From the NCBI GenBank assembly GCA_958295935.1, contig OY282385.1:2645545-2709544 (forward strand): a stretch of 64,000 nucleotides of DNA, read 5' to 3'. Positions 1 to 64,000 of the stretch are shown piece by piece; positions within the stretch are counted from its first letter, which is position 1, and every line of letters begins with the position of its first letter. Below the pieces are notes generated by a model. That model saw only the letters and a program-made list of their open reading frames with translations. It did no database searches and had not been told where the DNA came from. This stretch comes from an uncultured Dehalococcoidia bacterium. GTDB taxonomy: Bacteria; Chloroflexota; Dehalococcoidia; Lucifugimonadales; Lucifugimonadaceae. Made by a program: the position numbers and the translations under genes.

Positions 1-166
1 CCTTCAGGCGCGTGGAGGACAAGTCGTCTTGGCTTCCCGGGAGGCCCAGCGCAGCCGCTGCGACGACGAGCGCCCTGTCGAAAGCTTCCTTCAGGCGCAC
101 GGAGAGCAAGTCGTTTTCGCTTCCCGGAAGGGGGCCCAGCACAGACGCGGAGCCGGATGCCGCCAT
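1..166 (-). CDS. N-terminal fragment of a third GT39-like membrane glycosyltransferase
   Basis: The frame opens at ATG 166 (MAASGSASVLG) and runs off the left edge of the window. Its product carries the hydrophobic segment LKEAFDRALVVAAAALG followed by LPGSQDD and the beginning of another copy. This is the same N-terminal repeat found in the complete gene ending at 2888, so it is a third tandem paralogue. The two complete copies begin immediately at the upstream stop; this one has about 125 bases between that stop and ATG 166. A GTG at 294 overlapping the upstream stop opens a frame that begins VTTAVGATKE, much like the start of the neighbouring paralogue, but it leads into a different frame ending at 91. 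The true start, or a frameshift near the start, is therefore uncertain. Confidence 0.6.
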   Translation of the reverse strand, partial: MAASGSASVLGPLPGSENDLLSVRLKEAFDRALVVAAAALGLPGSQDDLSSTRLK

Positions 167-290
167 CCGTCCGTTTCCGGGGTGTTGTCGTTCGGTCTGC
201 GCTGGCCGCGGACCACTGCGAGACCATCCCTTGGGTAGTGGCGTGGGAGTGCGGGGAGTGACGGCTCCTTTGTCGCGCCGACCGCGGTGG

Positions 291-2891
291 TCACGGTGGG
301 GAGATCTCTTCCGTCCAGAGCTTGCTGTTTCCCTCGTACTGGCCGACTAGCATGCTGGCGATGTCGTATTTCGGCAGGGCGCGGAACGTGACGCATTTGC
401 CGTCGAATCTCTCGCCGTGCAGGTCGAATTTGAAGTCCAGATTATCGAATCCGTAGGGCTTTCGGTAGTTGGGAAGGTCGTCCGTGTCGGCGGGGACCAG
501 GTGCACGAAGAACGTGGGCTGCGTGTCCTCCGGACCGCAGGGGTCCTTGACGAAGATCAGATTTTCCTCTTCGAGATGGACGTCGAAGAAGCTGCGGGCC
601 ACGGGCTCGTCGGAAGCGAACGACGACAAATATGCGTCAAACCACCGCTGTTTCTCCTCGAACCAGTGCTCCGCTTCCCAAAGGAGGTTGCCAGATCGGT
701 CAACCTGTCCGGTTCGGATGCCGACGATGTCCTTGTCGGGAAGCTGGCGCTCGGTGAGACAGGTACCGTTGTTCTCGGAAGACCTGTGCCAGTCGAAATC
801 CAGCGCATAGCGTTCGGGTGTTCCACTTTCGGAATTCAACGAATAGACGGTCAACGGGAACTGCGAACCGAACTCGTCTTCCCATATGCAGATCCGGTTC
901 CCGTAAATCAGCCTTTTTCCGTGGAGGTAGACATCGTACCCGGAAGTAATGATGGGGTCTGTGCCCCTTCCGTATTCACTTCCATGCGGCTCCGAGACCA
1001 CTCTCAGGAAGTCTGGCTGTACGGGTTCGGACGGACTGGCAATCGCTTTCACCCGGTTGCCTATGCGGTCTTCGTAGTAGAGGGAAGCGCGTATGCGATG
1101 TCCGACGTCTGCAACAGTGGGTGTGTAGACGTCGTCGGGTTGTTGAACGGGGATGCTGGTCCAGCCATCGGCATCGCCGCCTTTCTCCCACCGCCACGTT
1201 TCCCCTGGCAGCTGCCGGCCGTGGGACTCGTTGAGCAAGGCGCGGAACGGCTTGCCCTCCACCGGAGCGCCGGAACTTTGGAAGATGATGGCGGGCCAGA
1301 GCTCCCGTTCGCGCAGGCGATAGAGCTTGCCGTCGGCCAGTTCCGCGACCACTTCAAGCAAGGGCTCCTGAGACAAGGCCCTTCCGAGGATTTCGTCCTG
1401 CTGCCTAGGGCATGGGTTCCAATCGCGCCAGTTAGTGAAGAAATAGAGGAAGTGCACCTCTCCGCTGCCAGTCGCCGTCAACAATGCGGACCGCAGATGA
1501 TTCGCTTCACACAGTAGTTCGTGGTGGCGTGCCGGACCGTGGGCGTGCAAACTCGTGACGAGGTGGAAATTGCTCAGGATCGCGCCTGTCAGATCCGCCT
1601 CTCGAACGTACTGTAGGCTTTCCGAATTCCTCCACCGCGCTCCGCCATACCCTTGTCGCTCGCCATCATTCCAGAGCCGTATTTCGGGTGGATGCTGGGC
1701 AAGCAGATAGGCCGACTGCAGAGACATCCCCAGCATCAGAAGGACTGCAAGAGCCCCGACCCACCCAATCGCTTGAACTGCCCGCGGTCTTGGAAAGATT
1801 CCCTGCGGCGCCTTCCTGCGCGCATACCGTAGGGCGCCGTCGATCAGGAGCAGCGCCGCGACCAGGAGCGGAATATACACCGGGGTGAGGAATCTCCACC
1901 CCAATCCATCCCAAGTGGATCCCGACATCATTGCGTAGACGAGCATCGTCAGGTACGCGAGGGCAAAGCCGACGAATACGCGGAAGGGCCCCCAGGCAAC
2001 ATCTGAAGGGACCGGTGAGGGGTCCCTCTTCCGGTCCGTGTGGCGGAGGATGGCATGTGCGGCGGCGATGACGATGGCCAACAGGACCGGGACGGTCAAC
2101 CCTAGGAGCCACCAGTCGTTGACGAGGATTTGCAAAGCCTCTTCGAAGATGAAGGGAAGTGAGTAGAAACCCAGGTCTCTTCTGCCGGTCGTTGACCCGG
2201 CAACCAGAAAATTCCGCAGCAGCCACAGACCCAACGGCACCGCGGCAATCAGCGTATAGATGGCTACGTGCTTCATCTTCTCCCGCGGCGCAACCCGCGC
2301 TGCAAGTAGCATGGGGACGGCCGCCAGGATCAGGGAAGGGCCTATGTATCGGGTCAGGCAGGCGAGCGCGCTGAACGCTGCGGCGAGTATCAGTGATGCG
2401 CGTCCGCGTCCATCGAGGTGAGCGTCGATCTGGGTCAGCGATAGCGTTACGAACAGAATGAAAGCCGACTCGTTCAGGGTTTCGGACGCCATTTGGACGA
2501 GGGGAAAGGCGAGTGCGATCGATATGCATCCCCACACCCACAGGAACCGGGAATGCAGATGGCGCCTCAGCCACCAACCCGCGACGAGAATGGTCAGCCC
2601 GAAGATGAGGGCGTTGATGGGTCCTGCGACGGCGTAGGGATCGAACCCGAACAGTCCCCCGCCGGCGAGTATCGCCGGGTAGAGCGGTGGCTGGGCCGGA
2701 CCGCCCAAGCCATTGAGACCATCCGACAGAAGATTGCGGGCCGCCGTTATGTAGCCGACGGCATCCCACCACATCGCCGGTCCGTAGTTGGCCACCCGCA
2801 GGAGCACGAGGCTCGCGCCCAGTGCGGCTGCCGCGACGACGATCACCCTGTCGAGAGTCTCGTTTGTCTGTGCGCCGGTCGCGGTGGTCAC
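291..2891 (-). CDS. Large multi-pass glycosyltransferase (GT39/ArnT-like) with soluble C-terminal domains, copy A
   Basis: The N-terminal half is a polytopic membrane domain with the usual features of polyprenyl-phosphate-sugar-dependent (GT-C fold) transferases. An early acidic loop (YGPAMWWDAVGY) follows the first helix, with about ten hydrophobic segments up to residue 420. Such enzymes move a sugar from a lipid carrier onto a glycan or protein on the outer face of the membrane. After residue 450 the protein is soluble. One segment (TPTVADVGHRIRASLYYEDR) looks like an Ig/cadherin-like repeat, and the last 200 residues form an unnamed domain that includes YGFDNLDF. The start is GTG 2891, which overlaps the TGA of the upstream copy; a longer frame to 3020 lies inside that gene. 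It is about 867 codons long and very similar to the upstream copy. Donor and acceptor are unknown. Confidence 0.75.
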   Translation of the reverse strand: MTTATGAQTNETLDRVIVVAAAALGASLVLLRVANYGPAMWWDAVGYITAARNLLSDGLNGLGGPAQPPLYPAILAGGGLFGFDPYAVAGPINALIFGLTILVAGWWLRRHLHSRFLWVWGCISIALAFPLVQMASETLNESAFILFVTLSLTQIDAHLDGRGRASLILAAAFSALACLTRYIGPSLILAAVPMLLAARVAPREKMKHVAIYTLIAAVPLGLWLLRNFLVAGSTTGRRDLGFYSLPFIFEEALQILVNDWWLLGLTVPVLLAIVIAAAHAILRHTDRKRDPSPVPSDVAWGPFRVFVGFALAYLTMLVYAMMSGSTWDGLGWRFLTPVYIPLLVAALLLIDGALRYARRKAPQGIFPRPRAVQAIGWVGALAVLLMLGMSLQSAYLLAQHPPEIRLWNDGERQGYGGARWRNSESLQYVREADLTGAILSNFHLVTSLHAHGPARHHELLCEANHLRSALLTATGSGEVHFLYFFTNWRDWNPCPRQQDEILGRALSQEPLLEVVAELADGKLYRLRERELWPAIIFQSSGAPVEGKPFRALLNESHGRQLPGETWRWEKGGDADGWTSIPVQQPDDVYTPTVADVGHRIRASLYYEDRIGNRVKAIASPSEPVQPDFLRVVSEPHGSEYGRGTDPIITSGYDVYLHGKRLIYGNRICIWEDEFGSQFPLTVYSLNSESGTPERYALDFDWHRSSENNGTCLTERQLPDKDIVGIRTGQVDRSGNLLWEAEHWFEEKQRWFDAYLSSFASDEPVARSFFDVHLEEENLIFVKDPCGPEDTQPTFFVHLVPADTDDLPNYRKPYGFDNLDFKFDLHGERFDGKCVTFRALPKYDIASMLVGQYEGNSKLWTEEISPP

Positions 2892-5599
2892 GGTAGGGAG
2901 ACCTCTTCCGACCAGAGCTTGCGGTCTCCCTCGTACTGGCCGACTCGTATGTTGGCGATGTCGTATTCCGGCAAGGCTTGGAGAGCGATGCATTTGCCGT
3001 CGAATATCTCTCCGTGCCATTGGAAGGCAAAGTCTAGATTATCGAATCCGTAGGGCTGTCGGTGGTTGGGAAGGTCGTCCGTGTCGGCAGGGTCCAGGTG
3101 TACGAAGAACATGGGCTGCGCGTCTTTCGGACTGCACGGGTCCTTGACGAAGATCAGATTTCCCTCTTCGAGATGGACGTCGAAGAAGCTGCGGACCGCC
3201 GGCTCGCCGGAAGGGTCGGAAGAAAAATATGCGTCAAACCACCGCTGTTTCTCCTGGAACCAGCGCTCCGCTTCCCAAAGGAGGTTGCCAGCGCGGTCAA
3301 CCTGTCCGGTTTGGATGCCGACGATGTTCTTGTCGGGAAGTTGGCGATCAGTGGCGCAGGTTCCGTTGTCCTTCAGGGAAGACCGGTGCCATTCGAAATC
3401 CAGCGCATCGCGTTCGGGGGTTCCACTTTCGGAATTCAACGAATAGACGGTCAACGGGAACCGCGTACCGTACTCCTCTTCCCATATACAGCCCTGTTTT
3501 CCATAGATCAGGCTGTTTCCGTGGAGGTAGACATCGTACCTGGAAGTAATGATTCGTTCTGTTTCGGAATCGCCCGCCTCGCCCCTTCCGTCTTCGCTTC
3601 CAGGCGGCTCCAAGACCACTCTCAGGATGTCCGGGTGTACGGGTTCTGAGGGCTTGGTAATGGCTTTCACCCGGTTGCCTAGGCGGTCTTCGTAGTAGAT
3701 GGAAGCGCGGATGCGATGCCCGACGTCTGCAACAGTGGGGGTGTAGACGTCGTCGGGTTGTTGGACGGGGATGCTGGTCCAGCCATCGGCATCGCCGCCT
3801 TTCTCCCACCGCCATGTTTCCCCTGGCAGCTGCCGACCGTGGGACTCGTTGAGCAAGGCGCGGAACGGCTTGCCTTCCACCGGAGCGCCGGAACTTTGGA
3901 ATATGGCGGCGGGCCAGAACTCTTGTTCGGTCAGGCGATACAGTTTGCCGTCGGCCAGTTCCGCGACCACTTCAAGCAGGGGCTCCTGAGACAAGGCCCT
4001 TCCGAGGATTTCGTCCTGCTGCCGAGAGCATGGTCTCTCCAGGTAGTCATTGAAATAGAGGACGTGCAGTTCTCCGCTGCCAGGTGGGTTCAAGAATGCG
4101 GACCGCAGATGATCCGGTTCACAGGGTAGATTGTAATGGCGTGCTGAACCGTAGACGTGCAAACTCGCGATGATCTGGTCATTGCTCAGGATCGCGCCTG
4201 TCAGAGCGGCCTCCCGAGTGTACTGTAGGCTCTCTGAATTGCTCCACCGCGCTTCGGCGTACCATTGCCGCAGGCCGTCATTCCAGAGGGGTATCTGGCG
4301 TGCATGTTGGGCCAGCAGCGCGGCCGACTGCAGAGACAGCCCCAAAATGAGGATGGCTGCAAGAACCCAGACCGACCCTATCGCTTGAACTGCCCGCGGT
4401 AGCGGAAGGATTCCCTGCGGCGCTCTCCTGCGTGCATACCGTAGGGCGCCGTCGATCAGGAGCAGCGCCGCGAACAGGAGCGGAATATACAGAGGAGCGA
4501 GGAATCTCCACTGCAATCCATCCCACGTGCCTCCCGACATCATTGCGACGACGAGCAGCGTCAGGTAGGCGAGGGCAAAACCGCCGACTACGCGGAACGG
4601 GGCCCAGGCAATATCTGAAGCGACAGGATCGTCGCTCTTTCGGTAGAAGAGGCGGAGGGTGGCGTGTCCGGCGGCGATGACGATGGCCAACAGTACCGGG
4701 GCGACCAACCCGAAGAGCCACCAGCCCCCAACGACGATTCGCAGAGCCTCGCCCACGATGTAGGGAAGAGAGTAGAAACCCAGGTCTCTTCTGCCGGTCG
4801 TTGACCCGACAACCAGGAAGTTCCGCAGCATCCACAGGGCCACCGGCGCTGCTGCGATCAGCGTATAGACGGCTATACGCTTCATCTTCTCGCGCGGCGC
4901 GGCACGCGCTGCGATCAGCATGGGGACTGCCGCGAGGATCAGTGATGCGCCCATGTATCTGGTCATGCAGGCGAGCGCGCTGAACGCGCCAGCCCAGATC
5001 AGTGAAGCGCGTCCGCGGCCGCTCAGGTGTGCGTCGATCTGGGTCAGTGAGAGGGTTACGAACAGAATGAAAGCCGAATCGCTCATGCCTTGGGACGCCA
5101 ATTCGACGAGTGGAAAGGCAAGGGCAATCGATATACATCCCCAGAGCCAGAGGAAGCGGGAGTGCATATGGCGTCGCAGCCACCAGCCCGCGACAAGAAT
5201 GGTCAGCCCGAAGATGAGGGCGTTTAGGGGTCCGGCGACAGCGTAGGGGTCTAGCCCGAACAGTCCTCCTATGGCGGCGAGTATTGCCGGATAGAGCGGC
5301 GGCCAAGCCACCCAAGGGCCATCCAAGCCATTAAGGCCATCACCGGCCAGAAGATTGCGAGCGACCGTGACGTAGTTGACGGCATCGGGTCCCATGCTCG
5401 GTCCGTAGCTGGCCTGCCGCAGGAGCACGAGACCCGCGCCGAGCGCGGCAGCCGCTACGACGAGCGCCCTATCGAGAGCCTCCCTCAGGCGCGTGGAGAG
5501 CAAGTCGTCTTGGCTTCCCGGGAGGCCCAGCGCGGCAGCCGCTACGACGAGCGCCTTGTCGAGAGTCTCCTTCAGGCGCACGTGGAGCAAGTGGGTCAT
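2888..5599 (-). CDS. Large multi-pass glycosyltransferase (GT39/ArnT-like), copy B with duplicated N-terminal segment
   Basis: This is a paralogue of the next gene down, with the same order of about ten membrane segments, an acidic loop (YGPSMGPDAVNYV), an Ig-like DVGHRIRASIYYEDR repeat and the same C-terminal domain. It differs at the N terminus, where a 29-residue unit ending VVAAAALGLPGSQDD is repeated, placing two hydrophobic helices before the conserved core. I chose ATG 5599 because it overlaps the stop of the GT4 gene as ATGA; an upstream ATG at 5641 is possible. The expected role is extracytoplasmic sugar transfer from a polyprenyl-phosphate donor, inferred from topology and from the flippase in the same operon. 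Copies A and B are nearly identical over 1095-1283/3713-3901 and more diverged elsewhere. Confidence 0.75.
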   Translation of the reverse strand: MTHLLHVRLKETLDKALVVAAAALGLPGSQDDLLSTRLREALDRALVVAAAALGAGLVLLRQASYGPSMGPDAVNYVTVARNLLAGDGLNGLDGPWVAWPPLYPAILAAIGGLFGLDPYAVAGPLNALIFGLTILVAGWWLRRHMHSRFLWLWGCISIALAFPLVELASQGMSDSAFILFVTLSLTQIDAHLSGRGRASLIWAGAFSALACMTRYMGASLILAAVPMLIAARAAPREKMKRIAVYTLIAAAPVALWMLRNFLVVGSTTGRRDLGFYSLPYIVGEALRIVVGGWWLFGLVAPVLLAIVIAAGHATLRLFYRKSDDPVASDIAWAPFRVVGGFALAYLTLLVVAMMSGGTWDGLQWRFLAPLYIPLLFAALLLIDGALRYARRRAPQGILPLPRAVQAIGSVWVLAAILILGLSLQSAALLAQHARQIPLWNDGLRQWYAEARWSNSESLQYTREAALTGAILSNDQIIASLHVYGSARHYNLPCEPDHLRSAFLNPPGSGELHVLYFNDYLERPCSRQQDEILGRALSQEPLLEVVAELADGKLYRLTEQEFWPAAIFQSSGAPVEGKPFRALLNESHGRQLPGETWRWEKGGDADGWTSIPVQQPDDVYTPTVADVGHRIRASIYYEDRLGNRVKAITKPSEPVHPDILRVVLEPPGSEDGRGEAGDSETERIITSRYDVYLHGNSLIYGKQGCIWEEEYGTRFPLTVYSLNSESGTPERDALDFEWHRSSLKDNGTCATDRQLPDKNIVGIQTGQVDRAGNLLWEAERWFQEKQRWFDAYFSSDPSGEPAVRSFFDVHLEEGNLIFVKDPCSPKDAQPMFFVHLDPADTDDLPNHRQPYGFDNLDFAFQWHGEIFDGKCIALQALPEYDIANIRVGQYEGDRKLWSEEVSLP
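5438..5590 (-). repeat. 87-bp in-gene tandem repeat coding a hydrophobic segment
   Basis: Two units of 29 codons lie head to tail at the start of copy B (about 5590-5504 and 5503-5438, the second lacking its tail). Each encodes RLKE/REALDK/RALVVAAAALG; the first is followed by LPGSQDD. The same unit occurs at about 109-23 and 22-1 in the third paralogue, where a preceding VLGPLPGSEND may be the tail of yet another unit. Copy A has only one. Confidence 0.75.
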
Positions 5600-6720
5600 G
5601 GGCGTTTGGCCGGCCGCGCGGGCGGGGTCTGTTTCCGGCACGTGCTGCGGAGTTCGGCGGCCACTCGATCGTACCAGTTGGCGCTCCGAAAGCGGTCTCC
5701 TCGCTGTCTTGCTCCCTGGCAGAGCCGGCGGTACAACCCGGGGTCGTTCAGCAGTCGCTCGATGGCGGTCTCGACCTCTGCTGCGGAACGGGGTTCCACG
5801 AGCAGCCCGCTCTCTTCGTGCTCAACCAGTTCGGGAATGCCTCCCCATCTTGCGGCGACGACTGGCAGTCCGCACTGGAAGGCTTCGAGGATAGCGCCGG
5901 GGTAGCCCTCGGACCTGTAGTAGCTGGGATATAGCAGCAGGTCGTGTTCACTGAGGACCCTTGGTATTTCGGCCGGGTCCAGTACTCCGCCGTAGGTCGC
6001 CCTGGGGTGGTCCTCGAACAGAGAGAAGTCGGTGTCGGACACGCCGGGGCCGAAGACGTTGAGATGACAATTCTCCGGCAGTCGGCGGCACGCTTCGAGG
6101 GCTTCGGCGAGCCCCTTGTCCATTTCCAGACGGGCAACGAAAACCAGCTTTTCCACTTTGTCTCGCGCGGTTCGGGCGGGGGCCTCGACGTCCCTCGTAT
6201 TGGGGAACCACTTGAAGTTGTCCCGGTCGTCGAAGTTGCGGTGCAGGTACTGCGTCTCCACGTATACCAGTGAAGAGCGCATATAGGTTCGGTCGGCGAG
6301 CCAGCGCGCGAAGGCGCCGTATCCCAGGTAATCGACCATCATGTCTCCCCCGGTGATGCGCAGCGCCAGGGGCCTGTGCGCGACCTTGCATACGGCCCAT
6401 AGGAACGATGCCAGGCTGAGCGCGGAATAGGGGGCGATGATGAGGAACACGACGTCGGCGCGCCATATCTTCCTTGCAACTCCCCCGGCTACTCTCAGGA
6501 ATCGCGCCAGACGGTTGGCCCTGATCTTCCAGCGCGGCAGATTGGTCACGCCCCCCGACGTGTCGATGACGTCCACGGCGAAACCGCGCGCGCTCAATTC
6601 CCGCACCTGCTCGTCGGCCATCACCTTGTTGCCCCCGACCACGTTGGTATCGGACGCTCCGGTCTTTTGTACTGGAGCGATGAGCAGGATGCTGGGCGCT
6701 CGGCTCTCTTTCCCGGTCAA
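5596..6720 (-). CDS. GT4-family glycosyltransferase
   Basis: This is a retaining GT-B glycosyltransferase of about 374 residues. The N-terminal Rossmann half has a glycine-rich loop (SDTNVVGGNKV). The C-terminal half shows the family 4 pattern: LVFVARLEMDKG, NVFGPG, then YPSYYRSEGYPGAILEAFQCGLPVVA with the ExF/E acidic pair, then GGIPELV and GLLVEP. It would add one sugar from a nucleotide donor to a lipid-linked glycan on the cytoplasmic face. The start is taken as TTG 6720, which overlaps the flippase stop as TTGA; no ATG occurs before the conserved core, and the frame upstream runs through the flippase gene. Its own stop overlaps the ATG of the next gene. Sugar specificity cannot be read. 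Confidence 0.85.
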   Translation of the reverse strand: MTGKESRAPSILLIAPVQKTGASDTNVVGGNKVMADEQVRELSARGFAVDVIDTSGGVTNLPRWKIRANRLARFLRVAGGVARKIWRADVVFLIIAPYSALSLASFLWAVCKVAHRPLALRITGGDMMVDYLGYGAFARWLADRTYMRSSLVYVETQYLHRNFDDRDNFKWFPNTRDVEAPARTARDKVEKLVFVARLEMDKGLAEALEACRRLPENCHLNVFGPGVSDTDFSLFEDHPRATYGGVLDPAEIPRVLSEHDLLLYPSYYRSEGYPGAILEAFQCGLPVVAARWGGIPELVEHEESGLLVEPRSAAEVETAIERLLNDPGLYRRLCQGARQRGDRFRSANWYDRVAAELRSTCRKQTPPARPAKRP

Positions 6721-8180
6721 CGTGATTCTTGCTCTTTCTCGAGTTGAGCACGGGCGGCGGGTCTGCCCCTGATCCCGCCGGACAGTGCGGATCGGCCCGC
6801 GTCCCACAGGAAGCTGGCGTCGCTGGGCTTCGGCAGCCAGACCGCTGGCAAACCCGTTCGAGTCGTTTTGTGGAAAACTATGGAGAGGAACAAACATCCG
6901 CACGTCATGCCGATGGTCATGCCCCATGCTGCGGCCTCGGCGCCAAGTGTGGGGTAGAGGATGAGCAGAGCGCTGAGATTGGCGCACAGTCCGAGTAAGA
7001 CCGCCCATGAGCAGATATGCGGGCGGTTGGATCCCTTGAAGTGTGTCATGAAGATTCCCGAGGCGGCGTATGCGAGTATCCCCGGCGCGATAATCCACAA
7101 AAGCGGGACCGCGGGCAGGAAGGCTTCCGAGAGTAGTATGCGCACCAGGGGCGCACTGAGCGCGAGCAGTATGAGCATGGGAATCGCGGTGCCTACGCAG
7201 ACCAGTCGCAGGGAGAGAGCGACTATCTCGACGCGCTCGGCGCCTGCGACACGGGGGAACAGCGCGTTGCCCACGGCGTTGGAGATGAGCATGAACCCAA
7301 GCATGAGGGCGCTGGCTGCTGCGAAGAGGCCAATTTCGCCCTGGCTGGCGATCAATCCAAGTATGACGACTCCGAAGTGAGGTTCGAGGGCGTTTCCGAG
7401 CCTCGCGGCATGGTATTTCAATCCGTAAGTGAGAACGCGGCTGATGTTCGAGCGTTCCGGGATTTCGAGGGCCAGTGCGTAATGGCGCCGCAGGTACAGC
7501 AGGGCGGCGGCTATCATGACGCCGTGGCCTGCGGCAAAGGCGATGATGGCGCCGTCGACCCCAAGGCCCAGGCTCCGGACGAGGACCAGGAGCATGAGCA
7601 CGTTGGCCGCGACGCGGAGCATTGAAAAGACGGCCAATCGCCTGAAGCGGCGGAGCGCGACGAGTTGGTGGTCGAGAACGATGGAGACGGCGGTGAGCGG
7701 GACGAGCGCAAGCGACAGCAGGAAGGTGTTGGTCTCGGCCTTTTGAAAGAAGTCGAGGCCGCTGTATATCAGCGGGACGGCGAGCGCGGCGGCCATCCCT
7801 CCGCCGGCAAAGCAAATAATCAGGGCTGAGGAGACGCCTTGCGAGACGCTCATCTTCCGCGCGGCGACGAAGTACTGAGCGCCCTGTTGTGCGCCGGGGG
7901 TGAGGAGCAGACCAAGCAAAGTCCCGAACGCGATGCAGAGGGCGTATGCGCCCCTTCCTTCGGGAAGCAGCATGTAGGCGAGCAGCGCCTGTATCAGCAA
8001 GGTCAGCCCGGCCATGCCGGCCAAGGTGGCAAACATTACGGACACGTCCTGCCCGCCGGTTGCGGCCGGGACTTCCAGCGCGTTTGTCGTTGCCGGCTTG
8101 GATTGGGGCATGACGCGGATTGGTGAACCGGAGATTGGACTTCGAGGCGCGCGGCGCTTGCCAATGGGTTCAGAGTTCAT
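6717..8180 (-). CDS. Wzx-type polysaccharide flippase (MATE/MOP superfamily)
   Basis: The 487-residue protein has about 12-14 hydrophobic segments after a 45-residue hydrophilic N terminus. It shows features of O-antigen/teichuronic-acid exporters, such as LPEGRGAYALC and GAQQGAQYFVAAR in the first third and repeated small-residue helices throughout. Such proteins move undecaprenyl-linked oligosaccharides across the cytoplasmic membrane. It overlaps the GT2 gene upstream (ATGA at 8177-8180) and the GT4 gene downstream, so the three are translated as a unit. A second, unrelated-looking flippase lies at 21848-23197, which suggests two glycan pathways or a merged locus. Confidence 0.85.
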   Translation of the reverse strand: MNSEPIGKRRAPRSPISGSPIRVMPQSKPATTNALEVPAATGGQDVSVMFATLAGMAGLTLLIQALLAYMLLPEGRGAYALCIAFGTLLGLLLTPGAQQGAQYFVAARKMSVSQGVSSALIICFAGGGMAAALAVPLIYSGLDFFQKAETNTFLLSLALVPLTAVSIVLDHQLVALRRFRRLAVFSMLRVAANVLMLLVLVRSLGLGVDGAIIAFAAGHGVMIAAALLYLRRHYALALEIPERSNISRVLTYGLKYHAARLGNALEPHFGVVILGLIASQGEIGLFAAASALMLGFMLISNAVGNALFPRVAGAERVEIVALSLRLVCVGTAIPMLILLALSAPLVRILLSEAFLPAVPLLWIIAPGILAYAASGIFMTHFKGSNRPHICSWAVLLGLCANLSALLILYPTLGAEAAAWGMTIGMTCGCLFLSIVFHKTTRTGLPAVWLPKPSDASFLWDAGRSALSGGIRGRPAARAQLEKEQESR

Positions 8181-9238
8181 TTATTTCTTTTTAAGGATGT
8201 CCTTAATTTCAAGAATGCCCTGAATATGGGGGGAGGGGGCGGAATGAAGAAGCCTATGCCCCAGCTCAGGTGCATGGTCGCCAGCACCAAGGGAAGGAGG
8301 GCGGCGGCTGGGTCTCGTCGGCGAAAGCCGACGACCGCGGCCCCTGCGGCGAGGGTCAGCACGTAGGCAAGCAGGAGCGCGGCCAAGGGCCAGGGGAATC
8401 CGATCAGTGCGAGCGCCGCGCCGGCCGCGAGGCCCAGCAGCAACCCGGGAGCGGCAAGTTGGCGAGGACGAACGGAGCCCGGATGCTTGATGACAACCGC
8501 GGATTTCCCTCGACCGTAGTTGAAATACTGCCGGGCCAGCGTCCAGAACGTGTTGCGCGGCCGGTAATTCACGACCAGTTCGGGATCGAACCATACGATC
8601 TTCCCGCGCTTGCGCAACCGGTAGTTGAACTCATAGTCCTCGTTGGAGGCGAGGTTGGCATATCCTCCGCCCATCTCTTCGAGGGTCTCACGGGAGAACA
8701 CGCCGAGGTAGGCGGTTTCGGAGGCTTCCTCCTTCCCGCCGAGTCGATGGCGAGCGTCTCCTGCTCCCAGCGGGGTGGTCATGGCGATGGCTACGGTTCG
8801 TTCGAAGGGGGTTGCGCCCACGGCTAGTTGCCGGCCACCGACGTTTGCCGCGCCTGTTCGCTCCAGGGTTTCCATGGCTCGGCTCAGGTAACCAGGCGGG
8901 AGGGTGGTATGTGCGTCGCATCGCGCCATGAAATCTCCGGTGGCGGCGCGAAACGCTGCGTTGGCTCCGGGCACGAGGGATTTTTCGGGATTGGGAATCA
9001 ACTTCACCGACGGGTGAGACCGGCGGACAAGTTCGGCCATGGCCGTGGTTTCGGAGCCGTCGGCGATGATGACCTCTATTGGCCCCTGATAGTCCTGAGC
9101 GAATATCGAATCGAGGGTGGGAATTATGGTCGCTTCGGCATTGCGCGCCGGAATTATTACCGATATGCGCGGGGTGTGATCACGTAATAACCTTCGGGCT
9201 TCGAGGTTTACTGATCTTTTATGTTCATGATGCCGCAT
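8177..9238 (-). CDS. GT2-family glycosyltransferase with C-terminal membrane segments
   Basis: The GT-A domain is clear: ISVIIPARNAEATI near residue 25, IEVIIADGS, then ARCDAH, which supplies the metal-binding acidic motif, and NEDYEFNYRLRKRG later on. Residues 255-340 form two to three membrane helices, followed by GIGFFIPPPPP and a basic tail, so it is membrane anchored. It probably elongates a lipid-linked glycan in the cytoplasm. It starts four bases after the Gfo/Idh/MocA stop and ends overlapping the flippase start. A close paralogue with the same layout lies at 14898-15893, on the other side of the ubiquitin-like operon. Confidence 0.85.
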   Translation of the reverse strand: MRHHEHKRSVNLEARRLLRDHTPRISVIIPARNAEATIIPTLDSIFAQDYQGPIEVIIADGSETTAMAELVRRSHPSVKLIPNPEKSLVPGANAAFRAATGDFMARCDAHTTLPPGYLSRAMETLERTGAANVGGRQLAVGATPFERTVAIAMTTPLGAGDARHRLGGKEEASETAYLGVFSRETLEEMGGGYANLASNEDYEFNYRLRKRGKIVWFDPELVVNYRPRNTFWTLARQYFNYGRGKSAVVIKHPGSVRPRQLAAPGLLLGLAAGAALALIGFPWPLAALLLAYVLTLAAGAAVVGFRRRDPAAALLPLVLATMHLSWGIGFFIPPPPPIFRAFLKLRTSLKRNK

Positions 9239-9242
9239 CTTT

Positions 9243-10334
9243 CTACGGCCGCTCGCGTTGTTCTGGCCGCTGAGGGAGTGGTGAGTCCATCGGCTCAGCC
9301 TGGGATTGTAACTGTTCGCTGATGGCGCTCATTACGCGCACGGTTTCGAGGCCGTCTTGGGATGTGACGGCTGGGGGCAGGCCGTTGACGCTTCGCTTGA
9401 AGAACTCGCTGACGGTCCTATCGTGGATGTTCCTGAATCGGCCTGCGAGATATTCGAATCCATTTGCGAAGGCGCCTGAGGCGATCTGGGCGGCCTCGCT
9501 AACAGCGGAAAGGCCGATTCCCCAAGGGGACTGGTTTACCCTATGGTAGTTGACGAGCATCTTACTCTGCATATCGACTTTCATTATGCCTTCAGCGCCC
9601 CACAACTCCAATAGAAAGGCGGAATGTTTGCTTGTGTAGGTTAGTACGATGCTGCTGGAGACGCGGTCGCCCATGAGCTCCAATCTATAGTCCTCGAAGG
9701 GCGACCATGGGTACTCCGGCAAGATTTTTCGGCCCCGTACACGGACTTCTCGGATGGGACCGATGAATGCCTGTGAGAGGTACACCACGTGGGGGCCTGT
9801 CTCTCCTATCGACCCGCCGGGCAGCCGGTTGGCGAAGTGGCCGGGGTCCGTGGTCCACAGGGTGACGGGGGTGGAGTAGAAGATGCGCATTCCGGTTAGG
9901 CGCCCGACGTCGCCTCGCTCGATGCGCTTGCGCGCTTCTATGACCTGGGGGTGGAATAGCTCAGTATGAGCGACCTCGACCCGGCCTTTGGATGCCCGCT
10001 CGGCCTCGATGATCCTTTCACACTCCTGGACCGTCGTGGCCATGGGTTTTTCAATAAGTGCATTGGATCCCGCTTTCAGGGCGGCCACAGCTATGTCGGC
10101 ATGTGTGCTCGGCGGTGTGCATACGTCAACGAAGTCGGGGCGCTCCCTGGCCAGCATTTGGTTGACGTCATCATAGGCGGCCGGAATTCCGAATTGGCGG
10201 CTGACGGCTTCGGCGCGGGTGCGGTCGAGGTCGCAGACGGCGACGACTTTCACGCGGCGTCGCAACCGTAGCCAGGCGGGCAGGTGCTTCCTGGTTGATA
10301 TGAACCCGGCTCCTATGATGGCTACTGTGTACAT
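9243..10334 (-). CDS. Gfo/Idh/MocA-family oxidoreductase
   Basis: This is an NAD(P)-dependent sugar dehydrogenase of the Gfo/Idh/MocA family, 363 residues. It has the N-terminal Rossmann motif VAIIGAGFIS and, after about 90 residues, the diagnostic EKPMATT, which supplies the catalytic lysine. The C-terminal alpha/beta domain follows. In glycan loci these enzymes oxidise or reduce nucleotide sugars, for example to 3-keto or uronic acid forms; the substrate cannot be told here. ATG 10334 is preferred over upstream codons because a GGGGG ribosome-binding sequence lies seven bases before it and the Rossmann motif begins directly after. It is the first gene of the minus-strand glycan operon. Confidence 0.88.
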   Translation of the reverse strand: MYTVAIIGAGFISTRKHLPAWLRLRRRVKVVAVCDLDRTRAEAVSRQFGIPAAYDDVNQMLARERPDFVDVCTPPSTHADIAVAALKAGSNALIEKPMATTVQECERIIEAERASKGRVEVAHTELFHPQVIEARKRIERGDVGRLTGMRIFYSTPVTLWTTDPGHFANRLPGGSIGETGPHVVYLSQAFIGPIREVRVRGRKILPEYPWSPFEDYRLELMGDRVSSSIVLTYTSKHSAFLLELWGAEGIMKVDMQSKMLVNYHRVNQSPWGIGLSAVSEAAQIASGAFANGFEYLAGRFRNIHDRTVSEFFKRSVNGLPPAVTSQDGLETVRVMSAISEQLQSQAEPMDSPLPQRPEQRERP

Positions 10335-10845
10335 CCGGCATCCCCCTTGGAGTACCCGCGGTGGTTCCGAGCGAGCAGAGTCGTGGTATTGGGCAGGTAC
10401 AGAGGATGCCGGGGTTCTGCCGTTCTGGTCAGGCCCAAGTGGGATGGCGCCGTGACACCCGGACACTTCGGGTTACCTTCGTCGACCGGTTCAGGTAGGG
10501 CGGGTAGGAGCCGTGCTCTCCCTATACCAGTATAACTGCCCCGCCATGCGAGCCGCTGTACAGGTTCCCAGCCTGAACCTGAGCGCGAAGGTTCTTGATT
10601 TGGTGCGGGTTGGTGGGCCTAACTTGTACTGTACTGCGAATGTTCCGGTGGGAGGTTTCAATATAAGCAGGTCGGGATGGCGGTACTCGTTCAGTGTATC
10701 GACAACCGGGGCTGTCCATCCCGGATGCCCCTTTGGACTGTGGTTGGCAGGACCTCGGCCTGTTCGCAATCTAGTTATATCAAGTCGGATCGCCTTGCCC
10801 ACGCAAGACTTCTGGTGAGCAATCGTCTTGATACCTGCTGCATAG
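10335..10845. other. Intergenic region, no convincing gene; contains a 21-bp repeat
   Basis: About 510 bases separate the glycan operon from the ubiquitin-like region. Several short open frames on both strands lack ribosome-binding sites and recognisable motifs. The only marked element is a 21-base sequence at 10603-10623 found again, in the same orientation, at 38268-38288. The segment should include the promoter of the glycan operon, but I could not pick a convincing -35/-10 pair. Confidence 0.5.
10603..10623 (+). repeat. 21-bp direct repeat, left copy
   Basis: The sequence GTGCGGGTTGGTGGGCCTAA plus one C is identical to 38268-38288. The flanking bases differ. Both copies lie in intergenic DNA about 27.7 kb apart. 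Confidence 0.8.
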
Positions 10846-11097
10846 CTATAGCAGGTTCTTGTACCAGCCGGGGCTGATCATGGCCATAATGCCCAGGGCC
10901 GATATGATTATGGTTGCGGCTACTCCTGTAGTGGCGGCTCTTTTCCACTGACGTGAGACGATAAATGCCAACCCGGATGCGGCCACGCCACCTATGATTA
11001 CCCACTGTAGAGACCCGCTCGCGGCTATCAAAATCACCCAAGCCAACACTCTGGCCACGTATTTGTAGATATCCTGCACGGAAGTTCTCGTGTTCAT
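10846..11097 (-). CDS. Small two- or three-helix membrane protein, unrecognised
   Basis: The product of about 83 residues has hydrophobic stretches LAWVILIAASG, WVIIGGVAASGLAFIV and a C-terminal VAATIIISALGIMAMI, with basic residues between. ATG 11097 is preferred because an AAGGAAGG sequence lies nine bases upstream; an ATG at 11106 is too close to that site. The general layout recalls VirB2/TrbC-type pilins or small inner-membrane proteins, but I do not recognise a family. It lies just downstream of the ubiquitin-like operon on the same strand with a gap of about 200 bases, so a link to that operon is possible but not shown. Confidence 0.5.
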   Translation of the reverse strand: MNTRTSVQDIYKYVARVLAWVILIAASGSLQWVIIGGVAASGLAFIVSRQWKRAATTGVAATIIISALGIMAMISPGWYKNLL

Positions 11098-11305
11098 TAG
11101 ATTCATCCTTCCTTCACACACAACACTTTCGGTTGTTCGTTTCCTATCACTATGCTTGGGGCTACTGCTTTCGCCGTGCCTGATTTTCACCCATGGCCTT
11201 CAACCATTGTGAACCCGTCGGTTGTGGTTGGTCACCACCTCAGCCCATCTCGACATCCTCCGCATCGTGCAAATCGCCGATGAACTGGTGCTGACATCTC
11301 AGACT

Positions 11306-12265
11306 TCAACTTCTGATCCGGTCCAACCACGCAGCTGCCGCCTGAGTTCGGTCGTCGATCCAACGTAAGACGCGAGTCTTAGTGCCCGGTGAATTAGCGA
11401 ATTGCCGCAGTCGTTCGGCTTGTTCGTGGCGTTTGGTGAGGTCGATGCGATTATCACCTGCGCCTTCGGCGACTTCAACGGGACAGTGCGGTCTTGTGGT
11501 GTGGTCGAGATGTTCTAGACAATGGGTACTCAGTGAGTAACGAAGCGGGCCGGGGTCACCCAGTCCCGCAGGCGCCACGCTGAAGCTAACGTACTGAGCA
11601 AGCAGGCTGGCGGCCACGTTTATTGAGAGCGCAGCCACGTTCTGACTGGGTAGCTCATCGGAGCGACCAGCACCCGCGATATATTCAGGGTCGTCCAAGA
11701 GGCCCTGGCGGTCGGGGACGACTTGGCTGAGCTCGAGTTGTCGGGTGCAACTCATGCACGGTTGTCCTGGTCTGATGACGTGGGAGCGCCAAGTGGCATT
11801 ACGCATTTCTCCGTCGCCAAAGATGTCGATACTAATGCCACCGTCAATGACCGGGATGAGATCCGAGTAGGCTAGGGCATTGAGGACGGCTCGAGGCCAA
11901 GGGCGATCAACACAGGAGAAGATGAGGTCATGGTCAAGGGCGAGTTTCAATCCTGCGGGCTCGCAGATAGATAAGTCAGAGACCTCAATCCCGTAACTTG
12001 TGGCGGTTGCTGCTCCCGTTCCTTCCCTCTGGGCGACATGAACCTTGGGCCGCCTCAACCACACATCGCGAGGCTTCGCACCGATGAGTCTGTCCAAATT
12101 GTGCGCTTGAACGACATCGAAGTCCATCACGGTTATGTGGCAGAGTCCCGATGCGGCTAGGCGGACTAGGACATCAAGTCCTACACTTCCGGCACCTACA
12201 ACGAGGATTCGGCGGCGAACGAGGTCGGCTTGGCGCCGCTCACCCCAAGAATTTATAGTGCGCAA
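11306..12265 (-). CDS. ThiF/E1-like adenylating enzyme of a ubiquitin-like conjugation operon
   Basis: The 319-residue protein is an E1/ThiF-fold enzyme that should adenylate the C terminus of a ubiquitin-like protein. The nucleotide-binding loop is GAGSVG at 24-29, followed by the acidic strand end MDFDVV, the conserved NLDR, and the second acidic strand IFSCVDRPW. A PCMSC pair near 170 may bind zinc or supply the reactive cysteine. The last 60 residues form an extra helical tail. It is the last gene of a four-gene minus-strand operon and starts 15 bases after the JAB stop. In known systems the E1 passes the activated Ubl to an E2-like partner, which is also encoded here. Confidence 0.85.
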   Translation of the reverse strand: MRTINSWGERRQADLVRRRILVVGAGSVGLDVLVRLAASGLCHITVMDFDVVQAHNLDRLIGAKPRDVWLRRPKVHVAQREGTGAATATSYGIEVSDLSICEPAGLKLALDHDLIFSCVDRPWPRAVLNALAYSDLIPVIDGGISIDIFGDGEMRNATWRSHVIRPGQPCMSCTRQLELSQVVPDRQGLLDDPEYIAGAGRSDELPSQNVAALSINVAASLLAQYVSFSVAPAGLGDPGPLRYSLSTHCLEHLDHTTRPHCPVEVAEGAGDNRIDLTKRHEQAERLRQFANSPGTKTRVLRWIDDRTQAAAAWLDRIRS

Positions 12266-12280
12266 CTGCCTTTCGGTTGG

Positions 12281-12814
12281 TTACGGTGGAGAGCAGAGAG
12301 TGTCGTTCCAAGATACGGCGAGCCTGTCTCCGATGACGCGAACGTTGTTGGAGTGGCTGCAATCAACCTGCTTCCCGGTCCCGATGTCCCAATGACGCGC
12401 CGACCAAGTGTTGTTGCCGGTGGCGAGAGTCATTCCAACTAGAGGCAGCCCGGTGACCTCACGTATGAGGTTGGCATAACTGGATTCGGTGTCGCGGTCT
12501 GGTCCGCTCATGGACTGCCAGTTGCTGGATTCGGGATGGCTGTGGAGTAGTACCAAGCCGTAGCCATCGCTTTGGGCAATTTCAGCAGCCCTCAGGACAT
12601 ACTCGGAGGTGACAGTCACATTTCCATGGACATGTCGGTCTCCAGGTTCGGGCGGTATTACCTCGGCGATTAGGGCACTGACCCGGTTCATGCCAGTTGA
12701 GCGGCGGTAGGTAGCTAGGCAGAGGTCTTCCTGACCATCGGCCCTGACCAACTGGCTCAAGAGCACCTCCTCGGTCGTGGCGGTCATGGCAACTGAGGTG
12801 GTCCAGCGGGTCAT
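12281..12814 (-). CDS. JAB/JAMM-family metallopeptidase (deubiquitinase-like)
   Basis: The 177-residue protein carries a JAMM zinc motif: H91-S-H93 in LLHSHP, with a serine and aspartate at about 103 and 106 (SGPD). The spacing from the second histidine to the serine is nine residues instead of the textbook seven. In prokaryotic ubiquitin-like operons such proteins process the Ubl precursor or remove it from targets. It overlaps the E2-like gene as ATGA and ends 15 bases before the E1. No signal peptide or membrane segment is seen, so it acts in the cytoplasm. Confidence 0.82.
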   Translation of the reverse strand: MTRWTTSVAMTATTEEVLLSQLVRADGQEDLCLATYRRSTGMNRVSALIAEVIPPEPGDRHVHGNVTVTSEYVLRAAEIAQSDGYGLVLLHSHPESSNWQSMSGPDRDTESSYANLIREVTGLPLVGMTLATGNNTWSARHWDIGTGKQVDCSHSNNVRVIGDRLAVSWNDTLCSPP

Positions 12815-13158
12815 GTGATTGCCTCACTAAGAACAGCACGAATGTGGCTAGACCAACAGATTCGGGGTGGGGTGTCACCCCACCCCTCGATCTGGCGGCT
12901 GTGCATGAGCCAGCCCGATTTCGGCGATGCTTGGCTGTTGGTTCTGTAGAAACCAATCCCGGCGGGGAAGTGGACCCAATGCGGAGGCACCTGAGGCCAT
13001 GAGGCGAGTTCGTCAGTGCCGACGCCTGTTTCAACTGCGATTCCTGCATATGCACCGTCGATGGGCGTGATTCGGTAGACGACGAGCCCGGCCTCAACCA
13101 TGGGATTGAAGCCGAGTTGCGTTATGTCGTCGATGAACCTCAGGACGCCGGGGGGCAT
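12811..13158 (-). CDS. Prokaryotic E2 family E-like protein
   Basis: The 115-residue protein shows the pattern I associate with the Prok-E2_E family: a start like FIDDITQLGF, then PPHWVHFP at about 58-65, GWLMHSRQIEGW, and SSHIRAVL near the end. It is expected to accept the activated ubiquitin-like protein from the E1 and transfer it to a target. The only cysteine is C101, in PRICWSS close to the C terminus, not in an evident classical E2 active-site position. The start codon shares one base with the Ubl stop and the stop overlaps the JAB start, so expression is coupled. Confidence 0.75.
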   Translation of the reverse strand: MPPGVLRFIDDITQLGFNPMVEAGLVVYRITPIDGAYAGIAVETGVGTDELASWPQVPPHWVHFPAGIGFYRTNSQASPKSGWLMHSRQIEGWGDTPPRICWSSHIRAVLSEAIT

Positions 13159-13418
13159 TAGGCTACATCCGCCTTCTCGCGGATCGAAACGAACCGTGCG
13201 TCTTTTTCTATCTCGACGGGGTCGTCGTCAGCGAAGCGTTTCGTCTGGGGACGCTCCTTGCCTTGGAGTTCGCCCAAGTCGTAGATGTTGGGCTCCAGTC
13301 CAGCTAAGCGCAAAAGCTCGGAGGCCTTTTGCACGATGTCGCTCGTGGTGAAAGGTTGCCCGTCGATGGTGAACGGAATGGAACGTCCGAACGGCTTTAT
13401 GGTGACTGATTGGGTCAT
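13158..13418 (-). CDS. Ubiquitin-like modifier protein
   Basis: The 86-residue product begins SVTIKPFGRSIPFTIDGQPF and continues with a helix-like SDIVQKASELLRLAG, then YDLGELQG and a final strand. This order (two strands, helix, two strands) and its place as first gene of an E2/JAB/E1 operon mark it as a single-domain ubiquitin-like protein, related to the multiubiquitin/E2_E-associated type. It ends EKADVA, not Gly-Gly, so it may be conjugated through another residue or need trimming. ATG 13418 is chosen because a strong GGAGGAGG lies eight bases upstream; a longer open frame to 13607 has no support and would overlap the divergent regulator. Confidence 0.78.
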   Translation of the reverse strand: MTQSVTIKPFGRSIPFTIDGQPFTTSDIVQKASELLRLAGLEPNIYDLGELQGKERPQTKRFADDDPVEIEKDARFVSIREKADVA

Positions 13419-13530
13419 TGACCTATCCTCCTCCCCTTGGATCAGGGGCTTGTCTTCACGTCGCAGCACTTGCGCTCCGCCACGCAAAGGTGTAGATTGT
13501 TGCCGAAGCGATGTACGATTCGACAAGAGC

Positions 13531-13569
13531 ATTATTGCACAGGTGATATATGATTGCAAGAAAGCAATC
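13531..13569 (-). promoter_or_regulatory. Candidate promoter and operator of the ubiquitin-like operon
   Basis: On the minus strand TTGCAA (13554-13559) and AATAAT (13531-13536) are 17 bases apart and point toward the Ubl gene. The -35 lies inside the inverted repeat GATTGC-N6-GCAATC (13552-13569), which also covers the start codon of the divergent XRE gene. Binding of the XRE protein here could silence both sides. The -10 is a weak match, so this is a candidate. Confidence 0.35.
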
Positions 13570-13957
13570 AGACGAGAGCGAGCTAGGCCAGAAGAGTAGT
13601 GGGCCAAGGAGGGGGAGTTTCGACGCGGAGGCCTTCTACTCCGCTCTAGATGCAGAGCGCCGGAGCCGACAACAGACCTGGAAGCGGGTCGCTGAAGAAG
13701 CGCAGGTAAGTGCCTCCACTCTCACTCGTATGGCCCAAGGGAGGCGTCCAGACGTAGACAGTCTGGCAGCACTGGTCACATGGTCCGGGTTGAGTGCCGA
13801 CACCTTCGTCCGGGACGACCAAGGAAAGCCCGAGCCCGGTGGTTTAGCCATGATCTCGACCTACTTGAAGAGTGACCCTCACCTGACACCTGAAGCAGCG
13901 GACGCCCTTGATGAGTTAGTAAAGGCGACATACGAGCGGATGCGGAAGAAGGACTAG
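13550..13957 (+). CDS. XRE-family DNA-binding regulator
   Basis: The 135-residue protein has a Cro/C1-type helix-turn-helix at about residues 40-85 (WKRVAEEAQVSASTLTRMAQGRRPDVDSL split by the recognition turn), followed by a helical C terminus. It diverges from the ubiquitin-like operon and is six bases upstream of an ImmA/IrrE-type peptidase gene. Known XRE-ImmA pairs work as repressor and repressor-cleaving peptidase that sense DNA damage or phage. Here the pair probably controls the conjugation operon. The start codon lies within the palindrome 13552-13569, suggesting autoregulation. Confidence 0.8.
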   Translation: MIARKQSDESELGQKSSGPRRGSFDAEAFYSALDAERRSRQQTWKRVAEEAQVSASTLTRMAQGRRPDVDSLAALVTWSGLSADTFVRDDQGKPEPGGLAMISTYLKSDPHLTPEAADALDELVKATYERMRKKD

Positions 13958-13963
13958 CGTATC

Positions 13964-14518
13964 GTGCGGAGAGGGTTTAAGACGGAAGCTAACGCTATTG
14001 CACGCGAGGTGAGGGGAGAATTATCCCTATCTCGCGCCGCGCCTCTCGACGTGTGGCGACTAGCCAACCATCTAGATATACAGGTGGTCCCGCTGTCCAG
14101 CCTCCATGCGGAGGCTCCTCGCGCTGTGCAATTATTCATGAATGGAGGCGAGGGGATATTTTCTGGAGTTACAGTATTCTGGGGCCATCAGCGAACCATC
14201 GTTTTTAATGATGCGCACGCCCCGGGACGTCAAGCCAGCGACATCGGGCATGAGCTATCACATGGACTCCTGCTTCACACTCCTACAATGGCGGCAGATG
14301 AGCTAGGGTGTCGTCTGTGGAAGCGTGATGTTGAAGATGAGGCAGCTTGGCTGAGTGGCTCGTTACTGGTACCAGAAGAGGTCGCACTCCTGATCGTTCG
14401 ACGTGGATGGTCGCTATCTGAGGCGGCAGCTAGTTATGGCGTTACCGAGAGTATGATCCGGTTCCGTATAAACGTGACGGGTGCACGGAATCGGGTACAA
14501 CGGATGCGGGTAAAGTAG
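13964..14518 (+). CDS. ImmA/IrrE-family metallopeptidase
   Basis: The 184-residue product starts at GTG 13964. The zinc site HELSH is at residues 96-100, and the third ligand region EDEAAWLSGSLLVP follows 28 residues later, as in ImmA/IrrE peptidases. The C-terminal AAASYGVTESMIRFRINV matches the usual family tail. The expected substrate is the XRE protein encoded just before it. Base composition is a little lower in GC than in the glycan genes, which fits acquisition with the defence module. Confidence 0.88.
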   Translation: MRRGFKTEANAIAREVRGELSLSRAAPLDVWRLANHLDIQVVPLSSLHAEAPRAVQLFMNGGEGIFSGVTVFWGHQRTIVFNDAHAPGRQASDIGHELSHGLLLHTPTMAADELGCRLWKRDVEDEAAWLSGSLLVPEEVALLIVRRGWSLSEAAASYGVTESMIRFRINVTGARNRVQRMRVK

Positions 14519-14897
14519 GATCGTCTGGCAACTTCCGGCTAGCAGGAGGAGCAACTGTTCGACCCTCCCTACTGGTAGGGCGTAGTCGGAGGATGGGACG
14601 TTGGGGCCGGGGTAGGGGTTAGGGTCATGTCTACCTGCACGGTGAGGGTGGAGGCGATCTTGCCAAGGCTGCTGCCGAAATGCAGCACGGTCGCATCGAG
14701 GTTGAGTCTGAAACTATCCGAATCTGCGCGGCCGATGGCGTAGGTCACGTCGTCCTTGGAGTTGTGGAGGAGCACATTGGCGGTCACCGGGTTGAAGGTG
14801 GTGGCGGGGATGTTCTCGTTTACCGAGTTGGACAAAATCGAGAACCTTCATGCTGTGGTTCAGGTTGGGGGTGTAGGTTTATCAGGCCTGCACGATC
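14519..14897. other. Intergenic region between ImmA-like gene and GT2
   Basis: The segment marks the junction where glycan genes resume. It holds one weak minus-strand frame (14569-14835), described separately. No repeat, tRNA or terminator-like hairpin was recognised. Confidence 0.4.
14569..14835 (-). CDS. Hypothetical 88-residue protein
   Basis: The frame starts at TTG 14835, with an AAGG sequence about ten bases upstream. The product has alternating hydrophobic stretches typical of beta strands (FRLNLDATVLHFGSSL, STLTVQVDMTL) and ends in a Pro/Thr-rich tail. I recognise no family, and the frame may be fortuitous. Confidence 0.25.
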   Translation of the reverse strand: MSNSVNENIPATTFNPVTANVLLHNSKDDVTYAIGRADSDSFRLNLDATVLHFGSSLGKIASTLTVQVDMTLTPTPAPTSHPPTTPYQ

Positions 14898-15893
14898 TCA
14901 GACGCGCGGCGGATTTTTGCGAAGGCGTCCTCTAGGCGGAAGAAAGAAGCCGATTCCCCAACTGAGATGTATTGTCGCCAAGACCAGTGGGATCAGGATG
15001 GCGGCCGGGTCTCGGCGGCGAATGCCGATCACCGCTGCCCCGAGGGTTATGGTCAAGAGGTAGACGAGCGGGATGGCTAGCGCCGCCCATATCATTCCGG
15101 CCAAGCCCAATGCGATGGAGGCGGCCAGGCCGAGCACCAGCAGGGGAGCGGCGAGTTGTCTGGCCCGGAGGGAGGCGGGGTAGGTCATTAGCACCACCGA
15201 TTTCCATCGGCCGTAGTCGAAGTACTGGCGCACCAGTGCGCGCAGATTGTCGCGCGGCCGGTAGACAGCCTCAAGTTGGGGATCGAACCACACTGTTTCG
15301 CCTCTGCGGCGCAGCCGCCAGTTGAGTTCGAAGTCCTCATTTCTGATCAAAGCGGAATCGAATCCTCCCGCGGCTTCGAGCGTCTTTCGATACCAAGCGC
15401 CTAGGTAGACGGTGTCGATGGGACCCTCGGGCCCACCGAGGCGATGGCGTGCATCGCCCACGCCGAGGAACGTAGTGGTCGCCATTGCGACCGCCCGCTC
15501 GAATACCGTGGACCCGGCGGCTTTTTGTCGGCCCCCGACGTTGGCCGCGCCGGTTCTTGCCAGGGTGGCGACGGCCCGCTTCACATAGTCCGGCGGTAGC
15601 ACTGCACGGGTGTCGCATCGTACGATGACATCCCCTGCGGCCTCTTGCAGCGCGAGGTTGAGGCCGGCTGAGATGGACTGCTCGCGGTTGGGCACCACCC
15701 GCACCGCGGGGTAACGCTTCTGGAGCATCTCCTCCGTGGCCGGTGTGTCCGAGCCGTCGGCTATGATCACCTCGATGGGGCCGGAGTATTTTTGGGCCAG
15801 CACCGAATCGAGGGCGGTGGAGAGGGCTTCTTCGTCGTTGCGCGTCGGTATGATTACTGACACATGGCTCATGGTCGGGGCGGCAGAGAGCAA
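14898..15893 (-). CDS. GT2-family glycosyltransferase, paralogue of the 8.2-9.2 kb gene
   Basis: The protein begins VSVIIPTRNDEEAL and continues IEVIIADGS, VRCDTRAVLPPDY, GAANVGGRQ and NEDFELNWRLRRRG. This is the same order and much of the same wording as the GT2 at 8177-9238. Two to three C-terminal membrane helices and GIGFFLPP are also shared. It should transfer a nucleotide-activated sugar to a lipid-linked acceptor. Either TTG 15893, immediately after the upstream stop, or ATG 15872, directly before the conserved core, could be the start; ATG 15872 gives the more typical N terminus. The pair suggests an old duplication now split by the ubiquitin-like insert. Confidence 0.85.
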   Translation of the reverse strand: MLSAAPTMSHVSVIIPTRNDEEALSTALDSVLAQKYSGPIEVIIADGSDTPATEEMLQKRYPAVRVVPNREQSISAGLNLALQEAAGDVIVRCDTRAVLPPDYVKRAVATLARTGAANVGGRQKAAGSTVFERAVAMATTTFLGVGDARHRLGGPEGPIDTVYLGAWYRKTLEAAGGFDSALIRNEDFELNWRLRRRGETVWFDPQLEAVYRPRDNLRALVRQYFDYGRWKSVVLMTYPASLRARQLAAPLLVLGLAASIALGLAGMIWAALAIPLVYLLTITLGAAVIGIRRRDPAAILIPLVLATIHLSWGIGFFLPPRGRLRKNPPRV

Positions 15894-16871
15894 TTAAACA
15901 CGCGAGGTTTGGCGTGGGGTCCTCTTGGCCAGTTCGCCTGCTATCCATCGGTAGGTGTGCTTGATACCGTCCTCGATGGCTGTTTCCGGCTGCCATCCGA
16001 TGATTTCGTTCAGGACCGTGTTGTCGCTGTTGCGTCCCCGCACTCCCTGTGGTTTGGTCAGATCATGGTTTCGTCGCAGGCGCTTTCCGGCGGCGGCGCA
16101 TACGGCATCGACCAACTGGTTGATGGTAATGAGCTCCTCGGTGCCCAGGTTTATCGGCTTGTCGTAACCCGATTCCATGATGCGCCGCAGCCCTTCGATG
16201 CAATCGTCGACGTAGCAGAAGCTGCGGGTCTGTTCTCCGTCTCCCCACACCTCGATTTCGGCTCCGTCCTCGGCGAGGGCGACCTTGCGGCAGATTGCGG
16301 CCGGGGCCTTCTCCTTTCCGCCGTCGTAGGTTCCTAGTGGGCCGTAGATGTTGTGGAAGCGGACGATGCGCGAGTCGAGGCCGCATTCTTCGTTGTAATA
16401 GGCGGTCAACTGCTCGGCGAACAGCTTCTCCCAGCCGTATCCCTTTTCCGGGTCGGCGGGTATGGCCTCGTCTTCCCGTAGGGGGGTGACGTCCTCGTCG
16501 GTCTGTAGGAAGCTGGGATAGACACAGGCGGAGCTGGTGTATAGGTATCGCTTCACGCGGGATACCCTTGCGGCTTCCAGCATATGGCTGTTGATGAGGG
16601 TGTTGTTGCGGGTGAGGAATGCGTGGTTGGCGGTGATGTATCCGATGCCGCCCATGTCGGCGGCGAGCTGGTAAACGTCGTCCACGTCGTCGGCGGCTTG
16701 CAGGCAGTTTTCAAAATTGCGCAGGTCGGCAATGAGGAATTCGTCGGCGGCGCTATCCTCGAACTCGGGTTGCTTGACGTCCACCGCCCGGACCCAGTGT
16801 CCTTCGGCTTTCAGCCGCTTGACGAGGTGATGGCCTATGAAGCCTCCGGCGCCGGTAACAACGGTGTTCAT
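15894..16871 (-). CDS. NAD-dependent sugar epimerase, GDP-mannose 3,5-epimerase-like
   Basis: This is an extended short-chain dehydrogenase of 325 residues. The cofactor loop is TGAGGFIG at 6-13, the catalytic pair is Y145 and K149 in YGWEK, and SSACVYP precedes them. The run DMGGIGYITANHA, then NNTLINSHMLEAA and RSFCYVDDC closely follow the GDP-mannose 3,5-epimerase pattern, giving GDP-L-galactose or L-gulose type products; other NDP-sugar epimerases remain possible. ATG 16871 is preferred, as it begins directly at the Rossmann strand with GAAGG upstream; a frame extending to 17072 is basic low-complexity sequence overlapping the next gene. Confidence 0.85.
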   Translation of the reverse strand: MNTVVTGAGGFIGHHLVKRLKAEGHWVRAVDVKQPEFEDSAADEFLIADLRNFENCLQAADDVDDVYQLAADMGGIGYITANHAFLTRNNTLINSHMLEAARVSRVKRYLYTSSACVYPSFLQTDEDVTPLREDEAIPADPEKGYGWEKLFAEQLTAYYNEECGLDSRIVRFHNIYGPLGTYDGGKEKAPAAICRKVALAEDGAEIEVWGDGEQTRSFCYVDDCIEGLRRIMESGYDKPINLGTEELITINQLVDAVCAAAGKRLRRNHDLTKPQGVRGRNSDNTVLNEIIGWQPETAIEDGIKHTYRWIAGELAKRTPRQTSRV

Positions 16872-16884
16872 AATTGCCTTCGTA

Positions 16885-17322
16885 TCAACTGCCCGGTGAT
16901 GGTTCGCTAAAGGGCTCGCCCTTCGCCGCCGCCTCCTCGCGGCGTTGGTTCCACTCTTCCCACTCGCGCTGGACCTGGGCCCGTCCCTGGGCCCGTCCCT
17001 GGGCCCGGAGTTTTTCTTCGAGGGGCTTGAGAAACTTCCTTTCCAAGTACCTGTAGGTAACCATGATCGCACCTCCGGCGATGTCCAAGACCGTTATGAC
17101 AAAAATAGCATAAACGACTATCAGCGGTACGGCCGGCGCGCTTTCGCTGACCACCGCGCCGGCAGTGTGCGCCATGCCATCATGCTTGCCGCCGGAAACC
17201 TCGTTGACAGCGATGAATACCGTCCACCCAATGGTCAGGGCGAATATCAGGCCCAAACACCAAGGCAGCCACCTGCGTCCAACGCTCCATATGGACTCTC
17301 GTTCGGGCGTCCGGTTATTCAT
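16885..17322 (-). CDS. Small membrane protein with basic/acidic coiled-coil tail
   Basis: The product has two hydrophobic helices (WLPWCLGLIFALTIGWTVF and VPLIVVYAIFVITVLDIAG) and then a long charged helix containing RAQGRAQGRAQ and WEEWNQRREEAAAKGEPFSEP. I recall this tail from many small proteins in Chloroflexota-type genomes, where its function is unknown. The start is uncertain: ATG 17322 gives 145 residues, an upstream start at 17364 gives 159, and neither has a clear ribosome-binding site. It lies 13 bases before the epimerase in the same direction. Confidence 0.55.
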   Translation of the reverse strand: MNNRTPERESIWSVGRRWLPWCLGLIFALTIGWTVFIAVNEVSGGKHDGMAHTAGAVVSESAPAVPLIVVYAIFVITVLDIAGGAIMVTYRYLERKFLKPLEEKLRAQGRAQGRAQVQREWEEWNQRREEAAAKGEPFSEPSPGS

Positions 17323-17401
17323 TGGGCAATCGGCAACGTTTGAAGCCGCCATCCTCGGCGACAACGATGTTCATTGGACGCTGTTCCTTGATGAAGGTCA
17401 T

Positions 17402-18157
17402 CTAAGGTCGGCCTATAATCTGGAATATCTTCCTAGCGGGTTTTAGCATGGGAACCAGGAGCATATCCCACAGGCCGTGGTTCCAACAAGCCCGACCCAC
17501 CTCAAAATTGGCCTTTATGATTCTTTTGATGTTCTTGGTGGAATTGCCTCCCGGCTCCATGTTCAGCAATACTCGGCCCAAATATTTCACGTCAATGTTG
17601 TGTTTGAGCATCAAGCGCAACATCAGTTCATAGTCCGCGGCGATGGGATACCGGAGGTCGAATGCGCCGTAACGTTCGTAAACGCGTCGTCGGACGAAGA
17701 ACGTTGGATGTGGCGGCATCCATCCCAGGCGCCACTTGGCTTTCCGGCTGTCCCCGGCCTTCCAATACCGGACTGTCTTGCCGGCTTCGTTAGTGTAAAT
17801 CTGGTCGCCGTAGCAGGCATCAACATCCTGATCCCGTCCAAAGGCGTCGGCGACATCCCGTAGGACCAGCGGGTCGTTGTAGCGGTCGTCGGCGTTCAGA
17901 ATCCCGACCACCTCGCCGGTGGCGCGGCGTATGCCCTTGTTCATGCCGTCGTAGATGCCTTCGTCCGGCTCGTTGATGAATACCGAAATCTTGTCGAGGT
18001 ATCGCTCAAGGACTTCCAAAGTCTCGTGGGTGGAGCCGGCGTTGACGACGATGATTTCCATTTCGTGCCCGTGCTGCTGGGACAGGATGGATTCGAGGGC
18101 TCGACCCACCCGGACATCGTTGAACACCGGGACTACTATGGAGATTCGTGTTTTCAT
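17402..18157 (-). CDS. GT2-family glycosyltransferase
   Basis: This is a short soluble GT-A enzyme (251 residues) of the WcaA/WcaE-like kind. It begins ISIVVPVFNDVRVGRALES and continues with EIIVVNAGSTHET, the conserved NEPDEGIYDGMNKGI, and LNADDRY, whose DD provides the metal site. ADYELMLRLMLKHNI follows. The order and the short length match colanic-acid-type transferases that act on undecaprenyl-linked oligosaccharide. It is separated from the upstream GT4 by a decayed methyltransferase gene. Confidence 0.88.
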   Translation of the reverse strand: MKTRISIVVPVFNDVRVGRALESILSQQHGHEMEIIVVNAGSTHETLEVLERYLDKISVFINEPDEGIYDGMNKGIRRATGEVVGILNADDRYNDPLVLRDVADAFGRDQDVDACYGDQIYTNEAGKTVRYWKAGDSRKAKWRLGWMPPHPTFFVRRRVYERYGAFDLRYPIAADYELMLRLMLKHNIDVKYLGRVLLNMEPGGNSTKNIKRIIKANFEVGRACWNHGLWDMLLVPMLKPARKIFQIIGRP

Positions 18158-18286
18158 TATTCAGTATGCATTGCGATTCCGGCATAGATGCTGCGTCATA
18201 CTGGGAGTCGTCATTTTCAAGCAATGCGGCGAGGCCGGCAAGTATGGATTCCAGCCGGAGCGGAAAGCATCCTGGTTTCACTGGTT

Positions 18287-18814
18287 TCACATGTTTGCAT
18301 CGTTAGAGCTAATGCTACAGGCGCCTTCATCGTCAGTCTTCGCATTGTCCCTTGGCGGGCAGCGCCACCGAAAGCCCGGTCTACCGAGCCGGGTGGGGGG
18401 GCACTCCATAATACCTAGTACGCCCTCAAGTTTGTTGCCGATGCCCAAGAGTTCAACCATCTCACGGGCAAGTTGCCCCTCCTTGACTGAAGGCGCGCGC
18501 AGCAGTGCCCGGCGCGCGCCGGCCGTCAGCGTCTTGATTGCGTGGAAGCCGGAGCCTCCCAGTTGCAGAAAAAGTCTGCCTCCAATTGGGCGAAGCCCAT
18601 TGTACACCGAAAGATTTGGGAGTCCGCGTCGTTGGCCGAATCTATCCACCGGAGAAAGTCTTCAGGAATTGGCGACATCGCTGCTTTGCAGAACCCGGCC
18701 GGTCAGGTCGGCTCCAAGCAGACCTTTGGCAACCGCGCCGATGCCGGAGCACTTCCGTTCGGCCGGCACGTCATCGTAGGCGGCTGTTTCCGACTCAATG
18801 CGTTCGTAATCCAT
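18287..18814 (-). pseudogene. Decayed SAM-dependent methyltransferase
   Basis: Reading from ATG 18814 (MDYERIESE) the frame stops near 18665. A second frame downstream reads RPIGGRLFLQLGGSGFHAIK, TLTAGARRALLRAP, and REMVELLGIGNKLEGV. That order resembles motif I and the following helix/strand of class I methyltransferases (glycine-rich loop, acidic end of strand 2, next helix). After a run of seven C's near 18405, a third frame continues with GSVDRAFGG, which would fit motif IV. Two frameshifts therefore break the gene. The assignment rests on pattern alone. Confidence 0.45.
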
Positions 18815-18818
18815 TCGT

Positions 18819-19961
18819 TCACCCCTCAAACTGTAAGGGCCGCCCACTGTGTGCGACGGCATCGCGTAGAATCTCCGCCGTCTCCTCCGCCGCGCGCTTC
18901 CATGAAAACCGTGACAGGTTCTCATATCCTGCCTTAATCAGGCGCTCGCGTAATTTCCCGTTCTGCCGGAGTTCCAAGAAGGTATTGGCAATACTATCGA
19001 CAGACATTGCGTCGAAATACGTGGCCCCTTGGCCGCACACCTCCGGGAGGCTTCCGTACTTCGATGAGGCCAGCGGGAGCCCGCAGGACTGGGCTTCCAG
19101 CGCGGGTAAGCCAAATCCCTCATACAGTGAGGGGAAGAAATAGGCGATGCTGTTTCGCAGGAACGCAATTTTTTCCGCCTCGGAAACGAAACCAGTGGCG
19201 ACCACAGCATCTTGAAAGCCTTCCCGGTCTAGGTAGGCGCTCAGTTCGTCTCCCCGATCGTGACCGATCAGAACAAGCTGCTCCTCACCTGGCGCTCTTC
19301 GTTGCGCCTCGACAAAACCTTGGACCAACCGCTTGATATTCTTGTGAGCCAATCCGCTGGAAATGGACAGGAAACAATCGCCTCGAACCCCATATTTCCG
19401 CTTTACGTCAAACCAGGCATCTCCCCGCATCTCCCGATTCGCTATTGGCCCCTCGTAGACGACAGCGATCTTACGGCCGTCATGCCCTAGTGTATTTTCG
19501 ATGCGCTCCTTTCCAAACTGGGAGACCGCTATGACTGCGGATACCGAGCGGAGCGCGCGGGGAACGAGAATGTTGTAAACCATGCGCCTTCCCAACGGGA
19601 CCGTATTTGAGATATCCCGGAAATTCACGTCGTGCAGGACTACTACTGTGGGAAGGGTCGAAAAGACAGGCGAAAGGTATCCAGGGCAAAACAGCACGTC
19701 TCCGCCTAATTTCTTCGCCGCGGAGCTCATGCTAATTTGCTGGTACAGCACACGCAGCAGCTGGTTTGAGCCGCCGACTGAAGTAACCTTACATTGAAAG
19801 CCCAACTCATCCTCGTAATAGCTATGATTCACCTTATTCGTCATGCACAGGACATCCACGTCAGGCAGAGCGTACAGCTCAGGCAGCAGATTATCTACGT
19901 AAGTTTGAATTCCCCGGTTACGTCCCGGAACGATGAAGAGCAAATCCACTATGATCTTCAT
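18819..19961 (-). CDS. GT4-family glycosyltransferase
   Basis: The 380-residue GT-B protein begins with a typical strand and acceptor loop (GRNRGIQTYVDNLLPEL). VSQFGKERI and VVYEGP lie mid-protein; then come LSISSGLAHKNIKRLV, LVLIGHD, and the family 4 signature FFPSLYEGFGLPALEAQSCGLPL split around the catalytic acidic pair, followed by GSLPEVCG. This is the mannosyl/rhamnosyl-transferase-like group often found in O-antigen loci. It is transcribed toward the methyltransferase remnant and lies 66 bases after the ligase-like gene. Confidence 0.88.
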   Translation of the reverse strand: MKIIVDLLFIVPGRNRGIQTYVDNLLPELYALPDVDVLCMTNKVNHSYYEDELGFQCKVTSVGGSNQLLRVLYQQISMSSAAKKLGGDVLFCPGYLSPVFSTLPTVVVLHDVNFRDISNTVPLGRRMVYNILVPRALRSVSAVIAVSQFGKERIENTLGHDGRKIAVVYEGPIANREMRGDAWFDVKRKYGVRGDCFLSISSGLAHKNIKRLVQGFVEAQRRAPGEEQLVLIGHDRGDELSAYLDREGFQDAVVATGFVSEAEKIAFLRNSIAYFFPSLYEGFGLPALEAQSCGLPLASSKYGSLPEVCGQGATYFDAMSVDSIANTFLELRQNGKLRERLIKAGYENLSRFSWKRAAEETAEILRDAVAHSGRPLQFEG

Positions 19962-20027
19962 AGTCTTGCACTCCTCGTCTCAAGTGGCGTCAATACACGA
20001 TTGGCGCCGGCGAGGCATTCAGTGGTC

Positions 20028-21848
20028 CTATTCACTGGCACAGCCCGGTTCCCGTTGTCCGTTGCCGAGTCTTTCCCGCGGTCTGGAATCTCTTTGACGT
20101 TTCCAAATCTCGGTGACGGCGGCAAAAGACAGGACGACCCAAAAGTATCGGTCACTCGAATGAGTGTCGACCAAGTTTATCAGCAAGAGCACTGCAAACG
20201 CGCTCAAGAAGGCGTTCCGCCACAGGGTTGCCTCGGCAGACGCGCCGGGTGCAAGCCGCCACATCATCCACAAAGCGCACGCGAGAACTGCCAGAAGCGG
20301 GAGCGCTCCGATCAATCCCGCTTCGGCCAGTATCTGTAGATAGCCGTTGTGTGCGCCGACGGTTAAGGTGTCCGGGAACCTCTCTCGTGCTTCTGCCTGG
20401 AAGGTCCTGAATCCACTGCCTCCGACAGGATCATCGGCGAATATCTCCAGGGCCAGTTTCCAGTTCCTGGTTCTCCATTCATCCGAACTAACTCCAACTC
20501 CACCGGCGGAGACCGGCGGTGGAGCGCCTAGGCCCTTCCTAATCGGGCCAATGGCGGGCGTTTGGGCCCAGTAAATGCCGCCGTCCTTTTCGTAGTACAC
20601 GTAGCCGCGCAGGAACTTGCCCCAGTCGCCGCCGGTCAAGGTGTAATCGTATGACAGGGCGTCTTCGACATCGGTCCAGGTGGCGTGGTTGGGTTTACTG
20701 GCATCGTCGGACTGGGCGTTGGCCCGCTGCCAATGCCATGGGTTAGCGGGGTCGTCGTAGACCAGGTAGGCGATGATGGTTTCCCCCACTCGCTTCTCTG
20801 CTTCCTCGTCCCTAATTCTGGCGACGCCGAATTTCACTCCAGGCGGCGGCGCATCTATGGCGCTGCCACGCGAAGAGCCCGAACCTAGCAGTTGTGGGAA
20901 GATGCGGTCAAATGACGTTATGCCAGTGGGCAGTACCTGCGACGCCAGAAAAGCGGCCGCTAGTACTGCTATGCCTGAAGCCGTTAATGGAACCACCACG
21001 CGGGGCGGCGAAACCGCGCTCAACGCGATGAAAGCCGCGAGCACAATGAGAATGGCAAAGGTGCCTGATCGGGACCCGCTGACAAAAGCGCCAAAGATAA
21101 TTATAGTCAGTAGGCCCACGGCAATCAGCCTGGAGGGCCATCGTCTGGAGGTTATGATCAGGCCGATCCCCAAAACATAGGCCAGTATGGCGAACATCCC
21201 CAATCTGCTGATTCCATAGGCATCGGCGATTACGGTTGCTTCCAGACTTCCTCTACTCTCGGAAAACTCTTCGACATCTACAGAGCTATCGAGCAGTCCC
21301 TCCCAGTGCCAGCCTTCGGGCTTGTAGGTCATGCATTTTTCTACGTCCGCGCATTTCAGTCCGACTGCATCGCTGCCAAAGTAAAACTCGACTAACACCA
21401 GCGTGAATATAATGGCACTGCCGCCTAGTATCGTCCAGGCGAAGGAGGGTATTCTTTTCTCTTCGCGTACAGCATCCACCACCATGGCGATTATCACGAG
21501 ATACGTGGGAAGGCGAATCAGCGCGAGGATGGAGCGGGTTGAATGGTCGCCCCAGAGGAAGGAGAGCATTAGCGCCAGTACGAACACCGCGGCGAGCCGT
21601 TGCGTCCAGGTGCCGGTCAATATGTGCAGCACTCCCTTGGGACCTTCGGCTGCCAGCTTCAATGCGAGAAAGACCGCCAGGATAGCTACAAATAGAACGA
21701 TTTCCAGGACTTCGGACCATGTTTTCAGTAGAAACTGAAAGGTGATTTCGATCAGAAGTACGTAGGAGAGCATCCACGGCAGCAGCTTGGCGCTGTGGAA
21801 TCTTTCCCGTGCTGATTGTATGAAGTTGCCTCGCAACCAGGTTGTCAT
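20028..21848 (-). CDS. O-antigen ligase/polymerase family membrane protein
   Basis: The 606-residue protein has about eleven membrane helices. Diagnostic features of the Wzy/WaaL family are SGSRSG after the sixth or seventh helix and a large extracytoplasmic loop (about 310-500) ending in GSGFRTFQ...GAHNGYLQILAEAGLIG, whose histidine is the usual catalytic candidate. Such enzymes polymerise or ligate undecaprenyl-linked oligosaccharides outside the membrane. The loop is longer than usual and contains an acidic, Trp-rich segment (ADVEKCMTYKPEGWHWEG and NPWHWQRAN) with no match I know. The start shares one base with the flippase stop. Confidence 0.85.
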   Translation of the reverse strand: MTTWLRGNFIQSARERFHSAKLLPWMLSYVLLIEITFQFLLKTWSEVLEIVLFVAILAVFLALKLAAEGPKGVLHILTGTWTQRLAAVFVLALMLSFLWGDHSTRSILALIRLPTYLVIIAMVVDAVREEKRIPSFAWTILGGSAIIFTLVLVEFYFGSDAVGLKCADVEKCMTYKPEGWHWEGLLDSSVDVEEFSESRGSLEATVIADAYGISRLGMFAILAYVLGIGLIITSRRWPSRLIAVGLLTIIIFGAFVSGSRSGTFAILIVLAAFIALSAVSPPRVVVPLTASGIAVLAAAFLASQVLPTGITSFDRIFPQLLGSGSSRGSAIDAPPPGVKFGVARIRDEEAEKRVGETIIAYLVYDDPANPWHWQRANAQSDDASKPNHATWTDVEDALSYDYTLTGGDWGKFLRGYVYYEKDGGIYWAQTPAIGPIRKGLGAPPPVSAGGVGVSSDEWRTRNWKLALEIFADDPVGGSGFRTFQAEARERFPDTLTVGAHNGYLQILAEAGLIGALPLLAVLACALWMMWRLAPGASAEATLWRNAFLSAFAVLLLINLVDTHSSDRYFWVVLSFAAVTEIWKRQRDSRPRERLGNGQREPGCASE

Positions 21849-23197
21849 TATCGACGTGTCTCGGTTGCCGGCGGTAATTTATATGTTTGTCGGAGTATGT
21901 GGATCACGAACGGAATGATAGTCATGGCAAAGACGAGTGAATGGATTGTGGCGGCCCATGCCGCGCCGTCTGCCCCGTGGCTTGGCGCCAGCAATACGAT
22001 GACGACCGCTTGCGCGGCGACGGCGGCGGACATCGCTATCAGGTGGGGAGTGGCCCGGCCTGTTGCAGTGGGCATAACGTATAGCGCTGCGATGCTGGTA
22101 AATACGAATGCGCCAGGGAGCATGAAGAGCAAGGGGCTGCTGGCCTCTGCGAATTCCGGGCCGAGCAGGATTCGGATGAGGGGTTGGTGAAATATGGCAA
22201 GCAGTCCGTAGCCCAATGCTGCCACTGCCACCACCATCGCGGTGAAGCGTCGGGACATATTCCTGACACCGGCGCCGTTGGCGCCGAACCACTGCCTGCT
22301 GTATTCAACCTGCAATGCTTGGGAAAGGGAGAGGACTGGCAACTTGGTGGAGTCTATGACGTAACGGGCGGCACGGTATAGCCCGACTTGGGCGGCGCTG
22401 GTCAATCCGGCTATCAGGAGCGCGTCAGCGTGGACGTGCAACGCCTCGACTGAGGACCTGCCGAAGGACACGATCTGGAATCTGCGGACGTCTCGCGGAA
22501 CCTTGACCGAGAGGGAGCGCAGAAGTCCGGGTATGCCTGCCCGGCTGGCCGACAACAATACCAACAATGCCATCCCGGTTCCAAGTACTGCGGTCCTCGT
22601 TACGGACGACATGATGACCATGGGAAGTCCACCGCCGGTTGACCAGGCCCATAGAAGGACCGCCGCTCCGGACAGCGCACTCGCGACCGTGACGGCAAAA
22701 CCGAACTGCAACCGGTCGGCTAGTCTCAGCACCGCGACGCTTTCCCCGGAGACAGAGGTAAGAACGCCGGTAACACTGTAAAGGAGCATTGGCAGTACAT
22801 AGTCGCTATTTACGAGGCCAAGGAGTCCAGCGGCAATGAGCGTTCCAGCGGCAATCAGTCCGTAGGAGAGCAGCCTCATGCCCAACGCGGCTCCAAAGGC
22901 GAGCCGTAATACTCTGGCCGCCTCCTCCGGTCTTCCTCTGGCTATGCTTCTCGTTGCATAGGTTGTGATGACCTCTTCGCCGGGGATTGTAGCGATTCCG
23001 AAGACGAGCGAGGCTGCTGCAATGACGATGACGAGTATACCGAAGCCTTCGGGCCCGAGAATCCGGGCTGCGAAGGTCACGTGAATTATGCCGGCCAGTA
23101 CCTGAACGGCGGTTATCGCGCCCAGCCACAGGGTTTGCCGGGCCGCGCGTTGGTCGGATGCCGGGAGTATCTTTGCCAGGAGAGATTTCAAGGGCAC
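21848..23197 (-). CDS. Second Wzx-type flippase (MOP superfamily)
   Basis: The protein of 449 residues has 12-14 hydrophobic segments, with FAARILGPEGFGILVIVIAA in the first third, typical of polysaccharide exporters of the RfbX/Wzx group. It would flip the completed lipid-linked unit for the ligase/polymerase encoded immediately downstream, overlapping by one base. It looks distinct from the flippase at 6717-8180. Confidence 0.85.
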   Translation of the reverse strand: MPLKSLLAKILPASDQRAARQTLWLGAITAVQVLAGIIHVTFAARILGPEGFGILVIVIAAASLVFGIATIPGEEVITTYATRSIARGRPEEAARVLRLAFGAALGMRLLSYGLIAAGTLIAAGLLGLVNSDYVLPMLLYSVTGVLTSVSGESVAVLRLADRLQFGFAVTVASALSGAAVLLWAWSTGGGLPMVIMSSVTRTAVLGTGMALLVLLSASRAGIPGLLRSLSVKVPRDVRRFQIVSFGRSSVEALHVHADALLIAGLTSAAQVGLYRAARYVIDSTKLPVLSLSQALQVEYSRQWFGANGAGVRNMSRRFTAMVVAVAALGYGLLAIFHQPLIRILLGPEFAEASSPLLFMLPGAFVFTSIAALYVMPTATGRATPHLIAMSAAVAAQAVVIVLLAPSHGADGAAWAATIHSLVFAMTIIPFVIHILRQTYKLPPATETRR

Positions 23198-23348
23198 GGA
23201 CGTGTTTGGGCCAGCTGTTCGGGTGACAGCCAGGAGGCGTCGGGGCGAACCTGCGACCCGTCGGGGAGACGCACGATGGCACTCTCACCGGCAGCCCATC
23301 GTACTGTACCCCGCAGCGGGTATGTGGCACCAGTTGCCGGGCAGGAGG

Positions 23349-23392
23349 GTCTGAACTGTGATTCGTGTGATTTTCGTGATTGGGATGATTGA
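23349..23392. repeat. Short quasi-periodic element (GTGATT-type units)
   Basis: Units TGTGATTCG, TGTGATTTTCG, TGATTGGG and ATGATTGA follow each other with a period of about 8-11 bases. Elements of this kind occur dispersed between genes in several environmental genomes. No other copy was found in the window by eye. Confidence 0.4.
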
Positions 23393-23418
23393 GAGGCGAG
23401 GTCTGGGGTGTGACGCCC

Positions 23419-23548
23419 GCAGGCTCAACGACAGGCGCTTCGAGGAGTTGGTCGTCGGCTAGGTCGGGGAGAATACCCTCACCGAGAGCAACATGCGGGA
23501 CTTGGTGAGGCTGGTGGACGAGGAAATGAACGGGTGGCCCGGGAGCAG
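23419..23548 (+). pseudogene. Remnant of a large serine recombinase (C-terminal piece)
   Basis: One frame reads LNDRRFEELVVG, a TAG stop, then NTLTESNMRDLVRLVDEEMNG. The second part closely resembles the segment following the zinc-ribbon/recombinase domain of large serine recombinases (...LRDLVRLVDEEL...). Neither catalytic nor DNA-binding domain is present, so only a scrap remains. It lies exactly between the glycan genes and the defence genes. Confidence 0.4.
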
Positions 23549-23583
23549 CGGGGTAGGCGTAATGGCGATTTGCGGAGAGGTTG

Positions 23584-24021
23584 TCAGCCCAAGTGGATTA
23601 TCTCAACATCGCCCCAATGATGGTTCAAGTACTCTGCAACCAGCCGGCGGTGGCAGTGTTCCGGCTTGTCCTCGCTGCACAACAGGCATGCATTGGCGAT
23701 TGTCCTTTTTATTCCCTTCTTCGCAATGCGCCGTTCGTCCATCAAGGCGAGGAACTCGCGCTCATAGGTTTGCCAGTGACGATGCTCCTTCCGGTAAGTG
23801 TCCAGCATCTCTGAAGTGGGAGCTAACTCAGGCATGTGTACGTATTTCATTCGACAGATCTTTTGCAGGAAGTACTCCAGATCGTTCTTCTTGGCAAAGC
23901 CTGCGAGTTGCGAGACATTGTTGAGCCGTACGTCAACCAGGCGTCTTGCGCCCGATTGACGTAGCAACTCAAAGAACTCGGAGGCAGATTTCTTAGTGAA
24001 ACCAATAGTGTAGACTTTCAA
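23584..24021 (-). CDS. DUF488-family protein
   Basis: The 145-residue protein starts VYTIGFTKKSASEFFELLRQSG, then has LVDVRLNN, YFLQKICRMKYVHMPELAP and NACLLCSEDKPEHCHRRLVAEYL. These are the DUF488 hallmarks (TIG, DVR, a cysteine pair and CHR near the end). The biochemical function of DUF488 is not established; the conserved Cys/His suggest a metal or redox centre. Its start overlaps the stop of the longer DUF488 gene upstream, and the two form a three-gene operon with the dual-OB-like gene. Confidence 0.85.
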   Translation of the reverse strand: MKVYTIGFTKKSASEFFELLRQSGARRLVDVRLNNVSQLAGFAKKNDLEYFLQKICRMKYVHMPELAPTSEMLDTYRKEHRHWQTYEREFLALMDERRIAKKGIKRTIANACLLCSEDKPEHCHRRLVAEYLNHHWGDVEIIHLG

Positions 24022-24647
24022 AATTGATTTCTCCGGTCGTCGCTGGGCGATTCTTGTGCAACGTGGGCTACTTTCTTGGCCCTGCGAGTCAAGGCATCGG
24101 CAATTACCTCTTTTCGAGAGCGCAACATGTCTCCGTTGTGAGGCAATTTGAAGATATCCATCAGGCGGTTCATCGTGGCATCGTGCTTCTCCACACTACC
24201 ACTGGCCAGGATGTGTTCGACGGCGAGGCCGCGCTCCTCAAGTACCTTTGCGATCAACAGTGTGCGGTGGCAATCCAACGGTTCCTTCTCGCTACACATC
24301 ACGGCAACGCGGCCCTGATCGGCCATCCGCACGATCTGCTTGATGCCATCATCGAACGAGTCTGTGTTCGCGAGGCGATCATAGTTCACGCGCCCATCCA
24401 AGTCATAGCATGAACGGTCCATCGGCCGGCCACCGAGTTCTCCGCCAAGGAATGCGTAGCCGATCCCGGCTTCGTCAAGAGCGCGATCCAGGATGTCATG
24501 GTTGAATTGGGGGGTGTAGCGGCTGGACGGTGAAGAGCGAACGTCTACCACTTCATCTACGCAATGCCTTCTCAGCAGTGCGAGGAATGCCTCAGGTGCG
24601 TGGTTGGAATGGCCGATCGTGAAAACCTGGGGCTGTGTTGAATTCAA
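24018..24647 (-). CDS. DUF488-family protein, longer paralogue
   Basis: The 209-residue product begins VFTIGHSNHAPEAFLALL and has EVVDVRSSPSSRYTPQFN, then AVMCSEKEPLDCHRTLLIAKVL, the same landmarks as its neighbour, with an extra 50-residue charged C terminus. I chose TTG 24647, preceded by GGAAGA at good spacing, because the longer frame to 24743 overlaps the upstream gene and adds sequence foreign to the family. Two non-identical DUF488 proteins made together suggests a heterodimer. Confidence 0.82.
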   Translation of the reverse strand: MNSTQPQVFTIGHSNHAPEAFLALLRRHCVDEVVDVRSSPSSRYTPQFNHDILDRALDEAGIGYAFLGGELGGRPMDRSCYDLDGRVNYDRLANTDSFDDGIKQIVRMADQGRVAVMCSEKEPLDCHRTLLIAKVLEERGLAVEHILASGSVEKHDATMNRLMDIFKLPHNGDMLRSRKEVIADALTRRAKKVAHVAQESPSDDRRNQF

Positions 24648-24661
24648 TGTTCTTCCGGGTG

Positions 24662-25345
24662 TCAAGGTTTGATGATGGCGGCGATGAGCTTGTAGCAATA
24701 TCCATCCGTATGCGCCCCGGCGAGACTTATAGTTACCAAGCACTCACCGATGTGATAGCAGCCATCGCGCCGCCAGTTGTATTTCTGCTCGTAGTTTGGG
24801 TCAGTGACCCGGAGCCAATAATCCGTTCCTCCATGTCGAAAACGGCCCTGCACTGTCCGACGGTTGTAGTAGTCAAACACCCATACCTTCAGGTTGACCT
24901 TGATGAGACACAATGAACTATTGATGGAGTTAGCATACGAAGTATGAACTCTGTCGTTACGTCCTTTGCTGGAGCTACTCTGGTTGACGCAAAGCGGGTC
25001 GAATTCGTCGACCCAGTTTGGCAGATCGTCCAAACTTGCACTGCCTACCTTAGCCCAACGACGGTTCGGGTCAAGCAGCCAATTCTCCCGCTGGTGACTT
25101 TTGGGGTGTGCGTTGAGAACTGGAACGTCCATGACATCAAGCAGGCGAGGTGTGCTGCCGTTTTCATAGCGAGACTCGGAGGGGGTCAGCCCTGCATTAT
25201 CCCGGCCGTTTATGGGCCGGACCCACGGACCGGGCCGCCCGTCCGCCTGCAATTCTCTGCCGGCGATGCACCGACCTCCGGGCGTACGTGCAGGCATACG
25301 TGAACTGGCCAAGCATACGATGCGTTTAACGGTGAGCGTTGCCAT
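24662..25345 (-). CDS. Probable dual OB-fold protein paired with DUF488 genes
   Basis: The 227-residue protein starts with VKRIVCLASSRM and a conserved-looking CIAGRELQADGRPGPWVRPIN. It has no membrane segment and an even spread of predicted strands, ending in WLRVTDPNYEQ and CLVTISLAGAHTDGYCYKLIAAII. N terminus and context match what is annotated elsewhere as a dual OB domain protein, found next to DUF488 genes. OB folds bind nucleic acid, so the trio may handle RNA or DNA. The assignment is from memory of the pattern. Confidence 0.55.
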   Translation of the reverse strand: MATLTVKRIVCLASSRMPARTPGGRCIAGRELQADGRPGPWVRPINGRDNAGLTPSESRYENGSTPRLLDVMDVPVLNAHPKSHQRENWLLDPNRRWAKVGSASLDDLPNWVDEFDPLCVNQSSSSKGRNDRVHTSYANSINSSLCLIKVNLKVWVFDYYNRRTVQGRFRHGGTDYWLRVTDPNYEQKYNWRRDGCYHIGECLVTISLAGAHTDGYCYKLIAAIIKP

Positions 25346-25626
25346 AGTCCTGCCTCGGCAGTTTGATATTGATTTGGCTCCAGTATTCTAACTCTGTCGA
25401 TGACGGTGCGCTACGTCTGACGCGCGATGCCCGGCGAGCTATGCGGTAACCACGTCGGCGCTTCGAGAGCTTCTACGCCCCCAACGGCATCCAGGACCGC
25501 GCATGGCATGAGCAAGGGCGCCTCGATCTTGGCCGCGCAAGGGGGTAGCGGAGCTTGATACACGCGGTCCTGATGCGCAACGACGGGCGCCTGAGCTTAG
25601 GGGCTGTTGCCTTGGGGTGTGTCGCG

Positions 25627-26820
25627 TCAGGCACGCCGCATTGGCTGCCACCGGCGATAGGTGGCGACTCGCCATAGCCATTCTGCGGGGCCAAAGCGAA
25701 ATCGGGAGAGCCACGTCTTCGACCACCACAGTTGCACAGCCCAGACCGCGAGGACGAAAAGTATTATCCCTGCTCGATTGACCGTAACGCCGCTCAGCAG
25801 GACCGAGAATGCGAGAACTCCCAGTACGGTTTGCATCAGGTAGTTGGTCAGAGCCATCCGGCCGGCGGATCTGAGGCTGCGTTTGAGCCAATTATCTGGG
25901 CTCTGATTCCACATCACGATCAAGCTCATGTATCCGAGTGATGCTGGAATGGCGCCGAGGTTGTTTGGAATGTTGCCGATGAATGCCACGTCGTTTGAGA
26001 AGTCGTTGATGGCTACGAAGGCGACTCCCAGAGCGGCCAGGGGCAGGCCGATTCCGATGCCGCCGATTGCAACCCTGCGATAGGTACTGGGCGACATTTT
26101 TCCGCTCATGAAGCCTAGCCGGTACAGTCCTGCGCCCATGAGAATCATTCCCAGTCCTCGCATGAAGTATCCGGACAGCGCCCCCAGGCCGAGTAGATCG
26201 TCCAGATCGTCTATATCCCCGCTGGGTTCAGTCCATATTCCCGCCAACGCCGCATCGTTCGAGTCGGCAATGGACTGGAGCAGCAGGTCGCTGGCAATGG
26301 GCACGAAGTAGAGGACGGCGCCAACGACGATAAGGGTCCTGGCCGAAAGCTTCCTCATGGCAACGAGGAAGAGGGAGGAGACGGCATAGATCATCAACAC
26401 GTCCCCTTCCCACAGCAGGAAGTGGAAGATGCCGATGAGGAGCAGCAGGGCGTTGCGCCATAGGTTCAGTAGCGCCGCTCGGCCTCCGCGAGCTGCGGCC
26501 CTGTCGATGAAGAGCATCACGCCGGCGCCAAACAGTAGCGAGAACAGCCCCATGAACTTCTGGTCGATGAAGATCTCACCGAAGACCCCGACCGTCCAGT
26601 CGAGCCAGTTCTCGGATCCGCCTGCGCTTACGTTCAGGTAGGGGACAAGCCCGAACTTGAAGCTGACGGCATTCATCAGCAGGATTCCCAGCACGGCCAC
26701 GCCTCGGATGAGGTCCAGACTGGTTATCCTCGTGGATTCCGCTACCGGTCCGGAACCGGATTGCCCGTCACCGTTCGATTGTGCTGATCCTGTGCTGTGG
26801 ATGGCGGTGTCTCTATTCAC
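25627..26820 (-). CDS. DUF418 (YeiB-like) membrane protein
   Basis: The 397-residue protein begins, after a polar leader, with SLDLIRGVAVLGILLMNAV, the typical opening of the DUF418/YeiB family, and has about ten membrane helices. FIDQKFMGLFSLLFGAG and GRMALTNYLMQT, then RFRFGPAEWLWR at the C terminus, are the family signatures. Its function is unknown; it is distantly related to membrane acyltransferases. It is probably a bystander rather than a defence gene. Confidence 0.88.
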   Translation of the reverse strand: MNRDTAIHSTGSAQSNGDGQSGSGPVAESTRITSLDLIRGVAVLGILLMNAVSFKFGLVPYLNVSAGGSENWLDWTVGVFGEIFIDQKFMGLFSLLFGAGVMLFIDRAAARGGRAALLNLWRNALLLLIGIFHFLLWEGDVLMIYAVSSLFLVAMRKLSARTLIVVGAVLYFVPIASDLLLQSIADSNDAALAGIWTEPSGDIDDLDDLLGLGALSGYFMRGLGMILMGAGLYRLGFMSGKMSPSTYRRVAIGGIGIGLPLAALGVAFVAINDFSNDVAFIGNIPNNLGAIPASLGYMSLIVMWNQSPDNWLKRSLRSAGRMALTNYLMQTVLGVLAFSVLLSGVTVNRAGIILFVLAVWAVQLWWSKTWLSRFRFGPAEWLWRVATYRRWQPMRRA

Positions 26821-26915
26821 TTGGCGCTACTCGTATACCCGGGCGTGAGGGGCCTGGGGTAGGGGGGCTACGGGGACTGTACTATTTTCGAGTGGGTCAT
26901 TGTGGACTATGACCG

Positions 26916-27731
26916 TCAGCACTGTAGGCAAGCTGGTTGGCAGTAATGTGGACCGGTCCTCAGGCAGTCAACCATTGAAGAGGCTGTAATTGAGCTGACT
27001 GACAGTCTCTTCTGGCAGGCGGAGAGGCCGTGGAGCAGCAGGTTGAGCTTGCCTATGGCCAGCGTGCTCAGATTGCGCTCCTGTCCGTGGAGGACGAGGT
27101 TGCGCCGATCTCCGCCCGGTTCCTGCACGTACTGCGCGGTGTATATGAGCATTCCGCCGGAGCCGGCGGTGGGGTCGCATATACGCATCCCCTGGGTCGG
27201 TTGTAGCAGCTCGATTATCAGGCGCACCACGGGGCGCGGCGTGTAGAACTCACCGCCCTTCTTGCCGGCGTCGTCTTGTCTCAGGTTATCGTCGCGCAGG
27301 TTCAGTTCGCCGAAGTGGTTGAGCAGGTTGCGGATGATGCGCTCGCGGTTGGCCGGGCTGCCGAGCTTGGACTCGTCGTTCCAGTTGGTGCCCGCGAGCA
27401 CTCCGTCGAGCTTCGGGGTGTTGGCGCCCTCGACGGCGTGGCCGGCGACGTTGAGAGCCTCGCCGAGGTTCATCGAGGCGGCGGCGATCTTAGGCCAACG
27501 GGCGGATTTTGGGACGAAGAACTCGTGCTCGTCGGCATTCGAGAGCGCGACTTTGCGCGGGACGCCGTCCGCCACGGCTTCCTCCACCTCTTCGTCGAAG
27601 CGGTCGGAGAGCCGTTTCAGGAAGAGTATGGAGAAGATGTAGTTCTTGTAGTCGGCGGCGTCTATCTGCCCGCGCAGGATGTCGGCGGCCTGCCACAGCT
27701 TGGACTCTAGCTCCTGTCTGCTGAGCGTCAT
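26916..27731 (-). pseudogene. hsdM: 5' half of a type I methyltransferase gene, truncated and inverted
   Basis: Residues 1-235 are a normal HsdM N-terminal part: LESKLWQAADILRGQ, YKNYIFSILFLKRLSDRF, GEFYTPRPVVRLIIELL and the SAM-binding motif I DPTAGSGGMLIY, ending in LNLLLHGL. From there the sequence becomes unrelated (SACQKRLSVSS...) and stops at 26916. The catalytic NPPF motif and the whole C-terminal part are missing. The matching C-terminal half is on the opposite strand at 29363-30148, beyond a CBASS pair. As it stands this copy cannot methylate DNA. Confidence 0.85.
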
Positions 27732-27851
27732 AGGCGCCTCCTCTTGGGTTGGGTTGTCGGTGCGGCCCTGCGGCCGATGCGGTGGATTATCGAGTGTCGG
27801 AGGGTCTCGCGGCGGCAGGGGGGTCTGCGCCTAGCCATGGGCCGGTGTATC

Positions 27852-27877
27852 GTTGAAAACTCAACACTGTGTAGTGT
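27852..27877 (+). promoter_or_regulatory. Two overlapping palindromes upstream of the CBASS genes
   Basis: GTTGA-N4-TCAAC (27852-27865) and ACACT-N4-AGTGT (27864-27877) overlap by two bases and lie 22-48 bases before the CD-NTase start. The next bases contain the ribosome-binding site AGGAAGG. They are candidate operator sites; no local repressor gene is seen. Confidence 0.4.
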
Positions 27878-27899
27878 CACACGCAGGAAGGTATGAAAC

Positions 27900-28778
27900 A
27901 TGGCCATCCCGGAATCTCAACTCAGCAGGTGGTCTGACCACGGCCCCCAAGATGCGTCGATACGCACCCATGAGGCTATCCGACGGGTGTTGGCAGCCTA
28001 CGGATGGCCAGAGGGTATGACCTACGATTTCTATCTACAGGGGTCGTATCGTAACGACACCAACATCCGGGGCGACAGCGACGTTGACGTGGTGTTGGAG
28101 TTTACTTCGACCTTCTACTACGACGCGAGCTCTCTTTCCGAATATGAGCAGGAGTTGCTTGACTCATCATTCCCGCCAGCGACCTACGGCTGGAATGATT
28201 TCAGGCTCGAGACTCTGAAGGCCCTAGAGAATGGGTTCGGCAAGGCGATGGTGGGGCAGGGCAACAAGTCGATCAAGCTCAAGGCAAACCCGCCCACGCT
28301 GGCGGCCGACGTGGTCGTCTGCATGGAGTACCGGAGATATACCAGTTACCACTCATACGTAGAGGGCATCAACTTCCGGGCGCTGCATGACAAACGCTGG
28401 ATAGTGAACTACTCGAAAGAGCACTACAAGAACGGTGCAGCCAAGAGCAACCGCACTTGGGACCGGTACAAACGGACCGTGAGGATGTTCAAGAACGCCC
28501 GGAACCACCTGGAGGTCAACGGACGTATCAGTGCAAAGCTTGCTCCGTCCTACTTCGTCGAGTGTTTCCTCTACAACGCGCCGGACTCGGCGTTCCAATA
28601 CGGCTTTCAAGACACTTATAGCTCGGTCGTCAACTGGATGGCGGAGGCCAATCTTGAGGAATTGGTCTGCCAGAACGGTCAACAGAACTTGTTCGGTTCG
28701 TCTCCTGAGCAGTGGTCGGTTAAGGATGCAGAGGTGTTTGTGGATCATCTGTTAGACCTGTGGGACGACTGGAAGTGA
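27900..28778 (+). CDS. CBASS cyclic-oligonucleotide synthase (CD-NTase)
   Basis: The 292-residue protein has the nucleotidyltransferase signature LQGSYRNDTNIRGDSDVDV: G48-S49 and the metal-binding D61 and D63, with a third acidic residue at about D137 (LAADVVVCMEY). This is the arrangement of CD-NTases that make cyclic di- or trinucleotides on phage infection. Subtype is uncertain; size and effector point to the CdnB/CdnE side. A ribosome-binding site AGGAAGG lies eight bases before ATG. The next gene encodes a Cap15-like effector, and no Cap2/Cap3 genes are present, so this would be a minimal type I CBASS. It sits between the halves of hsdM. Confidence 0.85.
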   Translation: MAIPESQLSRWSDHGPQDASIRTHEAIRRVLAAYGWPEGMTYDFYLQGSYRNDTNIRGDSDVDVVLEFTSTFYYDASSLSEYEQELLDSSFPPATYGWNDFRLETLKALENGFGKAMVGQGNKSIKLKANPPTLAADVVVCMEYRRYTSYHSYVEGINFRALHDKRWIVNYSKEHYKNGAAKSNRTWDRYKRTVRMFKNARNHLEVNGRISAKLAPSYFVECFLYNAPDSAFQYGFQDTYSSVVNWMAEANLEELVCQNGQQNLFGSSPEQWSVKDAEVFVDHLLDLWDDWK

Positions 28779-28787
28779 CCAGGTGAG

Positions 28788-29366
28788 ATGCACTCCTATG
28801 AGATAGAAGGAAGGGATAGGGTGACAGTGGCTCTCGCTGCCGCCAGTATCCTGCTGGTCTGGCTTCTCCACGTCGGGCTGGGCGCCATCGACTTCGAGCC
28901 TAAGTGGTGGTTGAGCGTGCCTTCGTTCGCGGGGTTCTATTCGGGCCTCAGTCGGTTGTTTGACCGCTATGTGTGGAGACTTGGGTTGCTTGGGAAACTC
29001 AGGCTCATCCAGTTGCCCGACCTCAATGGAAAGTGGGCTGGCGAGGTTGAGTCCTCCTACGGCCAGGATAGTCGCGCCCACTCGGTTTCCGTGGTCATCC
29101 TACAGCGATGGTCGAAGATACTCGTCAGGCTCGAGACTGAATACTCTCGTTCTCACAGCATTACGGCGAGCCTGAGAACCACTGATCTACCCAATCCCGA
29201 ACTGTCCTACCAGTACGTCAGCGAGCCGACGGCAAATGCGCCGGACACAATGGAGATACACAGAGGCACTGCAACCCTTGAACTAATCGGCTCTGGTCTT
29301 GAGGGCGATTACTATACGGGGAGGGGACGAGGAGAGATTGGAACAATCAGGCTCAGCAAGTCATGA
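28788..29366 (+). CDS. cap15: Cap15-like CBASS effector (2TM plus beta-barrel)
   Basis: The 192-residue protein starts with two membrane helices (residues 12-32 and 40-60), followed by a small beta-rich domain: [35 protein letters not shown], a tyrosine-rich [21 protein letters not shown] and [15 protein letters not shown]. This matches Cap15, whose beta-barrel binds the cyclic nucleotide and whose helices then disrupt the inner membrane. It starts ten bases after the CD-NTase stop with AGGTGAG before ATG. Its last bases overlap the open frame of the hsdM 3' half (ATGA). Confidence 0.85.
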
Positions 29367-30148
29367 CATTGAAGCTGGCCCGTCAGGGTCCGTCGAATCA
29401 AACCGGAGATCCGGGGGCAGCAATGACCAGACAGTTGACGGCAATCATCAAGCGGGGTAGGGCTACTTGCCCGGCCGACAAGCGTTGGCAGTACGGCTTG
29501 CCGCCGCGGGGCAACGCCAACTTCGCCTGGGTGCAGCACATGGCCCATCACCTGGCGCCCCGCGGCACGGCGGGCTTCGTCCTTGCCAACGGCTCCATGT
29601 CGTCGAACCAGTCGGGCGAGGGGGAGATACGAAAGAATCTCATCGAGGCGGACTTGGTGGACTGCATGGCGGCCCTGCCCGGTCAGCTCTTCTACTCCAC
29701 GCAGATACCTGCTTGCCTTTGGTTCCTGTCGAGGGACCGCGGCGGCGGGAAGTACCGAGACCGTCGGGGCGAGGTACTGTTCATCGACGCCCGGAAGCTG
29801 GGGCGCATGGTGGACCGCACGCACCGGGAATTGACCGACGACGACATCGCCCGCATCGCCGACACTTACCACGCTTGGCGCGGCGAGCCTGAGGCTGGAG
29901 AGTACGCCGACGCGCCGGGTTTCTGCAAGAGTGCGACGCTGGAGGAAGTGCGCAAGCATGGCCACGTCCTCACCCCGGGCCGGTACGTGGGGGTGGAGCC
30001 GCAGCCTGACGACGGCGAGCCCTTCGCGGAGAAGATGGCCCGCCTCACCTCCCAATGGCGCGAGCAGCAGGCGGAGGCGCAGCGGTTGGACGCGGCGATA
30101 GGGGCGAATCTGGCGCGGCTGGGGTTTGGAGAACGGGGGACGGAGTGA
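29363..30148 (+). pseudogene. hsdM: 3' half of a type I methyltransferase gene
   Basis: From about residue 38 the frame is plainly the C-terminal half of Hsd[60 protein letters not shown] and [13 protein letters not shown]. The first 35 codons (MTLKLARQG...) are not HsdM-like, and the NPPF catalytic motif that should precede GLPP is absent. Together with the minus-strand fragment at 26916-27731 it lacks roughly 50-70 residues in the middle. The open frame may still be translated because it overlaps the Cap15 stop and the next gene start. Confidence 0.85.
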
Positions 30149-30579
30149 TGAAACTCGATCTGTCACCGCTGGAAAACGCCGTGGCCCGGTTGGAGGATGG
30201 GCTGGCCCAGTTTGACTCCAACGCCGTACGTGAATTTCCACAGATCCGGAACTAGATGAGGGCTGGGGCGATCCAGGCGTTTGAGTTCACTTACGAGCTC
30301 AGCGTTAGGATGTTTCAGCGGTACTTGGAGCAAGTCTCAGCCAATCCTGCGGAGGCTGACGAACTTTCTTTCCAGGACTTGATCAGAAGGGCGGGACGGT
30401 GGGGATTAGTGCGTTCTGAACTCGATGTCTGGATGAGATACCGCGCCAATCGGGGCGCCGCCAGTCACACTTACAACGAGGAGAGAACCGAAAGAGTCTT
30501 TTGGGGCATCCCGGAGTTTCTGGAAGAGGCTCGGCATCTTCTGAAGGAATTGCAGGAAAAGAATGAACTCCTCAACTAG
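30148..30579 (+). pseudogene. HI0074-like nucleotidyltransferase substrate-binding (HEPN-like) gene with in-frame stop
   Basis: Two pieces of one frame, 30148-30255 (35 residues, ENAVARLEDGLAQF) and 30256-30579 (107 residues, IQAFEFTYELSVRMFQRYLEQ and RRAGRWGLVR), together make a full-length HI0074-type all-helical protein. A TAG at 30253-30255 separates them and an ATG follows at once. FEFTYEL is the family hallmark. Such proteins pair with MNT nucleotidyltransferases as HEPN/MNT toxin-antitoxin modules; here the MNT part overlaps downstream. The second piece could be translated by itself. Confidence 0.7.
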
Positions 30580-32101
30580 CCCGGTGGACATTCGGCCCGA
30601 CCACCTGGAAATCGTGCAGGACATCCTGCGCGCCCATCTGCCCGCCGGATTCAAGGTCTGGGTGTACGGCAGCCGCGCCCAATGGATGACAAAGGACTAC
30701 TCTGACCTCGACCTGGCGGTAGAAGGCGCTGTCAGGCTCGGCAGTAAGATTATGTTCAGGTTGCAGGTCGCTTTCGAGGAGTCGCGGCTCCCCTATACCG
30801 TCGACGTGGTGGACCTCAAGGCTGTCAGCAGCGAGTTCAAGCAGATTGTGGAGGGCCAGAGAGTTCCGCTGCCGTCAGCAAACGGCCAGGCAAATATGGA
30901 TGGCGAGTGGCGCGAGGTGACGCTGGGTGAACTCGTCCTAAATTTTGACTCTAGGAGGATTCCGCTCTCAAAACGCGAACGGGAGAAACGCCGTGGACTG
31001 TTCCCATACTACGGTGCCACCGGGGTTATGGATTATGTAGACGACTTTTTGTTTGAAGGTCTTCACCTGCTCGTGGCAGAGGACGGCTCTGTAGAACGGC
31101 CTGATGGTAAGCCATTTCTTCAACTGGTCAATGGAAGGTTCTGGGTAAACAATCACGCTCATGTCCTGAAAGGGTCAACAGACGAAGACACCAAGTTTCT
31201 CTACTACGCGCTTTCGACTATCAATGTCAGCCCTTACATAAGTGGATCGGTACAGGCCAAGCTGTCTCAGGGCAATCTAAATAAGATTCTTATGCCGTAT
31301 CCGATTGGCGAGAGTGACCGACGGGCCATCGCCCACGTGCTGGGGACGCTGGACGACAAGATCGAGTTGAACCGGCGGATGAACGAGACGCTGGAGGGGA
31401 TGGCGCGTGCGCTGTTCAAGTCCTGGTTCGTGGATTTCGAGCCGGTGCGGGCGAAGATGGTGGGGCGGTATGCGGGGCTACCCGCGGAAATCGCGGGGTT
31501 GTTCCCGGATCGGTTGGCGGGGTCGGAGCTGGGGGATGTGCCGGAGGGGTGGGAGGTGAGGGCGTTGGGGGAGTGCTTCCACCTCACTATGGGACAGTCG
31601 CCGCCAGGCAGCACGTACAACGAAAATGGCGAAGGTTTGCCGTTCTTTCAAGGCTGCACAGACTTCGGCTTTCGGTATCCCGAAAACAGGAAGTTCTGTA
31701 CTGCTCCAACCCGGATTGCCCAACCTGATGATACGCTGGTCAGCGTCAGAGCGCCTGTCGGGGACATCAACATGGCTTGGGAGAGGTGCTGCATAGGCCG
31801 TGGCCTTGCCGCGCTGCGGCACAAGTCAGGTTCTGGTTCGTTCACTTATCACTCGGCATGGGCGATACAAGAGAGGTTGCGCCAATACGAACATACGGGG
31901 ACAGTTTTTGGAGCGATTAACAAGAAGCAGTTCGAGGTACTGCCTGTGATTGAGCCGAAGTCACCGATAATTGACTTCTTTGGGACGCTCGCGCTAGGAT
32001 TGGATGAGCGAATTCGGTCGAACGTTGCGGAATCCCGCACCTTGGCCGCCCTGCGGGATGCGCTGCTGCCGAGGTTGGTTAGGGTGGGAAACCTCACTTG
32101 A
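30563..32101 (+). CDS. hsdS: MNT nucleotidyltransferase domain fused to type I specificity subunit HsdS
   Basis: Residues 1-105 form a minimal nucleotidyltransferase of the HI0073/MntA type: YGSRAQWMTKDYSDLDLAV with GS and DxD. From about residue 112 (MDGEWREVTLGELV) it is a standard HsdS with two target-recognition domains. The first ends in a conserved helix (RRAIAHVLGTLDDKIELNRR, ALFKSWFVDFEPV); the second starts GWEVRALGECF and ends LDERIRSNVAES...ALRDALLPRLV. HsdS sets the DNA target of the type I enzyme. No stop separates the parts, so a single 512-residue fusion is predicted; separate starting at the Met near 30896 is possible. The MNT would normally neutralise the HEPN-like protein encoded just before it. 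Confidence 0.8.
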   Translation: MNSSTSPVDIRPDHLEIVQDILRAHLPAGFKVWVYGSRAQWMTKDYSDLDLAVEGAVRLGSKIMFRLQVAFEESRLPYTVDVVDLKAVSSEFKQIVEGQRVPLPSANGQANMDGEWREVTLGELVLNFDSRRIPLSKREREKRRGLFPYYGATGVMDYVDDFLFEGLHLLVAEDGSVERPDGKPFLQLVNGRFWVNNHAHVLKGSTDEDTKFLYYALSTINVSPYISGSVQAKLSQGNLNKILMPYPIGESDRRAIAHVLGTLDDKIELNRRMNETLEGMARALFKSWFVDFEPVRAKMVGRYAGLPAEIAGLFPDRLAGSELGDVPEGWEVRALGECFHLTMGQSPPGSTYNENGEGLPFFQGCTDFGFRYPENRKFCTAPTRIAQPDDTLVSVRAPVGDINMAWERCCIGRGLAALRHKSGSGSFTYHSAWAIQERLRQYEHTGTVFGAINKKQFEVLPVIEPKSPIIDFFGTLALGLDERIRSNVAESRTLAALRDALLPRLVRVGNLT

Positions 32102-32120
32102 TACCAGGAGTTTAAAAAGA

Positions 32121-32894
32121 ATGACTGAAGAAAATGGGAAAATCTGCTTTGTTATTGCACCCATTGGGAACCCAGAGTCCGAAATCCGCAAACGCTCCGA
32201 TCAGATCCTGCGTTACATCATTAGTCCTGCAGTGGAACCCCGCGGCTACAAAGCAGTTCGTGCAGACGAGTTAGACAAGCCAGGGTTGATTACGAGCCAA
32301 GTTATTCAGCACGTTGTTGAGGACCCACTGGTAGTGGCTGACTTGACAGGTCGGAATCCCAATGTCTTCTATGAACTGGCAATTAGACATGCAATTCGTA
32401 AGCCTATAATTCAAATCATAAGCAGGGATGAGAATATCCCATTTGATGTCGCGGGGACAAGGACCATATTTGTCGATCACCACGATCTCGATAACGTAGC
32501 TTCGGCCAAAGCGTCGATTTCGGAACAAATTGACGCCCTTGAAAAAGACTCATCATATATGGAGACTCCCATCTCAGTGTCCCTGGATCTGCAACGTCTA
32601 CGCCAGAGTGATGATCCAGAACAAAGAACTTCCGCAGATGTGATCTCTGCACTATCAAATCTGACAAAAGAGGTGATGGCTTCTCGAGCGGAATCGCGTA
32701 AATTTATGCGCGATCTAGAGAAATTACAAGGTACTTTGATGCGTAACTTAAATATTTCTAATAGAGAGCGTGAATATTTCAAACACCAGAGACACCGAAT
32801 CGGGTTAAATGAAGATCCCACGTTGGAACGGTTCACGAGAGACAGTGTGAGACCACCCCTAGATAACACAGCAGAGGATGAATTACGTTGGTGA
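32121..32894 (+). CDS. TIR/nucleoside-deoxyribosyltransferase-like protein with C-terminal helical region
   Basis: The 257-residue product starts CFVIAPIGNPESEIRKRSDQ and then has VRADELDKPGLITSQVIQ, DPLVVADLTGRNPNVFYELA and IRHAIRKPIIQII. This is a Rossmann-like fold of the TIR/nucleoside 2-deoxyribosyltransferase class, where the E in FYELA is the catalytic candidate; some relatives cleave NAD. The second half is charged and helical, possibly coiled coil. ATG 32121 has AGGAG upstream; a longer frame lies inside hsdS. GC content is clearly lower than in its neighbours, pointing to later acquisition. A role in defence is inferred from position between hsdS and hsdR. Confidence 0.7.
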   Translation: MTEENGKICFVIAPIGNPESEIRKRSDQILRYIISPAVEPRGYKAVRADELDKPGLITSQVIQHVVEDPLVVADLTGRNPNVFYELAIRHAIRKPIIQIISRDENIPFDVAGTRTIFVDHHDLDNVASAKASISEQIDALEKDSSYMETPISVSLDLQRLRQSDDPEQRTSADVISALSNLTKEVMASRAESRKFMRDLEKLQGTLMRNLNISNREREYFKHQRHRIGLNEDPTLERFTRDSVRPPLDNTAEDELRW

Positions 32895-33124
32895 AATTGT
32901 TGGTTTGCTAGAGCACAAGACATCCCCAGGCTGCAAATCCCGGGGAGACGATCGCGTGAGCGTTGCTGTTGGTGAAACGGTCTATAGTCTTGGAACCGCT
33001 TCATGCTCGGGGGTTGGATTGGCTTGGTCCGACGAGGAGCTGGATGGCGCCAGTTCTGCGCAGAAGCGCATTTGACCCACTCAGGCGCCATGCGGTTCCC
33101 TGTAACTCCGGGGGTATTGCCGCT

Positions 33125-33904
33125 GTGAACGTCACCGAACTCTGCATCTCCATAGGGCAGTCGCTGCCGCCCCTGTTTGAGTGCTCGCCGGCCCCGCAAG
33201 AGGGGGTGCGGGTGCGTACGCCGCTGCTGTATCCCGATGGCGGAGTGGTTGACGTTTTCGTCCTGGAACGGGGCAACGGTTACACCGTTACCGACTTCGG
33301 GGATGCTCTGGGCTGGCTTGGGTTGCAGTCGGTGAGCCGGCGACGTTCAACCAAGCAGCAAATTCTGGCGCAGGACGTGTGCCAAACGCTGCGTATCGAG
33401 TTGTTTCAAGAACAACTGTTTCTTCGCGACGTGCTGAACTGTGCACTGGCTGAATCGGTGTTGCGGGTAGCCCAGGCCGCGGTGCGCGTCTCCGACCTGT
33501 GGTTCACTCTGCGGAGCCAATCCTTCCAGACAACGGCTGATGAGGTGGACGAGTGGTTACGCGAGAAGCAGATTCCCTATGAACGCGCCGTACAGAAACG
33601 GGGAAGATCAGCGCGCACTTGGACGGTCGATTTTGAGACCTACGCCAGCAGCCGCACCTCACTCGTCTTTTTATTGAGCACCGGTACCCGTGGGGCGGTC
33701 CACAGGCTGGCTGAGCATGTTTTGGCTGGATGTGTGGACCTGAACCACCTCAAGACTACTCAACAAGGTCTGCACTTTATTTCCCTATTCGACGATACCG
33801 AGGACGTATGGCGGGAGGAGGACTTCAATTTGTTAAATGAGCACTCGGAAATCGCATGTTGGTCACGTCCCGATGGATTTGAACGCCTCCTCAGGGCCGC
33901 ATGA
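33125..33904 (+). CDS. DUF1828/DUF1829 family protein
   Basis: Starting at GTG 33125, the 259-residue protein has [35 protein letters not shown] in its first 65 residues (DUF1828 pattern with the TDFG turn), then a helical linker and a second alpha/beta domain like DUF1829. The function is unknown; these proteins recur in defence islands and on mobile elements. An upstream frame to 32963 lacks similarity and overlaps the end of the preceding gene region. Its stop overlaps the ATG of an hsdR fragment. Confidence 0.7.
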
Positions 33905-34074
33905 CCACCCTCACCGGAGCCGACGTCGAGGCCGCGGCCCTCGGCTGGCTCGCTGGCTTGGGCTGGCGCGTGGCCCATGGGCCGGAGATCGCGCCGTAGG
34001 CATCCGGTTCGGCGCGGGCAGACTACGGGCAGATGGTGTTGAGTTGTAGCTTGCAATGCGCTAGTGTCAAGTAG
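33901..34074 (+). pseudogene. hsdR: Duplicated 5' fragment of hsdR
   Basis: The frame [20 protein letters not shown] continues [12 protein letters not shown], a TAG at 33997-33999, then SARADYGQMVLS before a second stop at 34072-34074. It mirrors the start of intact hsdR at 35031 ([42 protein letters not shown]) codon for codon. The fragment ends where a TIR-gene module begins, so the module is bracketed by two copies of the hsdR start. Confidence 0.85.
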
Positions 34075-34124
34075 AGGAGGTTTCAGTTGGGAAATTGGGC
34101 AACATCCGGCGGGAGGAGTAAATC

Positions 34125-34514
34125 ATGGCAATGAAAAGGGCATTCATAAGTTTCGATTTCGACCACGACGAGGAGCTCCGAGACGCTTTGGTGGGGCAGG
34201 CGAGAATGGCTGACTCGCCTTTCAGTATCGCAGACTGGTCGGTGCATGAGCCATTCGATACCCGTTGGAGGCAAGAGGTACGGGCGCGCATACGCAGAAC
34301 CGACCTGACAATTGTCATCTGTGGGCGGTACACACATGACGCGAAAGGCGTGGCAGCCGAATTGACTATCACTCGTGAGGAGAATAATCCTTACTTCCTT
34401 CTAAAGGGGCGTCCCAATTACACTTGTACCAAGCCTAGGCAGGCACGCAAGGCAGACAAGATTTACGATTGGACTTGGGACAATCTTAAGAAATTGATAG
34501 CAGGCGCGAGATGA
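34125..34514 (+). CDS. TIR-like (MTH538/DUF1863) protein
   Basis: The 129-residue protein is a single-domain TIR-like protein: AFISFDFDHDEELRDALVGQA, then SVHEPFDTRWRQEVRARIRR, DLTIVICGRYTHDAKGVAAE and IYDWTWDNLKKLI. This group includes Thoeris ThsB-type sensors, which make or bind NAD-derived signals during infection. The next gene, four bases on, encodes a membrane protein instead of a ThsA, so the pair is not classical Thoeris. The two lie between the hsdR fragment and intact hsdR. Confidence 0.8.
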   Translation: MAMKRAFISFDFDHDEELRDALVGQARMADSPFSIADWSVHEPFDTRWRQEVRARIRRTDLTIVICGRYTHDAKGVAAELTITREENNPYFLLKGRPNYTCTKPRQARKADKIYDWTWDNLKKLIAGAR

Positions 34515-34518
34515 GTTA

Positions 34519-35034
34519 ATGTCCGATCAGTCAGACGACTGTCGTCTGATTCATAAGACGAAGGAGACCTACGGGGACTCGTTCAGCGCTGACCTGTTGG
34601 AGCAGTACAAGCTCTACGTGCAGTCGGCGGAGAACGTTAGCGCGCGTAGAGTCGCTTCGAGCCGATACCTGCTTACCCTCAATGCTGCCCTCGTTGCGTT
34701 GTACGGGTTTCAGTCGGCAGGTCTCGGCCAAAGCTACTGGACGCTGCCGGTTCCCGTCATAGGGATTCTCGTCTCACTGCTTTGGTATCTGATCATCAAG
34801 TCACACGCTGACCTGAACCGCATCAAGTTCGATGTAATTCACGAGTTTGAGCAGCGCTTGCCGGCGGTGATGTACAAGTATGAATGGCAGTTGGCCGAGG
34901 AGGGGCAGGGCACGGTTTATCGTGCCGTGACCACCATAGAACGATGGATACCTATTCTATTCGCCGTGCTGCACGTGGTTTTGGCGGTTATCATCATCCT
35001 TGAATTCACTGGCGTATTGGATTGGACGAAATGA
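34519..35034 (+). CDS. Membrane partner of the TIR-like protein
   Basis: The 171-residue protein has hydrophobic segments at about 50-70 ([14 protein letters not shown]), 75-96 ([18 protein letters not shown]) and 142-165 ([20 protein letters not shown]), with a conserved-looking [20 protein letters not shown] in between. It starts four bases after the TIR gene and overlaps the hsdR start as ATGA. By layout it resembles small 2TM-type effectors (SLATT-like) that act with TIR or nucleotide-signal sensors by disrupting the membrane. I do not recognise the exact family. Confidence 0.65.
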
Positions 35035-38000
35035 CCACCTTCACCGAAGCGGAGGTCGAGACCGCAGCCCTCGATTGGCTCGTTGGTTTGGGCTGGCGCG
35101 TGGCCTACGGGCCAGACATCGCACCCGGTGCGCCAGGCTCCGAGCGGGCGGACTACGGGCAGGTCGTCCTGGAACGTCGTCTTCGAGACGCCCTCGCTGA
35201 GTTGAACCCCAGCTTGCCCGCCGAGGCGCTGGACGACGCCTTCCGCAGGCTGACCCGCCCGGAGGGGTCGACACTCGAAACCCGCAACCGAGCCTTTCAT
35301 CGGATGCTGGTGGACGGCGTGACTGTGGAGTACCGCGCGGCCGACGGCGCGATCCGCGGGGCGCAGGCGCGGGTCATCGACTTCGAGACTCACGCCAAAA
35401 ACGACTGGCTGGCGGTCAATCAGTTCAGCGTTACCGAGAACAGGAACAATCGCAGGCCGGACGTCGTGCTGTTCGTCAATGGCCTGCCCCTGGGCGTCGT
35501 AGAGCTGAAGAACCTAACGGACGAGGACGCCACCATCTGGACGGCCTGGCAGCAGTTTCAGACCTACAAGTCCGAGCTGCCGTCGCTGTTTGCCATGAAC
35601 GAGGCGCTGATGGTCTCGGACGGGACGCAGGCGCGCATCGGCACCCTGACCGCCGGGCGGGAGTGGTTCAAGCCCTGGCGCACCGTCTCCGGCAAGGCGC
35701 TGGCCGATTCACTCATGACCGAGATCCAGGTGATGCTGCAGGGCGTCTGCGCGCCGGATCGGTTTCTGGCTCTCGTCCGAGACTTCGTCGTGTTCGAGGA
35801 CGACGGAGGCGGGGCTCTTGCCAAGAAGATGGCGGGCTACCACCAGTTCCACGCCGTGCGGGTCGCGGTGGGCGAAACGCTGCGGGCGGCCAAGCTGCAA
35901 CGAGTGGTAACAACAGAGGGGAGCGGGCGTTACGAGTCGGGCCGGAAGCCGGGCGGCGACCCCGGCGACCGGCGCATCGGCGTTGTCTGGCATACCCAGG
36001 GTTCGGGCAAGAGCTTGACCATGGCCTTCTACGCCGGGGCTATTGTCCGCGAGCCTGCCATGGGGAACCCGACCATCGTAGTTCTCACCGACCGCAACGA
36101 CCTGGATGATCAGCTCTTCGGCACCTTTTCCCGCTGCCAGGATCTCTTACGGCAGCCGCCCGTTCAGGCGGAGAGCCGCGCCGATCTGCGGCGCAAGCTC
36201 TCGGTGGAGTCGGGCGGCGTGGTGTTCACCACCATCCAGAAATTCTTTCCGGAGGAGAAGGGCGACACCCATCCGAAGCTATCGGGCCGGCGAAACATCG
36301 TGGTCATCGCCGACGAGGCCCACCGCAGCCAGTACGACTTCATAGACGGGTTCGCCGGGCACATGCGGGACGCGCTGCCCAAGGCCTCGTTCGTCGGGTT
36401 CACCGGCACGCCCATCGAGTTGCAGGACGCCAACACCCGCGCCGTGTTCGGGGACTACATCAGCATCTACGACATCCAGCGCTCCGTCAAGGACGGGGCG
36501 ACGGTGCCCATCTACTACGAGAGCCGCTTGGCCAAGCTGTCCCTGGACGAGCACGAGCGGCCGCTGATCGACCCGGACTTCGAGGAGGCCACCGAGGGCG
36601 AGGAGGTGGAGCGCAGGGAGCGGCTCAAGACCAGGTGGGCGCAGCTGGAGGCCGTCGTCGGGGCTGAGAGTCGGGTGAAGCAGATAGCCGAGGACATCGT
36701 TGCCCACTTCGAGCAGCGGTTGGAAGTTCTGGACGGCAAGGCCATGGTCGTCTGCATGAGCCGGCGCATCTGCGTCGACCTCTACCGGGAGTTGACGCGG
36801 CTGCGCCCCGACTGGCGCGACGACGATGACGCCAAAGGCACCGTCAAGGTGGTGATGACCGGCTCCGCGTCCGACCCTGCCGACTGGCAACCTCACGTCC
36901 GCAACAAGCCGCGTCGGGAGGCGCTGGCCCAGCGGTTCCGCGACGCCGACGACCCGCTGCGGGTCGTGCTGGTGCGGGACATGTGGCTGACGGGGTTCGA
37001 CGCGCCGAGCCTGCACACGATGTACGTGGACAAGCCGATGCGCGGCCACGGCCTGATGCAGGCCATCGCCAGGGTCAACCGCGTGTTCAAGGACAAGCCG
37101 GGCGGCCTCGTGGTGGACTACCTGGGGCTGGCGCATGAGCTGAAGCGGGCCCTCGCCACCTACACCGAGAGCGGCGGCACGGGCCGGACGGCACTGGACC
37201 AGGACGAGGCGGTAGCCGTCATGCTGGAGAAGTACGAGGTCTGTTGCGCCCTGTTCCATGGGTTCGACTGGTCGAAGTGGACGGTGGGCAATGCACAGGA
37301 ACGGTTGAACCTGCTGCCAGCCGCTCAGGAGCGCGTCTTGGCCCAGGAAAACGGCAAGGAACGCTGCTTGCAGGTGGTGCGGGAGTTATCGAAAGCGTTT
37401 GCGCTGGCCGTTCCCCACCCGGAGGCGCTTCGCATTCGCGACGACACGGGTTTCTTCCAGGCTGTGCGGGCTGCGCTGTCGAAGCGGGCAGCGGGGGAAG
37501 CGCGTTCTGAGGAGGAGTTGGACCTGGCGGTGCGGCAGATCATCTCGCGGGCGGTCGCGTCCGAGGGTGTGCTGGACATCTTCGCCGCGGCGGGGCTGGA
37601 CAAGCCGGACATCTCGGTTCTCTCCGACGAGTTTCTGGCCGAGGTGCGGGGTATGCCTCAGCGCAACCTGGCGGTCGAATTATTGCAGAAGTTGCTCAAG
37701 GGGGAGTTGTCCGTCCGCGGTCGCAAGAACGTGGTGCAGGCCCGCTCCTTCGCCGAGATGCTGGAGGAGACCCTGCGGCGCTACCAGAACCGGGCAATCG
37801 AGGCGGCGCAGGTCATCGAGGAGTTGATACAGCTTGCCGGGGACATGCGGAGGGCCAACGCCCGAGGAGAGAAGCTGGGTCTATCCGAGGACGAGCTGGC
37901 CTTCTACGACGCTCTGGAAACTAACGACAGCGCGGTTCAGGTACTGGGCGACGAAACCCTGCGGGGCATCGCTCGAGAGTTGGTCGACACCGTGCGGAAC

Positions 38001-38168
38001 AACGTCACCATAGACTGGACGCTGCGGGAGAGCGTGCGCGCCAAGCTCCGTGCGATGGTCAAGCGCATTCTGCGCCTACACGGCTACCCGCCCGACAAGC
38101 GGGAGAAGGCAACAATCACGGTCTTGGAGCAGGCCGAGGTCTTGTCTGAAGGCTGGGCGGCAGCCTGA
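35031..38168 (+). CDS. hsdR: Type I restriction enzyme R subunit
   Basis: The 1,045-residue protein has the standard HsdR order. First comes an N-terminal nuclease domain with [21 protein letters not shown] near 140-160 (PD-(D/E)XK site). SF2 helicase motifs follow: [11 protein letters not shown] at about 322, [12 protein letters not shown] at about 425, VGFTGTPI, and a second RecA domain with [20 protein letters not shown] and [12 protein letters not shown]-terminal helical region follows, to 1045. It translocates and cleaves DNA when bound to an M2S complex. All key motifs are present. Start ATG 35031 overlaps the upstream stop. Since the linked hsdM is broken, activity depends on an HsdM supplied from elsewhere. 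Confidence 0.92.
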
Positions 38169-38517
38169 GTTCACCGTGGAAGGTCAACTCCTACCTGCGC
38201 CGGAGGACTTCCGGTAGGGGGAGCGGATGCCGGAGAGGCGGCGCTGAACGGCGGAGTTCGCAGTATAGTGCGGGTTGGTGGGCCTAACAGGACGTGCGGT
38301 CCACGCGCGTGAAGCGGAACCGGGCGTTGCCGCGGCGCTGGCTGCATCGGGTACTTACCTGGGACTGTGTATAGAAGTAGGCCCATCGGCGAGTGTTGGC
38401 CGGTAGTGGCTACTCACTGCCTTCGCTTGGCAGAGGGACTTCACGTCATGTATCGTTGGATGATACTATCCGTGCATAGTGGCGGCATGGAAAAATCACT
38501 TCGTCAAAGGGCTTCGA
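38169..38517. other. Intergenic region with 21-bp repeat and small palindromes
   Basis: No gene is supported. The segment holds the right copy of the 21-bp repeat (38268-38288). Closer to the next gene it has GTATC-N7-GATAC (38450-38466) and ACTAT-N6-ATAGT (38465-38480), which share one to two bases. They could be operator sites for the HTH protein encoded at 38758-39264. Confidence 0.45.
38268..38288 (+). repeat. 21-bp direct repeat, right copy
   Basis: This copy is identical over 21 bases to 10603-10623. It lies about 100 bases after hsdR, at the boundary between the hsd locus and the DUF4160/Druantia-like genes. Confidence 0.8.
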
Positions 38518-38754
38518 ATGCCTAGCGCGGCGGTAGAAGGGCAGTTCCGTTTCGTCATCAACACACGAGAGAACAGCTTCGAGCCTCCTCACGTACACGT
38601 CTGGGTCGGCGACGAAGACGTGTGCCGCATAGAGTTGAATGGAGGGACTTTTATGGGCAGTCCTCCGCCGGGAAACCTCCGGAACATCATGAAGGCGTAC
38701 GCCAGATACGCTGAGGAGATCAGGAGTACGTGGGACGCCATTCATGGAAGGTAG
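38518..38754 (+). CDS. DUF4160 family protein
   Basis: The 78-residue protein has FRFVINTRENSFEPPHVHVW and later IELNGGTFM, the DUF4160 pattern with its EPPHVHV motif. ATG 38518 is chosen because AAAGGG lies six bases upstream; a GTG at 38479 would add 13 residues. DUF4160 genes are normally followed by DUF2442 genes, as here, and the pair is suspected of toxin-antitoxin-like behaviour. Function is not established. Confidence 0.75.
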   Translation: MPSAAVEGQFRFVINTRENSFEPPHVHVWVGDEDVCRIELNGGTFMGSPPPGNLRNIMKAYARYAEEIRSTWDAIHGR

Positions 38755-38757
38755 CAG

Positions 38758-39264
38758 ATGATGGACGCCGTTTTGGTGAAGAATGCCAGCCGGATGATGA
38801 TGGCTGGCAGCCTGTTGGAAGATGGGATTGAGTTGAGGTTTGCAGACGGGCGCAAAGGTCTCATACCCTTTGCCGACGTTGCTGAAATCAAGGAGCGTTC
38901 GGCACTGTCCAGCCTTGAGTTGCCGAACCCGTATGAAATGGTCTTGGAGACGGTCAGTGGCGAGCGGATAGAGGTTCCCTGGGACTTCGCCCGTCACTAC
39001 TGTGACGAATCCTACCGACCAACCGTCGAGACGATAGCGATGCACGGGAAGCAGACCCTAGGAGAACGCATCCGCCAATTCAGGGAGTCCGCCGGGTTGA
39101 CTCAAGAGGCTCTCGCTCGCGCAGCGGGTATAGGGCGGGTGACGCTGGTGCGGCTGGAGAATGGAGAACAGACGCCGAGGTTCAAGACCTTGAACGCAAT
39201 TGCCGAAGCCCTAGGGATACGTGTCCCGGAGCTGCTCATCGAGCCGGAATTGCTTCTGCAATAG
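38758..39264 (+). CDS. DUF2442 domain fused to XRE helix-turn-helix
   Basis: Residues 1-90 match DUF2442: GIELRFADGRKGLIPFADVA, NPYEMVLETVSGERIEVPWD. Residues 95-160 are a Cro/C1 helix-turn-helix, LGERIRQFRESAGLTQEALA, RAAGIGRVTLVRLENGEQTP. The fusion looks like an antitoxin with DNA-binding autoregulation, partner to the DUF4160 protein made just before it. A ribosome-binding site (GGAAGG) precedes the double ATG. Confidence 0.8.
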   Translation: MMDAVLVKNASRMMMAGSLLEDGIELRFADGRKGLIPFADVAEIKERSALSSLELPNPYEMVLETVSGERIEVPWDFARHYCDESYRPTVETIAMHGKQTLGERIRQFRESAGLTQEALARAAGIGRVTLVRLENGEQTPRFKTLNAIAEALGIRVPELLIEPELLLQ

Positions 39265-39385
39265 CCGCCGATTCATAGTGGAGATCAGAGTGGATACAGG
39301 GACGATGGTAGGAATCAGAGTTACTCCGAGGATAGGGCCGAGGCCGAGATGTTTTGTGATACGGAAACGGTTGGAGTGAAGGTCA

Positions 39386-41113
39386 ATGGCTTCTTACTTC
39401 GAGTGGAATGAAGCGATTGCGAAATTCTTTTCGGATGGGCTGAATGCCAGCGAGCCCTATTACCTTAGCGTGGATGATGAAACGCTGATGGAAATTGGCG
39501 CCTTGAGCTTTGATCAAGACTGCTTGCCGGACGCTGTGCAGGACTTTGAGACCGCCGTCCGAGAAGAATGCGTTGTCAGCGGGCGAGTTAAGTTGCCGCT
39601 GGCAAGGCGGAGACGGACAAGTAGAGCGCCAACATATTTGGCTTTTCTTGGGGCAATGGTGCTGGCAGCGCATCGAATGGCGCCCGAAGACGCCATTGCC
39701 GAGATAAATTACTTTACCCGGCTGCGAGAGATTCTTGGCATGACGGGGGAGAGGGGCCGACCTCCCGGGCTAAATGCTCCCGGCGCTCCTGAAGAGAGCC
39801 TTTGGATCGCTCTCAACACCTGGATATTGCATAACGGTTGGCAGCCTTCGGCGGAACGTGGTCCAGACGGCCCCTTGAAGTTCACGAACTATCCTCTATC
39901 TCAATCTTTGCTGCGGACAGGTGACAAGGAAAAGCTTGAGAGGGACTTTAGGAACGCTGAGAGCGATCTGGGCAGAGATTTTGACCGTGAAATGGTCGGA
40001 GCTTGGTTCTTCAATCGAGCTACCGACTTCCCTACTCATCACATTAGAAAGCTGGCACAAGAAGCGACGACGGATAGATACGAAGCCATCGTTGACGCTG
40101 TGTACAATGTCTATGCCTCCATTGACTGGGATCGATCAATCTCAGGCGCTGATAGAGCTGCCAATTGGCGCAATCCGCGCAGATTGATGGCGGGCCTTTA
40201 CCGCGAGTTTGACCCTCTATTCGATACGATCACCTACCACTTGTTCCCTCGTCGCCAACTCAGAGAGACGAGGACGGATCTGAACGTTGTACGCAACGGC
40301 AAGCCGGAGAAATTGCACCGAGAGCAGGATGGCCAGTTCCGTCCCCTGTGGCCGGTCAAACCCGATGGAGACGAAACTTACCAGATTACCGGAGACCAGC
40401 GGACTACGGAATTGTACCTACCTGCACGAAGCTTCTGGGTGCTGACTCGTGACCGGTACGACGATTCTTCGGGAACATTCGCGAGTCGCGGCGCACCTCG
40501 ACTTGGAGAGACCTTCCTACTACTGTGCCGGGTAGAGTGCAAAGAGCAGTTGGATATCTTGAAAGACGAAGGACTTCTGGACTGGAACGGAAACCCAGTA
40601 GATGCACCTGACTGCAACGATTGGCTCGAATATCGGGAATGTATGGCGCTGTCCGCTAATTGGGACGGCGTAATCCCGCAGATGCGCGAGCTGTTCGACG
40701 AGCTTCGGCCCAGGAGCAGGGCATCTATCTCTCTACGGGGCGGATTGAAGACTGGAAGGCGCGATACTTGGCTTGATGGGTATCTGCCGTGTCTTTCTAT
40801 TACTTCATTTGACCCCACTTGGCGAGTCCGGGTGGAAAACGTTTCGCGCCCAGACGACGAACCCGTGTTGGACGACACCGTAAGCGCTAACAGTATGATT
40901 GAACTTCCCCCGTTGGCAACCGGGGACTATTTGATCAGAGTGGTGAGCGGCAGTGGAGGCTCAGCGGACCGTCGGTATATCAGGGTGCTGTCCTGGGACG
41001 CGTTGCAACCGGCGGAGCCAACGGTGACTTTCGGGACGACCGTTGGCAGTTACATCCTGCGCGGCGGATTGTTGACAGTCAGCCAAGATACTGTCACGGG
41101 TGAAGGGTTCTGA
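39386..41113 (+). CDS. Druantia-associated protein, resembling the N-terminal part of DruH or a DruF-type protein
   Basis: The 575-residue protein is soluble. It has a helical N terminus with YLAFLGAMVLAAHRMAPED and ALNTWILHNGWQPSAERGPDGPLKF, a central WFFNRATDFPTHHIRKLA, and a C-terminal third rich in strands that may be Ig-like (VRVENVSRPDDEPVLDD and DYLIRVVSG). I recall such sequences from STY4851/ECs_5259-type proteins next to DruE helicases. This gene and the next sum to 1,014 residues, close to the size I recall for a single DruH, so this may be a split form. The next gene starts two bases after its stop. No enzymatic motif is visible. Confidence 0.5.
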   Translation: MASYFEWNEAIAKFFSDGLNASEPYYLSVDDETLMEIGALSFDQDCLPDAVQDFETAVREECVVSGRVKLPLARRRRTSRAPTYLAFLGAMVLAAHRMAPEDAIAEINYFTRLREILGMTGERGRPPGLNAPGAPEESLWIALNTWILHNGWQPSAERGPDGPLKFTNYPLSQSLLRTGDKEKLERDFRNAESDLGRDFDREMVGAWFFNRATDFPTHHIRKLAQEATTDRYEAIVDAVYNVYASIDWDRSISGADRAANWRNPRRLMAGLYREFDPLFDTITYHLFPRRQLRETRTDLNVVRNGKPEKLHREQDGQFRPLWPVKPDGDETYQITGDQRTTELYLPARSFWVLTRDRYDDSSGTFASRGAPRLGETFLLLCRVECKEQLDILKDEGLLDWNGNPVDAPDCNDWLEYRECMALSANWDGVIPQMRELFDELRPRSRASISLRGGLKTGRRDTWLDGYLPCLSITSFDPTWRVRVENVSRPDDEPVLDDTVSANSMIELPPLATGDYLIRVVSGSGGSADRRYIRVLSWDALQPAEPTVTFGTTVGSYILRGGLLTVSQDTVTGEGF

Positions 41114-41115
41114 GC

Positions 41116-42435
41116 ATGGAGAGGAAATACTTTTTCGCTAGCACTGTAGGACGCCCTCAAGACGTTCTACAACGGATCATCGCAGTAGTAGTGAACTCGA
41201 ACACGGCGTCACAGATACCTCTAGTAAAGCTGGAACGGAACGCCCGTCGCCAGTTCTATGTGTTTCTGGGGGTGGACAGTGATGAAACCTCGCGTATTCC
41301 TGGAGGATTAGGGCAGACCTTTCGACTGCTTGGCATCACATTTAACGAGGATTCTCCACTCAAACCGGATCAGATTCGGTCAATGGTGCAGCGGCAAGAT
41401 ATTGAAATTCACGGCTTTAACTCACTGCGATACCGGTCGCAAACGTATGAAGACCCTGGCGATCCGTTCGAACAGTCCGATGCTTGGCAGCCACAAGAGG
41501 CCTCGCCCGAAGTGTGCGCCCGTTTCGAGTGTTTGCTGCACTGGCTTTCAGCTCGCGGCGAGGGGACATGGGAAGCGTTCAAACAGGCGGGGGACATCCT
41601 CGGTGTATCCGGTGATAGGCAGGAGGCCCGCTCAGCCCTCCGGCGGTTGAGTCTCCTTGGCCACATCGACCTCTCCGGCGACGGATCCCGGTGGTCGATT
41701 TCACCGGGCGCCCTTGTGCGGTTCCCTGATGGTCCGGAGAGCGGCTTTCTTGCTGGGCAGCGCACAGGATCGTTGCTCCGAAATGTGGGCGAGCTATGGC
41801 CGCTGAATGAGACGCAGCAGACCCACTATTCGGGTCCGCCGAGGATATACCTGGACTCTGGCGTCCCTCCCGGCGCTGACTGCGTAGCCACCCTAGGTAT
41901 ATCCGACGCTGGAGTGACTTCTACGCGGTTGGCTGACCTACTGCCCGGCCTTGAAGAATGGAAGGACTCGCTCCAATCTGTACCCAACTTGAGCACAGGA
42001 GTCTATGACATCGAGAAGTGGTACGAGGGAGATTTTCAGACTTGTGACACTGTCTACGACCGGGATGGCGTCTATTACGGCGAGCCGGGAATGTATCGAC
42101 TTAGCCTGAACGGCAACCGTTCAGGCCGGTCTCTGACCGTGTTCTTCGACGAACAGGCCCAGCGATGGCTGAGAGGCGACTGGTACGGCCTACGTTTCCT
42201 GGCGCTGGAGGCGAGAGAAAACGGTGTCTCGGCTGTCCACGATTCAAATGCCGGAGAACTCCTCATACCGGCCTCGCAACGCTGGCCGTTGCTGTACGAG
42301 CGGGCATTGACGTTAGCGTCCGGGCTGCTTCCGGGCCGGGCGGCTAACCCCGACTGGCTGAGCTATCCCCGTATACCATTGGACCTGGCCAGGACGCTAT
42401 GCGGGAAACTGAACGTCACCCTCCTGGAGGAGTAG
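41116..42435 (+). CDS. Druantia-associated protein, second part
   Basis: The 439-residue protein starts KYFFASTVGRPQDVLQRIIA and has an internal RQEARSALRRLSLLGHIDLSGDGSRWSI, which looks like a winged-helix segment (residues 165-215). YLDSGVPPGADCV and WLRGDWYGLRFLAL follow later. It has no membrane segment and no catalytic motif I can name. It lies between the 575-residue protein and the large helicase with gaps of 2 and 11 bases, so the three are one operon. It may correspond to DruG or the C-terminal half of DruH. Assignment is by context. Confidence 0.5.
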   Translation: MERKYFFASTVGRPQDVLQRIIAVVVNSNTASQIPLVKLERNARRQFYVFLGVDSDETSRIPGGLGQTFRLLGITFNEDSPLKPDQIRSMVQRQDIEIHGFNSLRYRSQTYEDPGDPFEQSDAWQPQEASPEVCARFECLLHWLSARGEGTWEAFKQAGDILGVSGDRQEARSALRRLSLLGHIDLSGDGSRWSISPGALVRFPDGPESGFLAGQRTGSLLRNVGELWPLNETQQTHYSGPPRIYLDSGVPPGADCVATLGISDAGVTSTRLADLLPGLEEWKDSLQSVPNLSTGVYDIEKWYEGDFQTCDTVYDRDGVYYGEPGMYRLSLNGNRSGRSLTVFFDEQAQRWLRGDWYGLRFLALEARENGVSAVHDSNAGELLIPASQRWPLLYERALTLASGLLPGRAANPDWLSYPRIPLDLARTLCGKLNVTLLEE

Positions 42436-42446
42436 GGGAGTAGGCC

Positions 42447-45400
42447 ATGCATGATCTTGTCGGTGCATACGAACGCCTGAACACGGTCTATCGGAAATAC
42501 ATCGAGAGCGCCTTCCCCCTGCGGTACTCCAACATGGCTCAAGAGCGCAGGGAGTTGTATGCGGCATCGGACGTACTATCACAGCCTCCGCTGTTGGAGC
42601 CGACGCCGGTGTACCCATCCTCGGGTCTCACTCTTTCTCAGGCTACAGCGCAACTCCCCGCGGAATACTGCGACCTGCCGAGCTTGGCGCAGGGCTTGGT
42701 GGGGAATCCCGGCATTCGACTGTGGAAACACCAGTGGGACAGTGTCAGAGCGGCGCTGCTGGACGGGAAGGACCTGGTGGTGACGACCGGCACGGGTTCG
42801 GGCAAGACCGAGTGCTTCCTGCTCCCAGTGTTGGCCGAGTTGGCGAGGGAATCCACCGAGTGGCCCGCTAGTCCTCCCCCGCCTGCCAACAGAAAATGGT
42901 GGGAGAACGAAGCATCCGAGTGGCAAAGCCAGTGGGCGCACACGGAAAGGAACGTGCGAGGGCTACATGCGGTCCGAGCGATGATACTTTACCCACTGAA
43001 CGCCCTTGTCGAAGACCAAATTCGACGGCTGCGGCAAACGTTGGATTCCGATGACGCCCTGCGGTGGTTTGACGCAAAACGGGGCGGGAACCGGGTGACG
43101 TTCGGGAGATACACAGGGGTCACTCCCGTTTCCGGCAGTCCAAGGAACGAGTTTGCGGTCCGAAGGCTCAGAGAGCGGTTGCGGGCTATGGCGGATGAGA
43201 GCGCTGCCGTGAGGGCGGAGAGCGAGGAGGTGCGCTACTACTTCCCCAACATCGATGGCGGCGAGATGTGGTCACGCTGGGATGTTCAGCAGACCCCGTC
43301 CGACATTCTCATTACCAACTACCACATGTTGAACATCATGCTGATGCGGCAGGTGGAATCGGGGATATTCGAAAAGACAAGAGCTTGGCTCAAGTCGAAC
43401 CAAGCGAACAAGTTCTTCTTGGTCGTAGACGAACTTCATTCCTACCGGGGGACGCAGGGTACCGAGGTCGCTTACATTCTCCGTTTGTTGCTGGATCGCT
43501 TGGGACTCTCCGTCGACTCCAACCAATTGGTCCTGTTGGCAACATCGGCAAGCATTGACAACACCGATGGGTCTCGGAAGTTCCTGCGCGAGTTCTTCGG
43601 TAGAGACAATTTCCAGATCATATCGGAAAGTCAGCAGCGCCCAGAGGCGGGTTCCTTCAACTCGATGCGCCGGTTCCAGCCTGCATTCCAGGCATTTGCC
43701 CGGAAAGTCCAGCCCAACGTGCTCAGCCCTATGGAACCGCCAAATCCAGAATCGGACACCGCCAAGGAGGCGATGGCTGAACTGGCATCCGCTCTGGGTG
43801 GTGAGGACAAGATGGGGGCTGACTCGGCGCACGAACTGGCGGCGACCTTGTTGGAAGTTGGGGCCGACGACGCTATCCGCGATGCTTGCATAACCGCCAG
43901 CGGTGAGATTCGCGCCACCAAGGTATCCGAGCTGGATCGTGTGCTCTTCAACGGCGCCTGCACTGGGAACACGGCGTCGGACGCTATGCGGGGTCTGCTG
44001 CTGGCCTTGGGAATGAGCCGAAAAGAGATGGGCTCCACGTCACCTCAGCCGGTGAGGGGACACGTCTTCTTCCACAACGTGCAGAACATGTGGGTGTGTA
44101 TCAACCCGGGCTGCGATGGGCAATTGCACCAAGAGTCCTCGAGACCCGGGGATGGCCCCGTCGGCCCCGTCGGTGCGCTGCACACCCAGCACCGGATAGT
44201 CTGCAGTTGCGGCGGCCGGGTGCTGGACTTGCTAGTTTGCGAAGTGTGCGGAGAAATTCTACTTGGAGGTTACCGGGGAAGGGCCAACGTGTCTGGTCAG
44301 CAGGTTGAGATTCTTACGGCGGACCTGCCTAACATCGCAGGCATGCCCGGCCAGGGAATGGGCGATCGGAAATACGGAGAATATGCGGTGTTCTGGCCGC
44401 TAGGCCAGGACGAACCTAACGGAGAGCCGGAAGACCTGGAGTTCACTCACAACAAAATTGCCCGGAGATGGAAGCGGGCCAAGCTGGGTGTCAAATCAGG
44501 ATCACTTCGCTCCAGCAGCGTTAGCCCCGGCCCTGGCGAAACGAATGGTTGGGTTTACTCGATAGAGGGTCAAGAGGCTGATCAACAAGACGCCTTTCCG
44601 CCCAAGTGTCCACGCTGTGACGCCGACTACCGCCGCCGGCGATATTACGATACGCCGCTGCGTATGCACCGCACCGGATTCCAGAAGGCGTGCCAAGTCG
44701 TGGCAGGCGCCCTGGCTCGCGAAATGCCGCTGAGGCAGAAGGATAAGCCCGGCCGCAAGCTGCTCATCTTTACCGACAGTCGTCAGGATGCCGCCAAGCT
44801 CGCCTCAGGCATGGAGCAGGACCACTATCGGGACATGGTACGCATACTGCTGCTCAAGGCCCTGGACGAATACTGGGGGGGCCTTGAAGCGGTTTTGAGA
44901 CAGATTTCCAATGCGATTCCACAGACTGCTGAGAAAGTCTCCGACTTAAATCCCGCGCTTGGCAGAGCCATATTAATTGCACCGAATCCCGGCGACCACG
45001 AGTTGGCCCTCCAATTCCAATCCTTGTCCGGCGGCCTTTATCCGGAACTGCTCAACTGGCTTGCCGGTATTCCAAGCGCCAATCACGAAGCGCTTGCGAC
45101 AGTGAAGGCTATGATCGAAGACTTCCCCGGCCGCGTGCCGCTGACCGCCATCAGGAACAAAATGAAGCAGGAGTTCCTCGCATTGGGATTCAACCCTGGA
45201 GGAAACGGCTATAAGGTATCTGGATACCCGTCAGACGGGACCTTCTATAGGTGGCAGGAATGCTACAACTGGACGGGGAATATCCCCATAGAAAAGCCGA
45301 ACCTTCCACCTCAGGCGCACCGACTTCTGGGGCAGATAGACGACTCACTGACCAGCGAATTGATGTTTACGCTCTTTCAACACACTACGAGAACACTGGA

Positions 45401-48107
45401 GGGTCTCGGTGTGGGGTGGGCGACGTTCAGGCCCAACGTGCAAGTGGACGGGAGCGTAGTTCACGCCGTCGAGTCGATCATCCGTCATTTGGGGGTGCGC
45501 AGGCGCTACCCAGGTCAGCAATACTTCTCCAGCACAGGTGCAATTCCACAGTCGGGCATCAACTTGCCGAGAAAAATCCGTAACTTCCTGCACTCTGCCG
45601 GTGTTTCGGAGGAACATGTTGTAGACACATTGCGAACCTCGGATATTGGAGCGCTAGACGGCGACACACTTGGCATCTCTCCGAAAAACCTCTATATCAC
45701 AAAGGCGACTACGAGGAACGATCAGGGCCAAGTCGACGGGTTGCGCTGCCCCAAATGCAACGCCTTCTATCTGCATCCAACGGGCCGCGTATCTGTTTGC
45801 CCTGATTGCGAGATAGAGCTTGAGCGGGGCTCCACTCGCGAGAGCTTCGACTACTACATATACCTGTCCGAAGAGTCCGGCCCAGCATTCCGGCTGCATT
45901 GCGAGGAGTTGACCGGACAGACCGGTGACGGCGACCGGCCTAAACGTCAGCGCTGGTTCCAAGAAGTGTTCGTCGGGGAGGAAAAGGGGTTGGCACGCGT
46001 CAACGGAGTGGATCTTCTGAGCGTTACCACCACTATGGAGGCAGGCGTTGACATTGGTGGTCTGGAGGCGGTGATGATGGCCAATATGCCGCCTCGCCGT
46101 TTCAACTATCAGCAACGAGTGGGGCGAGCAGGACGGCGCGGCGCGGGCGTCTCGTTGGCAGTGACCTTTTGCCGTGGCCGCAGTCACGACGATTACTACT
46201 ACCAGCGTCCGGAGCAGATTACCGGCGACCCGCCGCCCACCCCCTACGTTGACGCGGCCAGCGATACGATCCTCAAGCGTGTCTTCGTGAAGGAACTGCT
46301 ACGGCTGGCCTTCATCCACCTTGGCGCCCGCGGAGACGATAAGTTCCGTGACAGCGTACACGGGGAGTTCGGTCCGGTGGTATATTGGGCCAGACGAGCC
46401 GACAAGGTGAAGGCCTGGTTGAACTCGGCACGCAATGAAGCTCCCATCCGGCGCATCCTCGACGCGCTGCGTGCGGGTACGAGTTGGAGAGGCGCCGCTG
46501 GCGATGATTTCTGCGCGGACATGATGGCCTATGCCAGAGGGCCTCTGTTGGGTGACATTTCTAAGGTAGCCAACGATTCGGGCTATCACCAGGAAGCCCT
46601 CAGTGAGCGTTTAGCTCATGCGGGTCTGCTGCCCATGTTCGGGTTCCCTACAGATGTTCGTCTACTGTTTACTCGCAGTCGATACGCGTTGAATCCATGG
46701 CCGCCGCAAAGCGGGACTATCGACAGGGGGCTGGACATCGCTATTTCTCAGTTCGCACCCGGCTCCCAACTCGTAAAGGACAAGGCAGTCCATACCGCCT
46801 GCGGCGTGGCGACCTTCTATCCCTTTGGCCGGAGCATAAAACTGGGCAACGGATTCAACCCTCCTTTGCCCGGTGATAACCCCAGACCCTTGGCCCTTTG
46901 TGACAGTTGCAGAAGCGTTCAGTACCGGCAGAACATGACTGACGTGCAGCCCTGCACCGTTTGCGGGGCCAGCGGAGTCGTACCCATAGATGCCAGGGAG
47001 CCAACCGGATTCTTCACGGATCTTCAACCGGAGGATTATGCCGGCGTCTTCGAATGGACTCCCAGGTCGACTCTGCCTACACTTACCTGGGGAGTTAATA
47101 AGGATCCTGCGACGTCTGTTGGCAATTGCGATGTCCTGTCCTTCAATGATGACATTCTTTCCATCAACGATAACGATGGCGCGGGCGGATTTGCATTTCA
47201 GGCAGCGACCCTCCGGGGGCATCGGGAATCCCGGGGCGCTTATGCAGTCGACCCTAGGCCAGACAGCGGCATATCCGTTTCAGGTGTCGATCATCAAATA
47301 GCCCTGCTATCCCGCCGGCGCACTGACGTATTGCTGACAGGTATACAGAACTGGCCTGACGGAGTGTTTGCCGACCCGCGGAGCGCGGTGGGGCGCGCCG
47401 CGTGGTACTCCCTGGCGTTCTTTCTTCGCAGCTCGGCTGCGGCGCTCATGGACGTAGACACCCTGGAATTCAACGCCGGGTTCCGCCCAACTCGCGAACC
47501 GGACGGGCGAGTCGCGGGTCAGGTATTCCTGTCCGACACCCTTCAGAATGGTGCGGGCTACTGCTGGTGGTTGGGGCAGTCCGAAAACTTCGAAAGGCTA
47601 CTGCGAGAAGCGGACGTCGGAAAAGTCGGCAGCAACGCGGAACGATGGGCCGGCAATCCACATGGCACGGAGTGCGATACTTCGTGCAACCGATGCCTGC
47701 GTGATTTTTACAACCTTTCCTATCACGGCCTGCTGGACTGGCGTCTGGCCCTCGACGTGGCTCGCCTGGCGCTGGACCCAGACACTGTCCTGGACCTCAC
47801 GTCTCCCTGGCATGGCCAGACAACCCCGTGGCAGTCGCTTTGCAAGGGCAGCAATGCACCGGTCCCCGTGATGCTGGAGAATCTTGGGTACGGAGAGGCT
47901 ACGGAAATCGGCAGTCTTCAGGCGTATTTGCATAAAGGGTACAACCGCGTAAGCATCGTGCGGCACCCTCTCTGGACAGACCTTCATCCCATCTATAGGA
48001 CAGCCAAGTTGGAAGCGGAGCGAATCTTCGAGGTTTGCAAGATTGACGCGTTGAATCCGTTCGAAATCATCAGACACCCGGCTGGCGTGCTGTCGTCGGG
48101 CGCGTAG
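42447..48107 (+). CDS. druE: Very large DUF1998 superfamily 2 helicase, DruE-like
   Basis: The 1,886-residue protein is an SF2 helicase: Walker A VTTGTGSGKTECF at about 113-119, VVDELHSYRGTQGTEVAYIL at about 327, LLATSASI, and the C-terminal RecA domain with TTTMEAGVDIGGLEAVMMAN and QQRVGRAGRRGAG near 1,221. Several cysteine knuckles lie between and after them (CINPGCDG, CEVCG, CPRCDADY, CPKCNAFY, CPDCE). The C terminus has CDTSCNRCLRDFYNLSYHGLLDW, the DUF1998 zinc motif. Size and order match DruE of Druantia; a DISARM DrmA+DrmB fusion is the main alternative. It is the last gene of the plus-strand operon and converges on the DUF499 gene. Confidence 0.75.
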   Translation: MHDLVGAYERLNTVYRKYIESAFPLRYSNMAQERRELYAASDVLSQPPLLEPTPVYPSSGLTLSQATAQLPAEYCDLPSLAQGLVGNPGIRLWKHQWDSVRAALLDGKDLVVTTGTGSGKTECFLLPVLAELARESTEWPASPPPPANRKWWENEASEWQSQWAHTERNVRGLHAVRAMILYPLNALVEDQIRRLRQTLDSDDALRWFDAKRGGNRVTFGRYTGVTPVSGSPRNEFAVRRLRERLRAMADESAAVRAESEEVRYYFPNIDGGEMWSRWDVQQTPSDILITNYHMLNIMLMRQVESGIFEKTRAWLKSNQANKFFLVVDELHSYRGTQGTEVAYILRLLLDRLGLSVDSNQLVLLATSASIDNTDGSRKFLREFFGRDNFQIISESQQRPEAGSFNSMRRFQPAFQAFARKVQPNVLSPMEPPNPESDTAKEAMAELASALGGEDKMGADSAHELAATLLEVGADDAIRDACITASGEIRATKVSELDRVLFNGACTGNTASDAMRGLLLALGMSRKEMGSTSPQPVRGHVFFHNVQNMWVCINPGCDGQLHQESSRPGDGPVGPVGALHTQHRIVCSCGGRVLDLLVCEVCGEILLGGYRGRANVSGQQVEILTADLPNIAGMPGQGMGDRKYGEYAVFWPLGQDEPNGEPEDLEFTHNKIARRWKRAKLGVKSGSLRSSSVSPGPGETNGWVYSIEGQEADQQDAFPPKCPRCDADYRRRRYYDTPLRMHRTGFQKACQVVAGALAREMPLRQKDKPGRKLLIFTDSRQDAAKLASGMEQDHYRDMVRILLLKALDEYWGGLEAVLRQISNAIPQTAEKVSDLNPALGRAILIAPNPGDHELALQFQSLSGGLYPELLNWLAGIPSANHEALATVKAMIEDFPGRVPLTAIRNKMKQEFLALGFNPGGNGYKVSGYPSDGTFYRWQECYNWTGNIPIEKPNLPPQAHRLLGQIDDSLTSELMFTLFQHTTRTLEGLGVGWATFRPNVQVDGSVVHAVESIIRHLGVRRRYPGQQYFSSTGAIPQSGINLPRKIRNFLHSAGVSEEHVVDTLRTSDIGALDGDTLGISPKNLYITKATTRNDQGQVDGLRCPKCNAFYLHPTGRVSVCPDCEIELERGSTRESFDYYIYLSEESGPAFRLHCEELTGQTGDGDRPKRQRWFQEVFVGEEKGLARVNGVDLLSVTTTMEAGVDIGGLEAVMMANMPPRRFNYQQRVGRAGRRGAGVSLAVTFCRGRSHDDYYYQRPEQITGDPPPTPYVDAASDTILKRVFVKELLRLAFIHLGARGDDKFRDSVHGEFGPVVYWARRADKVKAWLNSARNEAPIRRILDALRAGTSWRGAAGDDFCADMMAYARGPLLGDISKVANDSGYHQEALSERLAHAGLLPMFGFPTDVRLLFTRSRYALNPWPPQSGTIDRGLDIAISQFAPGSQLVKDKAVHTACGVATFYPFGRSIKLGNGFNPPLPGDNPRPLALCDSCRSVQYRQNMTDVQPCTVCGASGVVPIDAREPTGFFTDLQPEDYAGVFEWTPRSTLPTLTWGVNKDPATSVGNCDVLSFNDDILSINDNDGAGGFAFQAATLRGHRESRGAYAVDPRPDSGISVSGVDHQIALLSRRRTDVLLTGIQNWPDGVFADPRSAVGRAAWYSLAFFLRSSAAALMDVDTLEFNAGFRPTREPDGRVAGQVFLSDTLQNGAGYCWWLGQSENFERLLREADVGKVGSNAERWAGNPHGTECDTSCNRCLRDFYNLSYHGLLDWRLALDVARLALDPDTVLDLTSPWHGQTTPWQSLCKGSNAPVPVMLENLGYGEATEIGSLQAYLHKGYNRVSIVRHPLWTDLHPIYRTAKLEAERIFEVCKIDALNPFEIIRHPAGVLSSGA

Positions 48108-48246
48108 CGCCTGCCGGCCTGCTACTGGCTGGCGAATTCCTGCACCGCCGCAATCCCGTCACCGTCTAGGCAAACGGAACCCGATTCTGTTATCGAAATC
48201 ATCTGGGGCTTCCTCTCAGACGAGGCCGTACACAGGGAGACCCGTC

Positions 48247-51200
48247 CTACTCGCTCTCGAAGCCGCTGTCGTCGAAATTCAGGGTGCGACTGTTCTCTGT
48301 AACTGTCCGCACGACCTGCTCCGGCACACCGTCCGGCACGTCGGCCTCTATCTCCAAAGTCAGCCTTACCTTGGCGTTCATCAGGCCCGCTAGGTGGGAA
48401 ATAACTTCATCCGCTATCTGGCCTGCGTCTGTGCCTGCACGCGCGGGGTTCAACAACTTTACCGACCCATGATAACGCCGCTTGGGCGCCGCCGAGGAGT
48501 GGGGGGCGGAAGGTCCTTTGCCGAAGGATCTCGGATCTTCACCTATTTTCACAATTCCTTCGCCGTCGTCGGTTCCAGTTCCCTCAACGGCTTTGGCGGC
48601 ACTCACGGCCTCCGCATCCATCTGGCTTTGGGCTACGTCGGGACGTACCACCAGGCCGGGATCGCTATCCGATAGGGCGGCCCTCGGCCCGTGCTGAAGA
48701 CCGCGGTATCTCTTCTCACCTTCGTCATAGCTGTCGGCGTAGGCGAAGGAGTCTTGCTGCCACATCATCAGCGAGATGCCGTTACGAATGGCTTCGAGCA
48801 GGACCGCAGGCTCCTTCAGCCTGGGCAGGTAGGTATAGCGGGCAAAGTCGTCCAGGAGTTGCCGTACCGGAACGTGGTCTCCCCGCCAGAGGGGTATGCG
48901 GTCCAGTTCCATGCGGAGGCGCGTCCCTGCGAAGCCGGTTATCAGCAACTCTTCGCTGCGCATCCTCCTGCTGGCCCGTTCGGCAAGGGCCCCCTGCCCG
49001 GCCAATCTGATGGCCTGCCACTCCACACCCACCTGGGGCGTGGATTGCACGGGAACCAGCAGCCACTGATAGGTCTCGCCGATACGAGCGGTGACCGCGC
49101 CATCGGCGGCATTCATCTGGGACTCGGCCTGCCGCACCTGGTGCGGCGGAAGGTCGAGACGCTCCTTGTCGGCGATAATCGACTGCCAAGCCAGGTAGCG
49201 CCGCACCCCGTCCTCCAGATCCTGAAGGCGCGTGTCGTCCGCTGCGAGGAAAACGAGGGTGTTCCTGAACAGGCGCGGAGAGCTTCCCCGCGACTCCAGC
49301 ATGGACTTGGCGACGGTAACGGCGCGGCTGTCGGACTCTCCCCTCACGTGCGAGTAGGTCGGACCAAGCACGACAAGGCTTGTTTCCAGATCGTCCTGCA
49401 CGTCGTGGCTCGACGAGGGAAGGATATGCACCCTATTGAAATCGCCCCGATTGCTCAGGTCGGCTTTGAGCCGCCGTTCGATCTCCTGGTCTACCTTGTC
49501 GCGGTTTCGCCGGTGCTCCTCGGCCCGGCTCTCGGCCAGGGTGGCCACCGTGGGCTGTGTCGAGTACCAGTATCGAGCGCCATCCTGGTACAGGTAGGTA
49601 GCAGCGCTTCCCAGCCGCCGCATGGCATCGCCGAACACTGCGGCAGGCTCTCCCGGAATGACGCACCCCAGTTTGATCCGCCGGTCTTCGATTCCCTGGT
49701 TCGCCGCGGCCGGAATGGGCGCTGATCCCAGGTAGATCGAGCGGGCCACCCTGCGGCAGGCGCCGTACTTGCCAAGGTTGGGTACCTCGCCGTCAAGCCT
49801 CAAGGGGAGGGAATTCACGCCGTCTACGTCACGATCTATGACGGGGACCCAGTTTTCGGGAAGGTATCGCGTGAGTTCGAACTGCACGCGAGAATCGTCG
49901 AGGGGCAGGTTGGCCGGCAGTATCAGGGGATTGCGGTCGCCCTTCTCCCAGAGGCTGTGTATTACCGAGGCCATGAGCCTCAGGACTCCGCGCGTGCGCT
50001 GGAAGCTCAGCAACGTTGACCAATCGGCATAGAGCCGCTCGAAGACCTCCGGGTGGATGGGGTACGCATCCCTGATGCGCTTCTCGTAGTCCGCTTCGGC
50101 GCACTCCGGCGGGAACTCCTGGTGACTTGTGCGATAGAGGTCGCAGAAGGCGCGGGCCACGTTGTCGCGGGTGGCAAAATGAGCCTGGTCTGTGATGGGC
50201 TGTAACAGGCGGCGGCGAACGATCTCGAAGCTCTCCTCCGCACTGGCCGGGCGCCACGGCGAATCGACGCGTCCGATGACGTTGCGTAGGCGGTTAAGCG
50301 CGGCCCGACCCCTCAACCCACCCACCTCCACGTCGTCAGCCCCCGCATGGGGCGAATCCGTAGATTCGGAGGCCGGTAGGCTGATGACCAGCAGGCAGTT
50401 CTTGGCAGCTTTTGCCGATTCCGACAGCGCCTGGGCGAAGGTGAACTGGGTCTCGAAGCTGCCGGCCGGAAGGTCTCCCTCGTCGTGGAGTTGCCTGGCG
50501 TAGGCCACCCATTCGTCGATCAGTATGAGCGACGGGCCATACTCATTCAGCAGTTGCCTCAGCGCGTCTCCGGGGTTGGTGGCGTGTTCGTCGTCCGGAC
50601 GCACTCGCTCGTAGGCCCGCCGGGCTTCGGCCTCACCGCCGGCCGACTGCCCAAGCTGCCAGGCAATCTCTCCCCACAGAGTCCGCACCTTCGTGCCGTC
50701 GGCCTTGGTGACGGGATTGCCCGGCTGTATCTTGGTGCCGACCAGCACCACCCGGTTCACCGAAGGCAGCGCCGCTACGCCGGCGTTCTGCATCACCGCA
50801 TCTATGCCGGGCAGCTCATCGACCGGCGCGCCGGAGAAGAGGTGGTAGAGGGCCAGCATAGAGTGGGTCTTGCCGCCTCCGAAGTTGGTCTGAAGCTGCA
50901 CCACCGGGTCGCCGCCCGTGCCCGCAAGCCGCCGCACAGCGCCGTCCAGTAACCGCTTCAAGCTATCGGTCAAGTAGGTTCGGCGGAAGAACTCCGAGGG
51001 ATCGCGGTACTCTGGGGACCCTTCTCCGAGGTGCACCTGCCACAGGTCCGCCGCAAACTCCGCCTGCTGGTACCTGCCGCTAGTCACGTCCTGGTGCGGG
51101 GTGACCACCTCGCGCCACGGTTTCAGGCCTGTCGCGGCCTGGCTTTCGATAGTTCTTACGGCGGTCCTGCGCCGCTGCGTCCGGGCCTGCTCGTCGAAGC

Positions 51201-51621
51201 GGACGCGCAGGAGCTCCATCTTGGCTTTCTCGACCTCGCCGGCCTCCTGCGCAGAGACCGCGGTCAGGAGCCGGTGGGTCGAATCGAGCGCCCGGTAAGT
51301 ATCGTCGCCGGAGAACGCTTCCTGATGGGCCCAGCGATTCCGCACCCCCCGCAGCTCGCCCACGAGGCTCCGCTCAGCGTGCCCCAAGATGTTTCGGTAG
51401 ACCTCGTTCCAGGAGTCCCACGTGACCCTCAGAAGGGCTGCGGAGTCCATGCCGGAAAAGTGCGCCTTCGCGTCCCGGACAGGCTCCCCCAAGACTTGCT
51501 GCAACACCTGCACGGAGCGGCCTCTGTGGTGTTTGATGAACTCCCGCCGGACGAACGGCTCAAGTCCGCTCTTGAGCATGTCCATTGCGGCGCCTACTCG
51601 GTCCCTGTTGGTTATTGCCAT
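48247..51621 (-). CDS. DUF499 ATPase
   Basis: The 1,124-residue protein is a large P-loop ATPase: Walker A LQTNFGGGKTHSMLALYHLF at about 244-252, a conserved VVLVGTKIQPGNPV, Walker B PSLILIDEWVAYARQL at about 359, then NRLRNVIGRVDSPWRPAS. The N terminus (residues 1-120) resembles a Swt1-like/HEPN domain: FIKHHRGRSVQVL, SWNEVYRNILGH, RNRWAHQEAF. The last 120 residues are acidic and then a small alpha/beta domain. DUF499 proteins are linked to DUF1156 methylases in predicted phage defence clusters; the mechanism is unknown. It is the last gene of the minus-strand operon, about 100 bases after the MNT gene. Confidence 0.82.
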   Translation of the reverse strand: MAITNRDRVGAAMDMLKSGLEPFVRREFIKHHRGRSVQVLQQVLGEPVRDAKAHFSGMDSAALLRVTWDSWNEVYRNILGHAERSLVGELRGVRNRWAHQEAFSGDDTYRALDSTHRLLTAVSAQEAGEVEKAKMELLRVRFDEQARTQRRRTAVRTIESQAATGLKPWREVVTPHQDVTSGRYQQAEFAADLWQVHLGEGSPEYRDPSEFFRRTYLTDSLKRLLDGAVRRLAGTGGDPVVQLQTNFGGGKTHSMLALYHLFSGAPVDELPGIDAVMQNAGVAALPSVNRVVLVGTKIQPGNPVTKADGTKVRTLWGEIAWQLGQSAGGEAEARRAYERVRPDDEHATNPGDALRQLLNEYGPSLILIDEWVAYARQLHDEGDLPAGSFETQFTFAQALSESAKAAKNCLLVISLPASESTDSPHAGADDVEVGGLRGRAALNRLRNVIGRVDSPWRPASAEESFEIVRRRLLQPITDQAHFATRDNVARAFCDLYRTSHQEFPPECAEADYEKRIRDAYPIHPEVFERLYADWSTLLSFQRTRGVLRLMASVIHSLWEKGDRNPLILPANLPLDDSRVQFELTRYLPENWVPVIDRDVDGVNSLPLRLDGEVPNLGKYGACRRVARSIYLGSAPIPAAANQGIEDRRIKLGCVIPGEPAAVFGDAMRRLGSAATYLYQDGARYWYSTQPTVATLAESRAEEHRRNRDKVDQEIERRLKADLSNRGDFNRVHILPSSSHDVQDDLETSLVVLGPTYSHVRGESDSRAVTVAKSMLESRGSSPRLFRNTLVFLAADDTRLQDLEDGVRRYLAWQSIIADKERLDLPPHQVRQAESQMNAADGAVTARIGETYQWLLVPVQSTPQVGVEWQAIRLAGQGALAERASRRMRSEELLITGFAGTRLRMELDRIPLWRGDHVPVRQLLDDFARYTYLPRLKEPAVLLEAIRNGISLMMWQQDSFAYADSYDEGEKRYRGLQHGPRAALSDSDPGLVVRPDVAQSQMDAEAVSAAKAVEGTGTDDGEGIVKIGEDPRSFGKGPSAPHSSAAPKRRYHGSVKLLNPARAGTDAGQIADEVISHLAGLMNAKVRLTLEIEADVPDGVPEQVVRTVTENSRTLNFDDSGFESE

Positions 51622-51717
51622 GCGTTCCTCCCTGCCGCCTATTCGGCAAGAGCGCCTCGGCGCCTGAATTCCGCGGCTACGGAGTCATGGAGCGAGCATG
51701 CCTCCTGCACCACGAGA

Positions 51718-52035
51718 TCAGGGTCGATCATAGACGACCTTCCCTTCCCGGAGGGCAGCATGGAGCACGGTTCCTACAATGCTGCCTCGACTCGCAATCT
51801 CATCCGGCGTAGCCACCACGATGTCCTTGCTGACCGGAAGGTCTCCGAGCGACCGCCGTATTTCGACCGCTGCGCTGCGCTTGTCCGTCACGCCGCCCAT
51901 CACGACGAGCAGGTCGACGTCGCTCCACTTGTTGACGTCGCCACGTGCTCGAGAGCCGAAGAGCACGATGCGAGACGGTTGGAACCGTTCAACGATGCGG
52001 TCCACCATGGTCGATATTATCGTTTCGGAGGTCAT
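51718..52035 (-). CDS. MNT-type minimal nucleotidyltransferase
   Basis: The 105-residue protein has IVLFGSRARGDVNKWSDVDLLVV, the complete GS...DxD signature of MntA/HI0073-like enzymes. These enzymes usually AMPylate or adenylylate a HEPN partner toxin. Here there is no separate HEPN gene beside it; only a 30-codon open frame (51731-51639, MIDPDLVVQEACSLHDS) follows, perhaps the remains of one, and the N terminus of the DUF499 protein may itself be HEPN-like. Its start overlaps the methylase stop (ATGA), so it is made with the system. Confidence 0.82.
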   Translation of the reverse strand: MTSETIISTMVDRIVERFQPSRIVLFGSRARGDVNKWSDVDLLVVMGGVTDKRSAAVEIRRSLGDLPVSKDIVVATPDEIASRGSIVGTVLHAALREGKVVYDRP

Positions 52036-54902
52036 CGCGCGGCGGCGCCTTCGCTGATAAGGGATATCTGTTGAACACTGGAACTCTCCCTGGCCAGCCG
52101 CGTTATCTCCGGCCAGCTCTGAACCAGTGCGTTGTAGCTCTGGGCCTCTTGGGAGAGCTTCTTCCGGTCGCAGATGCGGTGGAGTCGGTAGGCCAGCTCG
52201 CGGGCGGTCTCAGCGTCGGCGCCGAGCTTGGCCACCATTTCGGCGGCGACAAGCTCGCCCTGGTCGAGAACGCGCACCAGGTGATGCGCCGCTGCCCAAA
52301 CTGCGAACTTTTGTTCTATCTCCGGGTCCCAGTCCTCCGGCAGCTCGCTGGGCTGGAGCAGGCGCACGCTGCCCGCCTCTGACTCCAGCATCCCCGCCTC
52401 GACCATTCCCGACATGCTGGTGTTCTTGGCCTTTGAGAGAGTCTCGGCTATTCCGAAGTCGCCTTCGGCAAAGCCCGACTGCTCGAACCAGGCCAGCGCC
52501 CATCGGGTATCGGCGTCGAAGTCTCCCTCTTGTTCGGCCAGCGTCTCGTCCAGGGTCTGGTTGATGAGGGCGAGGGCTTCGCTCACGGACACGGTTTTCC
52601 CGCTGGCGTCCAGCACCTTTGCGTAGCGGGTAAACACGGCCATGCCGGGGCCGATGGCGGCCTGGGCCAGGTCCACCGGGGCGATGTTCCCGGCCTGCAT
52701 CTGCTTCAGGGCCGGGGGCAGTTCTGCTTTGAGAGCATTGACGAACTCGCGGCGCGTGGCCATCGGCGCATCCTGCGACCGTGGACGGCAGACCAGGACG
52801 ACGGAGGAGGCGAGAGCGTTGGCGCCCAACGCATTTGACCTTCCGGAGCGTTCGGTTCTCATGGGCCAAGTACCAATGATCTGAAAGCCGGTGTTCACCA
52901 GCGCGGATAGCATCGTGTCCCATCCGGTCGAGGTTACGCCCTGCCGCGTCTCTTCCTGTTGCTTGTAGGCGTAGAAGATGGACGACGGAAACTCCGTCGT
53001 GCAGCGCTCCCGTATCAGTCGCAACGTCTTGCCCATCAGCCGCTCGAAGCGTTCGTTGGGGGTTTCGTCACCCTTCTTGTCAAATCTGGGCGCGGCTATC
53101 ATCTCTTGGTCAATGGGAACCAGGATGCCGGCGAACAGGTCGGGATATATGCCCCGTAGCAGGGGGCGCAGCCACACGTAGAAGAAGTCGGAGAGCTCCG
53201 CGTAGCTGATGTTGTCGTAGTAGGGCGGGTCTGTGACTATTACCGGGCCGCTCTCTGCGTGGATGGTGGTCGAAGCGTCGGCTTGGTGTGCCTCGCCAGC
53301 GTTCATATGTGCGGGAAGACGCTCGACCACTTTTGAGACCCACTCAATTTGCCCCATCCAATTTTGGGATGAATTTGAAAATGGGTTGGCTTCTGCAAAA
53401 TCATAAATCATTGGAATCGCTTGGCGAGCGAAAACTCCGGCGACTTTGTCGCCGGAGTTTTGCCAGCGTGCATAACTACAACCGCTGTCTGCTGTCCTGC
53501 CGATAGCAAGAGCTAGGTACGTGCAGAGGACATTAGCGTACTGCTCCTCTGCGCCGTCAGCGCGTGCTTTGGCGACAGCCTTTGCCACCATATCCGTGAA
53601 GGTGGCAAGAGCAACGAGTTGACGTTGGGTGAACAACTGATGCCAATGAGTAATGCCGTACCCACGACCGCTTATCTTGTAAGCGGTCGTGGGCATCTTT
53701 TGATCAGGATATGAACCTAATTCGGGCTTAGCGGACAATGCCTTCTGGATATGCTTCTTAGTTGGCGACAGGAAGAGCCGCTTGCGTTTGCCCTCGGCAA
53801 CTATCGCCGTCATCTGCTCGCCCATGTTCCCGGCCCTGGACTGTTCACGGATGTAAGCATGAGGCGCCGCCCCGTTGCAGGCTAGACACACAACGCCCTT
53901 GCCGCCGCGAATCACAGTGCGCTCAAGCGGTATGTTTGCGCCGGTGTCCTGCACCACAAAGGAAATCCGTCTCGATTTTCGCTCAACTGTCGGGCGCATC
54001 CAGTGTTCGTTGCCGGGTTTCTTGGACGCTCGAAAGGTGGTCATCAGGGGCATATCCGCGCCGCAGGCCGGGTTGGGACAGGGGACGGTGCGGGCCCACA
54101 GCCAGGCGATGACTGTAGCCTCGCCGCCGTCGGGCAGCTTGACCTTTGGGTAGAGATGTCCGATACGCTCAAGCGCCCTCTCGCGTATCCACTTGCCGTA
54201 GTAGCGGATGTCGTCGGCCAGGCCGGCGGCGGCGCGCCAGGCGATGCGTTTCTCCTTGCGGCCTTTTTTGGCCTTGCCGGTGGTCATACCCAGCGGATTG
54301 GCGTCCGGGTTCACCGGGGGGCGGTCGGCGAACTGGGGCGGCAGCTCGATGAGGGCCTTGTTGATGAGAACCGCAACGGGGTTGAGGTCGGAGGCGACAG
54401 CCCGGAGTCCGAGCCGCTGCGCTTCCAAAGGGATGGAGCCGCCGCCAGCAAAGGGGTCGTAGATGGGCAGCGCCTTGTCCTTCAGGTAGCGCAGCACCTT
54501 GGTCGGGCTATCCTTGCGGGGAGCGGTCTCGCCGCGCGAACGGGCAACGGAACGGGCTATCTCATAGCGGGCCTCGTTTTGGATCTCCCTTGCTTCTGGC
54601 TTGCTCTCGTCGGTGCTTTCCCATTTGACCAGTTTGCGGATGACGTCATGGAGGCGTTTGCGCTCGGCTGTCTGGTCCTCCTCTGTGGGGAATTCGTCGG
54701 GGCAGGAGGAAGGGTCGTCCACCATGCTGGAAAAGATGACGGCGCGGCAGGCGGCCAGCGGCCTACGGGCCCACCACAGATGCAGCGTGCTGGGGTGGCC
54801 GTGCCGGATGGACTTCTCCCGCTTGGACTCGGCGTTTATCTCGTCCAGCGGGAGGTCGACCTCGATGAGCTTCTTGCGTGTGGTGACTGGCGGCGCGATC
54901 AT
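52032..54902 (-). CDS. DUF1156 DNA methyltransferase
   Basis: The 956-residue protein begins KLIEVDLPLDEINAESKREK and HGHPSTLHLWWARRPLAACR, the DUF1156 opening. Motif I is YDPFAGGGSIPLEAQRLG at about 144, and the catalytic motif IV is TDPPYYDNISYAELSDFFY at about 556, so it is a predicted N6-adenine or N4-cytosine methyltransferase. A zinc-knuckle pair (CPNPACGADMPL) is near 290. WVARKP-like insert regions and a long C-terminal part (750-956) may hold target recognition. Start ATG 54902 is taken because it overlaps the upstream stop (TGATG). Several perfect inverted repeats lie inside the gene at 53431-53693. Self-marking of host DNA is the likely role. Confidence 0.85.
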   Translation of the reverse strand: MIAPPVTTRKKLIEVDLPLDEINAESKREKSIRHGHPSTLHLWWARRPLAACRAVIFSSMVDDPSSCPDEFPTEEDQTAERKRLHDVIRKLVKWESTDESKPEAREIQNEARYEIARSVARSRGETAPRKDSPTKVLRYLKDKALPIYDPFAGGGSIPLEAQRLGLRAVASDLNPVAVLINKALIELPPQFADRPPVNPDANPLGMTTGKAKKGRKEKRIAWRAAAGLADDIRYYGKWIRERALERIGHLYPKVKLPDGGEATVIAWLWARTVPCPNPACGADMPLMTTFRASKKPGNEHWMRPTVERKSRRISFVVQDTGANIPLERTVIRGGKGVVCLACNGAAPHAYIREQSRAGNMGEQMTAIVAEGKRKRLFLSPTKKHIQKALSAKPELGSYPDQKMPTTAYKISGRGYGITHWHQLFTQRQLVALATFTDMVAKAVAKARADGAEEQYANVLCTYLALAIGRTADSGCSYARWQNSGDKVAGVFARQAIPMIYDFAEANPFSNSSQNWMGQIEWVSKVVERLPAHMNAGEAHQADASTTIHAESGPVIVTDPPYYDNISYAELSDFFYVWLRPLLRGIYPDLFAGILVPIDQEMIAAPRFDKKGDETPNERFERLMGKTLRLIRERCTTEFPSSIFYAYKQQEETRQGVTSTGWDTMLSALVNTGFQIIGTWPMRTERSGRSNALGANALASSVVLVCRPRSQDAPMATRREFVNALKAELPPALKQMQAGNIAPVDLAQAAIGPGMAVFTRYAKVLDASGKTVSVSEALALINQTLDETLAEQEGDFDADTRWALAWFEQSGFAEGDFGIAETLSKAKNTSMSGMVEAGMLESEAGSVRLLQPSELPEDWDPEIEQKFAVWAAAHHLVRVLDQGELVAAEMVAKLGADAETARELAYRLHRICDRKKLSQEAQSYNALVQSWPEITRLARESSSVQQISLISEGAAAR
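53431..53461. repeat. Perfect 13-bp inverted repeat inside the methylase gene
   Basis: AAAACTCCGGCGA (53431-53443), a five-base loop, and its exact complement (53449-53461). The coding frame passes through it as QNSGDKVAGVF without interruption. Two weaker inverted repeats follow at 53523-53552 (8-bp arms) and 53582-53608 (8-bp arms). Confidence 0.8.
53661..53693. repeat. Perfect 14-bp inverted repeat inside the methylase gene
   Basis: CCCACGACCGCTTA (53661-53674), a five-base loop, and its exact complement (53680-53693). It is coded through as MPTTAYKISGRGY on the minus strand. In the messenger it would form a very stable hairpin. Confidence 0.8.
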
Positions 54903-55378
54903 CAGCGAAGTCCCTCGGTCAGCTTGTCTCCGCATTTAATCAGTCGAACAGGTTCGAGGCTGCCTCGAAATGAAATCATGGCGCTTTTACGCTTCAAAGC
55001 GTCCCGTTCGGCTATATTTATTCCACGCCCGAAAGCGGCGACGGGCCGGAATTTGGTCAAGGTGTTCTGCGGGACAATCTGCTCAGCAACCTGGGCGCCT
55101 GCCTGGAGTTGGCGGACAACTTTGCTGGTGTGGAACCTACCTCGCTTTAGTTCCATGGGGCAAACCCAACCCACACCGGAGGAATCTTCTGCGATGAATA
55201 GATAATCGCAACGCACCTGATCCGATCCTAATGGCGAGCCGTTCTTATCGAAATCTACAATCAAGCGGGGAGCCGGAGCATCGCGCAACGATACTCTACA
55301 CCCCTCCTTATTGATCCTTGCCTTTACGATACAGGATTCGTTGACTTTGGTGAGGACACATTTCAGCAGCCCGTCCAT
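54902..55378 (-). CDS. Putative PD-(D/E)XK-fold protein
   Basis: The 158-residue product has CDYLFIAEDSSGVGWVCPMELKRGR near the middle, giving the D...ExK spacing of PD-(D/E)XK nucleases, followed by a helix with VVRQLQAGAQVAEQIV. Whether it is catalytic cannot be judged; I do not recognise a named family. Its start shares one base with the ATPase stop and its stop overlaps the methylase start, so it is tightly built into the operon. An ATPase plus small nuclease pair of this kind recalls effector modules such as Septu or PARIS in layout only. Confidence 0.5.
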   Translation of the reverse strand: MDGLLKCVLTKVNESCIVKARINKEGCRVSLRDAPAPRLIVDFDKNGSPLGSDQVRCDYLFIAEDSSGVGWVCPMELKRGRFHTSKVVRQLQAGAQVAEQIVPQNTLTKFRPVAAFGRGINIAERDALKRKSAMISFRGSLEPVRLIKCGDKLTEGLR

Positions 55379-57009
55379 TAGTCGTTCCCAATTCGACTGG
55401 CGATTTCAGCCCATTTATTGTGTAGGGCCACTGCCACGTCGTTGAAGTCGGACGGATAGAGGCCGGAGTCGTCGATATCGATCTCGCTTACGGTTGACCC
55501 TCTGCCCCTTCTTACATTTGGAGTGAACAGCCATGCCCCTACCTGATCGGAGCGCAGCGCAACGTCACCCCCATCAATCTCCTGCCGTTCTGCCTTCGGG
55601 ATTTGAGATAGCCGGACCAAATTGGCGAGCTCCTCCAGCAACCACTCGCTATGCGTGGTAACGATAACCCGAATGCCGGCGAGCACAGCGGCCGCGAGTT
55701 CTCGCGTAAACGCAACCTGCATGGCCGGGTGCAGATGCGATTCCGGTTCTTCGATGATCAGCACGTCGCCTGGCCCCACCAAGTGACGAAGATACAGGGC
55801 CACCGGCGCCAACTCGGAAACCATAGAAGATGCCCGCGTCAACGGCAGATTCTCATTCCAGCCGTCCGGGCGATAGGTGAAATTAGGGTAACCGGTCCGC
55901 GTTGACTCCATCCGTACGGCCCCTGCGAGAACGTTCTCTTCCAGACGCGTTGCCAAGGCAGCGACATGGCCTTGGCGATTCCTCCATGGCAGTCCGCTTA
56001 CTCCGCTCATCTCGATTAGCTCACTCAAAAAATCAGCCAGCACCCCTGATAAGAGTGGCGTATTGCCAAAGGGGCGGATGCCGGCTGCAGTGGCATTCTG
56101 GACGAGCGTGCTTACGACCACTTGGTGGCTATGCATGACCCCGGTGCGGTCGGCAGGCAAGTAATATGCGTTTCGGTGGAGAGGATAAAACAGCGAGGTG
56201 AACGCGCGCGCGGCCATCGAAGCAATCACGCTCCTGAGATTGTCATCGGAGTTACGATCCCTATCGTCATGGATATCGAGTGCCCCTAGCGCCGTTAGTG
56301 CCTCTATCTCACGTATGTCATAAGGAAGCGGTTCGCGATCTCCAATGGTTCCCGAAAATTGGATACTACTCTTCTTACGCAATCGAAGCTCGTATCGAAC
56401 TATTCCTGTGCTGTCCCTCCTGGGGATGGATAGTTCGACTCTTGCAGCAACACCTGATTTTGAACGGCGAATCAATTCATTGAGATTATCAACGCCAAAG
56501 CATCGACCGATTTCTCTTTCTAGATTGTTCTCAAAACCGTGGGGTTGTTCGACAATGGTGCGCATGTATGAAGCCACCTGCTCAGGCAGCGGATTAAGGA
56601 GCGATGAACTGAGCGGCTCCCTTCTTCGCGAGAACTTCCGGTTCTCGTCGAGTTGCTTTACAAGCCATTCGCGAAACTCTTCCATCTCAGCAGGACCCAA
56701 GTCATCAAAACTATCCGACCGATGGAAAATAGCATTGAGGTAGTCGCCTGGTCGCCGTATATACGCATATGGGGAAGCAGTCCCACTTCCGAAACATTGA
56801 TACAGTGCATACATTAGAATCGAGAGGTAGGATTTCCCCGTATTGCTCGGACCAATGAACACCGTCAGCGGTCGGAGCGCCACACTGGCCCGGGAGATAG
56901 GTCCGAAATTCTCCACGTTCAGCCGATATTCTCCGGTGAGTGGTTGACTTCCTGTCTCAGGAGTCACAGATACCTCCGTATTGGCTTTGTCCGATCTGTA
57001 CTCGGACAT
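55378..57009 (-). CDS. AAA (ABC/OLD-like) ATPase
   Basis: The 543-residue protein starts YRLNVENFGPISRASVALRP and has Walker A VFIGPSNTGKSYLSIL at about 50, the ABC-type Walker B DVLIIEEPESHLHPAMQ at about 415, and VIVTTHSEWLLEEL. The long helical insert between them is typical of OLD/RecF-like ATPases. No TOPRIM domain follows, so it is not a complete OLD nuclease; the next gene may supply nuclease activity. GC content is lower than in the flanking helicase and methylase genes, and an 87-base gap separates it from the helicase, while it is coupled to the next gene. Both points fit a later insertion into the operon. Confidence 0.8.
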   Translation of the reverse strand: MSEYRSDKANTEVSVTPETGSQPLTGEYRLNVENFGPISRASVALRPLTVFIGPSNTGKSYLSILMYALYQCFGSGTASPYAYIRRPGDYLNAIFHRSDSFDDLGPAEMEEFREWLVKQLDENRKFSRRREPLSSSLLNPLPEQVASYMRTIVEQPHGFENNLEREIGRCFGVDNLNELIRRSKSGVAARVELSIPRRDSTGIVRYELRLRKKSSIQFSGTIGDREPLPYDIREIEALTALGALDIHDDRDRNSDDNLRSVIASMAARAFTSLFYPLHRNAYYLPADRTGVMHSHQVVVSTLVQNATAAGIRPFGNTPLLSGVLADFLSELIEMSGVSGLPWRNRQGHVAALATRLEENVLAGAVRMESTRTGYPNFTYRPDGWNENLPLTRASSMVSELAPVALYLRHLVGPGDVLIIEEPESHLHPAMQVAFTRELAAAVLAGIRVIVTTHSEWLLEELANLVRLSQIPKAERQEIDGGDVALRSDQVGAWLFTPNVRRGRGSTVSEIDIDDSGLYPSDFNDVAVALHNKWAEIASRIGND

Positions 57010-57096
57010 AGAGGATGTAGTTGCCCCGCCAGCGCGAGAATCGCCGGCCTAGCGTCCTTCTTGGAGGAGGACGTTTCACTTGTGTGACATTGTGCC

Positions 57097-60000
57097 TCAT
57101 GACGGGGTCTCGGCGCGGGCGAGCAGTTCGGGCAGGTCGTAGTTGACGCTGGTGACGCCGAAGTCCGGCTCGCGGCGGAACGGCCTGCGGACGTAGTGTA
57201 CCTGTTCCGCTCCACCGTCCCGAAACTCGACGATGGCCAGGATGTAGTCCTCCGGCTTGTTCAGGGAGGTGAGTATCTCGTTCTTGGTGACCGTAACGGT
57301 CGCCGCGCCCTGTACTCGCCCCTTCACCTCGATGAAACGCAGCTTGCCCGTGCCGGGCACCCGGCTTTCGACGTCGTAGCCGAGCTTGTCGGACTCGCGG
57401 TCCACCGGCTCGAATCCAAGACCGCGCTCGACCTGCATCACCGCAGTTCTTGCACGCGCGGCCGCGGCTTGAGTGTCTCGAATCGCCGCACTTGTGCTGA
57501 CTGCGCCGGCCATCTTGCGAAGCAGTCCGGCGGGCACGACCAGAACGCCGCCGAGGACTACGGGGGGCAACGGCGACAACTGCCGCTCACGTTGAATCTC
57601 GTCCATTCGCTTCTGCAACCGCGCCTGAAGGTCGTCGGCCCGGCGGCGGGCCTCGGCGGAGTTGAGGCGGGCGTTGGGTTTCCCCGCCTGTTCCTGCATC
57701 CGGAGCTTGGCGGCCTGAAGGTCCCAGTAGGTGATCTCCTTGGTCAGGCGTTCCTTGACCGCGGCCTCCGCCTTTGAGAGGAGATCCAGCTTCTTCGACC
57801 GGACCTCTTCGAGGTGCTCAGGCACCAGCTGAGACACGGCAAATTCGACGGCCTTGGCTTCCAGGCCGCCCCCAATCCAGCTGCACTCAGGCCGGCCGAT
57901 TATCTCCTGCACCGTGGGTTCCCCATCATCCAGTGGCCGGTAGTCGAGGTAGGGCGCGTAGTCCTGGCCCACCGTCTCGAGTTCCGCATCCACTCCCACG
58001 TAGAGCATTCTCCTGGAGATGGTCCGCTGCTCTCCGGAGCGCGTGCGGCTTCCGTCCTGGATGCTGTGCTCCAGGTACATGAGTACCCTGGGCCGGTCGC
58101 CATCGTCGTTGTCGTCCACCAGGGCCGCACTCTGCCTGAGTACTCCCCGGTGCCGCTCCAACGTGAGGTCTATGGCGGCGTCCAGCAGCGGGTGGCCTGG
58201 GCAGACGAACGCCGCAGGCAGCTGGCCGGGAGGGGCCATGAGTGACTTCTCGAAGGTGATGCGCTCGTAGCGAGGGAGTACCGGCTCGCCCAGACCGATC
58301 AGCCGGTCGCGGTCGCGTACCTGCGCCGGGACGCGGCTGACCTGGTAGCGCCGAGGCTCCCTCTCCCTCATCCTGCCGCCCAGGCGCCGGAAGGCCTCGA
58401 TGAAGAAGGACTCGATGTAGTGGGGCTGGAGCCTCCTGACCTCGGCCCGCTCCATCTCCTCACGAATCCTGAGCACCTGGCGGGTGTCCATAGAGTCCTG
58501 GGCCAGGGCGGACTCGGCCAGTAGGTCCTGAACCTGGCCCCGGTCGAAAGCCTCGTTCACCGCGAAGTTCAGCCTGGCTTGTACCTCGGGGCGTTCTCCA
58601 TATCGGATGGCCTCCATGAGCAGATCGCGCAATGGCTTGCCCTCGAACTGTACCTTGCCCAGCACGTCGAACACCTGCCCGCCCAGGGCCTGCCGCTGTT
58701 CTTCCAGCTTCTCGAGGAGGGTGTGATAGACGTCGCCCTCCCTGGTCTCGTGAGCTACCAGGTTCCAGAGGTGGCAGACCTGTGTTTGACCGATTCGATG
58801 AATGCGGCCGAACCGCTGCTCGATACGGTTGGGGTTCCAGGGCAGGTCGTAGTTCACCATCAGATGAGCGCGCTGTAGGTTGATCCCCTCGGAGGCTGCG
58901 TCGTTGGCGAGGAGAATCTGCACCTGGGGGTCGTGCAGGAAAGACTCCTGGACGGCCCGCCGGTCCTCTCGGCCGACACCGCCGTGGATCATGACTATGG
59001 CTTCCTGGCGGCCCAGGAGGGTTGTTATCCGCTGGTGGAGGTAGTTGAGGGTGTCACGGTGCTCGGTGAAGATGACGAGCTTTTGGTAGGGGGAGGGCGC
59101 GAACGGCTCTTTGGTCCCTTCCGACGCAGGGGTGAAGAACCTGTTGAGCAGGTCTGCGAGTTCCTGCCATTTCTTATCCTCGCCGCTGGCCCGTACTGTC
59201 TGCGCCAGCGATTGCAGGCTGCGCAGACTCTCAATCTCAGCCTCAAGCTCTTCAACCGTCCGCGCAGCCGTAGCGCGGTCGAGTATCTCCTCCTCGGCGG
59301 CTGCGACCTCTTCACCGGGGGCGTCCTCCAGGTCGGCGAAGTCTTCCTCGTCCCATTGAGGGACGCTGGCAGATAGCGAGTAGGCGGCCTGTGAGCCCCG
59401 CCGCAGTAGTTGAAGCTCACGGTGACGGCTCTCCAGCCGCTCCTTGCGCCGAGAGAGGGACTGGTAGATGGCCTCGGGTGAAGACGCCAGCCGTCGTTGA
59501 AGGATGGTGAGCGCAAATCCCACGGTTCCCGCTCGCTTGTCGTTCTGCAGGGCCTCGGCCCGGTTGAACTCTTCCCGAACGTATTCAGTCACGTCGCCGT
59601 ACAGGCGGGCCTCGCCGTCGGACAGCGTGTATGGGACCACATAGGCCCGCCGTTCAGGGAACAACGGCGTGGCATCGAACTTGTACAGCCTCTCCTTCAC
59701 CATTCGGCGCATTAGATCGGAGACGTCGGCCGTGTGTACGCCGTCACGGAATCGGCCCTCGAAGCGGTCGCCGTCCAATAGGGCCATGAACAGCTGGAAG
59801 TCCTCTTCCTTGCCGTTGTGCGGAGTCGCGGTGAGGAGCAGGAAATGGCGGGTACGCGTCGAGAGCATCTGCCCCAGCCTGTATCGCTTGGTGTATCTGA
59901 TCTCGCCGCCGAAGAAGGATGCCGACATCTTATGGGCCTCGTCGCAGATCACCAGGTCCCATCCGCCATCGCGTGCCTGGAGCAGGGCCTGGACGTCCTC

Positions 60001-60639
60001 GTCGCGGGCCAGCTTGTCGAGGCGCGCTATGGCAAGAGGCGTCTCGGTGAACCAGTTGCCCGTGCGTGCGGCCTCCAGCTTGTCGTTGGTCATGATCTCG
60101 AACGGAAGCTGGAATCGCCGATAGAGCTCGTCTTGCCACTGCTCGGCCAGGCTGCCGGGACACACCACCAGGCAGCGCTCCAGGTCGCCGCGGGCTATCA
60201 ACTCTTTTATCAGCAACCCGGCCATGATCGTCTTTCCGGCGCCTGGGTCATCGGCAAGGAGAAAGCGAAGGGGTTGGCGGGTCAGCATCGAGTCGTACAC
60301 CGCCGTGATCTGATGAGGCAGAGGGTCGACCATAGAGGTGTGGACGGCGAGCACCGGGTCGAATAGGTGGGCCAAGCGAATGCGCTGGGCCTCGGAGACG
60401 AGACGGAAGACGTGGCCGTCCCCATCGAAGGACCACGGAAGTCCGCACTCAAGCACTTCGAGGCTGGGTTCGTCGTCCCGGTATAGGAGGCGAGTACCGA
60501 CGGCCCCGGTGGCTGGCGCTTTGTAGGTGAGTTCGAGCGCGGAGTCGCCGAACCACTTGACGCTCACGACCTCTGCTGGTCCATCCGGCGCCACTCCCTT
60601 AACGAGGGCGCCGGAGGTCAGGCTTTCGAGTTCTGCCAT
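57097..60639 (-). CDS. SNF2-family helicase with C-terminal DUF3883 domain
   Basis: The 1,180-residue protein has PLPHQITAVYDSML, Walker A LADDPGAGKTIMAGLLIKEL at about 126, VICDEAHKMSASFF at about 230, LLTATPHNGKEEDFQL, and the second RecA domain ILLANDAASEGINLQRAHLM and EQRFGRIHRIGQ. The last 130 residues (GLGFEPVDRESDKLGYDVES, LRFIEVKGR) are a DUF3883 nuclease-like domain with the ExK pair. This is the same kind of protein as DISARM DrmD. ATG 60639 has AGGAAGGA five bases upstream; an earlier ATG at 60672 does not. It is the first gene of the minus-strand operon and has a strong promoter. Confidence 0.85.
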   Translation of the reverse strand: MAELESLTSGALVKGVAPDGPAEVVSVKWFGDSALELTYKAPATGAVGTRLLYRDDEPSLEVLECGLPWSFDGDGHVFRLVSEAQRIRLAHLFDPVLAVHTSMVDPLPHQITAVYDSMLTRQPLRFLLADDPGAGKTIMAGLLIKELIARGDLERCLVVCPGSLAEQWQDELYRRFQLPFEIMTNDKLEAARTGNWFTETPLAIARLDKLARDEDVQALLQARDGGWDLVICDEAHKMSASFFGGEIRYTKRYRLGQMLSTRTRHFLLLTATPHNGKEEDFQLFMALLDGDRFEGRFRDGVHTADVSDLMRRMVKERLYKFDATPLFPERRAYVVPYTLSDGEARLYGDVTEYVREEFNRAEALQNDKRAGTVGFALTILQRRLASSPEAIYQSLSRRKERLESRHRELQLLRRGSQAAYSLSASVPQWDEEDFADLEDAPGEEVAAAEEEILDRATAARTVEELEAEIESLRSLQSLAQTVRASGEDKKWQELADLLNRFFTPASEGTKEPFAPSPYQKLVIFTEHRDTLNYLHQRITTLLGRQEAIVMIHGGVGREDRRAVQESFLHDPQVQILLANDAASEGINLQRAHLMVNYDLPWNPNRIEQRFGRIHRIGQTQVCHLWNLVAHETREGDVYHTLLEKLEEQRQALGGQVFDVLGKVQFEGKPLRDLLMEAIRYGERPEVQARLNFAVNEAFDRGQVQDLLAESALAQDSMDTRQVLRIREEMERAEVRRLQPHYIESFFIEAFRRLGGRMREREPRRYQVSRVPAQVRDRDRLIGLGEPVLPRYERITFEKSLMAPPGQLPAAFVCPGHPLLDAAIDLTLERHRGVLRQSAALVDDNDDGDRPRVLMYLEHSIQDGSRTRSGEQRTISRRMLYVGVDAELETVGQDYAPYLDYRPLDDGEPTVQEIIGRPECSWIGGGLEAKAVEFAVSQLVPEHLEEVRSKKLDLLSKAEAAVKERLTKEITYWDLQAAKLRMQEQAGKPNARLNSAEARRRADDLQARLQKRMDEIQRERQLSPLPPVVLGGVLVVPAGLLRKMAGAVSTSAAIRDTQAAAARARTAVMQVERGLGFEPVDRESDKLGYDVESRVPGTGKLRFIEVKGRVQGAATVTVTKNEILTSLNKPEDYILAIVEFRDGGAEQVHYVRRPFRREPDFGVTSVNYDLPELLARAETPS

Positions 60640-60667
60640 GCATTCCTTCCTGTCTAAGCTGTCGCCT

Positions 60668-60697
60668 ATCATACTTCTATTTGCTGTTGACAGTCAA
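60668..60697 (-). promoter_or_regulatory. Promoter of the SNF2-DUF1156-DUF499 operon
   Basis: On the minus strand TTGACT (60692-60697) and TATGAT (60668-60673) are 18 bases apart, one mismatch each from the sigma70 consensus. The start codon follows about 30 bases after the -10. The -35 lies in the shared palindrome. Confidence 0.65.
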
Positions 60698-60698
60698 C
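60686..60698. promoter_or_regulatory. Palindromic operator shared by divergent promoters
   Basis: GTTGAC-A-GTCAAC is a perfect 13-base palindrome. It contains the -35 boxes of both the leftward operon promoter and the rightward XRE promoter. The obvious ligand is the XRE protein encoded at 60733-61095. Confidence 0.6.
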
Positions 60699-60715
60699 TC
60701 AACAGCGGGTATGCT
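60687..60715 (+). promoter_or_regulatory. Promoter of the XRE gene
   Basis: TTGACA (60687-60692), a perfect -35, and TATGCT (60710-60715) are exactly 17 bases apart. The predicted transcript starts near 60722, about 10 bases before the ATG at 60733, so the leader is very short. Confidence 0.65.
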
Positions 60716-60732
60716 CTGGGCGAGGTGATTGT

Positions 60733-61095
60733 ATGGAATTCCCAGAGCGTCTACGTTCATTGCGCAAGGAAGCCCGATTGAGCCAGCGCGATCTGGCGGA
60801 ACGGGTCGGCGTCGACTTTACGTACCTCAGCAAGATAGAGAACGGGCGTGTCGAGCCTCCCAGTGAGGCCGTTCTGAAGGGCATCTCACGGGAGTTGGCG
60901 GAGGCTCTGGGTAGGGATGAAACGGAATTGGCCGACGAACTGATAACCCTTGCCGGGAAGGTTCCGTCGGATATCGCTAAGACGTTAGTCCGGAATCCAC
61001 AGGCTGTTCGGTTTCTGCGATCTATCGGAGATGACGTGAGGTCACCCGCCGAGTGGGAGAGGCTCATGCGCGGCCGGTCCAGGGAGCGGGAATGA
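60733..61095 (+). CDS. XRE-family regulator divergent from the DUF1156/DUF499 system
   Basis: The 120-residue protein has a Cro/C1 helix-turn-helix at residues 5-62 (RLRSLRKEARLSQRDLAERV, DFTYLSKIENGRVEPPS) and a helical C terminus ending in DVRSPAEWERLMRGRSRERE. This form is usually followed by an ImmA/IrrE peptidase; here only the start of such a gene remains. It probably binds the palindrome between the divergent promoters and represses both itself and the defence operon. Confidence 0.85.
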   Translation: MEFPERLRSLRKEARLSQRDLAERVGVDFTYLSKIENGRVEPPSEAVLKGISRELAEALGRDETELADELITLAGKVPSDIAKTLVRNPQAVRFLRSIGDDVRSPAEWERLMRGRSRERE

Positions 61096-61336
61096 TTCCG
61101 AAGTTCCTATCTGATGCCCAGCTTGAGGGCATGGCGGGCCGTTTGTTGGTCCTTCTTCTCGGCAATGCGCGGGAGCTTGAGGCACGCCGTGTTGTTCTCG
61201 GGGTCATTGCACACGGGGCCATTCCAGCCGGCATCATGCCAGGGAACTCTTACCGATACGCGCCGGATCGGGAACGGCAGGTTCGACAACATGGCCCTAC
61301 TGTACTCCGGGTACAGTGTGGTGTTGCTCGCGCCCC
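61092..61336 (+). pseudogene. Decayed ImmA/IrrE-type peptidase gene
   Basis: An ATG at 61092 overlaps the XRE stop. It opens a frame reading MIPKFLSDAQLEGMAGRLL, which is how ImmA/IrrE partners of such regulators typically begin. After about 20 residues similarity is lost, and no HExxH is found before the convergent helicase gene at 61337. The peptidase has evidently been truncated, leaving the repressor without its usual cleaving partner. Confidence 0.5.
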
Positions 61337-64000
61337 TCACACCAGGCCGTCTGAGCAGACTATGCGGATTACTTGCGGTTCTTCTGTCCGGGGCCTGGCC
61401 GGGTCGGCGGGCGGGTTGAGGCGGTGGCGTTCTCGGAGGGCTTCCAGCCGCGTTAGCAGGGCCGAGCCTTCCAGCTGCAGGTTTCTGATTTCGACCAGGG
61501 CGCCCCCTACGTGCGGCGGTACGTCGCCGAGGAATATGCGCCTGAGCGCCTCGACCTGGCGCAGCCGCGCGCCGTCCCCCGCCGCGGCTCGCATGGCGAT
61601 GCCGAGGTGTTTCGAAACGTACCGCCGGGCACTGCTGTCCCGCGGCCTTCTGGCCCTGCCCAGCCGTCTCCCAAAGTCCACCCTGAAGGCATCGAACGCC
61701 GCCATCACGCGCTCGTTAGTGTCTGTTGGCAGCGGCTCGGCGGGCGTGTCGGGGCCGCAGTCAGCGGCCGCTATGAACTGACCGGGGTTGATGGCGCGCG
61801 GCCCCAGGCCGCCGTCCACTGCGTAGCAGCTCCGGACGCCGCCGGCGCTGACGAGGACCACGGTCTCACCCTGCCGCGGGTCGTCGAACGGCGAGGGTAT
61901 GGAGGCCATCGACGCGGGCGATATGAGCGGCGCCTGCGACCCATCCGGCAGCGGTGTGCTTCGCGCTCCGGACGCCTGAAATCGCGGTTGTTGCGGCTGG
62001 AGCGCGGATCGTATGCCGTCGGGGAGGTTGGTGATGGTCCGCCACAGGTCCGGGTCGTCGTCCTGGATGCGCTGAAGCAACGTTATCGCCCGCTGATTTG
62101 CGGCCACCTCATCCAGGCCGTCGTCAACGTCTGGCAGCGCTTTGCCCTCGTAGATGCGGTACATCGCGTCGGCGTTGAGCCGTTCGGCGTGGGACAGCAG
62201 CTTGCTGTCCAGTCCTATGAGGTCGTGGAACGACTGGATGCGGTTGTGCAGCCGGTTCGTCAGGGACAGTTTCGCGTCCACCTCGACGTCCGGCCACATG
62301 TTGTGCAGGTGGATCACCTCGTGTTCGGTGCCGATGCGGTCGACTCGCCCGAAGCGCTGTATCAGGCGGACCGGGTTCCAGTGCAGGTCGTAGTTCAGCA
62401 CCCGCGCGCAGTCTTGCAGATTCTGCCCTTCGGACACTACGTCCGTTGCCAGGAGCACCCTGATCTCCGGGCCGGGGAGGTTTTCGCGCCGTGTGAGGTT
62501 CCACGTTGGGGAGAAGCGCTTGACGATGTTCTCTGCGGCGGCGCTCGTGCTGCCGGTCAGCATCGCAATCCCGGGATCCCGCCTGTCGGGGTTCAGTTCG
62601 CGGTGCAGATACTCGACGGTGGTTTCGGCCTCGGAGAATATCAGCGTCTTGCCTGCCCGCACGTCGGGCCGGGCGAGGAACCGCCGCAGCGCGTGGAGCT
62701 TGTCGTCGTCGTCCGGCGAGATGTCCCTGACCCTGTCCAGGACGTCGGACAGCAGGGCGGCGTCGGCGTCGAGGTCTTCGATCCACCTATCGGCCTCGAA
62801 TTCGCCGGCGTCGTGGACCAGTCTGTCGCGTTTGCTACCGGCCTGCCGGCGGCGCAGTTCTTCCTGTTTCAGGACCTCCAGGAGGTCATCCACGTCGAAC
62901 GACTGGCCGGACAGCATACGCGTCGCGGCGCTGCCGATGGGGACGTATCCGGCCACGAGCGCCTGGCGGAAGTTGCGGTTGCTGGTGATGAGGGACCGCA
63001 GCGTCGATCGGAACGCCTCGATGCTGGACTCCAGCCGCTTGAGCAGCAGCACGCCCATCAACCTGGCTATGCGGTCCCGGGCCCGGAACAGATCGCGGTA
63101 CTCCGGCTTCTCCCTGGCCTCCGGCCTGATGTACTCGGTTGCGCGGTATCTTGCCGCGGTGTGCTTTCGCAGCAGGGCCTGCAGTTCTTCCAGGGATCCT
63201 GCCTTTGCATAGACCTTGTCCAGACGGTAGTCCACGTTGTCGAGAACGGGGTCGGGGAAGCGCACCGGCTTCCCGTCGACCATTGCCGTGTCGCCGTAGA
63301 GGTCGCGAATATCCTTGCGCCTCCGCCGTATGAAGACCGCGGACAGAACCTGATCTATCTCGGCCCTGGGCACATTCGGCTTGTCCGGAGGCAGCGGCGG
63401 CGTTTTGGCGGAACGGCTTCCCTGCCACGCGCTGAACTCGGCCTCGTAGTTCTCGTAGTCGGCGCGGTACTTGAGCCACCTCTGTGCGTTGGCGAAGTAC
63501 GCCTCGAGGCTGAGCGGCTCTATGTTCAGCCCGTGCTCCGTGTCGTCGAGGAACAGCCTGAGCTGTCGGTAGACGTCCATCGGCCCCAGGTTCTGGGGGG
63601 TAGCGCTCAGCAGGGCCACCTTGTGATCGCCCGATTCCAGGTAGTGCGCCAGGCCTTTGGAGCGTTGGTTCACGTTGCGGAAGTTGTGCGCCTCATCGAC
63701 CAGCACCGGCCCTCGGTTGGGGTACTCATTCGCGAGTACGACGCCGCGGCCGGCTGGTTCGACGTCGACGTATCGGCCCAACTCTTCGTCGAACTCGTCT
63801 TCCGGCGGCGGGGCGATCACGCTGTGGGACAGAACCTCGGCGCCGAGTCCGAACCGTTCGTTGAACACTTGCCACATCGGCTTCAGCCTCGCCGGGCAGA
63901 GTATGAGCGGCGGGCCGTCCTTCGGGTAGCTTACGCGTAGTTGGTGCAGAAGTTCGGCGCCGACGAAGGTCTTGCCGAGGCCCACCACGTCGCCGATATA
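61337..64000 (-). CDS. SNF2-type helicase, N terminus outside window
   Basis: The 888 visible codons start in Walker A (GDVVGLGKTFVGAELLHQL) and continue with VLVDEAHNFRNVNQRSKGL, ALLSATPQNLGPMDVYRQL, a helical insertion with SAVFIRRRRKDIRDLYG, and the second RecA domain VLLATDVVSEGQNLQDCARV and IQRFGRVDRIGTEHEVIHLH. Related helicases carry a phospholipase D-like nuclease domain before Walker A; that part, if present, lies beyond 64000. The gene converges on the XRE/ImmA remnant and points the same way as the SNF2/DUF3883 operon. It probably belongs to the same system. Confidence 0.82.
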   Translation of the reverse strand, partial: YIGDVVGLGKTFVGAELLHQLRVSYPKDGPPLILCPARLKPMWQVFNERFGLGAEVLSHSVIAPPPEDEFDEELGRYVDVEPAGRGVVLANEYPNRGPVLVDEAHNFRNVNQRSKGLAHYLESGDHKVALLSATPQNLGPMDVYRQLRLFLDDTEHGLNIEPLSLEAYFANAQRWLKYRADYENYEAEFSAWQGSRSAKTPPLPPDKPNVPRAEIDQVLSAVFIRRRRKDIRDLYGDTAMVDGKPVRFPDPVLDNVDYRLDKVYAKAGSLEELQALLRKHTAARYRATEYIRPEAREKPEYRDLFRARDRIARLMGVLLLKRLESSIEAFRSTLRSLITSNRNFRQALVAGYVPIGSAATRMLSGQSFDVDDLLEVLKQEELRRRQAGSKRDRLVHDAGEFEADRWIEDLDADAALLSDVLDRVRDISPDDDDKLHALRRFLARPDVRAGKTLIFSEAETTVEYLHRELNPDRRDPGIAMLTGSTSAAAENIVKRFSPTWNLTRRENLPGPEIRVLLATDVVSEGQNLQDCARVLNYDLHWNPVRLIQRFGRVDRIGTEHEVIHLHNMWPDVEVDAKLSLTNRLHNRIQSFHDLIGLDSKLLSHAERLNADAMYRIYEGKALPDVDDGLDEVAANQRAITLLQRIQDDDPDLWRTITNLPDGIRSALQPQQPRFQASGARSTPLPDGSQAPLISPASMASIPSPFDDPRQGETVVLVSAGGVRSCYAVDGGLGPRAINPGQFIAAADCGPDTPAEPLPTDTNERVMAAFDAFRVDFGRRLGRARRPRDSSARRYVSKHLGIAMRAAAGDGARLRQVEALRRIFLGDVPPHVGGALVEIRNLQLEGSALLTRLEALRERHRLNPPADPARPRTEEPQVIRIVCSDGLV

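Follow-up and report, generated by a model that had tools for sequence, protein, structure and literature searches.

A putative ubiquitin-like conjugation operon related to Bub with an alanine-ended modifier and a divergent XRE-ImmA pair

Introduction

A C-terminal glycine is treated as a hallmark of ubiquitin-fold modifiers that can be conjugated. In the bacterial system closest to the locus described here, Bub, the E2s are reportedly active and form ester intermediates, according to a 2026 paper in NSMB. The cysteine-less E2 of this operon type was described in 2006, when it was called inactive (PMC1779556). In Bil operons the E2 has a catalytic cysteine, within a CEHH motif, and the ubiquitin-like protein (Ubl) ends in glycine (PMC11354881). 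Of 544 Bub operons, 219 lie beside CapW or CapH+CapP, and protection against phage has not been demonstrated for Bub itself (PMC13373217). Cleavage activated by single-stranded DNA is known for CapP and PprI (PMC10904395).

Here, we describe an operon that lies inside a stretch of 64,000 nucleotides (the window) from a 2.75-Mb genome on a single contig. By sequence, the operon is related to, but diverged from, Bub and type 6e of Iyer et al., which comprise a polyUbl, a Cys-less E2, and a JAB-E1.

Results

A four-gene operon diverges from an XRE-ImmA pair. Genes for a Ubl, an E2-like protein, a JAMM metallopeptidase, and an E1-like protein follow one another on the minus strand and diverge from XRE and ImmA genes on the plus strand. 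All six had been named in the original prediction, and all were confirmed at their coordinates, which are given below. The description of the four genes as one overlapping operon held for the first three: Ubl and E2 overlap by 1 nt and E2 and JAMM by 4 nt, whereas JAMM and E1 have no overlap and are separated by a TAA codon. The placement of the operon within a polysaccharide locus was borne out, with polysaccharide genes on both sides that include family 2 glycosyltransferases (8177-9238 and 14898-15893), a Gfo/Idh/MocA oxidoreductase, and an epimerase. The GC content of the operon (0.55-0.59) is slightly below that of these neighbours (0.60-0.64). A search of the 149 nearest genomes returned only one other match, a fragment with an internal stop that proved unrelated when read. 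The operon was therefore probably acquired horizontally.

To compare the operon with its kin, we assembled about 20 relatives from Chloroflexota and actinobacterial plasmids. A tblastn search with the E2 identified ten plasmids, in Mycobacterium, Mycobacteroides, Rhodococcus, Nocardioides, Clavibacter, and Pseudarthrobacter, each of which carries a Ubl or double Ubl, an E2, and a JAMM-ThiF gene. Profile searches added the Chloroflexota relatives L031 and L032 and, later, L066-L072. The same four-gene order recurs in independent genomes and plasmids, indicating that the arrangement is not due to chance. Scans of viral contigs with E1, JAMM-E1, and E2 found no relatives, and a phage collection yielded only a weak match to the ThiF domain, in two Staphylococcus phage records. 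Three candidate loci (L004, L018, and L003) were dropped as chance or ordinary MoeB-like matches.

The Ubl belongs to a branch whose tails end in alanine or serine. The Ubl gene (13158-13418, minus strand) is preceded by a strong Shine-Dalgarno sequence, GGAGGAGG, and encodes a Multi_ubiq-type protein of 86 residues. Alone, the window protein matches Multi_ubiq with an E-value of 0.068, while 8 of 10 aligned members match the family, the best at 3.9e-12. In HHalign comparisons the Ubl scored 37.7 against canonical Bub Ubls, and the maximum over 200 shuffles was 19.8. The order of strands and helices is compatible with a beta-grasp fold, in agreement with the family profiles. An AlphaFold model built from a two-sequence alignment had a pLDDT of 62, too low to be informative, and gave no useful Foldseek match. 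The protein ends in ADVA, with alanine as its last residue and nothing beyond it. This ending had been singled out as unusual; the ending itself is there, but the whole branch shares both -VA and the lack of Gly-Gly, which are not peculiar to the window protein. The tail is ADVA in L007 as well, APVA in L002, L008, L009, and L012, AQVA in L011, GGVA in L006, L013, and L014, GPVA in L010, and TPVA in L031, L032, and L066. Out-of-sample members end in PVS (L071), TVS (L072), PAS (L070), or PAV (L069), or carry PVA followed by a six-residue tail (L068) or RVS followed by a five-residue tail (L067). Thus all members of the branch but two carry Val followed by Ala or Ser, and the last position of this motif holds Ala, Ser, or, once, Val; glycine does not occur there. 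Among canonical proteins, the PDB construct of Citrobacter BubA ends in NNG and is followed directly by the first residue of BubB, and the Ubls of L024 and L028 end in TEG. Those of canonical L023 and L030, too, do not end in glycine.

The E2-like protein has an invariant Ser-Arg pair. The E2-like gene (12811-13158, minus strand) encodes 115 residues of the Cys-less type. The Pfam family Prok-E2_E (PF14462) matched neither the window E2 nor any of nine aligned relatives, and its kinship to this family therefore required profile-profile comparison: HHalign against canonical Bub E2s (PF14462) gave a score of 32.4, with a maximum of 20.0 in 200 column-shuffles. Seven residues are invariant in 19 of 19 E2s, namely G35, G45, P55, P59, S87, R88, and W102. 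The lone cysteine that the original prediction had pointed to near the C terminus, C101, is indeed the only one in the protein. It is incidental, however, since 5 of the 19 E2s contain no cysteine at all and the C101 position is occupied by A, V, S, or others among relatives, and we rejected it as the catalytic residue. Instead, the alignment makes the invariant Ser87-Arg88 pair the likely active site. In L071 and L072, whose E2s score alike on both E2 profiles, the motif is YWSRP, intermediate between the canonical WSRH and the HSR or MSR of the branch. Counting against this assignment, the pair lines up in no more than 7 of the 9 canonical E2s. An AlphaFold model of the E2 (two-sequence input) had a pLDDT of 57 and no Foldseek match.

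JAMM and E1 align with BubCD and are split by a stop codon. The JAMM/JAB domain (12281-12814, minus strand) aligns with the N-terminal half of Citrobacter BubCD and retains the motif residues E29, H91, H93, S103, and D106. The E1-like ThiF adenylyltransferase (11306-12265, minus strand; TTG start; ThiF match 5e-25) keeps the GxGSVG loop (GAGSVG, 24-29), K74, and D120. Its only conserved cysteines are those of the metal site (170, 173, and 261) and Cys118 of the C-x-D adenylation motif, which is Ala in L007. The best single PDB match of the E1 was MoeB. The JAMM-E1 profile, by comparison, matched Citrobacter BubCD over almost its full length (E 4.4e-26) and the canonical JAB-E1 set at 1.2e-52. 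These matches, like those of the Ubl and E2 profiles, support the predicted Bub kinship of the operon. In a maximum-likelihood tree of JAMM-E1 that contained 11 rows of -V[A/S] members, these make up one side of a branch with support of 100/99, and two haloarchaeal systems adjoin them. DUF6527 accompanies most of the canonical Bub operons compared (L019-L024, L028, and L030); it was not annotated beside the plasmid members of the branch and had no HMM match in L066-L072.

JAMM and E1 are read in the same frame, with the TAA (12281-12283, minus strand) located in the linker between the two domains. In 17 of 17 relatives compared they form a single fused gene, and in the nearest relative (L002, a Caldilineaceae MAG, ~73% identical) the aligned position is CAG, encoding Gln. 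A TTG codon with an AGG-rich stretch lies 15 nt past the stop. Both halves of the window copy retain all invariant residues and have low dN and high dS relative to L002, and in the JAMM-E1 tree the window's branch is shorter than that of L002. The TAA thus represents either a recent, tolerated split, a site after which E1 restarts at TTG 12265, or a base error. An in-frame TAA could mean poor expression of the E1, which counts against the explanation we favour below.

Kindred regulators and one palindrome occur beside several Ubl operon classes. The XRE-type regulator (13550-13957, plus strand) is followed by an ImmA/IrrE (M78) metallopeptidase (13964-14518, plus strand) that resembles CapP and PprI, has a HELSH motif at residues 96-100, and matches PF06114 (1.2e-13) and the PADLOC capP model (3.1e-5). 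XRE proteins with 50-67% identity lie beside canonical Bub operons in Oscillatoria (L028) and Rhizobium gallicum (L020) and at the Chloroflexota loci L047, L054, and L055, which encode other Ubl/E1 classes. At three of the loci with a kindred XRE, the ImmA is 46-57% identical to that of the window. A predicted operator palindrome (13549-13570) spans the XRE start, with arms TGATTGC and GCAATCA around AAGAAA and a core, ATTGC-N6-GCAAT, at 13553-13568. Perfect copies of this core were present within the regulator/Ubl promoter region, or close to it, at 5 of 6 kindred-XRE loci, L054 being the exception, and none was found in the other loci (0.44 Mb searched). The window has one match where 0.05 would be expected, and the host genome contains a single further copy. 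A repeat search with 8-base arms misses this palindrome, whose arms are 7 bases long. Collectively, these data support the predicted control of the operon by the divergent XRE-ImmA pair. ImmA-type regulators adjoin the operons of most relatives; the plasmid members of the branch mostly have other regulators (HigBA/ImmA or a sigma factor), indicating that regulator and effector modules are exchanged.

Discussion

We favour, with a probability of roughly 0.6, the explanation that the operon specifies damage-inducible Ubl conjugation of the Bub or Iyer-6e kind, with ester intermediates and probably a defensive role. XRE would repress the operon by binding the palindrome TGATTGCAAGAAAGCAATCA. Damage, probably in the form of single-stranded DNA, would activate ImmA, which would cleave XRE and switch the operon on. 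Using ATP, E1 would adenylate the Ubl at its C-terminal alanine; translation of this enzyme probably resumes downstream of the TAA, at TTG 12265. The activated modifier would next form an ester (instead of a thioester) with Ser87 of the E2, which would hand it on to targets. JAMM would remove the Ubl from these targets, a deconjugase role suggested by the modifier's apparent lack of any need for trimming. Phage defence or a stress response is the most likely role. A large defence island that begins at 26.9 kb, ~12 kb beyond the regulator genes, and runs to the window end includes type I RM genes, a ThsB-like TIR protein, a Druantia-like DruE, and Hma. Combined with carriage on plasmids, this neighbourhood favours defence.

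Other readings of the same genes have to be weighed. The E2-like protein could be a catalytically dead, UBC/RWD-like subunit that binds the Ubl while E1, alone or with JAMM, performs the modification; the lack of a conserved cysteine fits this idea, as does the description of such domains as inactive by Iyer et al. (PMC1779556). We consider it unlikely, as a dead subunit would have no use for the invariant Ser-Arg, which aligns with the conserved serine of canonical Bub E2s. Later work on Bub is, in addition, said to have found active E2s and ester intermediates. Alternatively, the Ubl might not be a protein tag at all but a carrier in a small-molecule pathway, either a ThiS/MoaD-like sulphur carrier or an MccB-like adenylated peptide. 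MccB is an E1-family enzyme able to adenylate a C terminus other than glycine, and this precedent, the alanine tail of the Ubl, and the MoeB match of the E1 all suit a carrier. No metabolic genes accompany the operon, however, its E2 and JAMM partners are constant, and the best full-length match is BubCD, all of which make a carrier very improbable.

The system may also be switched off in this genome, the TAA being a disabling mutation in a decaying copy or an assembly error. The unbroken fusion of JAMM and E1 in all 17 relatives points in this direction, as do the absence of the operon from the host's close relatives (149 nearest genomes) and a truncated hsdM-like ORF nearby (271 aa), which hints at further broken genes. 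Yet the stop falls in the inter-domain linker, the invariant residues of both domains are kept, and the TTG and its AGG-rich stretch follow 15 nt on. A copy that had been decaying for long would not be expected to combine low dN in both halves with high dS, or to have so short a branch in the tree. We therefore regard inactivation as improbable and think that an originally single JAMM-E1 gene was probably split recently.

More tentatively, and at slightly less than even odds, the branch may represent thiol-free conjugation through a C-terminal alanine (serine in its sisters) under a portable, damage-responsive XRE-ImmA module with one operator across Ubl classes. If so, neither glycine nor cysteine would be essential, since the Ala/Ser branch keeps its E1, E2, and deconjugase partners, and the shared XRE and operator would link several distinct classes of Ubl operon to one switch.

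Among described systems, Bil (BilABCD) shares the four parts Ubl, E2, JAB, and E1; its catalytic cysteine and terminal glycine are both missing from the window operon. In CapH+CapP and PprI-DdrO, likewise, an immune operon has an HTH repressor and an HExxH M78 peptidase as neighbours, and by analogy the XRE-ImmA pair may respond to single-stranded DNA with repressor cleavage. Type 6e of Iyer et al. (PMC1779556) has a polyUbl or solo Ubl, a Cys-less E2/RWD-like domain, and, as in our relatives, a JAB fused to E1. It differs in having the metal-binding protein Y (DUF6527), which the branch lacks, whereas the branch tail ends in Ala or Ser. Citrobacter BubA/BubB/BubCD (PDB 9d59, 9eae, 9ea4) shares the Multi_ubiq Ubl, the Cys-less E2, the JAB-E1, ImmA/XRE-type regulators, and mobile carriage. 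In contrast to Bub, the window Ubl ends in -VA rather than Gly, the E2 falls below Pfam detection and has HSR in place of WSRH, DUF6527 is absent, and JAMM and E1 are split by a stop instead of forming one JAB-E1 polypeptide. As far as its sequences tell, the operon is thus of the Bub kind, but from a branch with an Ala/Ser tail, an invariant Ser-Arg, and no DUF6527.

Two Chloroflexota relatives of the operon encode Ubl proteins that continue past the Ala/Ser end. The L067 Ubl (5462-5698 of that locus) has a short extension, WRENV, after RVS and the L068 Ubl (5422-5790) has a short extension, HSDERS, after PVA. Exposing the Ala/Ser end of these proteins would require trimming, a step that would probably be carried out by JAMM.

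A small protein with hydrophobic stretches is encoded downstream of E1 and on its strand (window 10846-11190, minus strand). It had no Pfam match and no relatives in the other loci compared, and may or may not be part of the Ubl operon. On Rhodococcus plasmids L008, L009, and L011, a RelE/HigB-type toxin and a HigA-type antitoxin, annotated as divergent from the adjoining Ubl operon, occupy the position held by the XRE-ImmA pair in the window.

The window also contains a large defence island (26916-63988) with HsdR, a ThsB-like TIR protein, DruE/DruF/DruL-like and HmaA/B/C-like genes, and an HsdM-like protein of only 271 aa that seems truncated. Outside the window, the host genome has a second Ubl locus (L046, G000:C1:2106500-2120500), unlike the window operon, that encodes a Multi_ubiq protein, an E1, DUF6527, and its own XRE/ImmA pair; in this E1, JAB is replaced by another N-terminal domain. 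In canonical Bub loci L019-L022 and L029, Ubl and E2 form one fused protein, and the boundary of the Citrobacter BubA and BubB PDB constructs lies directly after NNG.
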